From the NCBI GenBank assembly GCA_023091665.1, contig JALJCQ010000025.1, positions 1-64,000 of the forward strand: a DNA stretch of 64,000 bases, read 5' to 3'. The translations under genes were made by a program, and so were the position numbers. The stretch is from Pythium myriotylum. Lineage: Eukaryota; Oomycota; Peronosporomycetes; Pythiales; Pythiaceae. The notes beneath the pieces were generated by a model that saw nothing but the letters and a program-made list of their open reading frames with translations, did no database searches and was not told where the DNA came from. Of the stretch, positions 1 to 64,000 are shown piece after piece; position 1 is the stretch's first letter; each line of letters begins with the position of its first letter.

Positions 1-1633
1 TAAGTTGGCGATTTGGACCGTGCTGTCTGCGATCGGCTGCGTTGTAAATGCACATCACACAGACAGATTTTCATGCTGCCGAACCCAGGTGATGACAATG
101 ATGATGATGATGTAAATGAAGTCTATGGAGTGGAACCATTGCCAGATAATACTGGTGTATAGTTTCCGAGTTTCCCCGGACGCGGTGAGGAGGCAAACGA
201 GTCGAAGCGGGCGTGCTGATCTTGCAGAGACATCTGCCATGAACTCGTTGATCAAGACCGACCGCCGAGTGGAATGCCAGCGTAAACTAATCTGGACTGA
301 CAAATCTTGACAACACTCAAGAACTGTCTTCACACGTATGTAGTGGGAATCAAGACCGTGGACAGAACCGCCTAACCAGCTGGCCTCCTCATCCACACAA
401 AGGGCGGTCCACGACAAAGATTTCGCTCTGCTCCAGATGGCCCAGAAGGCCCGGATGGCAGCGCCAGTGCGTCTGTCGGTTCTATACAGGCGGCAGACTC
501 CTCGATAGTCGGCCAGCCACCTGTCGCAACACATGCTGTCTCACACCAGTCTCACGTACGCGTTGAGCGTCGAGAAGACTGTCTACACTCGCTGCCACTC
601 ATGGCGAGGCATATGGGGATGGATGCCGTCGCTGGAATGCACGCTCGTGTATCCACGCCTAAACGCCTCCACGCCTCCACGCCTCCACGCATGAAGACCG
701 ATTGGACCAACCATCGCTCGCCCTGTTGGCCCATGACGCCACACAAAGAGAGTGTCACAACAGCATAATGTAGATCAATTAATGACAGTTCGATTCTGTC
801 GAAATGGCGGCTGTTCAATCTTTCGCCACCACCGCAAAACGCCTGACTAAACTGGGACATGATGGGGGGAGCGAAATCCATCCGAACCTGTCTCCCGACC
901 AATTAGACGGCAAGACTGCGATCTCGGCGATTTGAACAAATCAGCTCGTCCACCGCGCTCTTCTCGCCGTCGTCTCACCTCTACGTAGGTATCTGCAGAA
1001 GTGCATCTGCATGTGCATGTGTGTTTCTGGACCGACCAACGTGTCCACTGCCGCGGTCATGGTCACTGCCAGTCGTGGGACACTCACGCACTCGAGATGG
1101 CTACATGCCGGTCTGTCCACCCTCGAGGTGCAGTGTACTGATGCAGTGCAAATCGAACCGAGACGCGTTGGGTGGAGCCATGGGGGAACGACCCACTCAT
1201 TCAGTAAATTTCTAGTAATGCAGTAAAGCAAACTACTACGAGCGTCAATGGAGACGATCGTCCACGATCAGCCGACTGTTCCGAGTCTCACGCTCTCACG
1301 CCGATGTAAAGATCCGGATGAGCTCCGTCGATCTTGTGTGACCAACGGAATGAAAACAGCTGGAGACATGGAGACACCTACAACTCGACCACACCACGAC
1401 CACGACGATATTCCGCGCTGCTTGAGGCAACCAGACTCCCGACTTCAGTGGCGTGTCTCCACTACTGTTCTGGGTCACACGTCGTGGGCCACCCCAGCCC
1501 ACTCCAACGCCACAGACAGGACTCACCATCAACAGCCGACAGAACTAGCTGCTCTTCACAGCGGACCTCCCAGAGAGCAGGGTCGTCCCAGGCCAAACCA
1601 AGTCGAGCTCGATTCGTGACCGGGTAGGGATCT
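1..1633. other. Outer flank of the left arm, no gene seen
   Basis: No convincing coding region is visible; the open frames are short and lack recognisable domains. The stretch contains a short tandem array of a 9-bp unit related to CGCCTCCAC near 658-690. At 98-132 it contains the reverse complement of the (ATC)n-ended tail found elsewhere in the window. The same sequence recurs inverted at 8815-10446. Confidence 0.6.
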
Positions 1634-1648
1634 CTCACTTTGCAAGTT
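1634..1648 (+). promoter_or_regulatory. Inr/FPR-like core promoter of A1
   Basis: The sequence CTCACTTTGCAAGTT fits the oomycete initiator plus flanking promoter region pattern at about 13 of 15 positions. The same element lies upstream of A3 at 11224-11238 and, inverted, upstream of A2 at 8800-8814. In A1 it is about 140 bp from the ATG because a dinucleotide repeat lies in between; in A3 it is about 60 bp away. Confidence 0.5.
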
Positions 1649-1701
1649 CCTCCCGACCTCGCAAGCCTCCACCAACACCAACACACCAGCTAATCAACTC
1701 T

Positions 1702-1706
1702 CACAC

Positions 1707-1751
<45 letters not shown>
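1702..1751. repeat. (AC)n microsatellite in the A1 leader
   Basis: An almost pure AC run with one CG interruption. It sits in an insertion between the core promoter and the ATG of A1 that A3 lacks. The mirror copy, a TG run, is at 8697-8746 upstream of A2. Confidence 0.9.
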
Positions 1752-1786
1752 AACACCTCATCTCGTCACACCAACACCTCCGAGCC

Positions 1787-2924
1787 ATGGTCCAACTCTC
1801 CACCATCCTCGCCGCCATCACGGCCACCGCCGCCTACCTCGCCGTAGCCGACGCACACCCCGCACAACAACACCACCACGAACGATCGCTCCTCGAGACC
1901 GCCAACAGCCACCTCTTCCGAGCCAACGCACACCGATCGCTCGCCGCCTGCGCCAACAACAAGAGCCTGCGAGAGCTCCAGCAGCGCGCCGCCGACCGAC
2001 GCCTCGAGACCATCAAGAGCCTCCAGGCCGAACGCCGCCGACTCGCCGCCGCAGACGTGCTCGCCAAGGACCACAAGTCGAGCCTCACGGGAGTCACGCC
2101 CACCAACTTCGACGCCGTCGCGCTCTTCGGCGCCACGCCCAAGTGCGTGCTCGAGCCCGAGGTGACCCAGGGTCCGTACTACGTCGACGGCGAGCTCACC
2201 CCGCAACGACATCCGCGAGACCCAGCCGGGCGTCGACCTCTACACGCAGCTGCAGTTCATCGACATCAACACGTGCTCGCCCGTGCCAGACTACTACGTC
2301 GACTTCTGGCACTGCAACTCGACCGGCGTGTACGCGGGCGTGGTGGCCAACGGCAACGGCGACAGCACCGACCTCACCAACATCAACAAGACCTTCGCGC
2401 GTGGGCTCTACCCGACCGACAAGGACGGGCTCGTGCAGTTCGTGACCAAGTTCCCCGGACACTACACGGGTCGCGCCACCCACATCCACATCCTCGGCAG
2501 CCACGGCGGCTCCGTGCTCGCCAACAACACGTACAGCGGCGGTGGCGCCGCGAGCGTCGGCCAGATCTTCTTCGACCAGAGTCTCATCACCGAGGTCGAG
2601 AAGACGGCCGTGTACGCGACCAACACGCAGACACTCACGACGAACGCCGAGGACTCGATCTTTGGCGAGGAAGTGGCCACGGGCTTCGATCCGGTCGTCG
2701 AGTATGTGTACTTGGGTGATAGCGTGGAGGACGGTCTCTTCTCGTGGATCTCGGTGGGTGTCGACATGACCATCTCCAAGACCATCAGCTCTGCGGCGAC
2801 GTGGACGGCGAGTGGAGGTGTGGCGAATGCGGGCGGTGCCGGTGGTCCGGGTGGCTCGGGTGGTCCGGGTGGTCCTCCGCCTGGCCCGCGTCCGACGACG
2901 GCCGCTCCTGCTACCCGGGCGTAA
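1787..2924 (+). pseudogene. A1: secreted intradiol dioxygenase-like gene, frameshifted
   Basis: The sequence is nearly identical to intact A3 (11299-12435). At 2199-2200 it has CC where A3 has a single T. This shifts the frame just after the GPYYVDGEL motif. Before the lesion the frame encodes a signal peptide, a His-rich mature N-terminus and a basic helical region. After it, the second frame (2283-2924) encodes the rest of the catalytic domain, including the GVY tyrosine and the HYTGRATHIHI iron-ligand block. Unless the base is an assembly error, translation yields a 310-residue product with an Arg/His-rich tail and no catalytic centre. The inverted copy A2 has the same lesion. Confidence 0.85.
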
Positions 2925-3450
2925 GTCGTCGTTGCTGCGGATGACCCTGGGGTGGTTTCCTTTCGGGAATAGGGACGTGCTTTAGGGCTCTCAAGGACCT
3001 GGTGGTGTCTTGTTCCGGCTTGCCGACCAAACCACGGAACTGCACTGTCTTCAAGTTCCGTACACTGTATGAGCACACACACAAATTACAATGACAATTT
3101 TTTGCACTCGTAAGATTTTCACCCAACAACGCTGCTTGTCGAGGGAAGGCTCAAGTGCGAATAGCAGGAGCTCAATATTCCCTATCTTGCAGTACACGAA
3201 TCAAGATCAAGTGTACTCACTCATCACTATTGTTGGAGTGTTGCGTTACGAAGAGAATGAAATTGCAAATCCAAAGCATTCGCATTCACAGGACCACTGA
3301 AAGAATTCACCAGGACGAAGTTGAGGATGTCTGCGCCGCTCTAGGCGCTCGGTCTACATCTGATTACATTGTGTTGACTACAGTGATGATCGATTCCCGC
3401 GCCCAGTTCAGGAGAAGAGGATCGGTTAGACATGTATTACGTTCCTAGGT
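2925..3450. other. Convergent 3' intergenic segment between A1 and B1
   Basis: A1 and B1 converge here, and the 526 bp hold their 3' ends. No gene is seen. Exact or near-exact copies lie at 6998-7523 (inverted) and 12436-12961 (direct). Confidence 0.6.
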
Positions 3451-4758
3451 CTACAACGCGGTAATCCCAACAGCGAATACAACCACAGCAACTGCCGTTG
3501 CCATTCCCGACAATCCCGGCGCGCCACTTGACGCCGCGGGAGTCGTCGAGGCGGGAGCAGTTGAGACGGTAGAAGTCGATCCATTCGAACTTCCGCTGCT
3601 CGATACTGGAGCGGGCGTTCCCGAAGAACCTGGTGTTGAGCCCATGTTACCTGGTGCTTGATTGTTGCCAGGCCCGCCGCCCATCCCCGTCCCCGTTCCG
3701 GTACTTGCAACGCCGCCGTTGGCCGTGAGCGTTGCGGCCGCACTCACACTCTTCACCAGCGACGTGTCCACACCGACCGAGATCCACGCGAAGATGCCGT
3801 CCTCCACACTGTCGCCCAAGTACACGTACTGCATGACGGGATCGAAGCCCGTGGCCGCCGCCTCGGAAAGGATGCTGTCGGCCGCGTTGGTCGTGACCGT
3901 CTGCGTGTTGGTGGCGTAGACGCCCGTCTTCTCGACCTCGGTGAGGAGACTCTGGTCGAAGAAGATCTGTCCGACGCTCGAGACTGAGCCGCCCGAGTAG
4001 GTTTTGTTGGCGAGGACTGTGCCGTCGTGGTTCCCGAGGATGTGGATGTGGGTGGTGCGACCGGTGTAGTGTCCTGGGAACTTGGTGATGAACTGGACGA
4101 CGCCGTCGCTGTCAGTCGGGTAGAGACCTCTGGCGAAGGTGGCATCGAGGTTGGTCTGGTCGTTGCTGTTGCCATTGGTGCTAGCGACGACGCCCGAGTA
4201 GACGCCAGTGGAGTTGCAGTGCCAGAAGTCGACGTAGTAGTTGGGCACGACCGTGCAGGAGGTGGTGTCGACGAACTGGAGCTCGGCGTAGAGGTCGATG
4301 CCTTGTTGTTGTTCGCGGACGTCGTTGCGGATGAGCTCGCCTTTGACGTAGTAGGGTCCGACGGTGACCTCTGGTTCGAGGACGCATTTGTTGGTGGATC
4401 CGAAGATGGTGGAGGCGGAGACGGTGGTGGGGTCGATGTTGGAGAGGTTGGCTTTGTGGGTGGTGGCGAGTACGTCGGCGGCGGCTAGCGCTCGGAGTCG
4501 TCGAGCGCGCTGTTTCTCAGCTCGCAGCGCCTGGATCTTGGCTTGTCGTCGCTCGGCGGCTTGTTGGTTGAGTTTGCGCGCGGCGTCTTGGTTGGCACAG
4601 GCCGCGAGCGATCGGTGGAGGTTGGTGTGGTAGAGGTGTCTTTGGACGATGTCGGCGAGGGATCGTGTGTGTTCGTGGTTGTGTCCTGGGTGTGCGTCGG
4701 TGTGGACGATGGAGAGCACGAGTGCGAGCGAGGAGAGGATTGCGCTGGTGTGGACCAT
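3451..4758 (-). CDS. B1: secreted, probably GPI-anchored intradiol dioxygenase-like protein
   Basis: This 435-residue intronless gene belongs to the extracellular intradiol ring-cleavage dioxygenase family, which opens catechol rings with non-haem Fe(III). It has a signal peptide (about 1-22, ending TDA), a His-rich start to the mature protein (HPGHNHEH), and a basic helical linker to about 120. The catalytic domain (about 125-345) contains CVLEPEVTVGPYYV, DFWHCNSTGVYSG and FPGHYTGRTTHIHI. The expected ligands Tyr187, Tyr231, His237 and His239 are present. A Ser/Thr/Pro/Gly-rich stalk and a hydrophobic C-terminus (VAVVVFAVGITAL) suggest a GPI anchor. The protein begins MVHT, like B3; B2 and B4 begin MVRI. 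The ATG at 4758 is preferred over an upstream in-frame extension because it starts the signal peptide and lies about 50 bp from the core promoter. The substrate is unknown. Confidence 0.88.
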   Translation of the reverse strand: MVHTSAILSSLALVLSIVHTDAHPGHNHEHTRSLADIVQRHLYHTNLHRSLAACANQDAARKLNQQAAERRQAKIQALRAEKQRARRLRALAAADVLATTHKANLSNIDPTTVSASTIFGSTNKCVLEPEVTVGPYYVKGELIRNDVREQQQGIDLYAELQFVDTTSCTVVPNYYVDFWHCNSTGVYSGVVASTNGNSNDQTNLDATFARGLYPTDSDGVVQFITKFPGHYTGRTTHIHILGNHDGTVLANKTYSGGSVSSVGQIFFDQSLLTEVEKTGVYATNTQTVTTNAADSILSEAAATGFDPVMQYVYLGDSVEDGIFAWISVGVDTSLVKSVSAAATLTANGGVASTGTGTGMGGGPGNNQAPGNMGSTPGSSGTPAPVSSSGSSNGSTSTVSTAPASTTPAASSGAPGLSGMATAVAVVVFAVGITAL

Positions 4759-4805
4759 TGTAGCAGCGCAGTTGGTCGGATGGGTCCTTAGTTGATGTTC
4801 TTGAG

Positions 4806-4820
4806 AAATTGAAGAGTGAG
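4806..4820 (-). promoter_or_regulatory. Inr/FPR-like core promoter of B1
   Basis: On the minus strand this reads CTCACTCTTCAATTT, matching the oomycete Inr+FPR pattern at about 14 of 15 positions. It lies about 50 bp upstream of the B1 ATG. Confidence 0.6.
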
Positions 4821-5619
4821 AACAAACCACCCGTTTAGTCATGTAGACCCTTCACGCCCGAAGGGTCCGCTGAGGAGATGCTTCAGTCGCTGGACAGAGC
4901 AAGTCGTCGTGTGACTCAGTTGAGCTCGATGTCTCAACTCCCCAGGGCTGACCATGCGACGATGCTCGTACATAAAAGGGTCAGCTGTGATTAGGCCATA
5001 CTGGTGGTCTCCATGGTGCTCGATTAATCTGTTCGAACTTGAGTTGGGAGGTTGTTGAGACTTTCGACTGCGTTTACCGCACGTGTTTCTGCCCAGGACG
5101 AAGGGAACAAGCTCATTCAACAAGCCATCACGAGTGTTTCTCGTGCTTGCTGGTTGAGCAGAGCACGACACTTCCAGTGGAGGGAGGGTTGCACAGCGTC
5201 CACGACGCAGCTGCATGTACCACCAGTAACCGAAAGATCGTGTCCATCAGTGAGCATTCGGAATCACTCGGTCCAAGTCCGCAGCTTGACGATCAGCCTC
5301 GAAAAATTCTGACCTGCGATCTCTCGGATCGGCAATGAATATAGGTACAAAAAATGGAGATGGTTGTGCGTGGGACTCGACAGGGGGAACGACGAGGCAG
5401 CTGTTTCCGAACTTGTCAAACCGCGATTCCGGCGGGAGTACAACATGCGACATTATCGCACTGCTTGGACTAATTAGCAGGATTTGCGAAACGACGTGGA
5501 CCAAATACACTGCCTGCGACAACACCACGTCGTCCTCCCTTCTTGCTTTCCGAGCGATCTTCAAACAGCAGGCACCAAACAACAGAGCCAACAAATGCTC
5601 AAGTCCTCTCCACGACAGT

Positions 5620-5634
5620 CTCATTCCAACATTT
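5620..5634 (+). promoter_or_regulatory. Inr/FPR-like core promoter of B2
   Basis: CTCATTCCAACATTT matches the oomycete Inr+FPR pattern with one extra base between the two parts. It lies about 56 bp upstream of the B2 ATG. Confidence 0.6.
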
Positions 5635-5689
5635 GCGATCTCTTCCACACAGACAACTCCAAACCAAAACGAAGTTCGAACTGTCAACC

Positions 5690-6997
5690 ATGGTCCGCAT
5701 CAGCGCAATCCTCTCCTCGCTCGCACTCGTGCTCTCCATCGTCCACACCGACGCACACCCAGGACACAACCACGAACACACACGATCCCTCGCCGACATC
5801 GTCCAAAGACACCTCTACCACACCAACCTCCACCGATCGCTCGCGGCCTGTGCCAACCAAGACGCCGCGCGCAAACTCAACCAACAAGCCGCCGAGCGAC
5901 GACAAGCCAAGATCCAGGCGCTGCGAGCTGAGAAACAGCGCGCTCGACGACTCCGAGCGCTAGCCGCCGCCGACGTACTCGCCACCACCCACAAAGCCAA
6001 CCTCTCCAACATCGACCCCACCACCGTCTCCGCCTCCACCATCTTCGGATCCACCAACAAATGCGTCCTCGAACCAGAGGTCACCGTCGGACCCTACTAC
6101 GTCAAAGGCGAGCTCATCCGCAACGACGTCCGCGAACAACAACAAGGCATCGACCTCTACGCCGAGCTCCAGTTCGTCGACACCACCTCCTGCACGGTCG
6201 TGCCCAACTACTACGTCGACTTCTGGCACTGCAACTCCACTGGCGTCTACTCGGGCGTCGTCGCTAGCACCAATGGCAACAGCAACGACCAGACCAACCT
6301 CGATGCCACCTTCGCCAGAGGTCTCTACCCGACTGACAGCGACGGCGTCGTCCAGTTCATCACCAAGTTCCCAGGACACTACACCGGTCGCACCACCCAC
6401 ATCCACATCCTCGGGAACCACGACGGCACAGTCCTCGCCAACAAAACCTACTCGGGCGGCTCAGTCTCGAGCGTCGGACAGATCTTCTTCGACCAGAGTC
6501 TCCTCACCGAGGTCGAGAAGACGGGCGTCTACGCCACCAACACGCAGACGGTCACGACCAACGCGGCCGACAGCATCCTTTCCGAGGCGGCGGCCACGGG
6601 CTTCGATCCCGTCATGCAGTACGTGTACTTGGGCGACAGTGTGGAGGACGGCATCTTCGCGTGGATCTCGGTCGGTGTGGACACGTCGCTGGTGAAGAGT
6701 GTGAGTGCGGCCGCAACGCTCACGGCCAACGGCGGCGTTGCAAGTACCGGAACGGGGACGGGGATGGGCGGCGGGCCTGGCAACAATCAAGCACCAGGTA
6801 ACATGGGCTCAACACCAGGTTCTTCGGGAACGCCCGCTCCAGTATCGAGCAGCGGAAGTTCGAATGGATCGACTTCTACCGTCTCAACTGCTCCCGCCTC
6901 GACGACTCCCGCGGCGTCAAGTGGCGCGCCGGGATTGTCGGGAATGGCAACGGCAGTTGCTGTGGTTGTATTCGCTGTTGGGATTACCGCGTTGTAG
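5690..6997 (+). CDS. B2: secreted, probably GPI-anchored intradiol dioxygenase-like protein
   Basis: The gene is the mirror image of B1: 435 residues, identical except for two residues at positions 3-4 (MVRI instead of MVHT). The signal peptide, His-rich N-terminus, Fe(III) ligands (Tyr187, Tyr231, His237, His239) and hydrophobic tail are all intact, so it should be functional. The ATG at 5690 follows a good core promoter at 5620. An in-frame extension up to 5543 lacks signal-peptide character and starts upstream of that promoter. B2 is divergent from B1 and convergent with A2. Confidence 0.88.
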   Translation: MVRISAILSSLALVLSIVHTDAHPGHNHEHTRSLADIVQRHLYHTNLHRSLAACANQDAARKLNQQAAERRQAKIQALRAEKQRARRLRALAAADVLATTHKANLSNIDPTTVSASTIFGSTNKCVLEPEVTVGPYYVKGELIRNDVREQQQGIDLYAELQFVDTTSCTVVPNYYVDFWHCNSTGVYSGVVASTNGNSNDQTNLDATFARGLYPTDSDGVVQFITKFPGHYTGRTTHIHILGNHDGTVLANKTYSGGSVSSVGQIFFDQSLLTEVEKTGVYATNTQTVTTNAADSILSEAAATGFDPVMQYVYLGDSVEDGIFAWISVGVDTSLVKSVSAAATLTANGGVASTGTGTGMGGGPGNNQAPGNMGSTPGSSGTPAPVSSSGSSNGSTSTVSTAPASTTPAASSGAPGLSGMATAVAVVVFAVGITAL

Positions 6998-7523
6998 ACC
7001 TAGGAACGTAATACATGTCTAACCGATCCTCTTCTCCTGAACTGGGCGCGGGAATCGATCATCACTGTAGTCAACACAATGTAATCAGATGTAGACCGAG
7101 CGCCTAGAGCGGCGCAGACATCCTCAACTTCGTCCTGGTGAATTCTTTCAGTGGTCCTGTGAATGCGAATGCTTTGGATTTGCAATTTCATTCTCTTCGT
7201 AACGCAACACTCCAACAATAGTGATGAGTGAGTACACTTGATCTTGATTCGTGTACTGCAAGATAGGGAATATTGAGCTCCTGCTATTCGCACTTGAGCC
7301 TTCCCTCGACAAGCAGCGTTGTTGGGTGAAAATCTTACGAGTGCAAAAAATTGTCATTGTAATTTGTGTGTGTGCTCATACAGTGTACGGAACTTGAAGA
7401 CAGTGCAGTTCCGTGGTTTGGTCGGCAAGCCGGAACAAGACACCACCAGGTCCTTGAGAGCCCTAAAGCACGTCCCTATTCCCGAAAGGAAACCACCCCA
7501 GGGTCATCCGCAGCAACGACGAC

Positions 7524-8661
7524 TTACGCCCGGGTAGCAGGAGCGGCCGTCGTCGGACGCGGGCCAGGCGGAGGACCACCCGGACCACCCGAGCCACCCG
7601 GACCACCGGCACCGCCCGCATTCGCCACACCTCCACTCGCCGTCCACGTCGCCGCAGAGCTGATGGTCTTGGAGATGGTCATGTCGACACCCACCGAGAT
7701 CCACGAGAAGAGACCGTCCTCCACGCTATCACCCAAGTACACATACTCGACGACCGGATCGAAGCCCGTGGCCACTTCCTCGCCAAAGATCGAGTCCTCG
7801 GCGTTCGTCGTGAGTGTCTGCGTGTTGGTCGCGTACACGGCCGTCTTCTCGACCTCGGTGATGAGACTCTGGTCGAAGAAGATCTGGCCGACGCTCGCGG
7901 CGCCACCGCCGCTGTACGTGTTGTTGGCGAGCACGGAGCCGCCGTGGCTGCCGAGGATGTGGATGTGGGTGGCGCGACCCGTGTAGTGTCCGGGGAACTT
8001 GGTCACGAACTGCACGAGCCCGTCCTTGTCGGTCGGGTAGAGCCCACGCGCGAAGGTCTTGTTGATGTTGGTGAGGTCGGTGCTGTCGCCGTTGCCGTTG
8101 GCCACCACGCCCGCGTACACGCCGGTCGAGTTGCAGTGCCAGAAGTCGACGTAGTAGTCTGGCACGGGCGAGCACGTGTTGATGTCGATGAACTGCAGCT
8201 GCGTGTAGAGGTCGACGCCCGGCTGGGTCTCGCGGATGTCGTTGCGGGGTGAGCTCGCCGTCGACGTAGTACGGACCCTGGGTCACCTCGGGCTCGAGCA
8301 CGCACTTGGGCGTGGCGCCGAAGAGCGCGACGGCGTCGAAGTTGGTGGGCGTGACTCCCGTGAGGCTCGACTTGTGGTCCTTGGCGAGCACGTCTGCGGC
8401 GGCGAGTCGGCGGCGTTCGGCCTGGAGGCTCTTGATGGTCTCGAGGCGTCGGTCGGCGGCGCGCTGCTGGAGCTCTCGCAGGCTCTTGTTGTTGGCGCAG
8501 GCGGCGAGCGATCGGTGTGCGTTGGCTCGGAAGAGGTGGCTGTTGGCGGTCTCGAGGAGCGATCGTTCGTGGTGGTGTTGTTGTGCGGGGTGTGCGTCGG
8601 CTACGGCGAGGTAGGCGGCGGTGGCCGTGATGGCGGCGAGGATGGTGGAGAGTTGGACCAT
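7524..8661 (-). pseudogene. A2: secreted intradiol dioxygenase-like gene, frameshifted
   Basis: Mirror copy of A1 with the same two-base-for-one lesion (GG at 8248-8249). The first frame runs 8661 to 7729 and ends in a nonsense Arg/His-rich tail. The correct catalytic frame resumes at 8165 and runs to 7524. A (TG)n run lies between its promoter and its start. Sharing of the lesion means it predates the inversion-duplication, was copied between arms by gene conversion, or came from one assembled sequence used twice. Confidence 0.85.
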
Positions 8662-8696
8662 GGCTCGGAGGTGTTGGTGTGACGAGATGAGGTGTT

Positions 8697-8741
<45 letters not shown>

Positions 8742-10316
8742 GTGTGAGAGTTGATTAGCTGGTGTGTTGGTGTTGGTGGAGGCTTGCGAGGTCGGGAGGA
8801 ACTTGCAAAGTGAGAGATCCCTACCCGGTCACGAATCGAGCTCGACTTGGTTTGGCCTGGGACGACCCTGCTCTCTGGGAGGTCCGCTGTGAAGAGCAGC
8901 TAGTTCTGTCGGCTGTTGATGGTGAGTCCTGTCTGTGGCGTTGGAGTGGGCTGGGGTGGCCCACGACGTGTGACCCAGAACAGTAGTGGAGACACGCCAC
9001 TGAAGTCGGGAGTCTGGTTGCCTCAAGCAGCGCGGAATATCGTCGTGGTCGTGGTGTGGTCGAGTTGTAGGTGTCTCCATGTCTCCAGCTGTTTTCATTC
9101 CGTTGGTCACACAAGATCGACGGAGCTCATCCGGATCTTTACATCGGCGTGAGAGCGTGAGACTCGGAACAGTCGGCTGATCGTGGACGATCGTCTCCAT
9201 TGACGCTCGTAGTAGTTTGCTTTACTGCATTACTAGAAATTTACTGAATGAGTGGGTCGTTCCCCCATGGCTCCACCCAACGCGTCTCGGTTCGATTTGC
9301 ACTGCATCAGTACACTGCACCTCGAGGGTGGACAGACCGGCATGTAGCCATCTCGAGTGCGTGAGTGTCCCACGACTGGCAGTGACCATGACCGCGGCAG
9401 TGGACACGTTGGTCGGTCCAGAAACACACATGCACATGCAGATGCACTTCTGCAGATACCTACGTAGAGGTGAGACGACGGCGAGAAGAGCGCGGTGGAC
9501 GAGCTGATTTGTTCAAATCGCCGAGATCGCAGTCTTGCCGTCTAATTGGTCGGGAGACAGGTTCGGATGGATTTCGCTCCCCCCATCATGTCCCAGTTTA
9601 GTCAGGCGTTTTGCGGTGGTGGCGAAAGATTGAACAGCCGCCATTTCGACAGAATCGAACTGTCATTAATTGATCTACATTATGCTGTTGTGACACTCTC
9701 TTTGTGTGGCGTCATGGGCCAACAGGGCGAGCGATGGTTGGTCCAATCGGTCTTCATGCGTGGAGGCGTGGAGGCGTGGAGGCGTTTAGGCGTGGATACA
9801 CGAGCGTGCATTCCAGCGACGGCATCCATCCCCATATGCCTCGCCATGAGTGGCAGCGAGTGTAGACAGTCTTCTCGACGCTCAACGCGTACGTGAGACT
9901 GGTGTGAGACAGCATGTGTTGCGACAGGTGGCTGGCCGACTATCGAGGAGTCTGCCGCCTGTATAGAACCGACAGACGCACTGGCGCTGCCATCCGGGCC
10001 TTCTGGGCCATCTGGAGCAGAGCGAAATCTTTGTCGTGGACCGCCCTTTGTGTGGATGAGGAGGCCAGCTGGTTAGGCGGTTCTGTCCACGGTCTTGATT
10101 CCCACTACATACGTGTGAAGACAGTTCTTGAGTGTTGTCAAGATTTGTCAGTCCAGATTAGTTTACGCTGGCATTCCACTCGGCGGTCGGTCTTGATCAA
10201 CGAGTTCATGGCAGATGTCTCTGCAAGATCAGCACGCCCGCTTCGACTCGTTTGCCTCCTCACCGCGTCCGGGGAAACTCGGAAACTATACACCAGTATT
10301 ATCTGGCAATGGTTCC

Positions 10317-10350
10317 ACTCCATAGACTTCATTTACATCATCATCATCAT
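10317..10350 (+). repeat. Short interspersed tail ending in (ATC)n
   Basis: ACTCCATAGACTTCATTT followed by ACATCATCATCATCAT. Related tails occur at 46291-46324, 57078-57114 and 63695-63728. This one is also present inverted at 98-131. It resembles the 3' end of a SINE or LINE family. Confidence 0.4.
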
Positions 10351-10446
10351 TGTCATCACCTGGGTTCGGCAGCATGAAAATCTGTCTGTGTGATGTGCAT
10401 TTACAACGCAGCCGATCGCAGACAGCACGGTCCAAATCGCCAACTT

Positions 10447-11216
10447 GTCCCAGATTACTACTAGACCACTGGAATGACTCATTTTCCCTCCCATTTCTGT
10501 CTTTCCAGTGTACGAGTCGGCACGTTGTCGAGGCAGCGCGCGCTCATTGGCCACGAGATTGTCACTGCCAACAGCACAGTGCCACTCGCGCGATCGAGGA
10601 TTCAGCCAACCAGGAGTGTTGCTCTATTCGAACACTGTACAGCACGGCGAGGGGGTGAGTCGCTCGAGTTCATTTGTTCGCGACGATCCAGTCCGCTTCA
10701 CGATGGCCTTATGCTCGCCGATCCCGCGATCTAGATAGCTAGCTAGTAATCTCTATTCTATACGGAGTGTGGCCACTGACTCCGAGAAAGCGACTCGCAG
10801 TCTTTCACAGACCAAAGCCATGATCTCATTACGCGTCCCTAGTCGACAGTACCTTCACACAGAGCGGATCGTCTAACCGCGAGTGATCGCGATCAGTCCT
10901 CTCTCGCAATTCCAGACTGTCCCGTCCCACTCGATGCTGATGCTGCACATCTCCACTCATCCACAACAATGACAACGGCATTTCCTACTTCAGTCGCACG
11001 TCTCCAGGACACAGTCACACGCCATGGACACCTCTCCAACGGCACAGACGCGACTTGTGGTGAGAAAGCCCGCACCACACGTCTTCTTTGCAAAGACTCG
11101 ACTGCGAATGCAGACGCCACGAACTGCAACGTCACTGGAGAACGAAAGAACCTCAAGGTGAGAGGGGTGGTCGAATCTGTCTCGGCGACACTTCAAGCTC
11201 GATCGGGGTCTCGATT
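10447..11216. other. Unique segment between the palindrome and the third block
   Basis: This is the first single-copy DNA after the palindrome. No gene is seen. An open frame from 10969 runs in frame into A3, but it lies upstream of the A3 core promoter and lacks signal-peptide character, so it is probably chance coding potential. Confidence 0.5.
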
Positions 11217-11223
11217 GGGATCT

Positions 11224-11238
11224 CTCACTTTGCAAGTT
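11224..11238 (+). promoter_or_regulatory. Inr/FPR-like core promoter of A3
   Basis: CTCACTTTGCAAGTT, the same element as upstream of A1, lies about 60 bp before the A3 ATG. Confidence 0.55.
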
Positions 11239-11298
11239 CCTCGCGACCTCGCACGCCTCCACCAACACCTCATCTCGTCACACCAACACCTCCGAGCC

Positions 11299-12435
11299 AT
11301 GGTCCAACTCTCCACCATCCTCGCCGCCATCACGGCCACCGCCGCCTACCTCGCCGTAGCCGACGCACACCCCGCACAACAACACCACCACGAACGATCG
11401 CTCCTCGAGACCGCCAACAGCCACCTCTTCCGAGCCAACGCACACCGATCGCTCGCCGCCTGCGCCAACAACAAGAGCCTGCGAGAGCTCCAGCAGCGCG
11501 CCGCCGACCGACGCCTCGAGACCATCAAGAGCCTCCAGGCCGAACGCCGCCGACTCGCCGCCGCAGACGTGCTCGCCAAGGACCACAAGTCGAGCCTCAC
11601 GGGAGTCACGCCCACCAACTTCGACGCCGTCGCGCTCTTCGGCGCCACGCCCAAGTGCGTGCTCGAGCCCGAGGTGACCCAGGGTCCGTACTACGTCGAC
11701 GGCGAGCTCATCCGCAACGACATCCGCGAGACCCAGCCGGGCGTCGACCTCTACACGCAGCTGCAGTTCATCGACATCAACACGTGCTCGCCCGTGCCAG
11801 ACTACTACGTCGACTTCTGGCACTGCAACTCGACCGGCGTGTACGCGGGCGTGGTGGCCAACGGCAACGGCGACAGCACCGACCTCACCAACATCAACAA
11901 GACCTTCGCGCGTGGGCTCTACCCGACCGACAAGGACGGGCTCGTGCAGTTCGTGACCAAGTTCCCCGGACACTACACGGGTCGCGCCACCCACATCCAC
12001 ATCCTCGGCAGCCACGGCGGCTCCGTGCTCGCCAACAACACGTACAGCGGCGGTGGCGCCGCGAGCGTCGGCCAGATCTTCTTCGACCAGAGTCTCATCA
12101 CCGAGGTCGAGAAGACGGCCGTGTACGCGACCAACACGCAGACACTCACGACGAACGCCGAGGACTCGATCTTTGGCGAGGAAGTGGCCACGGGCTTCGA
12201 TCCGGTCGTCGAGTATGTGTACTTGGGTGATAGCGTGGAGGACGGTCTCTTCTCGTGGATCTCGGTGGGTGTCGACATGACCATCTCCAAGACCATCAGC
12301 TCTGCGGCGACGTGGACGGCGAGTGGAGGTGTGGCGAATGCGGGCGGTGCCGGTGGTCCGGGTGGCTCGGGTGGTCCGGGTGGTCCTCCGCCTGGCCCGC
12401 GTCCGACGACGGCCGCTCCTGCTACCCGGGCGTAA
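11299..12435 (+). CDS. A3: secreted intradiol dioxygenase-like protein, intact copy
   Basis: A 378-residue intronless gene. It has a signal peptide (1-23, ending ADA), a His-rich mature start (HPAQQHHHER), a basic helical segment, then the catalytic domain from about 119. Key motifs are CVLEPEVTQGPYYV, DFWHCNSTGVYAG and FPGHYTGRATHIHI, giving expected Fe(III) ligands Tyr182, Tyr226, His232 and His234. The C-terminus is a short Gly/Pro repeat ending in RPTTAAPATRA, without the hydrophobic anchor seen in B and C, so this form is probably freely secreted. It is the only undamaged A gene of three. The role is probably oxidative attack on plant- or lignin-derived catechols outside the cell (inference from family). 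Confidence 0.88.
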   Translation: MVQLSTILAAITATAAYLAVADAHPAQQHHHERSLLETANSHLFRANAHRSLAACANNKSLRELQQRAADRRLETIKSLQAERRRLAAADVLAKDHKSSLTGVTPTNFDAVALFGATPKCVLEPEVTQGPYYVDGELIRNDIRETQPGVDLYTQLQFIDINTCSPVPDYYVDFWHCNSTGVYAGVVANGNGDSTDLTNINKTFARGLYPTDKDGLVQFVTKFPGHYTGRATHIHILGSHGGSVLANNTYSGGGAASVGQIFFDQSLITEVEKTAVYATNTQTLTTNAEDSIFGEEVATGFDPVVEYVYLGDSVEDGLFSWISVGVDMTISKTISSAATWTASGGVANAGGAGGPGGSGGPGGPPPGPRPTTAAPATRA

Positions 12436-12961
12436 GTCGTCGTTGCTGCGGATGACCCTGGGGTGGTTTCCTTTCGGGAATAGGGACGTGCTTTAGGGCT
12501 CTCAAGGACCTGGTGGTGTCTTGTTCCGGCTTGCCGACCAAACCACGGAACTGCACTGTCTTCAAGTTCCGTACACTGTATGAGCACACACACAAATTAC
12601 AATGACAATTTTTTGCACTCGTAAGATTTTCACCCAACAACGCTGCTTGTCGAGGGAAGGCTCAAGTGCGAATAGCAGGAGCTCAATATTCCCTATCTTG
12701 CAGTACACGAATCAAGATCAAGTGTACTCACTCATCACTATTGTTGGAGTGTTGCGTTACGAAGAGAATGAAATTGCAAATCCAAAGCATTCGCATTCAC
12801 AGGACCACTGAAAGAATTCACCAGGACGAAGTTGAGGATGTCTGCGCCGCTCTAGGCGCTCGGTCTACATCTGATTACATTGTGTTGACTACAGTGATGA
12901 TCGATTCCCGCGCCCAGTTCAGGAGAAGAGGATCGGTTAGACATGTATTACGTTCCTAGGT

Positions 12962-14269
12962 CTACAACGCGGTAATCCCAACAGCGAATACAACCACAGC
13001 AACTGCCGTTGCCATTCCCGACAATCCCGGCGCGCCACTTGACGCCGCGGGAGTCGTCGAGGCGGGAGCAGTTGAGACGGTAGAAGTCGATCCATTCGAA
13101 CTTCCGCTGCTCGATACTGGAGCGGGCGTTCCCGAAGAACCTGGTGTTGAGCCCATGTTACCTGGTGCTTGATTGTTGCCAGGCCCGCCGCCCATCCCCG
13201 TCCCCGTTCCGGTACTTGCAACGCCGCCGTTGGCCGTGAGCGTTGCGGCCGCACTCACACTCTTCACCAGCGACGTGTCCACACCGACCGAGATCCACGC
13301 GAAGATGCCGTCCTCCACACTGTCGCCCAAGTACACGTACTGCATGACGGGATCGAAGCCCGTGGCCGCCGCCTCGGAAAGGATGCTGTCGGCCGCGTTG
13401 GTCGTGACCGTCTGCGTGTTGGTGGCGTAGACGCCCGTCTTCTCGACCTCGGTGAGGAGACTCTGGTCGAAGAAGATCTGTCCGACGCTCGAGACTGAGC
13501 CGCCCGAGTAGGTTTTGTTGGCGAGGACTGTGCCGTCGTGGTTCCCGAGGATGTGGATGTGGGTGGTGCGACCGGTGTAGTGTCCTGGGAACTTGGTGAT
13601 GAACTGGACGACGCCGTCGCTGTCAGTCGGGTAGAGACCTCTGGCGAAGGTGGCATCGAGGTTGGTCTGGTCGTTGCTGTTGCCATTGGTGCTAGCGACG
13701 ACGCCCGAGTAGACGCCAGTGGAGTTGCAGTGCCAGAAGTCGACGTAGTAGTTGGGCACGACCGTGCAGGAGGTGGTGTCGACGAACTGGAGCTCGGCGT
13801 AGAGGTCGATGCCTTGTTGTTGTTCGCGGACGTCGTTGCGGATGAGCTCGCCTTTGACGTAGTAGGGTCCGACGGTGACCTCTGGTTCGAGGACGCATTT
13901 GTTGGTGGATCCGAAGATGGTGGAGGCGGAGACGGTGGTGGGGTCGATGTTGGAGAGGTTGGCTTTGTGGGTGGTGGCGAGTACGTCGGCGGCGGCTAGC
14001 GCTCGGAGTCGTCGAGCGCGCTGTTTCTCAGCTCGCAGCGCCTGGATCTTGGCTTGTCGTCGCTCGGCGGCTTGTTGGTTGAGTTTGCGCGCGGCGTCTT
14101 GGTTGGCACAGGCCGCGAGCGATCGGTGGAGGTTGGTGTGGTAGAGGTGTCTTTGGACGATGTCGGCGAGGGATCGTGTGTGTTCGTGGTTGTGTCCTGG
14201 GTGTGCGTCGGTGTGGACGATGGAGAGCACGAGTGCGAGCGAGGAGAGGATTGCGCTGGTGTGGACCAT
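12962..14269 (-). CDS. B3: secreted, probably GPI-anchored intradiol dioxygenase-like protein
   Basis: Direct copy of B1 (offset 9511), 435 residues with the same amino-acid sequence including the MVHT start, all Fe(III) ligands and the hydrophobic C-terminal anchor. It is convergent with A3 and divergent from B4 across the expanded spacer. Identity to B1 implies very recent duplication or ongoing homogenisation. Confidence 0.88.
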   Translation of the reverse strand: MVHTSAILSSLALVLSIVHTDAHPGHNHEHTRSLADIVQRHLYHTNLHRSLAACANQDAARKLNQQAAERRQAKIQALRAEKQRARRLRALAAADVLATTHKANLSNIDPTTVSASTIFGSTNKCVLEPEVTVGPYYVKGELIRNDVREQQQGIDLYAELQFVDTTSCTVVPNYYVDFWHCNSTGVYSGVVASTNGNSNDQTNLDATFARGLYPTDSDGVVQFITKFPGHYTGRTTHIHILGNHDGTVLANKTYSGGSVSSVGQIFFDQSLLTEVEKTGVYATNTQTVTTNAADSILSEAAATGFDPVMQYVYLGDSVEDGIFAWISVGVDTSLVKSVSAAATLTANGGVASTGTGTGMGGGPGNNQAPGNMGSTPGSSGTPAPVSSSGSSNGSTSTVSTAPASTTPAASSGAPGLSGMATAVAVVVFAVGITAL

Positions 14270-14316
14270 TGTAGCAGCGCAGTTGGTCGGATGGGTCCTT
14301 AGTTGATGTTCTTGAG

Positions 14317-14331
14317 AAATTGAAGAGTGAG
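14317..14331 (-). promoter_or_regulatory. Inr/FPR-like core promoter of B3
   Basis: Direct copy of the B1 element (CTCACTCTTCAATTT on the minus strand), about 50 bp upstream of the B3 ATG. Confidence 0.55.
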
Positions 14332-14500
14332 AACAAACCACCCGTTTAGTCATGTAGACCCTTCACGCCCGAAGGGTCCGCTGAGGAGATGCTTCAGTCG
14401 CTGGACAGAGCAAGTCGTCGTGTGACTCAGTTGAGCTCGATGTCTCAACTCCCCAGGGCTGACCATGCGACGATGCTCGTACATAAAGGGTCAGCTGTGA

Positions 14501-15828
14501 TTAGGCCATACTGGTGGTCTCCATGGTGCTCGATTAATCTGTTCGAACTTGAGTTGGGAGGTTGTTGAGACTTTCGACTGCGTTTACCGCACGTGTTTCT
14601 GCCCAGGACGAAGGGAACAAGCTCATTCAACAAGCCATCACGAGTGTTTCTCGTGCTTGCTGGTTGAGCAGAGCACGACACTTCCAGTGGAGGGAGGGTT
14701 GCACAGCGTCCACGACGCAGCTGCATGTACCACCAGTAACCGAAAGATCGTGTCCATCAGTGAGCATTCGGAATCACTCGGTCCAAGTCCGCAGCTTGAC
14801 GATCAGCCTCGAAAAATTCTGACCTGCGATCATTAGGCCATACTGGTGGTCTCCATGGTGCTCGATTAATCTGTTCGAACTTGAGTTGGGAGGTTGTTGA
14901 GACTTTCGACTGCGTTTACCGCACGTGTTTCTGCCCAGGACGAAGGGAACAAGCTCATTCAACAAGCCATCACGAGTGTTTCTCGTGCTTGCTGGTTGAG
15001 CAGAGCACGACACTTCCAGTGGAGGGAGGGTTGCACAGCGTCCACGACGCAGCTGCATGTACCACCAGTAACCGAAAGATCGTGTCCATCAGTGAGCATT
15101 CGGAATCACTCGGTCCAAGTCCGCAGCTTGACGATCAGCCTCGAAAAATTCTGACCTGCGATCATTAGGCCATACTGGTGGTCTCCATGGTGCTCGATTA
15201 ATCTGTTCGAACTTGAGTTGGGAGGTTGTTGAGACTTTCGACTGCGTTTACCGCACGTGTTTCTGCCCAGGACGAAGGGAACAAGCTCATTCAACAAGCC
15301 ATCACGAGTGTTTCTCGTGCTTGCTGGTTGAGCAGAGCACGACACTTCCAGTGGAGGGAGGGTTGCACAGCGTCCACGACGCAGCTGCATGTACCACCAG
15401 TAACCGAAAGATCGTGTCCATCAGTGAGCATTCGGAATCACTCGGTCCAAGTCCGCAGCTTGACGATCAGCCTCGAAAAATTCTGACCTGCGATCATTAG
15501 GCCATACTGGTGGTCTCCATGGTGCTCGATTAATCTGTTCGAACTTGAGTTGGGAGGTTGTTGAGACTTTCGACTGCGTTTACCGCACGTGTTTCTGCCC
15601 AGGACGAAGGGAACAAGCTCATTCAACAAGCCATCACGAGTGTTTCTCGTGCTTGCTGGTTGAGCAGAGCACGACACTTCCAGTGGAGGGAGGGTTGCAC
15701 AGCGTCCACGACGCAGCTGCATGTACCACCAGTAACCGAAAGATCGTGTCCATCAGTGAGCATTCGGAATCACTCGGTCCAAGTCCGCAGCTTGACGATC
15801 AGCCTCGAAAAATTCTGACCTGCGATCT
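14501..15828. repeat. Four tandem copies of a 332-bp unit
   Basis: Units start at 14501, 14833, 15165 and 15497 with TTAGGCCATACTGG and end in CCTGCGATCA-like sequence. They appear identical, and short open frames recur with exact 332-bp spacing. The homologous spacer at 4991-5322 has one unit. The array lies between the divergent promoters of B3 and B4. Each unit contains the hairpin CACGAG-TGTTT-CTCGTG. Confidence 0.95.
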
Positions 15829-16125
15829 CTCGGATCGGCAATGAATATAGGTACAAAAAATGGAGATGGTTGTGCGTGGGACTCGACAGGGGGAACGACG
15901 AGGCAGCTGTTTCCGAACTTGTCAAACCGCGATTCCGGCGGGAGTACAACATGCGACATTATCGCACTGCTTGGACTAATTAGCAGGATTTGCGAAACGA
16001 CGTGGACCAAATACACTGCCTGCGACAACACCACGTCGTCCTCCCTTCTTGCTTTCCGAGCGATCTTCAAACAGCAGGCACCAAACAACAGAGCCAACAA
16101 ATGCTCAAGTCCTCTCCACGACAGT

Positions 16126-16140
16126 CTCATTCCAACATTT
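16126..16140 (+). promoter_or_regulatory. Inr/FPR-like core promoter of B4
   Basis: Copy of the B2 element (CTCATTCCAACATTT), about 56 bp upstream of the B4 ATG. Confidence 0.55.
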
Positions 16141-16195
16141 GCGATCTCTTCCACACAGACAACTCCAAACCAAAACGAAGTTCGAACTGTCAACC

Positions 16196-17389
16196 ATGGT
16201 CCGCATCAGCGCAATCCTCTCCTCGCTCGCACTCGTGCTCTCCATCGTCCACACCGACGCACACCCAGGACACAACCACGAACACACACGATCCCTCGCC
16301 GACATCGTCCAAAGACACCTCTACCACACCAACCTCCACCGATCGCTCGCGGCCTGTGCCAACCAAGACGCCGCGCGCAAACTCAACCAACAAGCCGCCG
16401 AGCGACGACAAGCCAAGATCCAGGCGCTGCGAGCTGAGAAACAGCGCGCTCGACGACTCCGAGCGCTAGCCGCCGCCGACGTACTCGCCACCACCCACAA
16501 AGCCAACCTCTCCAACATCGACCCCACCACCGTCTCCGCCTCCACCATCTTCGGATCCACCAACAAATGCGTCCTCGAACCAGAGGTCACCGTCGGACCC
16601 TACTACGTCAAAGGCGAGCTCATCCGCAACGACGTCCGCGAACAACAACAAGGCATCGACCTCTACGCCGAGCTCCAGTTCGTCGACACCACCTCCTGCA
16701 CGGTCGTGCCCAACTACTACGTCGACTTCTGGCACTGCAACTCCACTGGCGTCTACTCGGGCGTCGTCGCTAGCACCAATGGCAACAGCAACGACCAGAC
16801 CAACCTCGATGCCACCTTCGCCAGAGGTCTCTACCCGACTGACAGCGACGGCGTCGTCCAGTTCATCACCAAGTTCCCAGGACACTACACCGGTCGCACC
16901 ACCCACATCCACATCCTCGGGAACCACGACGGCACAGTCCTCGCCAACAAAACCTACTCGGGCGGCTCAGTCTCGAGCGTCGGACAGATCTTCTTCGACC
17001 AGAGTCTCCTCACCGAGGTCGAGAAGACGGGCGTCTACGCCACCAACACGCAGACGGTCACGACCAACGCGGCCGACAGCATCCTTTCCGAGGCGGCGGC
17101 CACGGGCTTCGATCCCGTCATGCAGTACGTGTACTTGGGCGACAGTGTGGAGGACGGCATCTTCGCGTGGATCTCGGTCGGTGTGGACACGTCGCTGGTG
17201 AAGAGTGTGAGTGCGGCCGCAACGCTCACGGCCAACGGTGGCGTTGCCAACTCACGAAACACTACTGGCGGAGGCCAGGGAGGTGGAGGTTCTTCTGCTG
17301 CCTCAGCCGCCTCCCAGCAGACCGCAGTGCTGACGTTGTCTAGCCTTGCCGCCGTGCTGGTTGGCGTCGTCGGCTTCACGTCGTTCTAG
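16196..17389 (+). CDS. B4: secreted, probably GPI-anchored intradiol dioxygenase-like protein with a distinct tail
   Basis: A 397-residue protein identical to B2 through the catalytic domain up to TANGGVA (about residue 351), with ligands Tyr187, Tyr231, His237 and His239. The last 46 residues are unrelated to the other B tails: a short Gly/Ser linker, then a hydrophobic end (SSLAAVLVGVVGFTSF) that still suggests a GPI anchor. The switch coincides exactly with the end of the block duplication at 17238. B4 may therefore keep the original 3' end, with the other B genes being recombinants, or the reverse. C lies 326 bp downstream in the same orientation; that gap shows no gene. Confidence 0.87.
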   Translation: MVRISAILSSLALVLSIVHTDAHPGHNHEHTRSLADIVQRHLYHTNLHRSLAACANQDAARKLNQQAAERRQAKIQALRAEKQRARRLRALAAADVLATTHKANLSNIDPTTVSASTIFGSTNKCVLEPEVTVGPYYVKGELIRNDVREQQQGIDLYAELQFVDTTSCTVVPNYYVDFWHCNSTGVYSGVVASTNGNSNDQTNLDATFARGLYPTDSDGVVQFITKFPGHYTGRTTHIHILGNHDGTVLANKTYSGGSVSSVGQIFFDQSLLTEVEKTGVYATNTQTVTTNAADSILSEAAATGFDPVMQYVYLGDSVEDGIFAWISVGVDTSLVKSVSAAATLTANGGVANSRNTTGGGQGGGGSSAASAASQQTAVLTLSSLAAVLVGVVGFTSF

Positions 17390-17715
17390 CTACATACCCC
17401 AGAAAACATAGCAACCCAACAATGGTCTCTTTGGATCAGAACCTCGATATAGACAATGACTGTCTTGTGTGCTTTCTTTGGATTCTAGCCAACAGCTATC
17501 GAAACCATCCTCAGAGCGATCCATCGGAAAATTTCGCCCAGGTTTGACTCCAAGATAAGACAATGAAGACGTGCAGTTTGCTGCGACTGGGCAGCCCCCA
17601 CCACTTCGTCGCGCTGTGAGAGGGAACTCAACCTACAAGCTGCAGGATTCCGACTCATTGCCGAACATTCATCGTCTCACTCAATCAAACCAAGACACAG
17701 ACAGCCTTCGTCACG

Positions 17716-18897
17716 ATGCATCTCGGCAAGATTCTTTCAACGCTCGTCCTGGCTGCGATCGCTCTTCAAGGCAACATCGTCGGTGCTCATCCTGGTGATG
17801 CCCATAACCATGTCGAAGACAGCCACACGCTAGCTGCTCGTCGCCTCTTCGCCATGAACGCCAAGCTATCCTACGACTCTTGCAAAGACTCGGAGCCAGT
17901 GCGTCGCCTCCAAGACCGTCTTGCGGCCCGCCGACTTCAAAAAGTGAACGACCTGCGTGACGAGCTCCAGCGCCGCCGCCGCCTCGCAGCGTCGGACGTT
18001 CTCGCCAAGGACCACAAAGCCGACGTCACGGTGACCAACACCTCGACGGTAACCAAAGCGACGCTGTTCGGCAACAGCCCGACCTGTGTGCTTCAGCCCA
18101 CCGTAACCCATGGGCCCTACTACGTCAAGGGCGAGCTCATTCGTAAGGATATCCGGGAGACGCAGCCTGGTATCGATCTGTACACGGAGATTCTCGTGCT
18201 CGACACGAGTACATGCAAGCCAGTGGCAGACTACTACGTTGACTTCTGGCACTGCAACTCGACCGGCGTCTACTCGGGTGTGATCGCCAGCACGAATGGC
18301 AACAGCAACGACAAGACCAACCTCGATGCGACGTTCGCCCGAGGTCTCTACCCGACTGACACCGACGGCGTCGTCCAGTTCCTCACGAAGTTCCCAGGCT
18401 ACTACGCCGGCCGAACCACTCATGTCCACGTGATGGGCAACCACGGCGGTACGGTTCTCGCCAACAAAACCTACTCGGGTGGCTCGGTCTCGAGCATCGG
18501 CCAGCTCTTCTTCGACCAGAAGCTGCTCACGGCCGTCGCGGCTACGACGGTCTACGCCGCCAATAAGCAGCAGGTCACGCTGAACTCGGCCGACAACATC
18601 TTCTCCGAGTCCGCCAAGAGCTTCGATCCGGTCGTCAACTACGTGTACCTGGGCGAAAAGGTCGAAGATGGCATCTTCTCGTGGATCTCGATCGCCGTGG
18701 ATCTCACGGCGACCAAGTCGGTGAGCGCCGCCGCGACGCTCACAGCCACGGGCGGCGTGGCCTCCGCGGGCAGCACGAGCGGCACCAAGACCTCGACGGG
18801 CACGACCGGAGGCAGCTCGTCGCTCGCTTCACGCGCGCTTGCCACGCAGCTGCTCGTGGTCGCCTCGGCGCTTCTCGCCGGAGCCTTTGTCTTTTAA
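17716..18897 (+). CDS. C: diverged secreted, GPI-anchor-type intradiol dioxygenase-like protein
   Basis: A 393-residue intronless paralogue of A and B. It has a signal peptide (1-24, ending VGA), a His-rich mature start (HPGDAHNH), an Arg-rich helical linker, and a catalytic domain with CVLQPTVTHGPYYV, DFWHCNSTGVYSG and FPGYYAGRTTHVHV. Expected ligands are Tyr186, Tyr230, His236 and His238. A Ser/Thr/Gly stalk precedes a hydrophobic tail (LLVVASALLAGAFVF). It is outside the duplicated block and single copy here, so it probably reflects the ancestral locus. Confidence 0.88.
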   Translation: MHLGKILSTLVLAAIALQGNIVGAHPGDAHNHVEDSHTLAARRLFAMNAKLSYDSCKDSEPVRRLQDRLAARRLQKVNDLRDELQRRRRLAASDVLAKDHKADVTVTNTSTVTKATLFGNSPTCVLQPTVTHGPYYVKGELIRKDIRETQPGIDLYTEILVLDTSTCKPVADYYVDFWHCNSTGVYSGVIASTNGNSNDKTNLDATFARGLYPTDTDGVVQFLTKFPGYYAGRTTHVHVMGNHGGTVLANKTYSGGSVSSIGQLFFDQKLLTAVAATTVYAANKQQVTLNSADNIFSESAKSFDPVVNYVYLGEKVEDGIFSWISIAVDLTATKSVSAAATLTATGGVASAGSTSGTKTSTGTTGGSSSLASRALATQLLVVASALLAGAFVF

Positions 18898-18907
18898 AAG
18901 CTCACAC

Positions 18908-18944
<37 letters not shown>

Positions 18945-18946
18945 AA
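18908..18946. repeat. (CAA)n microsatellite in the C 3' region
   Basis: About a dozen CAA/ACA units ending in an A-run, 10 bp after the stop of C. Confidence 0.9.
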
Positions 18947-19092
18947 AAGCAAGCTTGGTGGAAGCCGAGTTCGTCATAATGAACATAAAAAAGACGAGTG
19001 TCACTTTTAAGAGGTTGTGTGGCTTGTGGATACTGACTGGTCAGTGCGATGTCACTACGGACTTTCGCCCAGCACCCGACGGTCTCTCCTCA

Positions 19093-20514
19093 ATGGCCGG
19101 CGGGCGCCACGCGCGATCGGCGCCGCGAGGCCAGGCGCCGCCGCCGCTGCCCCCTCCGCTGCCCCCGACGCCGTCGGCTCCGCTCTTCGACGACCTCGCG
19201 AACGAGCCCGTGCGCATCTATCCGCAAGACCGCGGGCGAGCCAACGCGTCGCCGGCCTCGCTGCATCTGCCGTCGAGCGCGCGGCTCCTGCAGGCGTTGC
19301 AGGCCGTCAATTCGTCGGCCGTCGTCGTGGGCGTGCTCGGCAGCGAGCTCTCGTGCTCGGCGGGCGTGTACACGTTCATCAACCGTCTCATCGGCCGCGT
19401 CGCGTTCGTGGACAGCAGCGTCGAGGACAGCGCGCTGGGCGCCAAGCCATCGCTGCTCGCGAGCATCCAGCTGTACTACGAGGCGAGCCAGTCCATCGTG
19501 TTCCTGCTCGGCGTCGCCAAGACCGACGCGGGCTTTCTCGCGGGCCTCAACGTCGAGGCGGACGACGCGCAGGACCATGACTTTGCTGCAGACCTCGCCC
19601 ACTTTCAGCACGAGAAGCGCAAGATGGAGCTGCTCGTGCACTCGTGCAGCCACTTGCTGTTCCAGTTCAACGAACGCGGAAAGTTTACGACCAATATCTT
19701 AAAAAATATCCGCCTACTCGCGTCCGAGAAGCAAAGTCTGCTCGCGGCGCTCAGTGCGTCGAGTGGGAAGAACAACAAGCGCAACGACAAAAGCTCGAAT
19801 AGCTCGAGCCACCAGTCGGGGAACGTGCTCGCGCCAGGACGTTGCGTGCCTCTCGTGATGTACGTCCTGCCCGCCCGCAATGATATCATCAACGGTCCCC
19901 ACAAGCAGCTCGCGGCGACGTCCTCGGTCAAGTCGCGGTCCTCGACCGTCGCGTTCTGCAAGTCCCAGGAAGCCATCCTTTGCGGGCTCTTCCGGTCGCT
20001 GCGTGGAGGCATCGTCGGCACGTTGAGAACGCGCGATGCGGTCGCTCCGGCCAACTTGAGCAAAGAGCGCCGGCTCTTCCACGTCGACCCCGCGCACTGC
20101 GTCGCTGTCCTTTCTTACGCGGCGAGCTCTGGCTCCAGCCGCGTGGAGCGTCGTTTCGAGTCGGTCCTGTCGTCGCTCTCCATGGAGTTTCTCAGCATGG
20201 ATGGCGAGGACCACTTTGATCTCGACGCAATTCTGCAGCCACTCGAAGAGGATGATATCGGCTATCCGAACGCGATCCAGCACCTCCATCGAGGCGTCGA
20301 ACTGCTCCAGAACGCGACGTCCTCCTCGCACACTTCTGGCAAAGATGCGAGCGGCGTCAAGATGGATCTGCCCACTGTCGCACAGTGGCTCAAGGCCTTC
20401 CAGTCGCTCGTCAAGACGCTGCATCGCGCCGAGGCCAAGAAGAAACAGGACCGCGCGGACGCCGACCGCGACTCGGTGCGCCACCAGTTCGACCACCTGG
20501 AGATCCGCTCGTGA
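19093..20514 (+). CDS. SMG8: SMG8-like protein (nonsense-mediated decay factor), short form
   Basis: A 473-residue intronless protein with a Pro-rich N-terminus (about 15-30). A segment VVVGVLGSELSCSAG (about 78-92) and hydrophobic core strands resemble the G-like domain of SMG8. The block around LLVHSCSHLLFQFNERGKF, a proline/cysteine segment (GRCVPLVMYVLP) and the order 'short helix on a glutamine/isoleucine core, then LFHVDPAHCVAVL' also fit SMG8, which works with SMG9 to hold the SMG1 kinase inactive. It is about half the length of animal SMG8 and lacks the C-terminal part. The ATG at 19093 is the first in frame; upstream readings use TTG. Assignment is from remembered family features and is moderate. 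Confidence 0.5.
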   Translation: MAGGRHARSAPRGQAPPPLPPPLPPTPSAPLFDDLANEPVRIYPQDRGRANASPASLHLPSSARLLQALQAVNSSAVVVGVLGSELSCSAGVYTFINRLIGRVAFVDSSVEDSALGAKPSLLASIQLYYEASQSIVFLLGVAKTDAGFLAGLNVEADDAQDHDFAADLAHFQHEKRKMELLVHSCSHLLFQFNERGKFTTNILKNIRLLASEKQSLLAALSASSGKNNKRNDKSSNSSSHQSGNVLAPGRCVPLVMYVLPARNDIINGPHKQLAATSSVKSRSSTVAFCKSQEAILCGLFRSLRGGIVGTLRTRDAVAPANLSKERRLFHVDPAHCVAVLSYAASSGSSRVERRFESVLSSLSMEFLSMDGEDHFDLDAILQPLEEDDIGYPNAIQHLHRGVELLQNATSSSHTSGKDASGVKMDLPTVAQWLKAFQSLVKTLHRAEAKKKQDRADADRDSVRHQFDHLEIRS

Positions 20515-21135
20515 TTGATTCGGGTGTGGCGCGGTGTGTTCCTGCGCTCGCCAGCGACGTCTCCCCAGCGCTCCCTTTTGAACGCCCCCCCCCCCCCCCA
20601 TTGACGAGAAAGCGACGACGCGTGGTGCCGCGAGGCGACGCGATTGGTGGAAGAGCCGGGCGCTCGCGAGTTTCTTCTCGATTCACGCTGGTTCAAGTTG
20701 ATGCGGCGCCTCTTCACGCCGAGCCCTGGTCCTGATCAGGGAGCAACTGTGGTGATGGGAACAGTCTCACCTTGTTCTGGGAATCAACATGTTCACTATG
20801 GGAAATCTCAGTTGATCGCACCTTGATCTGGTACAAGTGCCACTCCGTCTCACCTTGTAATGATGATGTCCACATCGGTCTCACCTCTTTTTGCGTCGAA
20901 GAAAGCCCCCGGGTGTCAAAGCCCCGCCGGCTGGCACCTCTCGCCATTCGAAGCGGAAGAACACGCGCGCGCTCTCAAGCGCCGCCTTGTTTGTTGGTTT
21001 TCGCCCCCTGTCGCTCCCTCGCCGCGTTCAGCGCGAGCTTCTTCGCCGGATCCGACGCGGGATCTTGCGTATCGCACTCTTCGATTTCGTGTGTCTCCCC
21101 CCTTTTTCATCCTCTTCCCCTTTCCTCCTCGCGCC
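20515..21135. other. Intergenic: SMG8-like 3' end to RING gene promoter
   Basis: No gene seen. It contains a run of about 15 C at about 20585-20599 and a pyrimidine-rich stretch (21080-21130) immediately before the RING gene start, likely its promoter/leader. Confidence 0.5.
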
Positions 21136-22309
21136 ATGTTTCTGCGTTCGCTCTACGGCTCGCGCATGCCGCAGCCGCTCCATGTGCGTCACCGAAGCGC
21201 TCCTCCCCCAGCATTTGTTGAACGAGCGTTCCTCATCTGGTTGTGGATGGTCATTTGTGCAGCCTCGATCGAACGACCAAGTGTCCAACTACTGGAGCGA
21301 TGACACCGAGAGCTCGCGTGAGCTCGCGCGCCTCATGAGCGAGATCGACATGAGCGACGACAGTGATGACGTCAAGAAGCCGCCGCTCCCCGCGGTCGTC
21401 GCAGACTCGACGGGCGCGGCCACGCGCCGTGGAAGCCTTTTCGACTCGGCGCTGCTTTCGCGGATCGCTCCAGTCGCGCAGCTCGACACGCTCGACTCGA
21501 TCAACGTGGACGACGTGGAGGTGCCCGCGCAGCTCTCGCCAACTGGGCTGATCTCGATCGCGGCCGCTGACATTGACGAGGCCACGCGCAGCAATGGCTC
21601 TGTTGCTGTCAACACCGAACTGGACCTCGAGATGCTCAACACGATCCGCCGCGCCTCTTCCCAGAACTCGGCGCCGCGTCAAATGTGCGTTAATATCGCT
21701 CCGAGTTTTTCCCCAGCACGCAGGAGCTAACATCATTGGGTTACAGTTTGGTTGAGAACTTTATGGCTCGCATGCTTGCCGGTGCAGCGCCGACGCCGTT
21801 GTCTTCCTCACCTCCGTCCAACACGCAACAGTCGGAGGAGGAGTCCCCGCTTCGCTTCCTCTCGCTGCTTCGACGGATCAACGAGCTACGGTCTCAACAA
21901 GTGCAGCAGGATGTACGATGTCTTCCGGCGATGGTCTCTTTTGACAATTGGCACTCACTTTACGTCTTTCTGCAGGCTGATGTGTGGGACGGACTTCCCT
22001 ACCCGCAGATCCTAGCTTTACCCACTTTCAAGTACACGGTTCGCGAGCGCGCGAACGAACCCGAGGAAGGTTCCGGTGAAGAACCTATCAACAACACAAT
22101 GTATGTTCGCAGAGTACCCGCTGGTTGCATCGTCGGTGGCTGATTTTGGTCGTTCCCATAGGTGTGCTGTGTGCTACACCGAGTACGCGCCGGATGAGGA
22201 AGTGCGAGCGCTGCCATGCCTCCACTTCTACCACCGCGAGTGTATCGATCAGTGGTTGCTCCACCACCGCAAGTGCCCGATCTGCACGCACGTCGTCGCT
22301 GTCTACTAA
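21136..22309 (+). CDS. RING-H2 zinc-finger protein, putative E3 ubiquitin ligase
   Basis: Five exons join in frame: 21136-21183, 21263-21684, 21747-21912, 21976-22100 and 22162-22309 (302 residues). The introns are 79, 62, 63 and 61 bp, GT-AG, with a CTAAC branch point in the second. The N-terminus is acidic and Ser-rich and probably disordered. The C-terminal RING runs from CAVC through CLHFYHREC to CPIC, with spacing C-x2-C-x14-C-x1-H-x2-H-x2-C-x10-C-x2-C, the RING-H2 form typical of E3 ligases that recruit E2 enzymes. The protein ends five residues after the finger. The third intron is a multiple of 3 and open, so its splicing is less certain. No membrane segment is seen. Confidence 0.8.
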
Positions 22310-22499
22310 GCAACCGAAAGCTACGCTATGAAATCGCGTCTCGGCGCGCCATCCTGTACTGAGTAATGTATCATGCTTTGTTGTGGGGGAGACTCGGAGC
22401 TACAACAGTCCAAATGTATAACGTATACGCCAGTCTAGAGCTACAAGCATGCGGTCCATTCTTCCCTTGCCAACTTTCCTTTTCTAAAGGTCGCCGTAT

Positions 22500-24325
<1,826 letters not shown>

Positions 24326-24897
24326 GGTCGTCAGTGTCGTGTGTCGTGTGATCGGTCGGTTCCTGAGGCTCCGCGGACGCGATTCGAGCCGCTCTTTCGC
24401 GAGCCGGCGGTCGCGCGAGTGCGCTTTCGGATGCGCGCGAGTGCGCCGCGCGAGAGAGAGCGAGAGACGGCGAGCGCGGCGCCGAGTCGGCCCTTGTGTC
24501 GACGAAGCCCCCCCTTGTCTCGCGTGCCGTCGAGGCTCGTTTTGCTCAAACGGGTTGTGGCCGCGGCCGGTTTATGCGACGGGTCGACGGGTTCGCAGTG
24601 TCGAACTTGAACCCGACCGCCCCACCGAGCAGACGCGACCGACACACCCTGCGTCATGCACGCGTACCGCGACGGGTTTCAACCCGTGAACCCGTCTGGA
24701 ATCCAAAACGGGTTCGCGACCCGTATCGTTGAAGTTGACACAGGTGGCCTACATTAGGCTACAATAGTCTAAAATAGTACCTTTCGCGCGCGAGAAAACT
24801 TCGAATTCCCCCCTAGATTAGGCCATTGACTGGCGGCACGGTCCCACTTCATGGGAAGCCATTCACACACGCACGAGACCCAGAGCCCTCGAGCACG
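24326..24897. promoter_or_regulatory. Bidirectional promoter region with ACGGGT/ACCCGT cluster
   Basis: This 572-bp interval separates the start codons of the divergent UGP1 and S28 peptidase genes. Between 24550 and 24724, ACGGGT or its complement ACCCGT occurs eight times: 24550, 24579, 24587, 24672, 24682, 24690, 24708 and 24719. Two pairs are arranged as inverted half-sites. No coding potential is evident. Confidence 0.5.
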
Positions 24898-26716
24898 ATG
24901 AGCGCGCCGAGCGTCGAGGCGCGTCCGCTGCTCGGGCGCACGCACTCGCGGCTGACGAACGCGACCAACGGGCTCGCGTCGCCGCGCCGCGGACGCCACT
25001 TCTGGTCGCGGCTGCTGAGCCATCCGTCGGGTGCGTAGCTGCTCACGAGGCCCATGTTCTTTTTTTTTGTTTTTCAGTCTCAACTGACTGTGAAATGCAC
25101 GCGCAGCCAACTTCATGCCGCTCAAGATTCTGGGCTTTGCGGTGATTGCAGTCTTCTTCGGCGTCGTCGTGCTGATCAACACGCAGCACTTGCGCTCGAA
25201 TGAAGGATTGCCAGACAGCATCTTCACCGCTGGCCCCGACGACTCGACGGGCCAAGCAGTCGTCGTGCCTCTGCCGCTGCGCGCCGATGCGTCCAATTGC
25301 ACGGTGCGGTGGATGGAGCAGAAGATTGACCACTTTGCGTGGCTCGCAGCCGATGGGGACGACGCGGAGAACGTGACGAGCAAGGCCGCGACGTACCAGC
25401 AGCGCTACCTCGTGAACGACAAGTTCTGGGACCCGACAGACCGCAAGGCTCCGATTTTCTTCTACACGGGCAACGAAGGCGACGTGACATTGTACGCCAA
25501 CAACACGGGGCTCATGTGGGAGAATGCCGAGGACTTTAAGGCGCTCATTGTGTTCGCCGAGCACCGCTACTACGGCCAGAGCTTCCCGTTCGGCAAGGAC
25601 TATATGAGCCACCTCCAGTACCTGAACCACGAGCAGGCCATCGCCGACTTCTTGGAACTTATTTATTTCTTGCAGGCCGATTACAAGGCCGAGAACCATC
25701 CTGTCATTCTGTTTGGGGGAAGCTACGGCGGCATGCTCTCGGCGTGGTTCCGGATGAAGTACCCCTCCATTGTCCACGGCGCGATCGCTGCGTCTGCGCC
25801 GATTTTCGGGTTCCCAGCTTATCCAGAATGGAAGGGCGAGAAGTACTGGAGTGTGGTGACGCAGGATGCATCGCCCGAGAAAGGTGCTGCCGCCAACTGT
25901 ATCCCAAACGCCAAGAAGTCATGGGACAAAATCTTCACCCTCGCCAAGACGGACGAAGGACGCAAGAAGCTGACCGACATCTTCCGACTGTGTGAGCCAC
26001 TGACCAAAGAAGAAGAAGGCGAGGCGATCGCCATGTCGGTTCTTGTCGCGTTTGATACGTTGGCCATGGGTAACTTTCCGTACCCATCGAGCTACCTCAC
26101 GAACGGAGCGGCCGTCTTGCCTTCCTGGCCGGTTCGCGAAGCATGCTCGCATCTTGCCAGTGAATTCAAGGACGGTGAAGACGATGATGACTTGCTCGCG
26201 TCGCTGCGTGACGCGTCGTTCGTGTTCAACAACGCCACGAAAGATCTCTCCTGCTTCAAGCTGCCAAGCCTGACCGACTTTGACGGCATCTGGGACTACC
26301 AGTATTGCACGGAGATGCTTCCCCAAGAGACCTACTTCAACACGAACGGCGAGACCGACATGTTCTGGCCGCGCAACGTGACGTTTGACCAGATCCAACA
26401 CCACTGCCAAGAGACGTGGAACACGACGCCCGATCCGGACTGGATCCGCGTCAACTACGGCGACTCTCAGTTACGGTACGCGTCCAACATCGTGTTCAGT
26501 AACGGCAAGCTCGACCCGTGGAGCAGCGGCGGCGTCCAGGAAGTGCCCGAGGGCTCCAAGCTCACGGTCGTGTGGATCGAGGAAGGGGCCCACCACATCG
26601 ATCTTTTCTTCAGCCACCCGGACGACACGCCGTCGATCAAGGCAGCTCGAGACAAGGAGATCGAGCAGATCCGTCTCTGGATCGACGAGTTTGTCGCCTC
26701 GCTGCCGGCCCAGTGA
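24898..26716 (+). CDS. Serine carboxypeptidase S28 family protein (Pro-X carboxypeptidase/DPP-II type), type II membrane form
   Basis: Two exons, 24898-25030 and 25107-26716 (76-bp intron), give 580 residues. A 47-residue basic cytosolic N-terminus is followed by one hydrophobic segment (LGFAVIAVFFGVVVLIN), suggesting a signal anchor with a lumenal or vacuolar catalytic domain. Family S28 enzymes cleave after proline. The domain shows RWMEQKIDHF, FFYTGNEGD, EHRYYGQS, the nucleophile motif GGSYGG (Ser250), NGKLDPWSSGG (Asp514) and GAHHIDL (His540 or 541), so the triad is complete. Several NxS/T sites fit a glycosylated lumenal domain. Exon 1 is inferred from splice sites; without it translation would start at 25115 directly before the membrane segment. 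Confidence 0.92.
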
Positions 26717-27000
26717 GCTCTTCTCTCGCTCTCTCCCACATTTTCTTCTCCTGTCTCCATTGTCTTTTTTTCTAGCCGCAATTGTGGAAATTCCATAATC
26801 GCCACAAAACAAACCAAACTTTTCCCGTCTCAGATAGAATCCTGTCTCAGACTCAGACACCACCTCTACCAGTAGATACCGGTACTTTTCCTTCAGCTAG
26901 CAGAAAAAAACCTCGCTTGTCACCGGTGAGGTTTTGACTCACGTGGCAAGTGATCCCGAAAATCCTCCCAGCGGATCCCCAACCGATCAATCCTCTCAAG

Positions 27001-28302
27001 ATGACGCGCGTCGCGTGCTCGCTGCTGCTGCTGCTGGCGGCGCTCGCCGCGCGCTCGAGCGACGCCTTCCACATCGCCGCGGCCTCGCCCAAGGTCTCGC
27101 AGTCGGCGGCCGGCGCCGTCACGCTCGAGCTGCTCGTGACGCCGCCGCAGCCCGAGCTCACGGCGCTGACCATCGAGACCATCGTGGACACGGAGGGCAA
27201 GACCATTGCGTCCGACGTGGTGCGTCATGCGGTTATTAGTTTGCATGGACACAAAGTGTGGCTCACTGGATGTGGTGGATACGTTGCGACAGCAAGCGTC
27301 CGGTGATGGCACCAAATTTATCGCGGCCGTGGACAAGCTCAGCGCCGGGCTCTACAAGATGAAAGTGTCGGCAGAGGACAAGGCCTCAAAGGAGGCCGTG
27401 TACGAAGTCGTGCCCTTCAAGGTCACAGTGCCCGTGGAGGTCGCCTCGATCTCGCTCAACAACAAGCCGCTCGCGAGCGACCACAAGCTCGACAACCCGG
27501 TGCTCAGCTCGGCGAGCAGCGACGGGCTCAGCGTCGAGGTCAAGCTGCAGAGCAAAGTGGACAAGAAGCCCGTGTTCGCGCACCAGGCGTTCCTGCGCTT
27601 CACCCACGCCGAGACCAAGACACAGACGTACTTTGTGCTCGCGCAGGACGCGTCCGCCAAGAGCCAGAAGGTCGTGCTCAACTTCGCGACGCTGAGCAAG
27701 AAGTTCTCGTACAAGTCGGGAGTCCACAACGTACAGCTCATCATCGGCGATGCCAAATTCGACTCGGCAATCGTGCGTGACTTGGGCACAGTGGATCTGC
27801 TGCTCGCGGCGGCGCCGCCTCTTGCGCCTTCGCCGCTCTACGCGAAGCCTCTCCTACACGACAGTGACACGACGCTGAAGGCGCTGCCGGAGATCAAGCA
27901 CGTCATGCGTGCGCAGGACCCTCGCCCACCAATTACTGTCTCGCTGGCTTTCACTGGTGCCGTTCTGGTACGTCCCAAAACCCTTGATACCATGGACTTG
28001 TGCTAATGGTTGTTGACTCATTCTCCTTCTAGATCCCCCTGTTGGCATTCCTTCTCTTCGTGCTGAAGCTGCAGCTCAACATCAGCAAGCTCTTCAGCGG
28101 CTCGGTGTTTGTGTTTGGCGTGGGCTTTCTCGCCTCGCTCGCGGCCATTCTCGTGCTCTTTGTGCTCTACTGGATCGAGTTCACGATGTTCCAGACGCTC
28201 GGCTACCTGGCGGTGCTCGGAGCGTCCACGCTCGCGTTCGGTCACCTCACGCTCAAGCGACTCGCACAGGCGAGCACCTCGGGCAAGGTCAAGAAGGAGT
28301 AG
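27001..28302 (+). CDS. RPN2: Ribophorin II / SWP1, oligosaccharyltransferase subunit
   Basis: Three exons, 27001-27219, 27293-27967 and 28033-28302, join in frame to 387 residues. This is a subunit of the ER oligosaccharyltransferase complex that transfers N-glycans to nascent proteins. It has a signal peptide (LLLLLAALAARSSDA) and a lumenal beta-rich domain. The conserved C-terminal stretch starts RPPITVSLAFTGAVL and continues into several membrane helices (IPLLAFLLFVLKLQLN; VLFVLYWIEFTMFQTLGYL), ending in a basic tail (GKVKKE). It is shorter than animal ribophorin II and closer to fungal SWP1 size. Confidence 0.9.
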
Positions 28303-29489
28303 AGAATCCACGAAGAACAACTGGGAGGCGGGCCCAGCCCGCTCGACCACTCATTCAGTATCCACCGCGAATGAAATACGATCCTCGTTTGAGTGATGAT
28401 GCCATGTCGTGTTAGGTCTCCCACTTGCCCGGAACTCGCGCAGAAGAAGTCGCATTTAAAATGCCGCGCGACGGGAAGACCCTTGGACGTCTGTGTTCAG
28501 GACGAAGAAGGCTCTGACGACCCCTTGTGTCTCATTTGGGCGCGGCTGCGTCAAGCAGTCCCAACTCATCCCCAGAGAACTCCACCTGTGCAGACGTCTG
28601 GCCAGACGTGCTTGACGTGGCCACAAAGACCATCCCGATAGCGTCGGTAGAGGTCAGAGTCCGGAGGATCCGGTGAGGTTTTCCGGAGCCCCTGGGGGGT
28701 TGGACCTGATATGAATACTGCCTGCAATGGCTACAAGTGGATAGCGTAGCAACCAAGCATGGGCTGCAGCGATGCCACTTGGTTTGGCGTTGGAGAAACC
28801 ACAGAAGAATCAAAGTGACTCACGCCTCATGCCCCACCAAGGCAAAGGGAGGGCAGCGACAATTTGCCATTCCGACGGCACAGTTTGGACCATTTATCCT
28901 ACGAACCCAGAGCTCATCTCTCTTCCTCTTCACGAGCTTCTCGTTCACGTGCGCGGTCCGTTGCACTTCCAGCATGCTTCCACGCACGCGGGGCGATCAG
29001 ATCCCAATGAGTTGCTGGCATGTTGGTCGCGATCTACATCATCCCTCCTCAACATATCTGCCAAGCTCGCTATCGGCCCACGTCGTCTCTCCTTGGTTCC
29101 AGATTTGTGCCCGTTCGTTTTCCGATACCTTTTATACTTTATCACACGACCCACTCGAGCGCATCTTCCTGCATCAAACATCCCTGAACAAACCTCTTTG
29201 AATGCATACCTCGGCTATTCTGGATGCTACCATCTGTGACTACGCGTGGGGGGCGCCGTGGAAGAACGCGAGCGGAAGGTGGAAAGAATGGCCCGCGGCA
29301 GCGCGAGGAAGCGCCGCGGAAGCGCAGCGTGTTCAGCGTTGACACAGACCCGCGCAGCCGGAGCGCCACTGACCATTTCGGGGCTCTCGCCGGCCGCGCG
29401 CGAGTGGTCAGCGCGTGGCTCCTAAACGACACGCCGTCGGTCGTTCCCCGCCGCAGAACGCAGAATCGAATCCGCCGAAAGAGTGCGAT
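28303..29489. other. Intergenic, no gene seen
   Basis: Contains the RPN2 3' end and the leader of the DH/PH/FYVE gene. Open frames here (for example 28737-29201) have no recognisable domain or family resemblance and are probably chance. Confidence 0.5.
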
Positions 29490-32400
29490 ATGGCGACCGC
29501 CAACATGCTCGAGGCCGAGGCGCTCCACCAGGAGGCGCTTGGTCTCCGGAAGATCCTCACGGCCGCGCAAGACGAGCTGCGCTCGCCGTCGCCCACGAGT
29601 CCTTCGCGCAGCGGCATCGTGCTCTTCGACCCGAGCGAGCTCGAGCCCGACGAGACTGCCATTGGCTCGACGCTCTCGCGCAGACGCCCGTACCATCTCG
29701 TGCTGGACTGTAACCAGGACGACGAGGACCACGAGGACGACGACGAGCAAGACAACCAGCGCGCCCATGAACGAGACGCCGAGTCCGTGAACGACCGCAT
29801 GCGCAACAACGTCATCGACGAGATCTGCTCGACCGAGAACAGCTACGTCGCGGCCATCCGCACGCTCCATGACTACTACATTGTTCCGCTGGAGGACAAC
29901 AAGCACCCGATCATGGAAGACGCCCAGATCGCCGTCTTCTTCAACAACGTCCGGCAGCTGGTCATGCTCAACTCGAAGCTCCGAAACGATCTCACGGACA
30001 TTGTCGAGAAACGCAAGCGCGGCATTCTCATGCCGCTCTCGTCACCCGTGTACGTCCGGGAAGGATCCACGATCTCCACCATGAGGAATAGCAGCACACA
30101 TTCGTCGCCGAGCCGCCCGACCGAGGAGCCCACTGAAGGAATCGGCGCCGTGTTCTGTCGGTACGCACCGTTGTTCAAGCTGTACGGAGGCTATGCCAAG
30201 GACTATGAAGAAGTCGCGCAGTTGCTGCAGAGTTACAAGAATGACTCGCGACTGGGATTTGCCCAGTTCCTCGAGAACTGCCGCAAACGAAGTGGCAGTG
30301 ACGAGAGCTTTGAGAGTTTGCTGATCAAGCCTATCCAGCGGATCCCAAGATACAAGCTGCTGCTCGAACGCATCTGTGAGTACACGCCAGCCGGTCACCG
30401 AGACGAGCTCTTCCTCCACGAGGCTGTGAGAGGCGTCACGGTCGCTGCGTCGCTGATTAATGAGACCGTGCGCGATCAGGAAAACCTCGAGTCGGTGCTG
30501 GAGGCGCAGAAGAAGTTTGCCGGACAGTTGTCGCTCGTGACGCCTGATCGCCGACTCATCAGAAGTGGCAAGCTGATCAAGATGTCCACGAAGCGCCATG
30601 AAGAAATCATGCTGCATTTATTCAGTGACATCCTCGTCTACAGCGGGGTGTTGATCACAGGCGGCTACCGCGTGCGCCGTGTCGTGCAGCTCACATCCAA
30701 GGCGGTCGGCGTGCGGACACAGCTCCCTTCGTCGCACCACTCCCTCTTCCAGAACCGGAACCTACACTACGACTGCGGCTTTGTGGTGACGAGCCTCGAG
30801 AAAACGTTCGTGCTCTTTGCATCGACGCCAGAGGAGCGCAAAGTCTGGGTCGAAGCCATCACGTCGGCGATCGAAGCGGTTCAGAAGAAGCAAAACACAA
30901 CGTCACACGAAACCGCCGCCGACGCCGCCGCTTTGTGGGTTCCAGACGCCGTCGTTGGCTCGTGCTCTGTCTGCCAAGCTGGATTCAAGGTTTACTTCCG
31001 ACGACATCACTGCCGTCGCTGCGGCGGCGTGGTTTGTGGCAACTGTTCAGCACGAAGGTCTATTTTGTTCGTCGGCGACAGTTCTCGTGAGGAGCGTGTG
31101 TGCACACCCTGCTTCAAGGTGCTTCGCCTCGTGAAGATCGCGGCTTTCAAGTGGCTCTCGCGAGTGGTAGAATTCAAGGGCGTGCTTCGACGAAAACGAT
31201 GGGGCAAGTGGTCAGAGCACTACTTCGAACTGAAAGCTGGGATCCTCAAGCAGTATACGCTCGCCTCTGCGAGTGGACTCAACGCAAAGTGCTGTACTGA
31301 TACGCTGAATTTAACTGGCGCCATCGTGATCCACCGCTCAGACGAGCGGTCAATGAAGAACCGGTTCTGCTTCCAAATCTCGACTGCCACATCAGACGTG
31401 TACGACCACGACCTCCAAGCCACCGTCACGTCTCCTCAGGATGGTCGCGGATCTAATGGGAAGAAATTGTCGCCTCTGAAAGCCGCCGTGTCACGTTTCG
31501 CTTTCGACCCGGCTTCCTCTCGACACCGCGAGTCTTCTGGTACTGTGCTGAGCAGCGAAGGTAGCGGCAGCAATTTGGCGAGTAGTTCTCGAGTCCAAGA
31601 TGAGTCCGTTGGATGGATCCTGTGTGCGAACTCGTACAGTGAGGAGATGGAGTGGTCCAGTGCAGTCCAGAGATCTGCTGACCGTGCTCTTCTTCGATCT
31701 CGCCGATCACGCGTCACGGAATGTGCGTTCCCCGTTCCTTTTGAACGTCTCAACAGTGTGCCGTCGTCGCTCGGAGGTATTAACCCGGAGTCGGAAGTGT
31801 TCTTCGACGAGAGCTCCAAGCTGGAGCATCATCGACTCCAGATCATGAAAGAGATCGTACGCTCCGAAGAGAGCTATGTTACTTGTCTCGGAGAGTGCAT
31901 TCGCGTGTTCGTCCAGCCACTTCTCCTCCGCCAACTCGAGGCCCAGAAGCTCATGCGACGCAAGCAGAGCAAGCGCAAGAAGTCGTTCCTGCACACGCTC
32001 AGTGGGACAGGCTCGAGCGCCCTGAACTCAGCGGCGGCACTCGCTCAGCGCAAGTACAGTAGCAGCAACCTGAGCACGTTGTCTTCGTCACTACGACTTG
32101 TGTCTTCTGCCTCCAGTCGATCATTACCGATCATGTCTGATGGCGCTGGCGGTCACGGCTCCAAGATGTTCGTGCTTGACGCCGACATGGCGATCTTTTT
32201 CAGCAGCATTGATCAAATCTGTACACTGAATCAGCAGCTGCTGGAGCATCTCTCTCGTCACCTCGAGGAGGTGAAGAACGACGAATCTGAGGATCGTGAG
32301 TACCGTCCAGGAGCTATCTTCAGTGCCTACGCACCGCTCTTTCAGCTCTACACGGCCTATGCGAGCCGCCACGAAGCCGCTCTGAATACGATCTCCTCTC

Positions 32401-33933
32401 CTCAGTTTGTCGGGTTCCTCAAGGAAATCCAGGACGAAGCGAGCGTTCACCGTCTGAGCACGTACCTCAACATGCCGATGGAACGTATCCCGCGCTACAA
32501 GGTGTTCCTACAGGAGCTTTTGGAAAGCACCCCGGCCGAGCATATTGATTACGCCCCGCTGCAAGCAGCGATGAAAAGCGTGAACCAAGTTGCGAACAAA
32601 GTCCAGGAGATCATCGCTCGCCGCGAGAGCGCGAGGAAAGTGGACGCTATCAGCAAGAAAGTCGGAATCGACTTGCGTGGCAAACGGTTTGTGATGGATG
32701 GCATGCTCAAGAAGGTCTGTCGCAGCAAGGTACAAGAATACTACTTTGTTTTACTTGAAGACGGTAAGTGATCAATCTGCCTGGCATCATTTGACTCATC
32801 AAGACTGACGTGTGCGGGCGCTGTGTCTCCCCAGCTCTCGTGTACGGTCGCATGGCGAGCGGGCTGCACAAGAAGAAGTTCCGACTTGTGGGGCTCTCCG
32901 AGTGTAAGGTCTCGGACGACTCGGAGACGATCCCGCGTGCAGTGAACGCGGCGACGGGATGCAACAAGTCGCACAAGTGAGTGGCGCATGGAGCATGTGT
33001 TGGGCTGGAGGCCCGCCTGGACTCTGACGTCTTTCTCATAACTAGTGCCTTCTACTTTTTCTCACCGCTCAAGTCGTTTATCCTGGTCGCACCATCGGAA
33101 GAGGACAAAGCCCGATGGATGGTCGGCGTTCAAGAGTCGATCGATCGTACGCTACGCGGAGGGGCGCGTGCGTCACGTCGTGCGAGCATCCGATCGGAGC
33201 TGTTGCTCGACGAAGAGGATCTCGCGAACGACTACGAATTTGCGAACGCCTTTGTCATCAAGAACGGCTGGCTCAACGTTGTAACGCCCAACAAAAAGGC
33301 CAACCGGCGCATGTGGCTCACGCTGAGCCTGCAGAGTCTCTCCATGTCGCTGCTTTTCAAGGGCGCGCAGCTCGAGGAGACTCTGTCGCTGAGCCTCTGC
33401 GAGGCCGTGCCCATGAAAGAGCCCCGGTTCTTCCGCGTCTACGTCTGCACGGAGAGCGTACGTTGGGGGGGAGGATTGTTTCCCGTTCTCTTTGCGCAAT
33501 CATGGTCGTGGTATCCTAATTTCTTCCTGTTGTGCGACAGAACTCGGTGCACGCCGTCAACCGACAAGCTTACACATTTGAGACGCAGACGGGCGCCGAA
33601 CGCGAGGAATGGCTACGCGCACTCCACCATTGCATCTCGGGCAGCGCGCTGCCGGATCTGGCTGAGTTGCGTCGACGGTCGCTCCACGGCGCCGCGCACG
33701 CGCCTATCCTTCTCTTCAACAAGGTCTCGAGCGTCTGTATGATCTGCTACCAGAGCTTTGCGGTCTACCGGCCTCGGCACCACTGCCGCCTCTGCGGCTC
33801 GCTCGTCTGCGGCCAGTGTTCCAAGCGCAAATGGACGCTGTCGTACGGCACAGCCAAGAAGGCCTCGCGCATCTGCGACGGCTGCGCGGAGGCCGCGACC
33901 GGCTCTGCGTCGTCGCTCGTCTCGGACGTCTAG
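29490..33933 (+). CDS. Large Rho-GEF-like protein with two DH/PH/FYVE modules
   Basis: Four exons, 29490-32763, 32835-32976, 33046-33457 and 33541-33933, join in frame to 1406 residues. The order is: acidic N-terminus; DH1 (about 107-345, starting NNVIDEICSTENSYV); PH (about 370-465); FYVE1 (about 485-550, with VYFRRHHCRRCGGVVC); PH (about 560-735); DH2 (about 784-1050, QIMKEIVRSEESYVTC); a PH split by introns; another PH (KNGWLNVV); and C-terminal FYVE2 (RPRHHCRLCGSLVCGQC). DH domains catalyse GDP/GTP exchange on Rho-family GTPases, and PH/FYVE domains bind phosphoinositides, so it probably links PI3P-rich endosomes to actin control, like FGD proteins. The two halves look like an internal duplication. 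The ATG at 29490 is the first in the open frame. Confidence 0.9.
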
Positions 33934-35406
33934 CTTTGTCTGTCATCCTTTTGTGTGTGCGTGAGTACATGGTCTCCGTGTGGTTGTACGGAACGGTTGC
34001 TGCTTGGTCCCCAAATGTAGCCATGATGAGTCAGACCGTGGAGATTGCATACCCTCTCGGACTCGTTACTTCATGATTGATTAACTCGTCCTTCGTGAGA
34101 TGGGCCACGCACCTCGGAAACCACATGGAGCCAAACGGGACAGCTCCGCCGTGGTCGTCTCGTTGTAACGACCCCCCCTCTCGGGGTCCATCGAGATTCA
34201 GCACAGCGGTCTCTTCATCCTGAAGGAGTCGGTTCGGTTCAGTTGACCCCGGGCGTCTAAACGGACACGGAAGGACAAAGAGAGAGGTCGGTTCAGTGGA
34301 TGTACTTGGTGCCCCTTGAGCAGCGCAGGCCCCGGTCGGGCCCATGCTGCCCCAATCCCACGTTTGCGTCTCTCGAGTGGGTCGAGTGGGAGCCACAATC
34401 AGCCCGCAGGCGGGTCCATGCGATATGTACCGTACTGAATGACCGCGACGAAAGGGTACATCGACATAAACTCAGACCAGCCACTTGACAGCTGCCGGGA
34501 TAAACCTCGATTACGCTGCATATCGGAAAAAAGCAATTTGAAATCCACCACCATTCGAGGGCTCCGACTAAGAATCGACCCGACCGGTCGACTTCAGCGT
34601 GTGTGGCTCGCCGAGCGCGCGTCGGTGTCTTCCAATGAAGCCCACGATCGACGCGGGTTCGGGGTCCTCCACACCGCGGGGCCCAATCTCTTTGGCGGGC
34701 TTTTCTGGCTTGGCCGACACAGAGCGCGCATTTGCTTGAGTTGGGGCCCCGCCTCTGTGCGGGGGTCCACCAGTGTACCGAACTAGGGCTCGGTGACCCG
34801 CCGCAAACTTGCCTGGCGTCTGCCGTGACTCACAGCGCCAGAAAACAGCCTCCCCCGTCGCCGGTGACTCCCAGCTGTCGTCCACCAGCCTCTCCCTCTC
34901 ATTGGACAGATCCCGCGCCCTCCCCCACCCCTCCTCCTCGCCTCCCTACCCCTTCTCCAGTCCATGGCAGCTTTTTTTTGTTGTTGTTCTTCTCTCTCTC
35001 TCTCTCTCTCTCTCTCGACTGGGTTCAGAAAGGGGAGCAGGCCATCCCCCGAATCGCCCCGCGAATCCCCCCGCGCCATTCCGCCATCCCACGACCCGCG
35101 ACGCCGATCGCCTCTTCCTTCCTCTCCATCTAGAGGCCTCTCTTCTCTCCATCTCTCTCCATCGAGAGAGCCCTCTCTCTCTCTCGCTCGCTCTCTCTCT
35201 CGCTCTCGTCTCCGCTCGCCGTCGTCGGCGCTCTCGGTCGGTCGGTCGCGCGGTCGCCAGTTGTGCTGACTGGCTTGCCGCGTCGTGTCGTCGCCTCGTC
35301 TCGCCATCTTCCAGCGCGCTCTTCTCTCTGCCGCCCCATTGGCGCATCGAGCCTCGAGCGCCTCGATCGCGCCATCGCCTCTGCGCGATACCCGATCCCC
35401 GTCGGC
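33934..35406. other. Intergenic, CT-rich toward the next gene
   Basis: No gene is seen. (TC)n runs occur at about 34988-35016 and 35155-35215, and the last 500 bp are strongly pyrimidine-rich on the plus strand. This probably forms the promoter and leader of the gene at 35407. A long minus-strand open frame (34783-37068) is low-complexity Arg/Leu shadow of that gene. Confidence 0.5.
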
Positions 35407-37341
35407 ATGGGCTTCTTCCGCTCGTCCGAGGCCAGACCCAAGTCCAAGTCGCGCTTCAGCTTCCGCCGCCACTCGGACGACCTCGTCGACGACAAGCCCG
35501 TGCCCGTGCCGCCCGTGTCGGCGCGCAAGCCCCTCGCCTCGTCCTCTTCCTCGTCGACTGCCAACCTGCGCGGCACCATCATCTCGTCGGCCTCGACCTC
35601 GACGTCGTCCTCGCTCACGTCGCCGTCGGCGCTGCAGCGCGCCGCGCACGAGAGCGACAAGCTCAAGCGCGCCAGCGACTCGCTCGTCTCCACCGACACG
35701 GACGACTCGGACGCCATGCGCGCGCCCAGCGAGTCCTCGGAGCTGCCCACGACGCCGCGCGAGTCGCTCGACGACGGCGCCTCGACGCGCAGCGGCCGCC
35801 ACAGCCTCGTCGGCTTCCGCCAGCTCCAATGCTCCATGAGCTACAAGAACCGCATGGCGCAGGGCGCGACCGGCGAAGAACTGCTGCTGCGCGCGAGCGC
35901 CTCCACGGGCGGCCGCCGCAGCGAGACCGGCAGTCTCCGCTCCTCGCGCGTCTCGCGCGGCAGCGGCACGTTCCTCCACTCGAGAGAAAGCACCGGGCTC
36001 GCGCACATTGACGAGCTCGCGATCGACGCGTCCTCGTCGTCTTCTTCCTCGTCGCCGGCCTCGGCGTCGTCGTCGGCGGCGTCCTCGCCCGAGAAATCGA
36101 CCGAGAAGTCGACGCCAACGCCGGCTCTTCCCGTTCCCGTTCCTGCGTCGACCGCGAGCGAGCGACGCCGGTCTTCCACGCACGAGCAGCACGAGCGGCC
36201 GTCGACGATGCTCGGCGGACGCCCCTCGGAGCTCCGCATGACCGAGGCCAACGTCGCGGCGCTGCAGACGCGGCGCGCGTTCCAGCAAATGGTGCTCGCC
36301 ATGGACGACGACGAGGACTCGGACGAGGACTCGGACTCGGAAGGCTACGGCTCGTACCCGCGCGCCAAGGCCTCGACGAGCTTCAGCGGCGCCGGCGTCG
36401 TGCAGCTCGGCGCCGACGAGTACCGCAAGTTCCAGTTCCGGCTTCGCCAGCTCGAGGACCTCTGCCAGGAGCAGGCTCGCAAGCAGGCCAACATGGAGGA
36501 GACCATCGAGACCGAGGTCACGCAGCGCACGAAAAAAGTGATCGAGGCCATGGAGAAGAAGATCGCCATGTACAAGCAGGCCAAGGACCTCGAGGTCGAG
36601 CGCGAGATCCAGCGGCGGTCCGAAGGCCGCTTCAGCACGGTCCGCGAGAGCAGTTTTCTGGGGTTGTCGAGCCAGCTCCCGCCGCAGTACCCGACGCTCG
36701 GCTCGTCGCCCGGCGCCGACCGCGCCAAGCCGCTCGACAAGATCCTGCACCCGCGCCGCACGCGCCGACGTATGGAGATGCTGCGCGAGCGAGAGGAGCA
36801 GCAGAAGCGCGAGATGGAGCAGTTCCGCGAGTTTATCCGCACGACCGAGATGTCGGTCAAGCACGCGACGGGCCGCGACGTTGTCAACAGCTTTTTGCAC
36901 GACACGCAGCGGGCAGTGTCCGAGGTGAACGGCTCGGACACGGCGCGCGAGTCGATCAAGGCGCTGCGCGACCCGCACATCACGGAGGACCTGCTGAGCG
37001 CGTCCCAGAACGAGCTCATCGAGATGATCTGCGTCCTGCGCAAGCACGTGAGCGTCCAGGAAGCCCACCTTGAAGAGGCCAAGCGACTCATCAGCGCGGC
37101 GATCGAAGCCCGTGAGGAGGCCGAAGAGACAGCTCGTGAAGCCGTCGAGCTCACGATGGAGCTGGACAACCGGTTAGAACGCGCGAGCCAGGAGATGATC
37201 GTAATGAAGGACGAGCTGCGACGGTCGAGCGACTTCTCGATGCGCTCGAGCTACCTCATGTCCTCCATGGGCGCCGACCGCAACAGCCAATTTTCGGCGT
37301 CACAGTCCAAGTTCTCAGGCACCGGGTCGTATCCAGGATGA
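35407..37341 (+). CDS. Ser-rich coiled-coil protein of unknown function
   Basis: A 644-residue intronless protein that I do not recognise. The first half is low-complexity Ser/Thr/Arg-rich and probably disordered, starting MGFFRSSEARPKSKSRF. An acidic patch (DDDEDSDEDSDSEG) lies near residue 300. The second half is helical and charged with heptad-like stretches (about 335-400, 450-490, 545-610), including REREEQQKREMEQFREF and EEAEETAREAVELTMELDN, and is likely a coiled coil. A Gly/Ser-rich tail ends it. A cytoskeletal or scaffold role is possible but unsupported. The ATG at 35407 is preferred because the upstream extension is encoded by CT-rich leader. Confidence 0.75.
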   Translation: MGFFRSSEARPKSKSRFSFRRHSDDLVDDKPVPVPPVSARKPLASSSSSSTANLRGTIISSASTSTSSSLTSPSALQRAAHESDKLKRASDSLVSTDTDDSDAMRAPSESSELPTTPRESLDDGASTRSGRHSLVGFRQLQCSMSYKNRMAQGATGEELLLRASASTGGRRSETGSLRSSRVSRGSGTFLHSRESTGLAHIDELAIDASSSSSSSSPASASSSAASSPEKSTEKSTPTPALPVPVPASTASERRRSSTHEQHERPSTMLGGRPSELRMTEANVAALQTRRAFQQMVLAMDDDEDSDEDSDSEGYGSYPRAKASTSFSGAGVVQLGADEYRKFQFRLRQLEDLCQEQARKQANMEETIETEVTQRTKKVIEAMEKKIAMYKQAKDLEVEREIQRRSEGRFSTVRESSFLGLSSQLPPQYPTLGSSPGADRAKPLDKILHPRRTRRRMEMLREREEQQKREMEQFREFIRTTEMSVKHATGRDVVNSFLHDTQRAVSEVNGSDTARESIKALRDPHITEDLLSASQNELIEMICVLRKHVSVQEAHLEEAKRLISAAIEAREEAEETAREAVELTMELDNRLERASQEMIVMKDELRRSSDFSMRSSYLMSSMGADRNSQFSASQSKFSGTGSYPG

Positions 37342-37761
37342 CCGGCGCCGGTTTTGCAACCACCCCCTAATTAGTAAGTGTTAGTGTGGCGATGCACCGT
37401 CGCCCATGCCGATTCCGATTTTGTTGATTTATCATAGACTCCGCCTGCGCTCCGAAACTGGCGGACGAAAGCCAAAATATACCAACTCGTGCAGCAGTAC
37501 CTACCTAGCGTCTCTCGTGCTTTCCCTCCGCACAGTACTCGACGTCCGGCCTCAATCAATGGACACTTTTGCAGTGATTGACGCGACCTGACGGCAAGTG
37601 GTCGAACCATACAGTACATGTACGTGCAATACCTACGTGAGACCGTCTGTCCACTTTGGCCGTTGACCTGAGTTTGACAGGTCAGTCAGTCCTCCAATCA
37701 CGTGACGGAGGAATTCAGTGCGACGCGAGAACGGCCCACTCACTCCACGAGCACGACGAGA
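37342..37761. other. Intergenic, no gene seen
   Basis: 420 bp between two plus-strand genes, presumably containing the promoter of the receptor-kinase gene. No recognisable element. Confidence 0.5.
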
Positions 37762-40700
37762 ATGGCCGTGGTGGTGGCGATTGTCAGGCTCGCGCTGGTG
37801 GCACGTGGGCTCTCGCTCGCGTGCGCCGAGCCGATCATCAACAATGAGAGCAATCTCCACGTGTTCGGCAAGGTGAGCTACGACCCACGCGAGTTGCTCG
37901 CGTTGTACCCGAGAGGCTCGGCGATGCGAACGCCGTGGTCGGGCGGCGACTGGGCGGCCGCGAGAGACAGCATCAACTTTCGCTGGGCCGGTGCGACGAC
38001 CCTGAGCCCCGTGGAGAAGTACGCGCTCGCGTTTGGCCAAAACGCCAAGAAGCTCGCGGACGCCGTCTCCCTCAAGACTGGCGCTAGCAAAAACACGAAC
38101 GCGCAGAGCTGTTCCCAGACCAAAGACTGCACTAGAAACAGTGAGGTTTGTGCCAAGCGCCGCGGTGAGGCGACCGGGTTTTGTCTTCCCGACTGGGATG
38201 GCATCTCGTTTGGCTGGTCGCAGGCGTCGATGCTTGAGCCCGAGCCGAGATGCGTGGCTATCAAGAACGGCGTGGTCTTTGAAGCCGACGACGTCAAAGC
38301 GCTCGCTGCGCAGTTCTACGAGCTCAATCCAATGGCAACGATCCAGATTGGCCGGCGCTACGACGGCCCAACGACTCAGAGCTACAAGGCTGGCGTGGAC
38401 CCGTACGGACGCTTCAACGACGACTCGCGGCGCGACGTCAACGCTGGAGCGTTCCACATCGCCGTTTCGAACCTGCTCGGGTATCACGGCGCAAAGATAT
38501 TTCTCGACGTCGACTCGGCCGAACCTCGCCGCCTTCGCCCATTGCTTTCGTTTGAAGTGCTTCAGATGAAAAAGGTCAACTACTGGATGTTCCCGAAGAC
38601 TGTCGACGGCGTCACGAGCGACGAGTATATGTCCCCGCCTCGCTCTTACTATTTCAACCCACGCGGCGTTATCGAGCTCATGCATGCGATCATAAACATC
38701 ACGTGGGTCGAGCCGACACTCGGCAACGCTCCTCGTACCACGCGGTCCAAGACGTACGAGTATTTTCTCGAGCTTGACTACGAAGGTAAAATTGTCGGAG
38801 GCGAATGGCTCGGTGACTCGAACCAAGACCACCCGGACTTCCTGGCATGGAGAACAACGAGTTTTCCGAATCCCAACCGTGTCTCCAGTGACGGTCTCAG
38901 CTATTCCAACATCAACGAACTCATCACTCTCTCCGCAGAGTGCGATACCGCATCTGAAACTGCTCCACCTCCAAAAACTTCATCACCACCGACGCCGACT
39001 ACGACGAAGCCACCTCCAATGACACCGGCACCGACACAAACGCTTTGCCCTGGGACGGGCCAGATGTCGCCACGCGTTGTCACGCTCATGGCGTCCACGA
39101 AGAGCCCCGAGACGGATTTGTGGATCGTCTCACCTGATTGTAGCGTCCGGACTGACACTCTTCGAGCCGTAACCGGTCTTGACACGACAGGGACGCCTCC
39201 TCCGTTCCGAACGACCAGGGAACCGATCCGGCAGCTCGCTCTGTTAACGCGTAAGCCAGTGATTGTGCCTCCTCGAACTTATCTCTACATCGCAGACGAC
39301 TCAATCGAGCGAGTCGACAGCCTGCCCGCTGCAACAGAGCATATGTAAGTGGATCACAGAGGTAGATAGCTGTGGTCGGTAGCTGCTGACGACATTTCCC
39401 CCGCAGGATGATCAAGAACCCATCAACGTTCTTGGAAGGAGCCAACTTCTCGAGCGCGAGGAAACTCGTAGATGTGTAGGAAGCTTGACAACTCTTCACA
39501 CGCGCAGGAAAATCCAACTAACGCGCCTGGAACTTCTAGAACATTCGAAGGCGGCAGCATCACGACGTTCTCCAACATCATTCTCCCAGATAGCGTGCTC
39601 AACTTGTGCGAAATGGTCTCTTTCTGCTCTGTTTGTCGTTGTGCTTAACCATGCGTTCCCACTTTGACAGGGACATTCTCGACACGAAAGTCACGACTCT
39701 CTCTGATATGGCTTGGCCAAGCAAACTCGAGTCATTGTGAGTCTGGCTGTCCCTAGAATACGGTTAACTCTCTGCTCAGCACCATCCTGTGGTACGGCAG
39801 CCAATTCAGCTCCGGCGTGATGTCAGTGTTGGAGAGAATAGTCTTGCCCGATTCGCTGCGTGCCGTGTACGTGTTCGAGATTCTAGATTGAAGGATCGTA
39901 TTGCCACTGATCTATTCACTGCGCTTGCAGTCAGCTGACGGGGATCTCATCAGTTCGTGGAGTGAAGTGGCCTCGGTCGCTGACCGAAATGTAAGTTTTT
40001 CTTGTGTGGAGAGTGTCGTATCTCCACCTCAGCTGACTTCAAACCCCTCCAGCGTCACGACCTTGGGGAAGTCGACGACCGAATTTGAGATCCGTGAATC
40101 GGACTTACCGATCTTTGCCAACCTGACGAAATTCTCACTCGTTATCGAACAGACGTCGTGCGCCGATCCATTAGCGCGACTGGTAGAGATTCTCAACCGC
40201 TCTGTGTGCGTTACTAGTGGTGAGTATTCTTCCTCATTCGCGCCGTCCGGAATACATTTCTCATGCTATGGTCGAAATTCCCAGACGCTCGTTTCGAAGC
40301 GCGATACTTTTCACCAACAGATCTTCCGCGGATAGAGCCAGGTGATTCGCTGGACTCGTCGTCGTCTTCCTCTGAAATTGGGGAGGATCTTGACCAAGAC
40401 AGAACAGACTCTTTGGTCGCCGAAGATGAGAATGTTGGGGATATTGCCGATCCCGAGCTGCTAGGACCGGTGACGAACAGACAACAACCACGCAGATCTG
40501 TTGCTCGCAATGTCACAGCTACTCGCAATGCCACCCCTGCAATGCAAGTCCCACGTAACTCAACGCACTCGAAGGCAAAGGCCAGCAAAGTCTCAACTAG
40601 TAAAGGAGTTGACTCAGCTGAAAAGAATCCAGACGCAAGTGGCGCGGGTGATCCGTCTGGCAGTGAAGTTTCTACTGGACGAAGTCGCTTGACCACAGTA

Positions 40701-41888
40701 GCTATCGCAAGTGTCGCGTGCTTCATCTTCGCTTTCGTGGTGATTGGTTTTGTCATTCCCTCTCGCACAAAGAACGAAACTGAAGGAAGCGAGTCTTCTG
40801 ACTTTGCCGAACTCACAGACTCGGCAATGATGGTCTCTTCACAGGCCGGCGGGGGAAGACCAACTGAAAGTGGGATCACGTCTGCACATGAGAATGCACC
40901 AGCCGTTGGATATTTGTCAAACGACGTCCGCAACGACCCAGCATTAGTAAAATGGATGATTCCAGCCCATGCCATCTGCATCGGCAATTCAATTGCAAGA
41001 GGAGGCTTTGGCGTGATTTTTCGAGGGGTCTTCAAGGGTCGAGACGTAGCTATCAAAAGAACGCTTCCATCCGCGTGGTGAGACCAAGCAGTGCTCGCTC
41101 GATTCATGGACGAGATCCGACTCGGCGCAGCGCTCAGCCACGACAAGATCGTACAGTTTATCGGCATCTCATGGACGAGTCTACGGGACCTCTCCGTCAT
41201 CATCGAGTTCATGCCAGGAGGAGACCTCCGCAACTGTCTCAGACAGCACGCACACCCGTCTGCTGCCGACTGGACGCAGCCGTGGGCAGCTTCAAAACTC
41301 AAGAGCAAATCATCAATAGCTCTTGACGTCATCGAGGCCGTCGCATACTTGCACTCAATGGACCCACCGATTCTCCACCGCGACCTGAAGGCGCGTAACG
41401 TCTTACTGGACAAGGCTGGCAGTGCGAAACTGAGCGACTTCGGCATCAGCCGGAAGCTGACGGTGGACGAGACGATGACGGGCGAGATCGGGACAGTGGC
41501 GTGGATCGCACCGGAGGTGCTTCGCGGTGAGCGGTACAGTGAGCGCGCAGATATGTACTCGTTCGGTGTGTTGTTGGTGGAGATGGATCGTTGTAATCAT
41601 CCGTACGCTGGGTCTGCTGGGGTTGGCGTTAGCGTCGGTGAGAGTGAGAGCGAGGGTGATGGTGAGGTTGACCATGGAGAGGGCGCAGCGTCGATGGTGG
41701 TGTCGGCGAGCAACAATCCGTTTTTGAACGCGAATCTGATGTTGCTGGTGAGCTCTGGGCAAGTGCGTCCTTCGCCGAGTGCGCAGTGTCCTATCGAGAT
41801 CCGGACGCTGATCGACCAGTGTCTCCGCTTCGATCCAAAAGAGAGACCGAGTGCAAGAGAGCTTGCTGAGCAACTCGTTTGTCTGTAG
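37762..41888 (+). CDS. Receptor-like kinase with transglutaminase-elicitor ectodomain, LRR-like repeats, TM and TKL-type kinase; one in-frame TGA
   Basis: Eight exons join in frame: 37762-39344, 39407-39475, 39540-39605, 39671-39736, 39780-39866, 39931-39990, 40053-40219 and 40285-41888 (1233 codons). Exon 1 encodes a signal peptide (MAVVVAIVRLALVARGLSLA), then an oomycete transglutaminase-elicitor-like domain (about 30-400) with RRDVNAGAFHIAVSNLLG and FLDVDSAEP, then a Pro/Thr linker (PPPKTSSPPTPTTTKPPP). LRR-like units follow: LYIADDSIERVDSLP at the end of exon 1, then about one per small exon (IILPDSVLNL, DMAWPSKLESL, IVLPDSLRAV). A membrane helix (TVAIASVACFIFAFVVIGF, about 40693-40749) precedes an intracellular kinase: RGGFGVIFRG, Lys in VAIKR (41055), HRDLKARN (41376), DFGIS (41436), APE. 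TGA at 41079-41081 interrupts the frame between beta-3 and helix C. It is a nonsense mutation, an error or readthrough. The intron at 39737-39779 is short (43 bp). Confidence 0.8.
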
Positions 41889-41980
41889 TAGAATCTGACA
41901 ATCCGAAAGAAGAATCAAGATGACCACCTTAACTTCAACAAAAAGCTAATATTGCTTACGACGTTGGACACCGAAGCATT

Positions 41981-43853
41981 CTAGTAGAGGCCGCGACTTC
42001 GTCCACTTGAGCCACTTGGATGGTGTTTGAGTTTGGGATTTTCGTTCGCAGCCAGCCGCTCGCGTCGCTGTGCGAGGTCTTTCTTGAGCCTCTCTTCAAA
42101 TGAGCGCTGGAGCCGACCAACGGGTTTTCTGTTTGTAATTTGCGAGGCCTCAGCCCGAGCGATCGCGTTTGAGAGAACACGGTATTGCTCTTGTCGAACC
42201 CGTCGGTTCTCCAGGTCTCGACGCAGTCGCTCGTCAAAATCGCCAAGTCGCAGCCGCTTGGCTCGCTCGCTGATCTGCGGTGAAAACGTGCATTGGGCCT
42301 CGAGCTCCTGGAGGATGAGCTCTTTCGACATCTCTCGCTGCATGAGGTCTAGCTGCACGCGACCCAAGAACTCGTCTCGTACATCACGCCAAAGCTTGAT
42401 AGGTCCTTGCTTCTGGACTTGGCTCTCGTGCTCTTGCTGATTATTCGGAGCGAGCCGGGTCTTGAGATGAGCCGCCATGCGCTCGAGGAACTCATCGGCG
42501 ATCTCGCTCTTTTCATGGACAAAAATTAATGAGTCGACCTCGGAGATCCAAGCTAACATAACTCACCCATGCTAGGCGGCTCTTGTAGGTCACGCCGCAG
42601 TTGGGGCATTTCTTCCTTTTCTGCGTGAGCTCCGCGTAGGACTGCGGATTTCCGCACTGAGGGCATTCCTGAGCACCGAGCACGCCATGAGATCCGGCCA
42701 TTTCTTTCCGAAATCAACCAAACGTACTTTTTTGTCGACGCGCGCGTTGTACTCGCGTTCAGCCCGAGTGCGTCGGAGCTGCTCTGTGCGGACTCTCTCA
42801 GTGGCCTCCATGCGTCGGATAAAGTCCTCTCGCCGCTGGTTGTCGCCTCCGTCATCGTCGTCGTCATCATCGCTTCGCGCTCGCGAGGAGTCGACGTTCT
42901 TGATCTTCGGCTTGAAACGGCAGTGGCGGCTGTCATCCAGCTTGGCGTACTTTGGCGGTTGGATCTTGTGCAGCTTTTGCTTCTGTCGGGCCTGTGAAGC
43001 TCGGTCTTTTGCGAGTTGCTCTATTGCGTGCTGATCAAGTGCTGTTAGTCAGACTTCTACGCTTCTATCATACTAGCATTTTCATTCTCACCATGTTGCA
43101 TTTCTTCTTGTTTGCCCCGGCCGATTGATCCTCGACCAACATCGCTAGAAAAACGCGCTGCTGCGTGAGCGAGAGCTGGTGGAATTGGAACGAGCTCAGC
43201 TTCTCTTTCATGGTCTTGGCCTTCGCCGTCGATTTGCTTTGAGCTTCCAATCCGCGCCGCTGCTGCCGCTGCTTGAGCAAGTGACGGTCGACTGACAGTG
43301 TACTCGGTCGGGTTTTCTTCTCCTTTGGATCTGTTGAAGTAGCTTCTACGACCCGAGCTGCAGCCTTCTCCACGACCGGATCGTCTTGCTCGAATTCTTC
43401 TTCGGCCTGATTATATGCCTGCTCCTCACGTACGGCTTCTCGTAATGCATCGGCAACTTGAGACTGTCGCTTGATCTGCATCTCATGCTTGACCTCCTTA
43501 CTAATTTCGGCGATTTCCCGCTCAATCTGTTGCGTACGTCGCTCGGCTGCTTCCTGTTCCTCCGCTTTGACCTCCGCGGCGATCGCAGTGAGCTGAAGAT
43601 TCGTTCTCCTCGCATCCTCGTTTCGAGCAACCTCCAAGAGGCTTGGCATCGCGGCATTTTGCTCTCTTGCAACATCCATCAATGTCGTGGTCTTCGCCGA
43701 GGACTCCTGTTGGGCCTGGGCGAAGGCGGCCAGACTCGAAGTACTGTTCGCAGCCTGGGGCTTGACCACGGCTGTCTGTACATCGTCGTCGACCTCCGGT
43801 GGCGCGGCCTCGGCTTGCTGTGCCTGCGCGAACGCCGCTAATGCCGAGCTCAT
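41981..43853 (-). CDS. Conserved-looking protein with C4 zinc ribbon and coiled coils, function unknown
   Basis: Four phase-0 exons on the minus strand: 43853-43092, 43030-42728, 42668-42567 and 42508-41981 (564 residues). I do not recognise the family. The N-terminus carries two copies of an ALAAFAQAQQ-like motif (residues 4-13 and about 40-49), followed by long charged helices. Exon 3 is a compact zinc ribbon, CPQCG-x16-CPNCG. The C-terminal exon is rich in Arg/Glu helices (FEERLKKDLAQRRERLAANE). The layout suggests a nucleic-acid- or cytoskeleton-associated scaffold, but this is speculative. Its start lies 128 bp after the stop of the ARM gene on the same strand. Confidence 0.75.
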
Positions 43854-43981
43854 GGTAGTTTTCGACTCTCAGACAGGACGTGAATGGAGAAGCAACAGAT
43901 CTAATTTGGTATGGAGCCTGGATAGATTACATTTTGGTGAATGCATTTTTGTGCGACGTGTGATCTTCAATCGAGTATAGA

Positions 43982-45118
43982 TTAGGTTGCCTTTCTCAGC
44001 ACGCGACGCTGCATCGCTCGCACAGCCACGAGCGCATCTCGCGCCGCCCTTCGCACTTCATCTGTGAACCCCATGACTACGAGTGACGCCAAAATTTCTT
44101 CCACTTTGTTCAATTGCATCTCTTGGTAGAACTCGTCCGTCAATGCCAACGTCGCGAGGCTCCGGGAAGCATGGCACTGCTGGGCGGTCGATCCATTAAG
44201 CAGGAGATTCACGAGCAAAGCCATACCTCCGGCCTTTGCAAAGAGTGAGAGAATGGCACTCGAGTCGGTTAGAATCTGCACAGCGTTCCGAACTTGTTCG
44301 TGTTGCGAGGGTTCTCCCCAGTAGATGATTGAGTGTAGAATCTTCACTCCACCGGCTTGGATTGTATCTCGCTTTGTTGCAAACGACGCCGCCTCAAGCT
44401 CGCAGAGCAAGTTGAGTACGAAGGCCTCGCTAGCTGTATTCTCACGTGGTATCGCGTCTTGTCCACCAAAGAGGTAGATCCACCAGTTCACCACAGGCAG
44501 AATTAAACTGCTCAGAAGAGCCTTGGTCAACTCGAACAAGTCACCGAGTGCCATTGCACACAACTTGAATTCAGCTGAGACCACTTTATACAGAGATGAA
44601 GCGACCGGCTCACTCAGCGCCAACGGCTTTCGGACAGTGTCTTGAGTCAGCGCTTCTTCTTCTTCTTCTTCTTCTTGCTCGATGATAGTTTGGAGTGGAC
44701 CGTGCATTGAATCGTCCTGCTCAACTTCCACCCAACTCACCATCTTGGCTATCGGAATGTCAACCTTCGACTGTCCAAGCAGCGCTTCAACCGTATCGAT
44801 CTTATGATTCAGAAGCCGCAACTCGCCGTTCACGTAAATTGCGACTTGCTCAGAACGCCGCGTGCTTCGACAGTAGGAAACAAACGTGAATGCACGGCGT
44901 ATTGCTTCCACGAAGATGTCGACGGCTGGCTTGGGAATGCAGCGCTGAGAGAGTTCACGGTGTTTGACCTCAGCTAATACGGACTTGAGCCGGCGAGTGA
45001 GCTGTGCACACTGCTCGCTGCCGTCGCTTTGGATCTCGTCACTCAACGTCGAGATCGCTGTGAGAACAGCGACGACTGTGCCTCGACCTGGCACGACGAT
45101 GCTCTCCGTCGTCACCAT
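43982..45118 (-). CDS. ARM-repeat protein with N-terminal helical-bundle domain (paralogue 1)
   Basis: A 378-residue intronless protein. The N-terminal domain (about 1-125) begins VVPGRGTVVAVLTAIS and contains FVSYCRSTRR and YVNGELRLLNHKI. This block is shared with the genes at 53233-54177 and 57451-57912 and looks like a four-helix bundle. A poly-Glu run (eight Glu, from a CTT repeat) and a hydrophobic stretch (SSLILPVVNWWIYLFGG) follow; the latter is unique to this paralogue and may touch membranes. The C-terminal part has at least two ARM-type repeats (IQAGGVKILHSIIYWGE; FAKAGGMALLVNLL). The function is unknown; the bundle resembles HeLo/MLKL-type domains only superficially. The ATG at 45118 aligns with the paralogue starts. 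Confidence 0.8.
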   Translation of the reverse strand: MVTTESIVVPGRGTVVAVLTAISTLSDEIQSDGSEQCAQLTRRLKSVLAEVKHRELSQRCIPKPAVDIFVEAIRRAFTFVSYCRSTRRSEQVAIYVNGELRLLNHKIDTVEALLGQSKVDIPIAKMVSWVEVEQDDSMHGPLQTIIEQEEEEEEEALTQDTVRKPLALSEPVASSLYKVVSAEFKLCAMALGDLFELTKALLSSLILPVVNWWIYLFGGQDAIPRENTASEAFVLNLLCELEAASFATKRDTIQAGGVKILHSIIYWGEPSQHEQVRNAVQILTDSSAILSLFAKAGGMALLVNLLLNGSTAQQCHASRSLATLALTDEFYQEMQLNKVEEILASLVVMGFTDEVRRAARDALVAVRAMQRRVLRKAT

Positions 45119-46546
45119 GGTGCTTCGTGCTCCTTGAGGAACTGGTGCGATCAAAATGGGGCGTCATCAAAGTGAGAGAGAATTAGCGGATTGAATTGCT
45201 CGGTCACTCGTTGGGTTCAAAGGAGTGAGACAAGTAGCACCGCAGCTGAATGTTCACGCGATGGGGCGGATGATTTCAAATTTGAGGAACATTGTACCGG
45301 TATTAGAATGTGGAGGTCTCTATGCATTTGGCGCTCAGACAGAATCGACTGTGTGTCTCCGGGATGCGACGTCTCCAAGATTATGTATGGGTCAAGAGGT
45401 CTTCATGGAGTGTTGAACCCACAATAGCCAACTCTATACAACCATTCTCCAATCATGAGCTATTTTCTGCGACATGTGCAGTTAACTTTTGAGTATGATG
45501 AGGCACTGATGGCGTGGTACTGCTAGGTAGCCGATTCTCCAACACCCATGCCTATGTGTGGAGCCAAAAGTATTTTGTGCTGTTATTCGCAGTCGCAGGA
45601 TCTGCAAAACTCAAACGTCGCTCTGGAATAAACCCAGTAGATTTTCTTTGCCGAAGCTCTGACGAAGACAGAGAGTCTCCACCTCTCGGTATGGGATCGC
45701 CTTGGATTTTCGCCGAAGTGCTAGTCGATAACATGGACGCAAAGACTTGACACCCAATGTAAATTCGGCTCCGTCTTTAGTTCTCGAATCGAGTCTTAGG
45801 GCAGATGCTTGGTGAAGGGACTATAGTATTGTCGACATCGTTTCCTGGCAGTCGCATAATAGATTGAGTAGCATGGACCCTTGGGCACATACTAAGTGCC
45901 CCACGTTCGCGAAAGAGTTCATAAATGCCGCCGCGAGACCAAGGGATAGAAATGCAGTCAGCTCAACGTACACGGCACCCACGGCGTCGCCCTCATCTGT
46001 GTCGCCTCTACGACCAAGCACGCACCCAAGCCGACCGCCTCGGCATTTGCCGTTGGCACCAACTCCCACGATCGGAGCTCACGATGGCGAACGCGCTGAC
46101 CATCTACGCGATGGATTCGCGAACCGGCACGCACGTCAGTCACCCTACCTCCCATGAGGGCCATTCTGACCTTCGTCACATGCTCGCTACAGACCTGCGT
46201 CCGTGGTGGCCCACCCAGACCGACTGCGTTGAGCGTTAGCAGGAGCTACAACGAGCCTCGCCAAGCTAGTACAGGTAGAATTCACCTCGTTGAACTCAAT
46301 AGACTTCATTTGCATCATCATCATGCAGTCAGCTGGAGAGGGATGAGTATAGAGAGTCGTTTGCGCATCGCGCGCTGCAGAGTTCAGAGCGTAGGACTGC
46401 GGGCTGAGGGAGATCAAAACAATCAACGATACAAACAAGACTGGTTGGGAGATATGTGCGTCGTCGACGTGGCATGGAACCTAAGAAACAACACCAACTA
46501 GCAGTTGGTGCCGTATGTTCAACAAGTTGAACCAGTTGAACCTGGG
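45119..46546. other. Gene-poor segment left of the retrotransposon
   Basis: No supported gene. It contains a SINE-like tail at 46291-46324. Before the retrotransposon inserted, this DNA was contiguous with 51898 onward. Confidence 0.5.
46291..46324 (+). repeat. Short interspersed tail ending in (ATC)n
   Basis: TGAACTCAATAGACTTCATT followed by TGCATCATCATCAT. It is one of four related tails in the window. Confidence 0.45.
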
Positions 46547-46941
46547 TTTCATCCGTGAGCGGTGGACGATCATGTGAAAGACACTGAGTTGGAGCTTGGG
46601 GGCCACGCTAAACTATAAGCGAGGAGAGTGTATTGATCGGCGGCGGCCACAGTATGAGACTGTGGCTAGCCAGTGGTGGGCCGTGGTGGGTAAAGCAGAG
46701 AAACTGCGAATGACTAGACTGCAACTGACCGATCCCATGTGGCTCGCTGTGGACCACTCATTGCTCCCTACTGAAAACAAGCTTTCCAAGCGGCCCGCCG
46801 CTACAGAAAACGTACCTTTCATCCGTGAGCGGTGGACGATCATGTGAAAGACACTGAGTTGGAGCTTGGGGGCCACGCTAAACTATAAGCGAGGAGAGTG
46901 TATTGATCGGCGGCGGCCACAGTATGAGACTGTGGCTAGCC
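46547..46941. repeat. B1-A2-B2 repeat cluster at the 3' end of the retrotransposon
   Basis: Two 125-bp copies (46547-46671 and 46817-46941, both starting TTTCATCCGTGAGCGG and ending GTGGCTAGCC) flank a 145-bp segment whose 46691-46819 part matches 51769-51897. The stop codon of the recombinase frame (46936-46938) lies inside the inner copy. Confidence 0.9.
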
Positions 46942-48020
46942 CATTGAAGGCTCCGCCTTCTGCCGCCGATCATGTGTTGGTCTCGCTGTGGTTGTAGCTG
47001 TGGCCATAGCTCGGGCAAGCTGGTCCCTCGAACCAACATCGATGTGAATGTACCGCTGGAAACAATCGCTCGCCCAACGACCTTGCAGCTTGATCGTCGA
47101 GTCTTCAAAACCGGCTTGAAAGAGGGCGGTGGCACCACCGCTTCTGAACGAATGTGTGCCGTACATGGAGCTGTCGTCACCGCACGCTGTGGCAGCTTCC
47201 TTTACGACTCGATCGAGTGCTGTTGCTGGTAGAATGGCGCCGTCCGCCCAACACAGTGGTGTCTGAGGCGGCATTGTGTGGTTTTCCTTAAGCAACGCCC
47301 ATGCAGCTCGCACTGGGCAGAGCCACGAGAGACCTGAGACCGCCAACGTCCGTGAAGTCGAAGAGCCGACCTGATCAGTCTTACTTCCGCGAAATCTGAT
47401 CGTTACATGAGATATCATGTTCCTCTCGCTGGTTGGGCGGCCTCTAGCGTCCATGAGGTTGATGTCCCGCCGCTGGATCACAAACCATGTCGCAGCCCCG
47501 TGGCTGCCGAGATATTCGGATCTTCGTAACAGGAAGAAGTAGCCCAAGACAGCACCCCCCAGATAACGCGGTCGCGGGGGGACTGGAAGTTGAGGCTGGC
47601 ACGGATCTGACGGAGATGGGAGATCGTAACTGGGGCGCGGCGCCGGGGAGGGGCTGACATCCGTCGCATCCCGAGCACAGCGATGCGATGGGAGTCGGAG
47701 AGCTGGACAGGGTAGCCGTAGCGGACTTGATGATGCCATGAGATATGGCTACATTTGGACAATACGGTCGCTGGCGAGTTGGGTACGGACGAGGGGCCGC
47801 CAAGCCAACAGGAGACGGCGAATAACGCGAGTTGGGCTGAGTGGGCGGCACTGTCCCGGGGAAGTTGGTGCGGTTCGGATCGGCGTCGACGCCACTCGCA
47901 CCATTGTTCCCATGTCCTGTCATAGAGTCGCCTGGAGCTCGCGGCCAGTGATGCGGACTGTAGTGTGACGAGAACGTCTTGTAGACCCTCCGAACATTGG
48001 AAGGAATTGGAATCTGACAC
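46936..48020 (-). pseudogene. Retrotransposon tyrosine recombinase, frameshifted
   Basis: Two overlapping frames make up one DIRS-type tyrosine recombinase. The N-terminal core-binding part (48020 to about 47560) contains SSRRLYDRTWEQWCEWR. The catalytic part (about 47560-46936) contains LLRRSEYL (first Arg), HSFRSGGATALFQAG (HxxR), GRW and QRYI (Tyr nucleophile). They join at a run of six G on the minus strand (47555-47560), so one base separates an intact protein from this form. It could be mutation, homopolymer error or slippage. The N-terminal part overlaps the end of the RT frame, as is common in DIRS elements. Confidence 0.8.
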
Positions 48021-49912
48021 CAGGAAGCGACAGCGTTAGCAAACGTTCTACGGTGAGTTGGATGCTGATGACGACTGCCTGCGTCGGCCACGGTGTTCCA
48101 CGCCCCTGGAATGTGCCCGGTGGATACTCGGAGGCGCCAGGTCGCTTCGGCAAGGCCAATGCATCGGTTCAGTTCCTGCGCAAGCGGATGCCGCGCGGAT
48201 AACTTGTTGGATCGGGCGACCGTGGTCTTGTTGTCGCTCCAGCATCGAATGTGCGGCCAAGTCGGCGCAGATGCTGCGTGCCATGATGGACCAAACATCA
48301 TGCAAGCGAGGGCAATGGCGAATTGCTCGCGAATGTTGATGTCGAACTGTTCGTCGAGGAGTTCGTCGGCGTTGAACGTCACTAGGATGTAACGTCGTGC
48401 TGCTGGATCGAGAACGCAAAGACCCTCTCCACTCGCGTCCATATACAAGTGGACCTCTGGCGGTGGCGGCGAGCCAAAGAGACGTGTGGGCACCGTATGA
48501 AGAGCACCAGAATGGAGAATGTTGCCAAACCATCGGAGGTCGTCAGCTACCCATGGCGTGATTGTCGTGAAGCCCTGGCGCGGAGCAGCGATGCAAAGGT
48601 TGTGCAGTCGCTGGTAAAACGGCCGCGACGCTCGAATACAGGTTGCGACGTGGCGAAGGCTGCCGAGGAGACGCTGGAGGTCCGTGGTTGAGATCTTACA
48701 CGACGAGGCGGCTGCCTCCACGCGATGTAGAGCCTTGGCGATCTTCTCAGGGGGCATAGACACCGAGCGTGCGATGGTGTCCCAGTCCAAGCCGAGCGCG
48801 CGAACCTTTGTGCTCCACTGCGTAAACTTAGACTCGTTGATGGCCGTGGGACCGAGCACCGCGAGCATGGCCAACCGTAGCGTATCTTCTGCGACGAGAC
48901 ACCGGTCCTGCAGGTCGGGTTCAAGCATGACATGGTCGTCCACCCACTCGTAGGCAAAGAACGGAGTTGTGTCGCGATGGCCTGGCAACATGGAAGCAGG
49001 TGACCCACGACTCACGAGCGTTGAAATAGCACGCCCGAATACGCTGTAGAACGCCGGCGATCTGGTCCAGCCAAATGGCGCCGATAAATCGATGACACCG
49101 GCGCGACGGTGACGGAGCCGACCACCCATCCAACGCACGTCTGGAGCACGCTGGCGAAGGTGGCGGAAAGCACCTTGGACGTCTCCTTTCAGCATCAGAG
49201 GCCGTGCAGCAGGGTACTTGGCGTGCAGATCTTCGATACGACCGGCCAACGTGCTCACGTAGTCGTAGTGAATGCGAGGGAGGGAGTCGCGGACGGTGTG
49301 CTGATTCACGCACTTGCCGATCGGGAACGCGAGGTCGTGGATTAAGCGGATCTCACCATCGTCACCTTTTGGTATGGCACCGAACGGACTCACATACACT
49401 CCCCACCGATCCAGAAGGTCTTCATCAACGACCAAGTAGGTACCAGCGGCGACCCCTTCCATGATCTTGGCCGTGACGGCGGCGCTATGTAGGATCGCTG
49501 ATCGGTGGTTTTGCGGGACCAGATCTGACGGCGGCGCTGTAAGTGTCCAGTCGGCCTTGAACCCCGCTTCGGCGATCGAGATCATCAGGTCGAGATGCTC
49601 GTATCCCTGCAGCAGTTGTCGATAAGTAGCCGGACTCAACGCCTTATTTGGGCGTGGGTCTTCTGTCGTTTCACCTCGGACAAGCCGCACAAGCGACACC
49701 AACGACATATTGCTAGCACGTACGAGGGCTGATAGTGTATTTTGCATGGAGCCAGCGTTACGTGGTGGAGTGACCCCGAACTCGAGCATGACTTTCTGAA
49801 CGTGACGAGCCGTAACCGCCGATGCCAACGCCAACGATCGGAGAAGCGACCGCTGCACCGCGGCACTCAGACCCGTGTACGGCTGATGTGGACGGGGCTG
49901 ACTTGGCGGCAG
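47444..49912 (-). CDS. Retrotransposon reverse transcriptase-RNase H
   Basis: The open frame continues directly after the gag stop in the same reading phase and has about 820 codons; the first ATG is near 49789. RT motifs include IRLIHDLAFPIGKCVNQH, MLKGDVQGAFRHL, APFGWTRSPAFYSVFGR and the active-site variant EWVDDHVML. A connecting thumb (LQRLLGSLRHVATCIR) precedes RNase H (LYMDASGEGLCV, WSDNKTTV, NTVADAGSR). The last part, beyond about 47990, overlaps the recombinase frame and is low complexity. It reverse-transcribes element RNA in the cytoplasm or nucleus. Confidence 0.88.
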   Translation of the reverse strand: MPPSQPRPHQPYTGLSAAVQRSLLRSLALASAVTARHVQKVMLEFGVTPPRNAGSMQNTLSALVRASNMSLVSLVRLVRGETTEDPRPNKALSPATYRQLLQGYEHLDLMISIAEAGFKADWTLTAPPSDLVPQNHRSAILHSAAVTAKIMEGVAAGTYLVVDEDLLDRWGVYVSPFGAIPKGDDGEIRLIHDLAFPIGKCVNQHTVRDSLPRIHYDYVSTLAGRIEDLHAKYPAARPLMLKGDVQGAFRHLRQRAPDVRWMGGRLRHRRAGVIDLSAPFGWTRSPAFYSVFGRAISTLVSRGSPASMLPGHRDTTPFFAYEWVDDHVMLEPDLQDRCLVAEDTLRLAMLAVLGPTAINESKFTQWSTKVRALGLDWDTIARSVSMPPEKIAKALHRVEAAASSCKISTTDLQRLLGSLRHVATCIRASRPFYQRLHNLCIAAPRQGFTTITPWVADDLRWFGNILHSGALHTVPTRLFGSPPPPEVHLYMDASGEGLCVLDPAARRYILVTFNADELLDEQFDINIREQFAIALACMMFGPSWHAASAPTWPHIRCWSDNKTTVARSNKLSARHPLAQELNRCIGLAEATWRLRVSTGHIPGAWNTVADAGSRHQHPTHRRTFANAVASWCQIPIPSNVRRVYKTFSSHYSPHHWPRAPGDSMTGHGNNGASGVDADPNRTNFPGTVPPTQPNSRYSPSPVGLAAPRPYPTRQRPYCPNVAISHGIIKSATATLSSSPTPIASLCSGCDGCQPLPGAAPQLRSPISVRSVPASTSSPPATALSGGCCLGLLLPVTKIRISRQPRGCDMVCDPAAGHQPHGR

Positions 49913-51643
49913 TCATAAGTGCTGCAGGTCCCTGCGGAGACCGCCAAAGCGATGGGCGATAAACTCACGGAGGAGGTTTGGAAGTCGCTCGGTGGGCACA
50001 AAGTGAGATCTGCTTCGAAAGTATTGGCACTGATCAGGGCTGCCTTGTGGACCAGTGCATCCTTGGACGGAGATCCACCGCAGACACAGAGACCGCCCTC
50101 CCTGACGAGGTACTAGGGCCTGGATCTCCGGTGGTACCCCTGCGGCGCGTTCAACTGGCGGACGGTCATCCAGAGGTCGGGAACGTCGGCTGCCTTCGAT
50201 CGATGTGCCTCCCGCACCGCCGTAGTTGAGACGTTCTCCCCGAGGGTTGGGAGCCGAGCGGCGTGACGTGAGCACCAATTGCTCGACCTTCCGTGCGGTG
50301 ATGAGTTGCGTGATCGCCTGGAGGTTGGGATTGCTAGACACAATTGTGTCCTTGACGAGCAGACGAGTCGTGGTACCATAGCGAGCATCTTGTTGGGCAC
50401 ATGTACGGTATGCCTGGAGTATCGAGTTGAGCCAATATACCAAGAACTTCAAATCGTCAGCGTCCCACATCGACAGCCCGACCATACGCTGAACAAAGAC
50501 ATGCATCACTTGAACCAAGTCGACCACGTCAGAAGTGCAAAATTCCAAACAGTAGCCACGAAGGCTAGCGAGAGCCGACAGGATATCGTCGACACTTTGG
50601 GCGGCTGAGGCATCTGGGAGGCTCACAGTCGACGAGAGGTCCTGCATGTTGTCCTTGAGAGACATTACCCACGTCATCTTGGCGATTGGGTCGAGTCGTC
50701 CGAGATGCATAATGGATAGGCCACGAACACCAAATTTGAAGTCGTAGAGGCGCGTGAGGACACCAGGGTGCGGGGCAAACTCGACGGCAGGGTGGTCCAG
50801 CATATCGTCGACAAACGCATGAGCAGACGTACCTGCATGAGCCGGCGCAGTGATCAACTTGTGCACCCGACGGTGCTCCGTCGGCGGCTGGAACTGGGAC
50901 TTAGGTTTCTTGTGCGGTCGATCTTCCGCCTCCTCGTCAACGCTAATTGATCGAGGCCGCTTCGTCGACGTGCCCCGTCGTCCCAATCGTGTTGCGAGGT
51001 ACATGTCGAGAACATCTGGGTACTCAACCAAGGCAGCGACGATGTGAGCGTGACGCTTGCCATCCCGATCGCGATGTGCGGCCTGTGGCTGTGTCGTCTG
51101 GTTGCCGGCGTCGCTGTCGTCGCTGTCAGACTCAAAAAACGAATCGGGCGCAGATCGCGAGCGCGTGATTTGGATAGCTGCGGGACGACGTCCGTGGAGC
51201 ATGGCTCGCGGTGGCGGAGGAGCGTAGAAGTGTGCACCGACGCTATCGCGAACGGCTTTGGCAATGCGGCGAGCACTACTGTCGTGGACAAATACGAAGT
51301 CCACCGCATGCTGAAGTGGGAAGTGGTAGGTCTGGCCATCGTCCGCCTGCCAGACACAGTCGCGGAGGGGATCGGGGATGTCTTCTGCGGCCACAATGCC
51401 GTCTAGCAGCAGGGCGATGTCTCGCGTTGGTCGTAGATGAGGATTCCTGGAATCGCCGAGGAGACGCTCAAGAATTGTTGAGTGCGCAGCGAGGACATCA
51501 TTCTCGTCCAGGTCTGGTCCAAGAAGCGCCGGGCTCAGCAGGAGGCTGATGACTGGATCTGTGCCACGGATCGCACCGGGTCGGCAACGCACTTGGTCAC
51601 CGTCGTGGAGTTGGAGTACCACAGCCTGACGGTCGATCTGCAT
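49913..51643 (-). CDS. Retrotransposon gag-like protein
   Basis: About 576 residues from the first good ATG at 51643; the frame is open upstream to 51835, overlapping repeat A1. It has an acidic N-terminus, a basic nuclear-signal-like stretch (STKRPRSISVDEE; PHKKPKSQF) and a helical middle (MTWVMSLKDNMQDL; FCTSDVVDLVQVMHVF). A C-terminal Arg/Gly region has cysteines that might form a degenerate knuckle (LCLRWISVQGC). The stop is TGA followed by CTG, and the RT frame continues in the same phase. Assignment rests on position in the element. Confidence 0.7.
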   Translation of the reverse strand: MQIDRQAVVLQLHDGDQVRCRPGAIRGTDPVISLLLSPALLGPDLDENDVLAAHSTILERLLGDSRNPHLRPTRDIALLLDGIVAAEDIPDPLRDCVWQADDGQTYHFPLQHAVDFVFVHDSSARRIAKAVRDSVGAHFYAPPPPRAMLHGRRPAAIQITRSRSAPDSFFESDSDDSDAGNQTTQPQAAHRDRDGKRHAHIVAALVEYPDVLDMYLATRLGRRGTSTKRPRSISVDEEAEDRPHKKPKSQFQPPTEHRRVHKLITAPAHAGTSAHAFVDDMLDHPAVEFAPHPGVLTRLYDFKFGVRGLSIMHLGRLDPIAKMTWVMSLKDNMQDLSSTVSLPDASAAQSVDDILSALASLRGYCLEFCTSDVVDLVQVMHVFVQRMVGLSMWDADDLKFLVYWLNSILQAYRTCAQQDARYGTTTRLLVKDTIVSSNPNLQAITQLITARKVEQLVLTSRRSAPNPRGERLNYGGAGGTSIEGSRRSRPLDDRPPVERAAGVPPEIQALVPRQGGRSLCLRWISVQGCTGPQGSPDQCQYFRSRSHFVPTERLPNLLREFIAHRFGGLRRDLQHL

Positions 51644-51768
51644 CACTTGACCGTGATGCCAGCCGGTGTCATGACGAGCGAACGCAGCGCTGAGCGGACG
51701 AGGAGCGGGTGGACGAAGGGCGGCGCGGTGGCATGTTGATCGGACGTGTGACCCTATGGACTTGTCAC

Positions 51769-51897
51769 TAAAGCAGAGAAACTGCGAATGACTAGACTGC
51801 AACTGACCGATCCCATGTGGCTCGCTGTGGACCACTCATTGCTCCCTACTGAAAACAAGCTTTCCAAGCGGCCCGCCGCTACAGAAAACGTACCTTT
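51769..51897. repeat. A1 repeat at the 5' end of the retrotransposon
   Basis: A 129-bp copy identical by eye to 46691-46819 (starts TAAAGCAGAGAAACTGCG, ends AAAACGTACCTTT), at a constant offset of 5078. Confidence 0.92.
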
Positions 51898-52179
51898 ACG
51901 AGCCTCAAACAGTCTCCCTGTCCACTCACAATATTACATATCTCAACCTGACTCAGCAAAGTTGATCTTTTCGATGCACTCAACTGGATTCCTCCCGCAT
52001 GATTTCGCCTCACCTGAACGTGGACAAAACACAACAAAGAAACAACTCATTTCATACAGCGATGTTTTCCTACTCAGAGTGACTACTTCACGTGTACGGG
52101 CTACCTCTGCTCCACGCCCCAAAAAGACTGCATGGCACACTTTCCAATTCGACATCTTCAGGTTGGATCATCTCCCTAG

Positions 52180-52617
52180 TCCCGTTACAGCCTCGCTAAA
52201 TACACGAAGAAAAGCTTCAGTGCCTGCGCGCAGCTCTGCCTCGACAACACACAGTGCCGCGCATATTCACTAACCACGGCGGACGGTGGTACTTGCTGGC
52301 TCAGATCGGGATACGGTGTTGGCTCATATGTATACGGTGCAATCTCGGGTATCATAGTTCGAATTGTCAATGGCCAGTGTCCGGGTGGGGCTTACTTCGT
52401 GACCAGAAACTGCGATATGCCTGGGAACGACGTCAAGAGTACCAAGGTCACCGGCAAAGACTACACCGAGTGTATGCGTCTCGGTCAGGCGACGGGTGCG
52501 ATCTTTACTTGGAGCGACTACAACGGTGGTACATGCTGGTTCAAGAGTAACACAGCACCCTGCACGGAATCTAGCAACAAGTACTCAGGCGTGTATACTC
52601 GCTACACTGGCTACTGA
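52180..52617 (+). pseudogene. PAN/apple-domain protein, partial (5' end not found)
   Basis: The open frame after the TAG at 52177 encodes two cysteine-patterned modules typical of oomycete secreted PAN/apple lectin-like proteins: CAQLCLDNTQCRAYSL with DGGTCWLR, and ECMRLGQATGAIFTWSDYN with GGTCWFK, ending YTRYTGY. Such domains bind carbohydrate or protein, often in cell-wall adhesins. No start codon or signal peptide is visible. The first module lacks its upstream cysteines, so a 5' exon is missing. An acceptor-like CCCTAG or TTACAG near 52179-52190 could join one. The retrotransposon ends about 280 bp upstream and may have displaced the 5' part. Confidence 0.55.
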
Positions 52618-53232
52618 GGCGGAGCAGGATTGTTACGGGTACTCCGTCTCGTTGTTTGAAAAATAATCTATCTGCTGATTGAAGCATCAATTGAAGGTTG
52701 TGCTGGAGTCACAGCTCTGATGCCTGCGCGCTACGCTTATTTGCCCATCGAACGGAATCTCCGGTAAAGGATAGGGAACCCAAACAATTGAAATGGTCAA
52801 GAACAAAACACAAGAGGCAAATGTCCATTTTGTCTAGGTTTGATAACAATCTGCCTTTGCATCAGCTTTACCTTGGGCACGATGTCGAAGGTTGAATGAG
52901 TCACTCACGATTGCGTACGCGGGCGTTGGGGGACACGCCCAAACAGATCGAGACGATCACGTGAGCTGTTTCTTTGTCACGATCATGCAAGGATGGTGGG
53001 CGAAGCATGGACAGGCCTATTAGAGCTCAAGATGACGAGACTATCGTTGGAGCCTAACAATCCACCATTGTCTGAAGTCGTGGCCTCCAACTGAGAGAAC
53101 CAAGTCCCGGCACATACTATTAGCAAAGCAATGCCAGCGAAAGCTTTCCGACGGGCACCATGGGTATCCCAGCCACCGACGAACCCAAGGCAAGAGACGC
53201 AATGAGAGTATGATATTGGTTGGCGTTCTCGA
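52618..53232. other. Intergenic, no gene seen
   Basis: A minus-strand open frame at 52983-53273 overlaps the end of the next gene and shows no domain; I regard it as chance. Confidence 0.5.
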
Positions 53233-54177
53233 CTATCCCAGTGGTTTTCGTTGGCGCAACGCTTGTACGGCAATCACAGCACCGCCAGCAGAGACTCGCA
53301 CGTATTCAGCAGTCCCAATCTTTGCGAGCAATACCAAGCTTTCCTCTACTTGCCTTGTCGCCATCTCTTCGTAGAACTCGTCCATTGTCGTGAGGGTGGT
53401 GAGGCGGTGGACGGCATGGCACTGCTGGGTGGCCGATCCTTCATGCAAAAGGTCCATGAGAAGTGCGATTCCTCCTGCCCTCGCAAATAACGCAAGAGTG
53501 GCTAGCGACTTAGACAGGATCTGAACTGCTTCTCGCGCTTGTTCTCGCTGCGACGCGTCACCTGATGAAATAATTGTGAGAAGAGTCTTCACACCACCGT
53601 TCTGAATAGCATCTCGCTTGGGGAGAACGGAAGCACGCTCGAGGCTGCGCAGAAAACTGTTCGTAGTATCGGAGTGAGCAGAATTTTTATGCTGGGTACG
53701 TTCTCGTCCAGGTGATCTCACTTCATGCTCGCCAAAAAACTGTAAACTGTTGTCGTAATCCTCGTCGTAACACGTCGTGACAACTGGTATAGGGCCGAGC
53801 AATTTCGCAACTGGATCGACCAACTTGTTCCCGCGAAGAAGAGTCTCAACCACGTTGACCTTCCGATTCAAGAGTCGCAATTCTCCGTTCACGTAAGTTG
53901 TGACGCGATTTCCTCGTTGCGTGCTTCGGCAATAAGTCACGAATGTAAGCGTCCGGCGAAGCGCTCCCAGAAACTCATCGATGGCTTCTTTTGGCGTTTG
54001 CTGCTGATCGGATTCGCAAGCTTTGATTTGGGAGAATAAAGTCTCGAGCCGGCGACTCAGTTGAACACATTGCTCGCCGTCAGCATCACGGATCTCGTCG
54101 CTTAAGGTCGATATCGCGCCAAGAACTTCTACGATCGGGCCGCGACCGACAATGACTCTGTTCTCGAACTTCGCCAT
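53233..54177 (-). CDS. ARM-repeat protein with N-terminal helical-bundle domain (paralogue 2)
   Basis: A 314-residue intronless paralogue of the 43982-45118 gene. It shares VGRGPIVEVLGAIS, FVTYCRSTQRG and YVNGELRLLNRKVNVVE in the N-terminal bundle and ARM-type repeats at the C-terminus (IQNGGVKTLLTII; FARAGGIALLMDLLHEG; QQCHAVHRLTTL). It lacks the poly-Glu run and the hydrophobic insert of paralogue 1. Its 5' side abuts the Crypton-like element, whose first direct repeat starts 84 bp upstream of the ATG, so its promoter may be altered. Confidence 0.78.
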   Translation of the reverse strand: MAKFENRVIVGRGPIVEVLGAISTLSDEIRDADGEQCVQLSRRLETLFSQIKACESDQQQTPKEAIDEFLGALRRTLTFVTYCRSTQRGNRVTTYVNGELRLLNRKVNVVETLLRGNKLVDPVAKLLGPIPVVTTCYDEDYDNSLQFFGEHEVRSPGRERTQHKNSAHSDTTNSFLRSLERASVLPKRDAIQNGGVKTLLTIISSGDASQREQAREAVQILSKSLATLALFARAGGIALLMDLLHEGSATQQCHAVHRLTTLTTMDEFYEEMATRQVEESLVLLAKIGTAEYVRVSAGGAVIAVQALRQRKPLG

Positions 54178-54260
54178 CTCGCACTTTTAGGAACTGGCGA
54201 CCCCAAGAAAAGTTGTCGATTCATGGGTCGATTCTGATGAAGCCACACCCAACATTTCAA

Positions 54261-55809
54261 GACTTGGCAGTGTTGGAATGTTGGGTATCAACTGATTTGT
54301 GACAAAACTCACGAGGCGACCAATTCTGACAGGGAAACCAAGTAAGTTTTTGTCTGCGACGTCTGAGGATAGCCAAATTTCTTTTATATTTTGAATTCTC
54401 AGGAATTTACTGGATCTGGACCCCCCAGAAGTATGGGCTCACTGGACAGGTGTCCAGAGTTTTCTGGAAATGCCAGAATGGCCAGCATACAATTCCCTAT
54501 ATAGAGATGCGTCCCTTCGGAGATTGGGGTCCTTTTACTGGATTGAGCCCAGTGCAAGATGACGCCGGCGTCGCTGACACAGCTCGAGTCCGAGGCGGAT
54601 GCTATCGCTGCGGCGCGCCTTTCGTTGCGGTCTCGTGGCGCGTACCGTAGCTCTAGTGTCCGCTTTTTGCAATGGCTCTGTGTCTGGAAACCTCAGCTTG
54701 TCCAAGACCCGTTCCGTGAAGGCCTGGTGCTGGACAGCGACGGTGTTCCGACGGCAAGTTCAGTGCAAGCAGCGATGGCTGTGCGAGGCCAGCAGCCAAT
54801 TCACTTTGATCAAATCACGGCGCAAGATTTCATGGCGTGGATATTGTCAATGAAGCATCCTGATGGCACGTATTTCAAGTTTGCAAGCTACGGTACTCAT
54901 CGCTCTGCTTTTGTGTCTCTGTTCCGCGGCAACGACGCCCCAATGCCAACGACTCTGAAGGAAGGGCTCTCAAGCCGTTTCGGCGGTTTGAAAAAGCGCA
55001 CAGCGATGCAAATTGGTGCTCGGCAGGGCGGGATCAAGGAAGGCAAAGATCCGATGCCATTCAATCTGTACAAACGGCTCTCGGCGGAGATGCTACGAGG
55101 GACGACGCGGGATTTGGTGTTTGGAAGGACGTTTATGGTGTTGTCGTGGAATCTGATGTCGCGAGCGGCGAACACGGTCTCGGTATGCTACAATCACCTC
55201 GAGTGGGGAGAGGCCGCGCTGCGAGTGTACTTTGCGCACATGAAAAACGACCATTGGTGCTGTGGGGATCCAGCTCGGCGCCGGCCTCCCTTTCGACATC
55301 AGACGCCTGCGGACTTCACGACCCGCAACGAGAGGAAGCGGCTCAGCGATTTCCGCTTCCTCATGACACGGATTGATGACCGAGCCAAGGCTTTGGGGCT
55401 CAGCATCCACCAACTCTCCATGGCGGATGCTGCGAGCGTCTTAGAGCAGTGCAGAGACGTAGTCTCCATTCCCACGGTGACTGATCGTGGACGAAAGCGA
55501 CGGCGGGTGCAACTAGTGTGGCTTACAGTGGCGACTGAACTGCGCAAAGTCGCGCGGCAGTCCGCCACGGCACTCACATGATGGCCATCATCGAACACTC
55601 TGCGAAATCTAATGCTATCCTCTATCAAACCCGATCGTCCAGTGTATTCTGGGCAGCTGTCCAGTAGATTCCGTGACTTGGCAGTGTTGGAATGTTGGGT
55701 ATCAACTGATTTGTGACAAAACTCACGAGGCGACCAATTCTGACAGGGAAACCAAGTAAGTTTTTGTCTGCGACGTCTGAGGATAGCCAAATTTCTTTTA
55801 TATTTTGAA
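54261..55809 (+). mobile_element. Truncated Crypton-like element bounded by 135-bp direct repeats
   Basis: Identical-looking 135-bp direct repeats lie at 54261-54395 and 55675-55809 (both start GACTTGGCAGTGTTGG, end TTTTATATTTTGAA). Between them lies a Crypton-type recombinase frame. The repeats could be element ends, or the result of a circle inserting by recombination at a copy already present. A perfect 7-bp inverted repeat, CTGGACA-GG-TGTCCAG, lies near 54442-54457. Confidence 0.65.
54559..55581 (+). CDS. Crypton-like tyrosine recombinase, catalytic C-terminus missing
   Basis: A 340-residue frame. The N-terminal part resembles the core-binding region of oomycete Crypton recombinases (SVRFLQWLCVWKP). 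It is followed by the start of the catalytic domain: FMVLSWNLMSRAANT supplies the first catalytic Arg and VYFAHMKNDHW the beta-hairpin Lys. After HQTPADFTTRN the sequence no longer follows the family. The HxxR box and the tyrosine nucleophile are absent, so the protein is probably inactive for strand transfer. It could be a domesticated DNA-binding remnant or simple decay. Confidence 0.65.
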   Translation: MTPASLTQLESEADAIAAARLSLRSRGAYRSSSVRFLQWLCVWKPQLVQDPFREGLVLDSDGVPTASSVQAAMAVRGQQPIHFDQITAQDFMAWILSMKHPDGTYFKFASYGTHRSAFVSLFRGNDAPMPTTLKEGLSSRFGGLKKRTAMQIGARQGGIKEGKDPMPFNLYKRLSAEMLRGTTRDLVFGRTFMVLSWNLMSRAANTVSVCYNHLEWGEAALRVYFAHMKNDHWCCGDPARRRPPFRHQTPADFTTRNERKRLSDFRFLMTRIDDRAKALGLSIHQLSMADAASVLEQCRDVVSIPTVTDRGRKRRRVQLVWLTVATELRKVARQSATALT

Positions 55810-55883
55810 ATTTTGATGGGAATTTTATCAACTCGACTTGTTTCGAGTTTCCACAACGTATTAAGAATAATTTTATTAGACAT

Positions 55884-56148
55884 TACAGTTTTGGTCCCGA
55901 ATAGTCAATAGCAGCCATTTTTCGGTATAGACGGGTTCTTGAAAATTCTCGAAATACACTTAGCTCAATGTACTAATATATCCGTAATCATGATCATCAC
56001 TGACACTACTTTCTAGGGACAACCATTGGCTAATTCTAATGACGCAACGCTAATTCAGTTCATAATATACTACCTCTATCAACTAATGTACATAAACCTA
56101 TAGAGGTATTTGTTCTGCTGCTATTGACTATTCGGGACCAAAACTGTA
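55884..56148. mobile_element. Tc1/mariner-type MITE
   Basis: Perfect 32-bp terminal inverted repeats at 55884-55915 and 56117-56148 (outer ends TACAGTTTTGGTCCC and GGGACCAAAACTGTA). The outermost TA at each end is the expected TA target duplication and the CAGT terminus is typical of Tc1. The 265-bp element is AT-rich and non-coding. Confidence 0.85.
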
Positions 56149-57450
56149 TTTCTCGATCTGTCTCGAGAGATCTAGGGTTGAGACAGTGCTTTTTATTTAT
56201 TTTATTTTTTTCACGTCTCTGTTGGTGACCTGTCGACGCGATATTCGGCGCCAGCGTGCGACTCACTTTCGGAAAGTGACGGTCGTCACGGTATGTACCG
56301 GTACCCCTACCAGACATCGTTCGACTGGGTTCCAAGGATCTCTCGCCTGTCCACAACACCCAGGAATTTGAGCACGCGCGTGAGAACCGCGTGGGGTGAG
56401 AGATATCCGATCAGATACTGTACTCTCTTCTTGAAGTGGAAGACTATTTTGTATTTTGTATATTTTGGGGTCCCTGTTGAAGAATCCAAGTGTGTGTCGC
56501 GTTTGCGCTTTGATTTGCCGGGTGTGTGGTTTGGATCAAACTCAAACACGTTCGAAACTATTCCAAGGCGAACTGTGAAAACCTCCCCACTACGGTCCGA
56601 TAGGAACGCAGCAGTGGCCCAACTTGCGTTTGGAATGAGCCGCCGTCAACAAAGCGAGCGTGAGACATGGTTTTTCTTCCCTTCTCGTCTGAGTTGAACA
56701 CAGCGTGAACGTGAAAATATCACACCGACTGCAGTCGATATTACATTGAGTCTGTCGACGTCTTCATGTTGTGGGAATGTTCTCATCGACACAGTAGCAA
56801 CTAGCGGGTGATTGGAAGTGGATCCAGGTGGATGGCGTTTCTTGTGCGAGGCGGTAGTTTACACTGGAGCGAAGTTGGAGCCCCAGTTTGCCGACCATCC
56901 AGTTTAGTCGCGTTGAGCTCAACGACAGGATGGATCGGAGCTAAATGCAGTCTGCGTCCACGGTCGTGCCCAGAACTGTTCAAAAAAACTTTGTGCATCA
57001 TCGACAGACTCAGCTGTGCTCAACCTATGATCCTTTGAGCAAGAATTTTGCATTGTCTCTCTTTAACTTTCCATGGTTGAACTCAATAAATAGACTCCAT
57101 TGCATCATCATCATCTTTCTTGAACGTTGAAGTTGAGGTCAACTAGATCGCTATGCATATTGTGTTTCGCGCCAGAGCAGGAAATGATAGCATTATTGGT
57201 CTTTGTGCGGGTTTTCTATAATATCATAGGGTGGATCAATGAGATCCTGGGTATTTCGACGGATGGCGTCGATCAGCGCGGCGGTGGCACGAGCGAGTGC
57301 AGCCGATACTGTACACTCGGAGCAACGCATCATCCGGTGTGGACAGGTTCTTCCATGTGTCTGAAAATCTCGTGAAGGGTGGTGCATGAGTTGGAGACAA
57401 CGTACGAGCTCCATGCATGTGGACGATCGAGAGCCGAGCCCGTCACTCTC
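56149..57450. other. Gene-poor segment with repeat remnants
   Basis: No supported gene. The part at 56160-56400 shares ordered short motifs (GTGACGGTCG, then ATCGTTCGACTGGGTTC) with 58340-58470, suggesting a degraded repeat. A SINE-like tail lies at 57078-57114. Open frames here have no recognisable domains. Confidence 0.45.
57078..57114 (+). repeat. Short interspersed tail ending in (ATC)n
   Basis: TGAACTCAATAAATAGACTCC followed by ATTGCATCATCATCATC; related to the tails at 10317, 46291 and 63695. Confidence 0.45.
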
Positions 57451-57912
57451 TCAGACGTCCTTCACACGAGAAGCAACCGGCACAGCGGACCACACGCCGA
57501 GGTCCCCATCATATTCGCTCCCCTTCGGAACCTCCCGCACGACCACGATCTTGGCTGACTCGGCGAAAAGACCCGCTTCGATGCGGTCGACCTGCGCGTG
57601 GAGCAGCCGCAGCTCGCCTTGCACGTACGTAGTAAATCGGTCTTGGTGGGTGGTGCTCCGACAGTAGGACACGAAGGTGAGCGTGCGACGCAGCAACTGG
57701 ATGAAGAAGTCGAGAGTTTCGGGGGTCTCGAGGCAGTGCGTGTGCTTTTCTCTTGCCACGAGTTCGTTGGCGAGGTTGTGTAGGCGCACGGTGAGGCGCA
57801 CACAGTGGTCGCCGTCGAGGCCGTCGACTTCGACGCTGAGCGCGGAGATGGTGGCGAGCACGGAGGCGACGGTGCCTCGGCCGGGGACGACGAGACTGCA
57901 GGTGGTGGCCAT
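57451..57912 (-). CDS. ARM-family paralogue 3, N-terminal bundle only
   Basis: A 153-residue protein that begins MATTCSLVVPGRGTVASVL and contains LRRTLTFVSYCRSTTHQ and YVQGELRLLHAQVD. It is clearly homologous to the first 125 residues of the genes at 43982 and 53233. It stops shortly after (ASRVKDV), with no ARM repeats and no ARM homology in the following minus-strand sequence. It is either a truncated copy or a single-domain form. A (TAG)n microsatellite lies 36 bp upstream of the ATG; in-frame upstream reading would give poly-Leu and is disregarded. Confidence 0.65.
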   Translation of the reverse strand: MATTCSLVVPGRGTVASVLATISALSVEVDGLDGDHCVRLTVRLHNLANELVAREKHTHCLETPETLDFFIQLLRRTLTFVSYCRSTTHQDRFTTYVQGELRLLHAQVDRIEAGLFAESAKIVVVREVPKGSEYDGDLGVWSAVPVASRVKDV

Positions 57913-57947
57913 GGTTTGATGCGTGGAAGCAGTGATCGAGGTGGTAG

Positions 57948-57988
<41 letters not shown>
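57948..57988. repeat. (TAG)n microsatellite
   Basis: About 13 uninterrupted TAG units in the presumed promoter/leader of the minus-strand gene ending at 57912. Confidence 0.95.
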
Positions 57989-58805
57989 TGTTGGTTGTGG
58001 TGGTGCGGAGCACGTTTGCAAGTGAGGACGTGCTGCAATTGGTTTTGTGTTCGCGCTGGTGACCCGTGGGTGACGCTCCGACTACTACTACGACTACGTA
58101 CCTACTAGTAGTAAAGTTCGGAGATGTCCAACAAAGTCTCGAAAAAAGATGAGCGGGAGACGGACGGATATTTTGCGCGCACTCACACTCACCCTCGCAC
58201 TCACGGGTGCTGGTGACATGTACGATCGTGCACGGTAGTCTTGTGTGCAGCGCTGTTGTGTCTGAGTGTTGGGCGTGTCGGATGTCGAATGGGTACACCC
58301 AGTGCGATGGGTTCATTCGTCGGTTGCAGCCATTTTACACTCTCTTTCTCTGTCGTGAGAGATCTAGTTGGTGTCCCGCCGACATGAGATTGGGCCCCAG
58401 CGTGAGACTCGCAGAGTGACGGTCGAATCAAGAGATCGTTCGACTGGGTTCGAGTGATATGCCGCAAATTTTTGGCCTGCGTGAGAGATTTCCATTTCTA
58501 CTGTGAGATACCGGTTCTGTTTGTCTGATCTGCTGTCCTTGAACTGTCGTACGCGTTCCATATCACAAAACCGGCCCCAGACTTCGTTCCTAGTGACTGA
58601 GCTGTCCTTGCTGGTCGCATATGCCAGTGAAAAGTTCTCTGCTCTTGATGGGTGTCTAGTGCCGAAGGAGCCAACAACCACAATGACTGATAATCCATAG
58701 AAGAGCTACGAATCAAAGGAGAAAGCGATAACTTCTCATTATCGCTCCACACAAACGAAAAAAAAATAAAAAAGAGTGCAAATCAAGGCATGCTTCAACA
58801 TACGA
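57989..58805. other. Intergenic with degraded repeat, no gene seen
   Basis: Shared motifs at 58340-58470 pair with 56160-56400. An A-rich run lies at about 58757-58774 just after the bZIP gene's 3' end (minus strand). Confidence 0.45.
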
Positions 58806-60076
58806 TCAGTGGGCGATCAGCTTGAATCCGTGCAGTTTGCTTTCCGCGCGTACGACCGTCAAAATGGCCTCGCCCATCCACCGGTTTGCGTAGTCGACGT
58901 GGCTGCTGGCCACCGAGCCGTTGATCGAGCTTTGGACTTCAAGGCACTCACCTTTTTCATTGCGGCTAAGAATATCATGCCGAGTCCAGTGGAAGTTGGT
59001 CGTCCAGTACGCGTCGTCGTCGGTGGTCGCCTGCTGAAGCTCTGGACACGGGATGGATCGAAGAGCCTGGACAAATCCGGTGCTCGTTCGCACACGGAAG
59101 ATCATGAAAAGCATGTGGATCTTGAATGGCACTGTTGGGTACTGCTCTACGCATCTCACGATGCAGATATCGGGCGAGACACGCTGGACAATTTTGTAGA
59201 AGCACTTGACGTTGGGCGCCGTCATGCAGTCAATGTACCGGGCACTGTCGAGATGCATCTCCCAGTACGCTGTCGAGAGCGTCTCGGCCTCAACACCTCG
59301 GTATTTCTTTGTAAAGCTGAAATGGATCGCGCCCGTGTTCAAGTCGAGCCGCCTTCGGTCTCGCCAGCCCATAAAGCTCAGTCCAGTCGACTGTGTCATG
59401 TTGTCGTCAAATGAGTACTTGCTGATTGTCTTCATCGAGTCCTGGACGATCTCCCAGCACGCTTCGAGCGACCACTCGGTGAACGTCGAGGTCGTGATCT
59501 CATCCCAGCGCTCGACGTCGTTGGCCCACTGGTCCACCTCCATGCCGCGCGTGAGTTTCCTCAGCGCCGCGACGACCGTCTCCCGCCGCTTGACCATGGT
59601 CGAGAGCTCGCTGTTCTCTGCGCGCAGCTGCGAGGCCTCTTTCACGAGCGCGTTGGCTCGGCGCAGAAAGTCCTGCATCTTTTCCGAAGACACCTTGACG
59701 CGGTCGCCCGCGCTGGTCACCTCGTCGTCCTCGTGTCCCTCGACTTGGGGCGGCGGCTCCGAGGTCTCGCCGAGCGCGAACGACACGTTCGCAGCCGCGA
59801 ACTCGAGCACTTTGACTTGCTCGCGCATGAGATCGAGGTTCGTCTGACCGGAAGAGGGCAATCAGCGGCTTGCGAGACAGCGCGAGAGCACACGAGACAG
59901 GCATGCACCACTACCTTGCGCTTTTGGCGCGACTTGCGCTCGCTCGTGCGGCGGCGCTCGCGCCACGAGGACGTCTGCTCGTCGCGCGCGGACGCGACCG
60001 ACGTGGGCGACGCGGCGAAGAGCGCGTCGAGCTCGAACGCGTCGTCCAGCAGCGAGAACGGCGACGCGTCTTCCAT
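58806..60076 (-). CDS. bZIP-like transcription factor 1 with non-canonical basic region
   Basis: Two exons on the minus strand, 60076-59915 and 59843-58806 (71-bp intron), give 399 residues. The intron splits the basic region (WRERRRTSERKSRQKRK) from the zipper (TNLDLMREQVKVLEFAAANV). A second helical segment (about 105-145) follows. The C-terminal domain of about 240 residues is shared with the two neighbours (STGLSFMGWRDRRRLD, IVRCVEQYPTVPFKIHMLFMIFRVRT, GFVQALRSIPCP) and may be START-like, a ligand-binding fold (inference). The invariant bZIP Asn position is Arg and the two Ala are Ser-Glu, so DNA specificity should be altered. Nuclear location is expected. Confidence 0.8.
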
Positions 60077-60414
60077 GGGAGCGACGAGTTGGTGTGTGAC
60101 ATCCGCATGGGGAGCTCCCGTGAGAGGAGACCGTCGAGGGACTAAGGTTTCTAATCCGACTCAGTACCTGTGAGAACGCATACTGATCTGGTCAAGAGGG
60201 CCAGTGGGCACTGTGGAATTCAATGGGTACCTTTCTAGGGCGGAATGGAAATGGAACGTGGGTCTGTGTGGGTCTGTGTGGGGCCCTTTGGTGCCAGTGC
60301 GTTGACGAACGACTGTGGGGGGTGACTCTATGAACAGGAGGCACGAGAGGGACCCACTCAACTGCACGCATTCTGGCTACAACGGTGACTAATGGGAGCG
60401 CGTCGGCGTTGGAG
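60077..60414. other. Intergenic between bZIP genes 1 and 2
   Basis: 338 bp containing the promoter of gene 1 and the 3' end of gene 2, both on the minus strand. No element recognised. Confidence 0.5.
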
Positions 60415-61673
60415 TCAGCGCCCGAGGAAGTACATGCCGTGGGTCTTGCACTCGGCACGCACGAGCGTCACGAGAAGCTCGCCCATCAAATGCGCGACCA
60501 GATCGGCCGTACTGCTCTTGAACGTGCCGTTCACAGTGTGTCGGACGTGCAGCTCGCCATCGTCAGATACGACGTCGTCGACGTTGCCCCAGTAGAAGTT
60601 GGTGGCCCACACGGCGTCGTCGTCCACGGTGGCTCGCTCCAGTCGCGGGCACGGGATCGACCGCGCGACCTGGACGAAGCCTGTCGGCGTGCGCACGCGG
60701 AACATGAGCAGCAGCATGTGCATCTTGACCGGGATCTCGCGATACTGCCCGACCGACCGCGCGATTGCGATGTCCGACGTGACGCGCTGGATAATCTCGT
60801 AATAACATTTTGCGTTGGGCGCGATCATCGTGTCGACGTATCGCTTTTCGTCCATGTACACGTCCCAGTGGACCTGCGATAGAGTTGCCGCGCTCATGCC
60901 TCGATACGTCTTGGCGAAACTGAAGTGGAAGGACCCGGTCTTCGTGTCAAGCCGCCGACGGTCCCGCCAGCCCATAAAACTCAAGCCCGTGGTCACTGTT
61001 GGTCCATCCTCAAACGAATGGGTTTGGATAATTTGCAGCGACTCTTGGATGACCTCAGCGCACGCTGCTAGCGACCAGTGTGTGAAATATTCGCGCGTCG
61101 TTGCGCGCCAACGCTCTACTCCCAGCGTCCACGGGTCGACTTCCATGCCGCGCGTGAGCAACCGCAGAGTCACGAGCGCGTGCACGTGCTTCTGCACCAT
61201 TCGCTTGAGCTCGCTGTTCTCTTCACGAAGCTGTTGAGCTTCTCGTTCTACCTGGCGCGATCGTCGTAGGAAGCTCCGGAGCGCCAGTGAGCTCACACCC
61301 TCGTTTTCGCGGTCCGGCGGTGCGTGGCTTTTCGTGCCTTGTTCCAATTCCTCTCTCACCACTTGCGGCAATTCAGCTGCTACGCATTCAAGCGTCACGA
61401 CACGTTGCCGCATCTCAGCGACGACATTCTGCTTCAGAAATTCTTAGTTCGAGTCCTCCATTGTTACAGGGGAGAGGAGCATCCCACCTTGTGCTTTGCA
61501 CGCGCCTTGCGTTCGATGGCTCGGCGTCGCTCGCGAGAGGACGGCGCCGATGTCACGGATCTCGGAGAACCGGAGGTGAGCAGATCCGAAAGTTCGCTCT
61601 CGTTCGGCGAAGGCGCGACGCCAATGCCGACGCCGACGCCATCTTCCGGTTTGCTCATGCTGGACTCGCTCAT
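60415..61673 (-). CDS. bZIP-like transcription factor 2 with non-canonical basic region
   Basis: Two exons, 61673-61488 and 61428-60415 (59-bp intron at the same place as in gene 1), give 399 residues, exactly the length of gene 1. Basic region SRERRRAIERKARAKHK, then VVAEMRQRVVTLECVAAEL. The C-terminal domain is shared (TTGLSFMGWRDRRRLD, IARSVGQYREIPVKMHMLLLMFRVRT, GFVQVARSIPCP). Arg again replaces the invariant Asn, Ile-Glu replaces the Ala pair and Ala replaces Ser. Genes 1 and 2 are a recent tandem duplication. Confidence 0.8.
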
Positions 61674-61945
61674 ACGTGAGACTTGAGAGGGACCCTCTCA
61701 AATCCGGTCCATATGTCCCAATTTGTCGCGATGTCGATTACGCCTGGATCAGACGCTGGGCTGGTGAACCATCCCATCACCTTACAGCAATCGATCTCTT
61801 GAATGACCAGGATGACTTGTGCCCTGGGTCGTTCGCGTCCAGTGTAAGAGTATGTGAGACTTGGATGCCTCCGTCACGTTGAGCGTCCTGACTATTCGAG
61901 TACTAGCAAATTTTAATAACCAAGCAAGTAGAAACAAACGATCGT

Positions 61946-63079
61946 TTACTCATCTCGAAGTAGCTTGATGCCTCGACACCACTGTTCCAGACGCACAATG
62001 ATAAAAACAAGCTCGGTTAGCCACCGCTGCGCCACCGGCTCGCTTGTGCTGCGCATCGTTCCCTGGCCTGCGCTTCGATACTTGACGCACTTGCCCTTGG
62101 CATTCCGCTCTAACACCTCAAATGAAGACCAGTAAAAGTGGCCACCCCAAACGGCGTCCTCGTCTGGCAACGCTGCTCGCACTTCGGGTGCCTGCACGGC
62201 TCGCTTGATGATGAAGATCGTGTCGCCGACCCGTACGCGGAACAGCAGCATGACCATGTGGAGAATGACAGGAGTGTTGGGATACTGCTCGACGACTCGA
62301 ACGATACATCGGTCGTCGTCGATGTCTTGGAGTACCTCGCAAAAGCCTCGACAGTTGGGGCCGATTTTGATTTTTGCGTAGTCATCATGAGATCGGTTCA
62401 GGCTCCACACTGACGCGCTATCCCTCTCGGCATCGCCGGGAGTTGTCTTGTACAAACTGAACTCGACAGCTGACGACGATATGTCGACACGGCGCTTGTC
62501 GCGCCAACCTAACACGGTGAGTCCGGTTGTGACAACATCGTTCTTTGCTGCAAAGCCGTTGATATACTCCATGGTTTCCCGAACAACTGCATCATATTGG
62601 GAGGGAGTCCATGGCTCGAAGCTGGCTCGCGTCAGTGCACGCCACCTGAGCACCCTCCAGTTCCAGTCTTCGTGTCTCTTTGCATCCTCGAGCATACACC
62701 GCACGAGCGCCTCGAACGTCTGTCTTTCCTCCACGAGACGACGCAGCTCGGTTTGTTCTTGGACAAGCCGCAGCTTGTCGAGCTGCAGGCGAGACACACG
62801 TCTCAGAAACTCACGAACGCGTTTCGACTCGTCGTCGTCCAGGAAGCAGTCATCAGCGTCGGCTGGCTCCTCCTTGACAAACATGAGATTTGCCAGCACG
62901 CACTCGAGCGTTTTGACTTGGCTTTCCATAATTTCGCGGTTGGATTTGCGCGTCGACCGAGACTTTCTCGCGGCCAAGCGGTTGCGCAGTCTCCGTTCGT
63001 CGGCATCCAGCGGAACCATGGCCGTTTGCTTGGATGGATCGACGAGAGCCGAGTCTGCAGGGGTGGAAGTATCGATCAT
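61946..63079 (-). CDS. bZIP transcription factor 3 with canonical basic region
   Basis: A single-exon 377-residue protein. Its basic region, RRLRNRLAARKSRSTRK, has the full N-x2-AA-x2-SR signature, followed by a zipper (MESQVKTLECVLANL) and a second coiled segment. The C-terminal domain is homologous to genes 1 and 2 (TTGLTVLGWRDKRRVD, IVRVVEQYPNTPVILHMVMLLFRVRV) but more diverged. The ATG at 63079 is the first in frame. Having the canonical motif and no intron, it may represent an older lineage beside the altered pair. Confidence 0.85.
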   Translation of the reverse strand: MIDTSTPADSALVDPSKQTAMVPLDADERRLRNRLAARKSRSTRKSNREIMESQVKTLECVLANLMFVKEEPADADDCFLDDDESKRVREFLRRVSRLQLDKLRLVQEQTELRRLVEERQTFEALVRCMLEDAKRHEDWNWRVLRWRALTRASFEPWTPSQYDAVVRETMEYINGFAAKNDVVTTGLTVLGWRDKRRVDISSSAVEFSLYKTTPGDAERDSASVWSLNRSHDDYAKIKIGPNCRGFCEVLQDIDDDRCIVRVVEQYPNTPVILHMVMLLFRVRVGDTIFIIKRAVQAPEVRAALPDEDAVWGGHFYWSSFEVLERNAKGKCVKYRSAGQGTMRSTSEPVAQRWLTELVFIIVRLEQWCRGIKLLRDE

Positions 63080-64000
63080 TGATGCTTCCGACGCTTTTTG
63101 TTTACTGAGCCCATCGGCGCGCCTCACGCGAATGAACAATCAGCTGATGTCAAGTGGCTGTTAAAATGTCTACTAGGTTATGGTAAATGGGTGATTTATC
63201 TTGCTTTGAGAGAGCCTCGTCGCGCCTTGGGAGTGTACCCAAACATAGTACATCGTTCGGATCAGGTCAATTGTGGATTCTGGACTGGCTAGACGGGATT
63301 TACGATTTGATAAAAATGCGAAGCGTTGTCTCAAGACAGTGAGATGGCTGATGAATGGGCGACGTTCGGTCTGTTTCCGCCGACGGCAACCAGAGCCGGG
63401 CCATCCGGACGAAACTTAGACCCACCAATGCACCATCTAAGCTTGCATTGAGAACTGTTCGGTTCCTACTGGAATGAACAAAGAGCAATTCTTAATGCAA
63501 CCGCAAACCAAAGGACCTTCCTTTGGTTCCGGCCACGGGCAGGTCAACTGTCGAACCGTCGAGAGCAAAAGGCCTGGTCTCATCACCATCCCAAGCGGCT
63601 GCTCCAATTGCAGTTTGGCTAACTCACGACACGTCACCCTAAATCTGGAAAATTTTACGATACGAGCATCGCAGCTCCCCTTGTATCAACTACCTTGAAC
63701 TCAATAAACTTCACATGCATCATCATTACGTCATGTTTTCTTGGATCAGCCATGGCCCGAAACAATCGGCTGGCAATGTGGCATAGAAAACCTGGACACT
63801 AGGTGATAAGCGCACCCAGCTCCACAGCACCAGAGTATGGAGATGCCCACGGTGCTCCTCAATCTGTTTGTCCAAGATGAAAAGAAAAACGCAATCGACT
63901 GTAAATGTGATGGGAGCAAAAGCATCTTGCAACTGCGGCTTACTCAGTGATTGGACTTGGCACTCTACAGTATTGGTAGAAGTGCTGCGGATTGGACAGT
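63080..64000. other. Window end, no gene seen
   Basis: Contains the bZIP 3 promoter side and a SINE-like tail at 63695-63728. Open frames are short and without recognisable features. Confidence 0.5.
63695..63728 (+). repeat. Short interspersed tail ending in (ATC)n-like sequence
   Basis: TGAACTCAATAAACTTCACA followed by TGCATCATCATTA; the fourth related tail in the window. Confidence 0.4.

What the first reader, a model, noticed from the sequence alone, without database searches (positions are those of the whole stretch)
37762..41888. Transglutaminase-elicitor domain fused to an LRR receptor-like kinase
Seen: one uninterrupted exon runs from signal peptide through a transglutaminase-elicitor-like domain and Pro/Thr stalk into LRR-like sequence. 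Seven further exons join in frame to a membrane helix and a kinase with its usual motifs. Known: oomycete transglutaminases are usually secreted wall proteins recognised by plants, and TKL receptor kinases usually have other ectodomains. Inference: a wall-crosslinking or wall-sensing domain may be wired to an intracellular kinase, giving a cell-wall integrity receptor. The family's known elicitor peptide region is not recognisable in the segment after FLDVDSAEP. I do not know of a described protein with this combination.
Basis: partly seen in the sequence, partly recalled or inferred. Interest (0 to 1): 0.88.

Follow-up and report, generated by a model that had tools for sequence, protein, structure and literature searches.

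The report
Dead transglutaminase on oomycete receptor kinases
Three genes of this water mould join what looks like a wall enzyme without its active site to a cell-surface receptor kinase, perhaps as a sensor, and the copy in this window has a stop codon inside its kinase.

Summary
The fusion is real. Exon 1 (37762-39344) encodes a hydrophobic leader, a GP42-type transglutaminase (TGase) elicitor domain, a Pro/Thr stalk and an LRR N-cap. Seven GT-AG introns lead in frame through LRR-like exons to a membrane helix and a TKL-type kinase. Two paralogues on contig C19 have the same order of parts and unbroken kinases.

The code after it shows no decay at conserved sites, so the stop is recent, an assembly error, or bypassed. 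(2) All three fused TGase domains lack both residues of the catalytic Cys-His pair and the W-N-Q of the Pep-13 elicitor motif, while the fold is predicted intact. All 11 unfused TGases of this genome keep Cys-His. The ectodomain is therefore most likely a pseudoenzyme used for binding, not a cross-linker. It sits between leader and N-cap of an LRR receptor kinase, most simply by one insertion; its nearest unfused relative here is a secreted TGase with a Pro-rich stalk and PAN repeats.

The protein and paper searches made here showed no such fusion elsewhere, within their limits. New variant of a known kind. Ligand and output are inference.

The parts
37762..39344 (+). Exon 1: leader, TGase domain, Pro/Thr stalk, LRR N-cap
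   Evidence: Open frame; Pfam PF16683; splice model; same exon in both C19 paralogues
37762..37830 (+). Hydrophobic leader, likely signal peptide (residues 1-23)
   Evidence: Hydropathy 2.12 over residues 3-21; cleavage point by eye, no signal-peptide program was available
37903..38943 (+). GP42-type transglutaminase elicitor domain (likely pseudoenzyme)
38206..38211 (+). Ser149-Phe150 where 45 of 48 unfused relatives have the catalytic Cys-His pair
   Evidence: Alignments; Ser149 begins helix 149-158 in the model
38527..38565 (+). Segment aligned with Pep-13 (VWNQP...), degenerate
   Evidence: Alignments
38947..39045 (+). Pro/Thr-rich stalk
   Evidence: Sequence; pLDDT under 50 at residues 396-426
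39046..39344 (+). LRR N-cap module shared with other LRR receptor kinases of the genome
   Evidence: 24 matches in the genome; unfused loci
39407..39475 (+). Exon 2, LRR-like
   Evidence: Splice model
39540..39605 (+). Exon 3, LRR-like
   Evidence: Splice model
39671..39736 (+). Exon 4, LRR-like
   Evidence: Splice model
39780..39866 (+). Exon 5, LRR-like
   Evidence: Splice model
39931..39990 (+). Exon 6, LRR-like
   Evidence: Splice model
40053..40219 (+). Exon 7, last LRR-like unit and C-cap (TEFEIRESDLPIF...)
   Evidence: C-cap matches in 5 places of the genome; hand-corrected model
40285..41888 (+). Exon 8: juxtamembrane stalk, membrane helix, kinase; interrupted by TGA
40701..40757 (+). 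Membrane helix (residues 839-857)
   Evidence: Hydropathy 2.87 over 19 residues
40974..41078 (+). Kinase N-lobe start: glycine loop and VAIK
   Evidence: Sequence and alignment with paralogues
41079..41081 (+). In-frame TGA between VAIK and helix C; both paralogues have a sense codon here
41078..41137 (+). Possible 60-nt GTGAGA...CTCAG intron that would skip the TGA but also remove helix C; judged unlikely
   Evidence: GC 0.62 against 0.41-0.57 for the 23 introns listed for the three genes
41082..41885 (+). Rest of kinase domain (HRDLKARN, DFG, APE)
   Evidence: PF07714 149.7 bits; 0 of 88 conserved columns changed over the whole kinase

Best explanation
This is one of three oomycete LRR receptor kinases whose ectodomain carries a GP42-type transglutaminase domain on a Pro/Thr stalk between leader and LRR N-cap (gene structure shown; a single ancestral insertion is the simplest account of the trees). 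The TGase part lacks its Cys-His catalytic pair and most of its elicitor motif but is predicted to keep its fold, so it acts as a binding module rather than an enzyme (inference from sequence). Most likely it holds wall proteins or TGase substrates at the cell surface, and the LRR-TM-kinase part reports wall state or partner contact to the inside (inference). In this window's copy the kinase is interrupted by a TGA, either a very recent null allele or an assembly error; the two C19 copies have unbroken kinases.
Against: No transcript, protein or ligand data. The losses in the fused TGases are not confined to the active site: they differ at 23, 29 and 29 of the 100 conserved columns, against 14 and 9 in the unfused L011 and L010, so general relaxation is possible. 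The LRR region of the window copy is poorly conserved (35-36% aa identity to the paralogues), and LRR scores are below Pfam cut-offs in paralogue A. dS values near saturation make the dN/dS figures rough, and the counts average over the time before the stop arose. Loss of catalysis is not measured; a serine nucleophile is not excluded. The hydropathy scan flagged a leader in the window copy but not in the two paralogues, and flagged a stretch inside the TGase of paralogue B. The kinase tree leaves the order within the four-member clade open, so loss of the TGase in L024 is not excluded.
Confidence: 0.55

Rival explanations
1. The window copy is a dying gene: the TGA is a true recent nonsense mutation and only the C19 pair still signals.
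For: TGA in frame at 41079-41081; TGA also ends the 735-aa frame 35134-37341 beside it, so it is probably read as stop here, if that frame is a gene; the window TGase branch is the longest of the trio, 1.05 against 0.58 and 0.59.
Against: 0 of 88 conserved kinase columns changed; no other internal stop in the 8-exon model.
Confidence: 0.45
2. The TGA is a sequencing or assembly error, or present on one haplotype only; the gene is intact.
For: No decay at conserved sites after it.
Against: Assembly has 55 contigs for 58.7 Mb, suggesting long reads, whose errors are mostly indels (recalled, not tested).
Confidence: 0.25
3. The truncated product (leader, TGase, LRR, membrane helix, part of the N-lobe) is made and works as a kinase-less decoy or co-receptor of the C19 receptors.
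For: Ectodomain and membrane helix are open up to the stop.
Against: No sign that the code after the stop has relaxed; nonsense-mediated decay may remove such a transcript (general knowledge).
Confidence: 0.12
4. One reading: an active wall cross-linker coupled to a kinase.
For: Whole TGase domain and predicted fold present.
Against: Both residues of the Cys-His pair replaced in 3 of 3 fused copies; the solved 3tw5 chain has Ser at this place too and is, as I recall, the inactive C290S mutant.
Confidence: 0.04
5. Two neighbouring genes, a secreted TGase-like protein and a separate kinase.
For: Unspliced reading stops at TAA 39346-39348 just after the exon 1 donor, so intron retention would give a secreted form.
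Against: Exon 1 ends in the N-cap that LRR receptor kinases of the genome carry; same order of parts in two paralogues.
Confidence: 0.04

Closest known systems
GP42 / TGase elicitor family (PF16683, PDB 3tw5)
   Same: Domain, predicted fold, six conserved cysteines
   Different: Catalytic Cys-His and W-N-Q of Pep-13 lost; membrane receptor instead of secreted wall protein
Oomycete LRR receptor kinases (TKL; Dievart et al. 2011, PMC3268121; P. infestans kinome, PMC3019232)
   Same: LRR-membrane helix-kinase order
   Different: Extra TGase domain. Dievart et al. searched oomycete receptor kinases for other ectodomain types known from plants and found none (section 5 read). The kinome paper has 'transglutaminase' 0 times (listing)
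Secreted TGase with PAN repeats of the same genome (C9:1610642, L011/L076)
   Same: Sister TGase, Pro/Thr-rich stalk
   Different: Keeps Cys-His and WNQP; ends in three PAN repeats (PAN_4 E 1.3e-29) and a CBM1-like stretch below cut-off; no kinase in its frame
PsRLK6 of Phytophthora sojae (PMC10390575)
   Same: Oomycete LRR receptor kinase
   Different: The paper has 'transglutaminase' 0 times (passages read)

Membership tests
TGase elicitor family (PF16683) | Profile match over the curated cut-off | tested here: met
   291.7 bits, cut-off 25
TGase elicitor family (PF16683) | GP42 fold | tested here: met
TGase elicitor family (PF16683) | Catalytic Cys followed by His ('CH' motif; PMC10318531, passages) | tested here: not met
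   S-F here, S-Q and S-S in paralogues; 45 of 48 unfused rows have C-H
TGase elicitor family (PF16683) | Pep-13 core WNQP | tested here: not met
   RLRP here, KLRP and KFRP in paralogues; WNQP in 42 of 48 unfused rows
Active transglutaminase | Cross-linking activity | not testable with these tools
   Needs protein
Oomycete LRR receptor kinase | LRR ectodomain | tested here: inconclusive
   LRR_4 15.1 and LRR_8 13.2 bits, below cut-off 27, in paralogue A; window LRR exons not scanned alone; N-cap and C-cap kin found
Oomycete LRR receptor kinase | Membrane helix between LRR and kinase | tested here: met
   Hydropathy, in all three models
Oomycete LRR receptor kinase | Continuous kinase domain | tested here: not met
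   TGA 41079-41081 in this copy; both paralogues unbroken
Oomycete LRR receptor kinase | Signal peptide | tested here: inconclusive
   Hydrophobic leader in the window copy; paralogues' leaders not flagged by the same scan

The most novel reading that the evidence does not exclude
An oomycete lineage turned a plant-recognised wall enzyme into a pseudoenzyme sensor: receptor kinases that use a dead transglutaminase, stripped of its elicitor motif, to bind TGase substrates or wall proteins and report wall cross-linking, with its own active TGases setting the signal.
Probability: 0.3. Interest if true: 0.75.

Novelty: new variant of a known kind. Interest (0 to 1): 0.6.

Why it matters
Ligands of oomycete receptor kinases are, to my knowledge, largely unknown. 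A receptor that carries a recognisable former wall enzyme gives a testable guess at a ligand (TGase substrates in the wall) and an example of an enzyme turned sensor. It also shows one way in which oomycete receptor kinases gain ectodomains: a domain placed between leader and LRR N-cap. It bears on the report that oomycete receptor kinases carry none of the plant-type extra ectodomains searched for (PMC3268121, section 5).

Tried and rejected
Splicing out the TGA: an intron 41078-41137 would keep frame, but its GC (0.62) is outside the 0.41-0.57 of the 23 introns listed for the three genes, and it would delete helix C of the kinase. Selenocysteine or recoding: the paralogues have an ordinary sense codon and TGA ends a neighbouring frame; rejected. 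A further fusion at C22:1140671 (L049), where a TGase lies among kinase frames: the TGase frame ends on its own stop and the kinase frame downstream has its own N-terminal part; rejected.

Profile search with the three exons 1 gave 13 hits, the longest 710 aa, none with a listed kinase domain. Its length rule (0.55-1.75 times the query) shuts out a whole receptor, and only the 8000 candidates sharing most words were scored, so it could show split gene models at best. I read 5 of the 13. Search with N-cap plus LRR gave no hit at E 0.1 among 3432 candidates, not even ordinary LRR receptor kinases of other oomycetes, so it says little about the fusion. Pfam scans of the downstream minus-strand frames gave nothing above cut-off. 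No oomycete genome other than the window's own assembly was searched.

Errors of mine: the splice program split the last LRR exon of the window and of paralogue B (corrected by hand). One LRR exon of paralogue A may be too long at its start. Kinase figures of paralogue B used an exon start one base off and are replaced; the last B intron is off by that base. In one search, L028 and L029 gave no row and one duplicate was dropped. In one search, P0035-P0038 were dropped for lack of the anchor motif. In one search, L060 and the own match of L059 were not shown; one search covers all 17.

Full report

Gene structure. A splice search and hand check give exons 37762-39344, 39407-39475, 39540-39605, 39671-39736, 39780-39866, 39931-39990, 40053-40219 and 40285-41888, with GT-AG introns of 43-65 nt. 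A 19-residue stretch of hydropathy 2.87 lies at 40701-40757.

The stop. The kinase exon is not open. TGA at 41079-41081 separates the glycine loop and VAIK from helix C onwards. Both paralogues have a sense codon there. The code behind the stop is well kept: at 88 columns conserved in at least 90% of the other rows, the window kinase differs at 0; the other 16 rows differ at 0-10 of 88-92 (17 distinct rows in all). dN and dS against the C19-minus paralogue are 0.333 and 1.64 before the stop and 0.256 and 1.55 after it. So the stop is young, false, or bypassed. I cannot tell which without reads.

Paralogues. A search of the whole assembly finds 14 TGase-elicitor domains. Three are fused: the window's and a divergent pair on C19 (490253-491290 minus, 492573-493667 plus). 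The C19 genes have the same parts in the same order and kinase frames of 531 and 522 aa without stops. Models are 1299 and 1262 aa. In paralogue A, Pfam sees TGase (277.3 bits) and kinase (178.4 bits) above cut-off, and LRR_4 and LRR_8 below it. Of the 11 others, C9:1604000-1613900 and C22:1137500-1146500 were looked at for a fused kinase; for the rest I rely on the kinase search (a capped list).

Where the fusion sits. The stretch after the stalk, CPGTG...TLMAS...W.V.P.C, is an N-cap found at 24 places in the genome. Three are the fused genes. Of the 21 others, 17 were fetched; in 16 of the 17 a hydrophobic stretch (12-residue hydropathy 1.7-3.0) stands in frame just before the N-cap; L065 has none. 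The kinase L024 at C25:310809, whose gene has leader, N-cap, LRR-like frames, membrane stretch and kinase with no TGase, joins the three fused genes in one kinase clade (99/97; 20 distinct rows, order inside the clade open). The TGase and stalk thus stand between leader and N-cap of an otherwise ordinary receptor.

Where the TGase came from. In a tree of 28 TGases the fused trio is one clade (100/97). Its sister is C9:1610642 (100/100), then C9:1605463 (100/99). The C9:1610642 protein is a 1585-aa open frame: TGase, a long Pro-rich repeat and three PAN repeats; a CBM1-like stretch is below cut-off. One fusion followed by duplication is the simplest account; loss of the TGase in L024 is not excluded.

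Loss of the active site. A review of papain-like proteinases (PMC10318531, passages) states that GP42 has its His directly after the catalytic Cys. In the 11 unfused TGases of this genome the pair is C-H in 11 of 11, and the Pep-13 core is WNQP in 10 and WNHP in 1. In all unfused rows aligned (48: 11 own and 37 of 41 database proteins; P0035-P0038 dropped) the pair is C-H in 45, C-N in 2, S-H in 1, and WNQP stands in 42. In the three fused copies the pair is S-F, S-Q and S-S, and the core RLRP, KLRP and KFRP. Against this, the fused copies differ at 23, 29 and 29 of the 100 columns, L011 at 14 and L010 at 9, so change is not confined to the active site. I read it as fold kept, chemistry lost; general relaxation is the alternative.

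How it may work. Shown: architecture, kinship, residue losses. Inferred: a surface receptor whose dead TGase binds wall proteins or TGase substrates, with the LRR part for partners and the kinase for output. The window copy as assembled would end after the first strands of the kinase.

Elsewhere. A search of about 5.8 billion proteins with the TGase part of paralogue A, restricted by the tool to 0.55-1.75 times the receptor's length, scored 3888 candidates and gave 28 hits; none of the 28 lists a kinase domain. The best, P0001 of Pythium insidiosum, has two TGase regions, both with C-H (by eye). Two further searches found no fusion, with the limits told under Tried and rejected. Papers: eight searches listed no such protein by title or abstract. 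I read passages of PMC10318531, PMC10390575, PMC3268121 (and its section 5), PMC3019232 and PMC4915311, no paper whole. PMC3268121 reports that a search for plant-type extra ectodomains on oomycete receptor kinases found none. Reiss et al. 2011, the GP42 structure paper, was not held, so details of its mutant are recalled.

Verdict. A real and unusual receptor architecture, in three copies, with an interrupted kinase in this one.

Noticed in passing
L047/L048 (C19), kinase 3' part: The divergent C19 genes share 1005 bp at 98.4% identity over the kinase while their TGase parts align at about 66%: a sign of gene conversion (dS 0.00-0.03 against 1.50).
   Followed up: partly
C22:1140671-1141750 (L049): A stand-alone TGase gene with intact Cys-His lies between membrane-kinase frames, a setting in which fusions could arise.
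   Followed up: yes
C9:1604000-1613900 (L076): Two neighbouring TGases with long Pro-rich repeats; one was scanned and ends in PAN repeats and a CBM1-like stretch below cut-off, the other looks alike by eye.
   Followed up: partly
P0031, Phytophthora nicotianae: An unfused 441-aa TGase with Ser-His in place of Cys-His: possibly an independent pseudoenzyme.
   Followed up: no
whole assembly: 195 matches to the window kinase in one genome, a lower bound: a large kinase expansion; two listed rows on C13 carry stops.
   Followed up: no
window 41610-41663: The window kinase carries an 18-residue Gly/Ser/Glu-rich insert absent from both paralogues.
   Followed up: no
window 35134-37341: 735-aa open frame upstream with no Pfam hit, ending in TGA, with a 796-aa frame on the other strand.
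   Followed up: no
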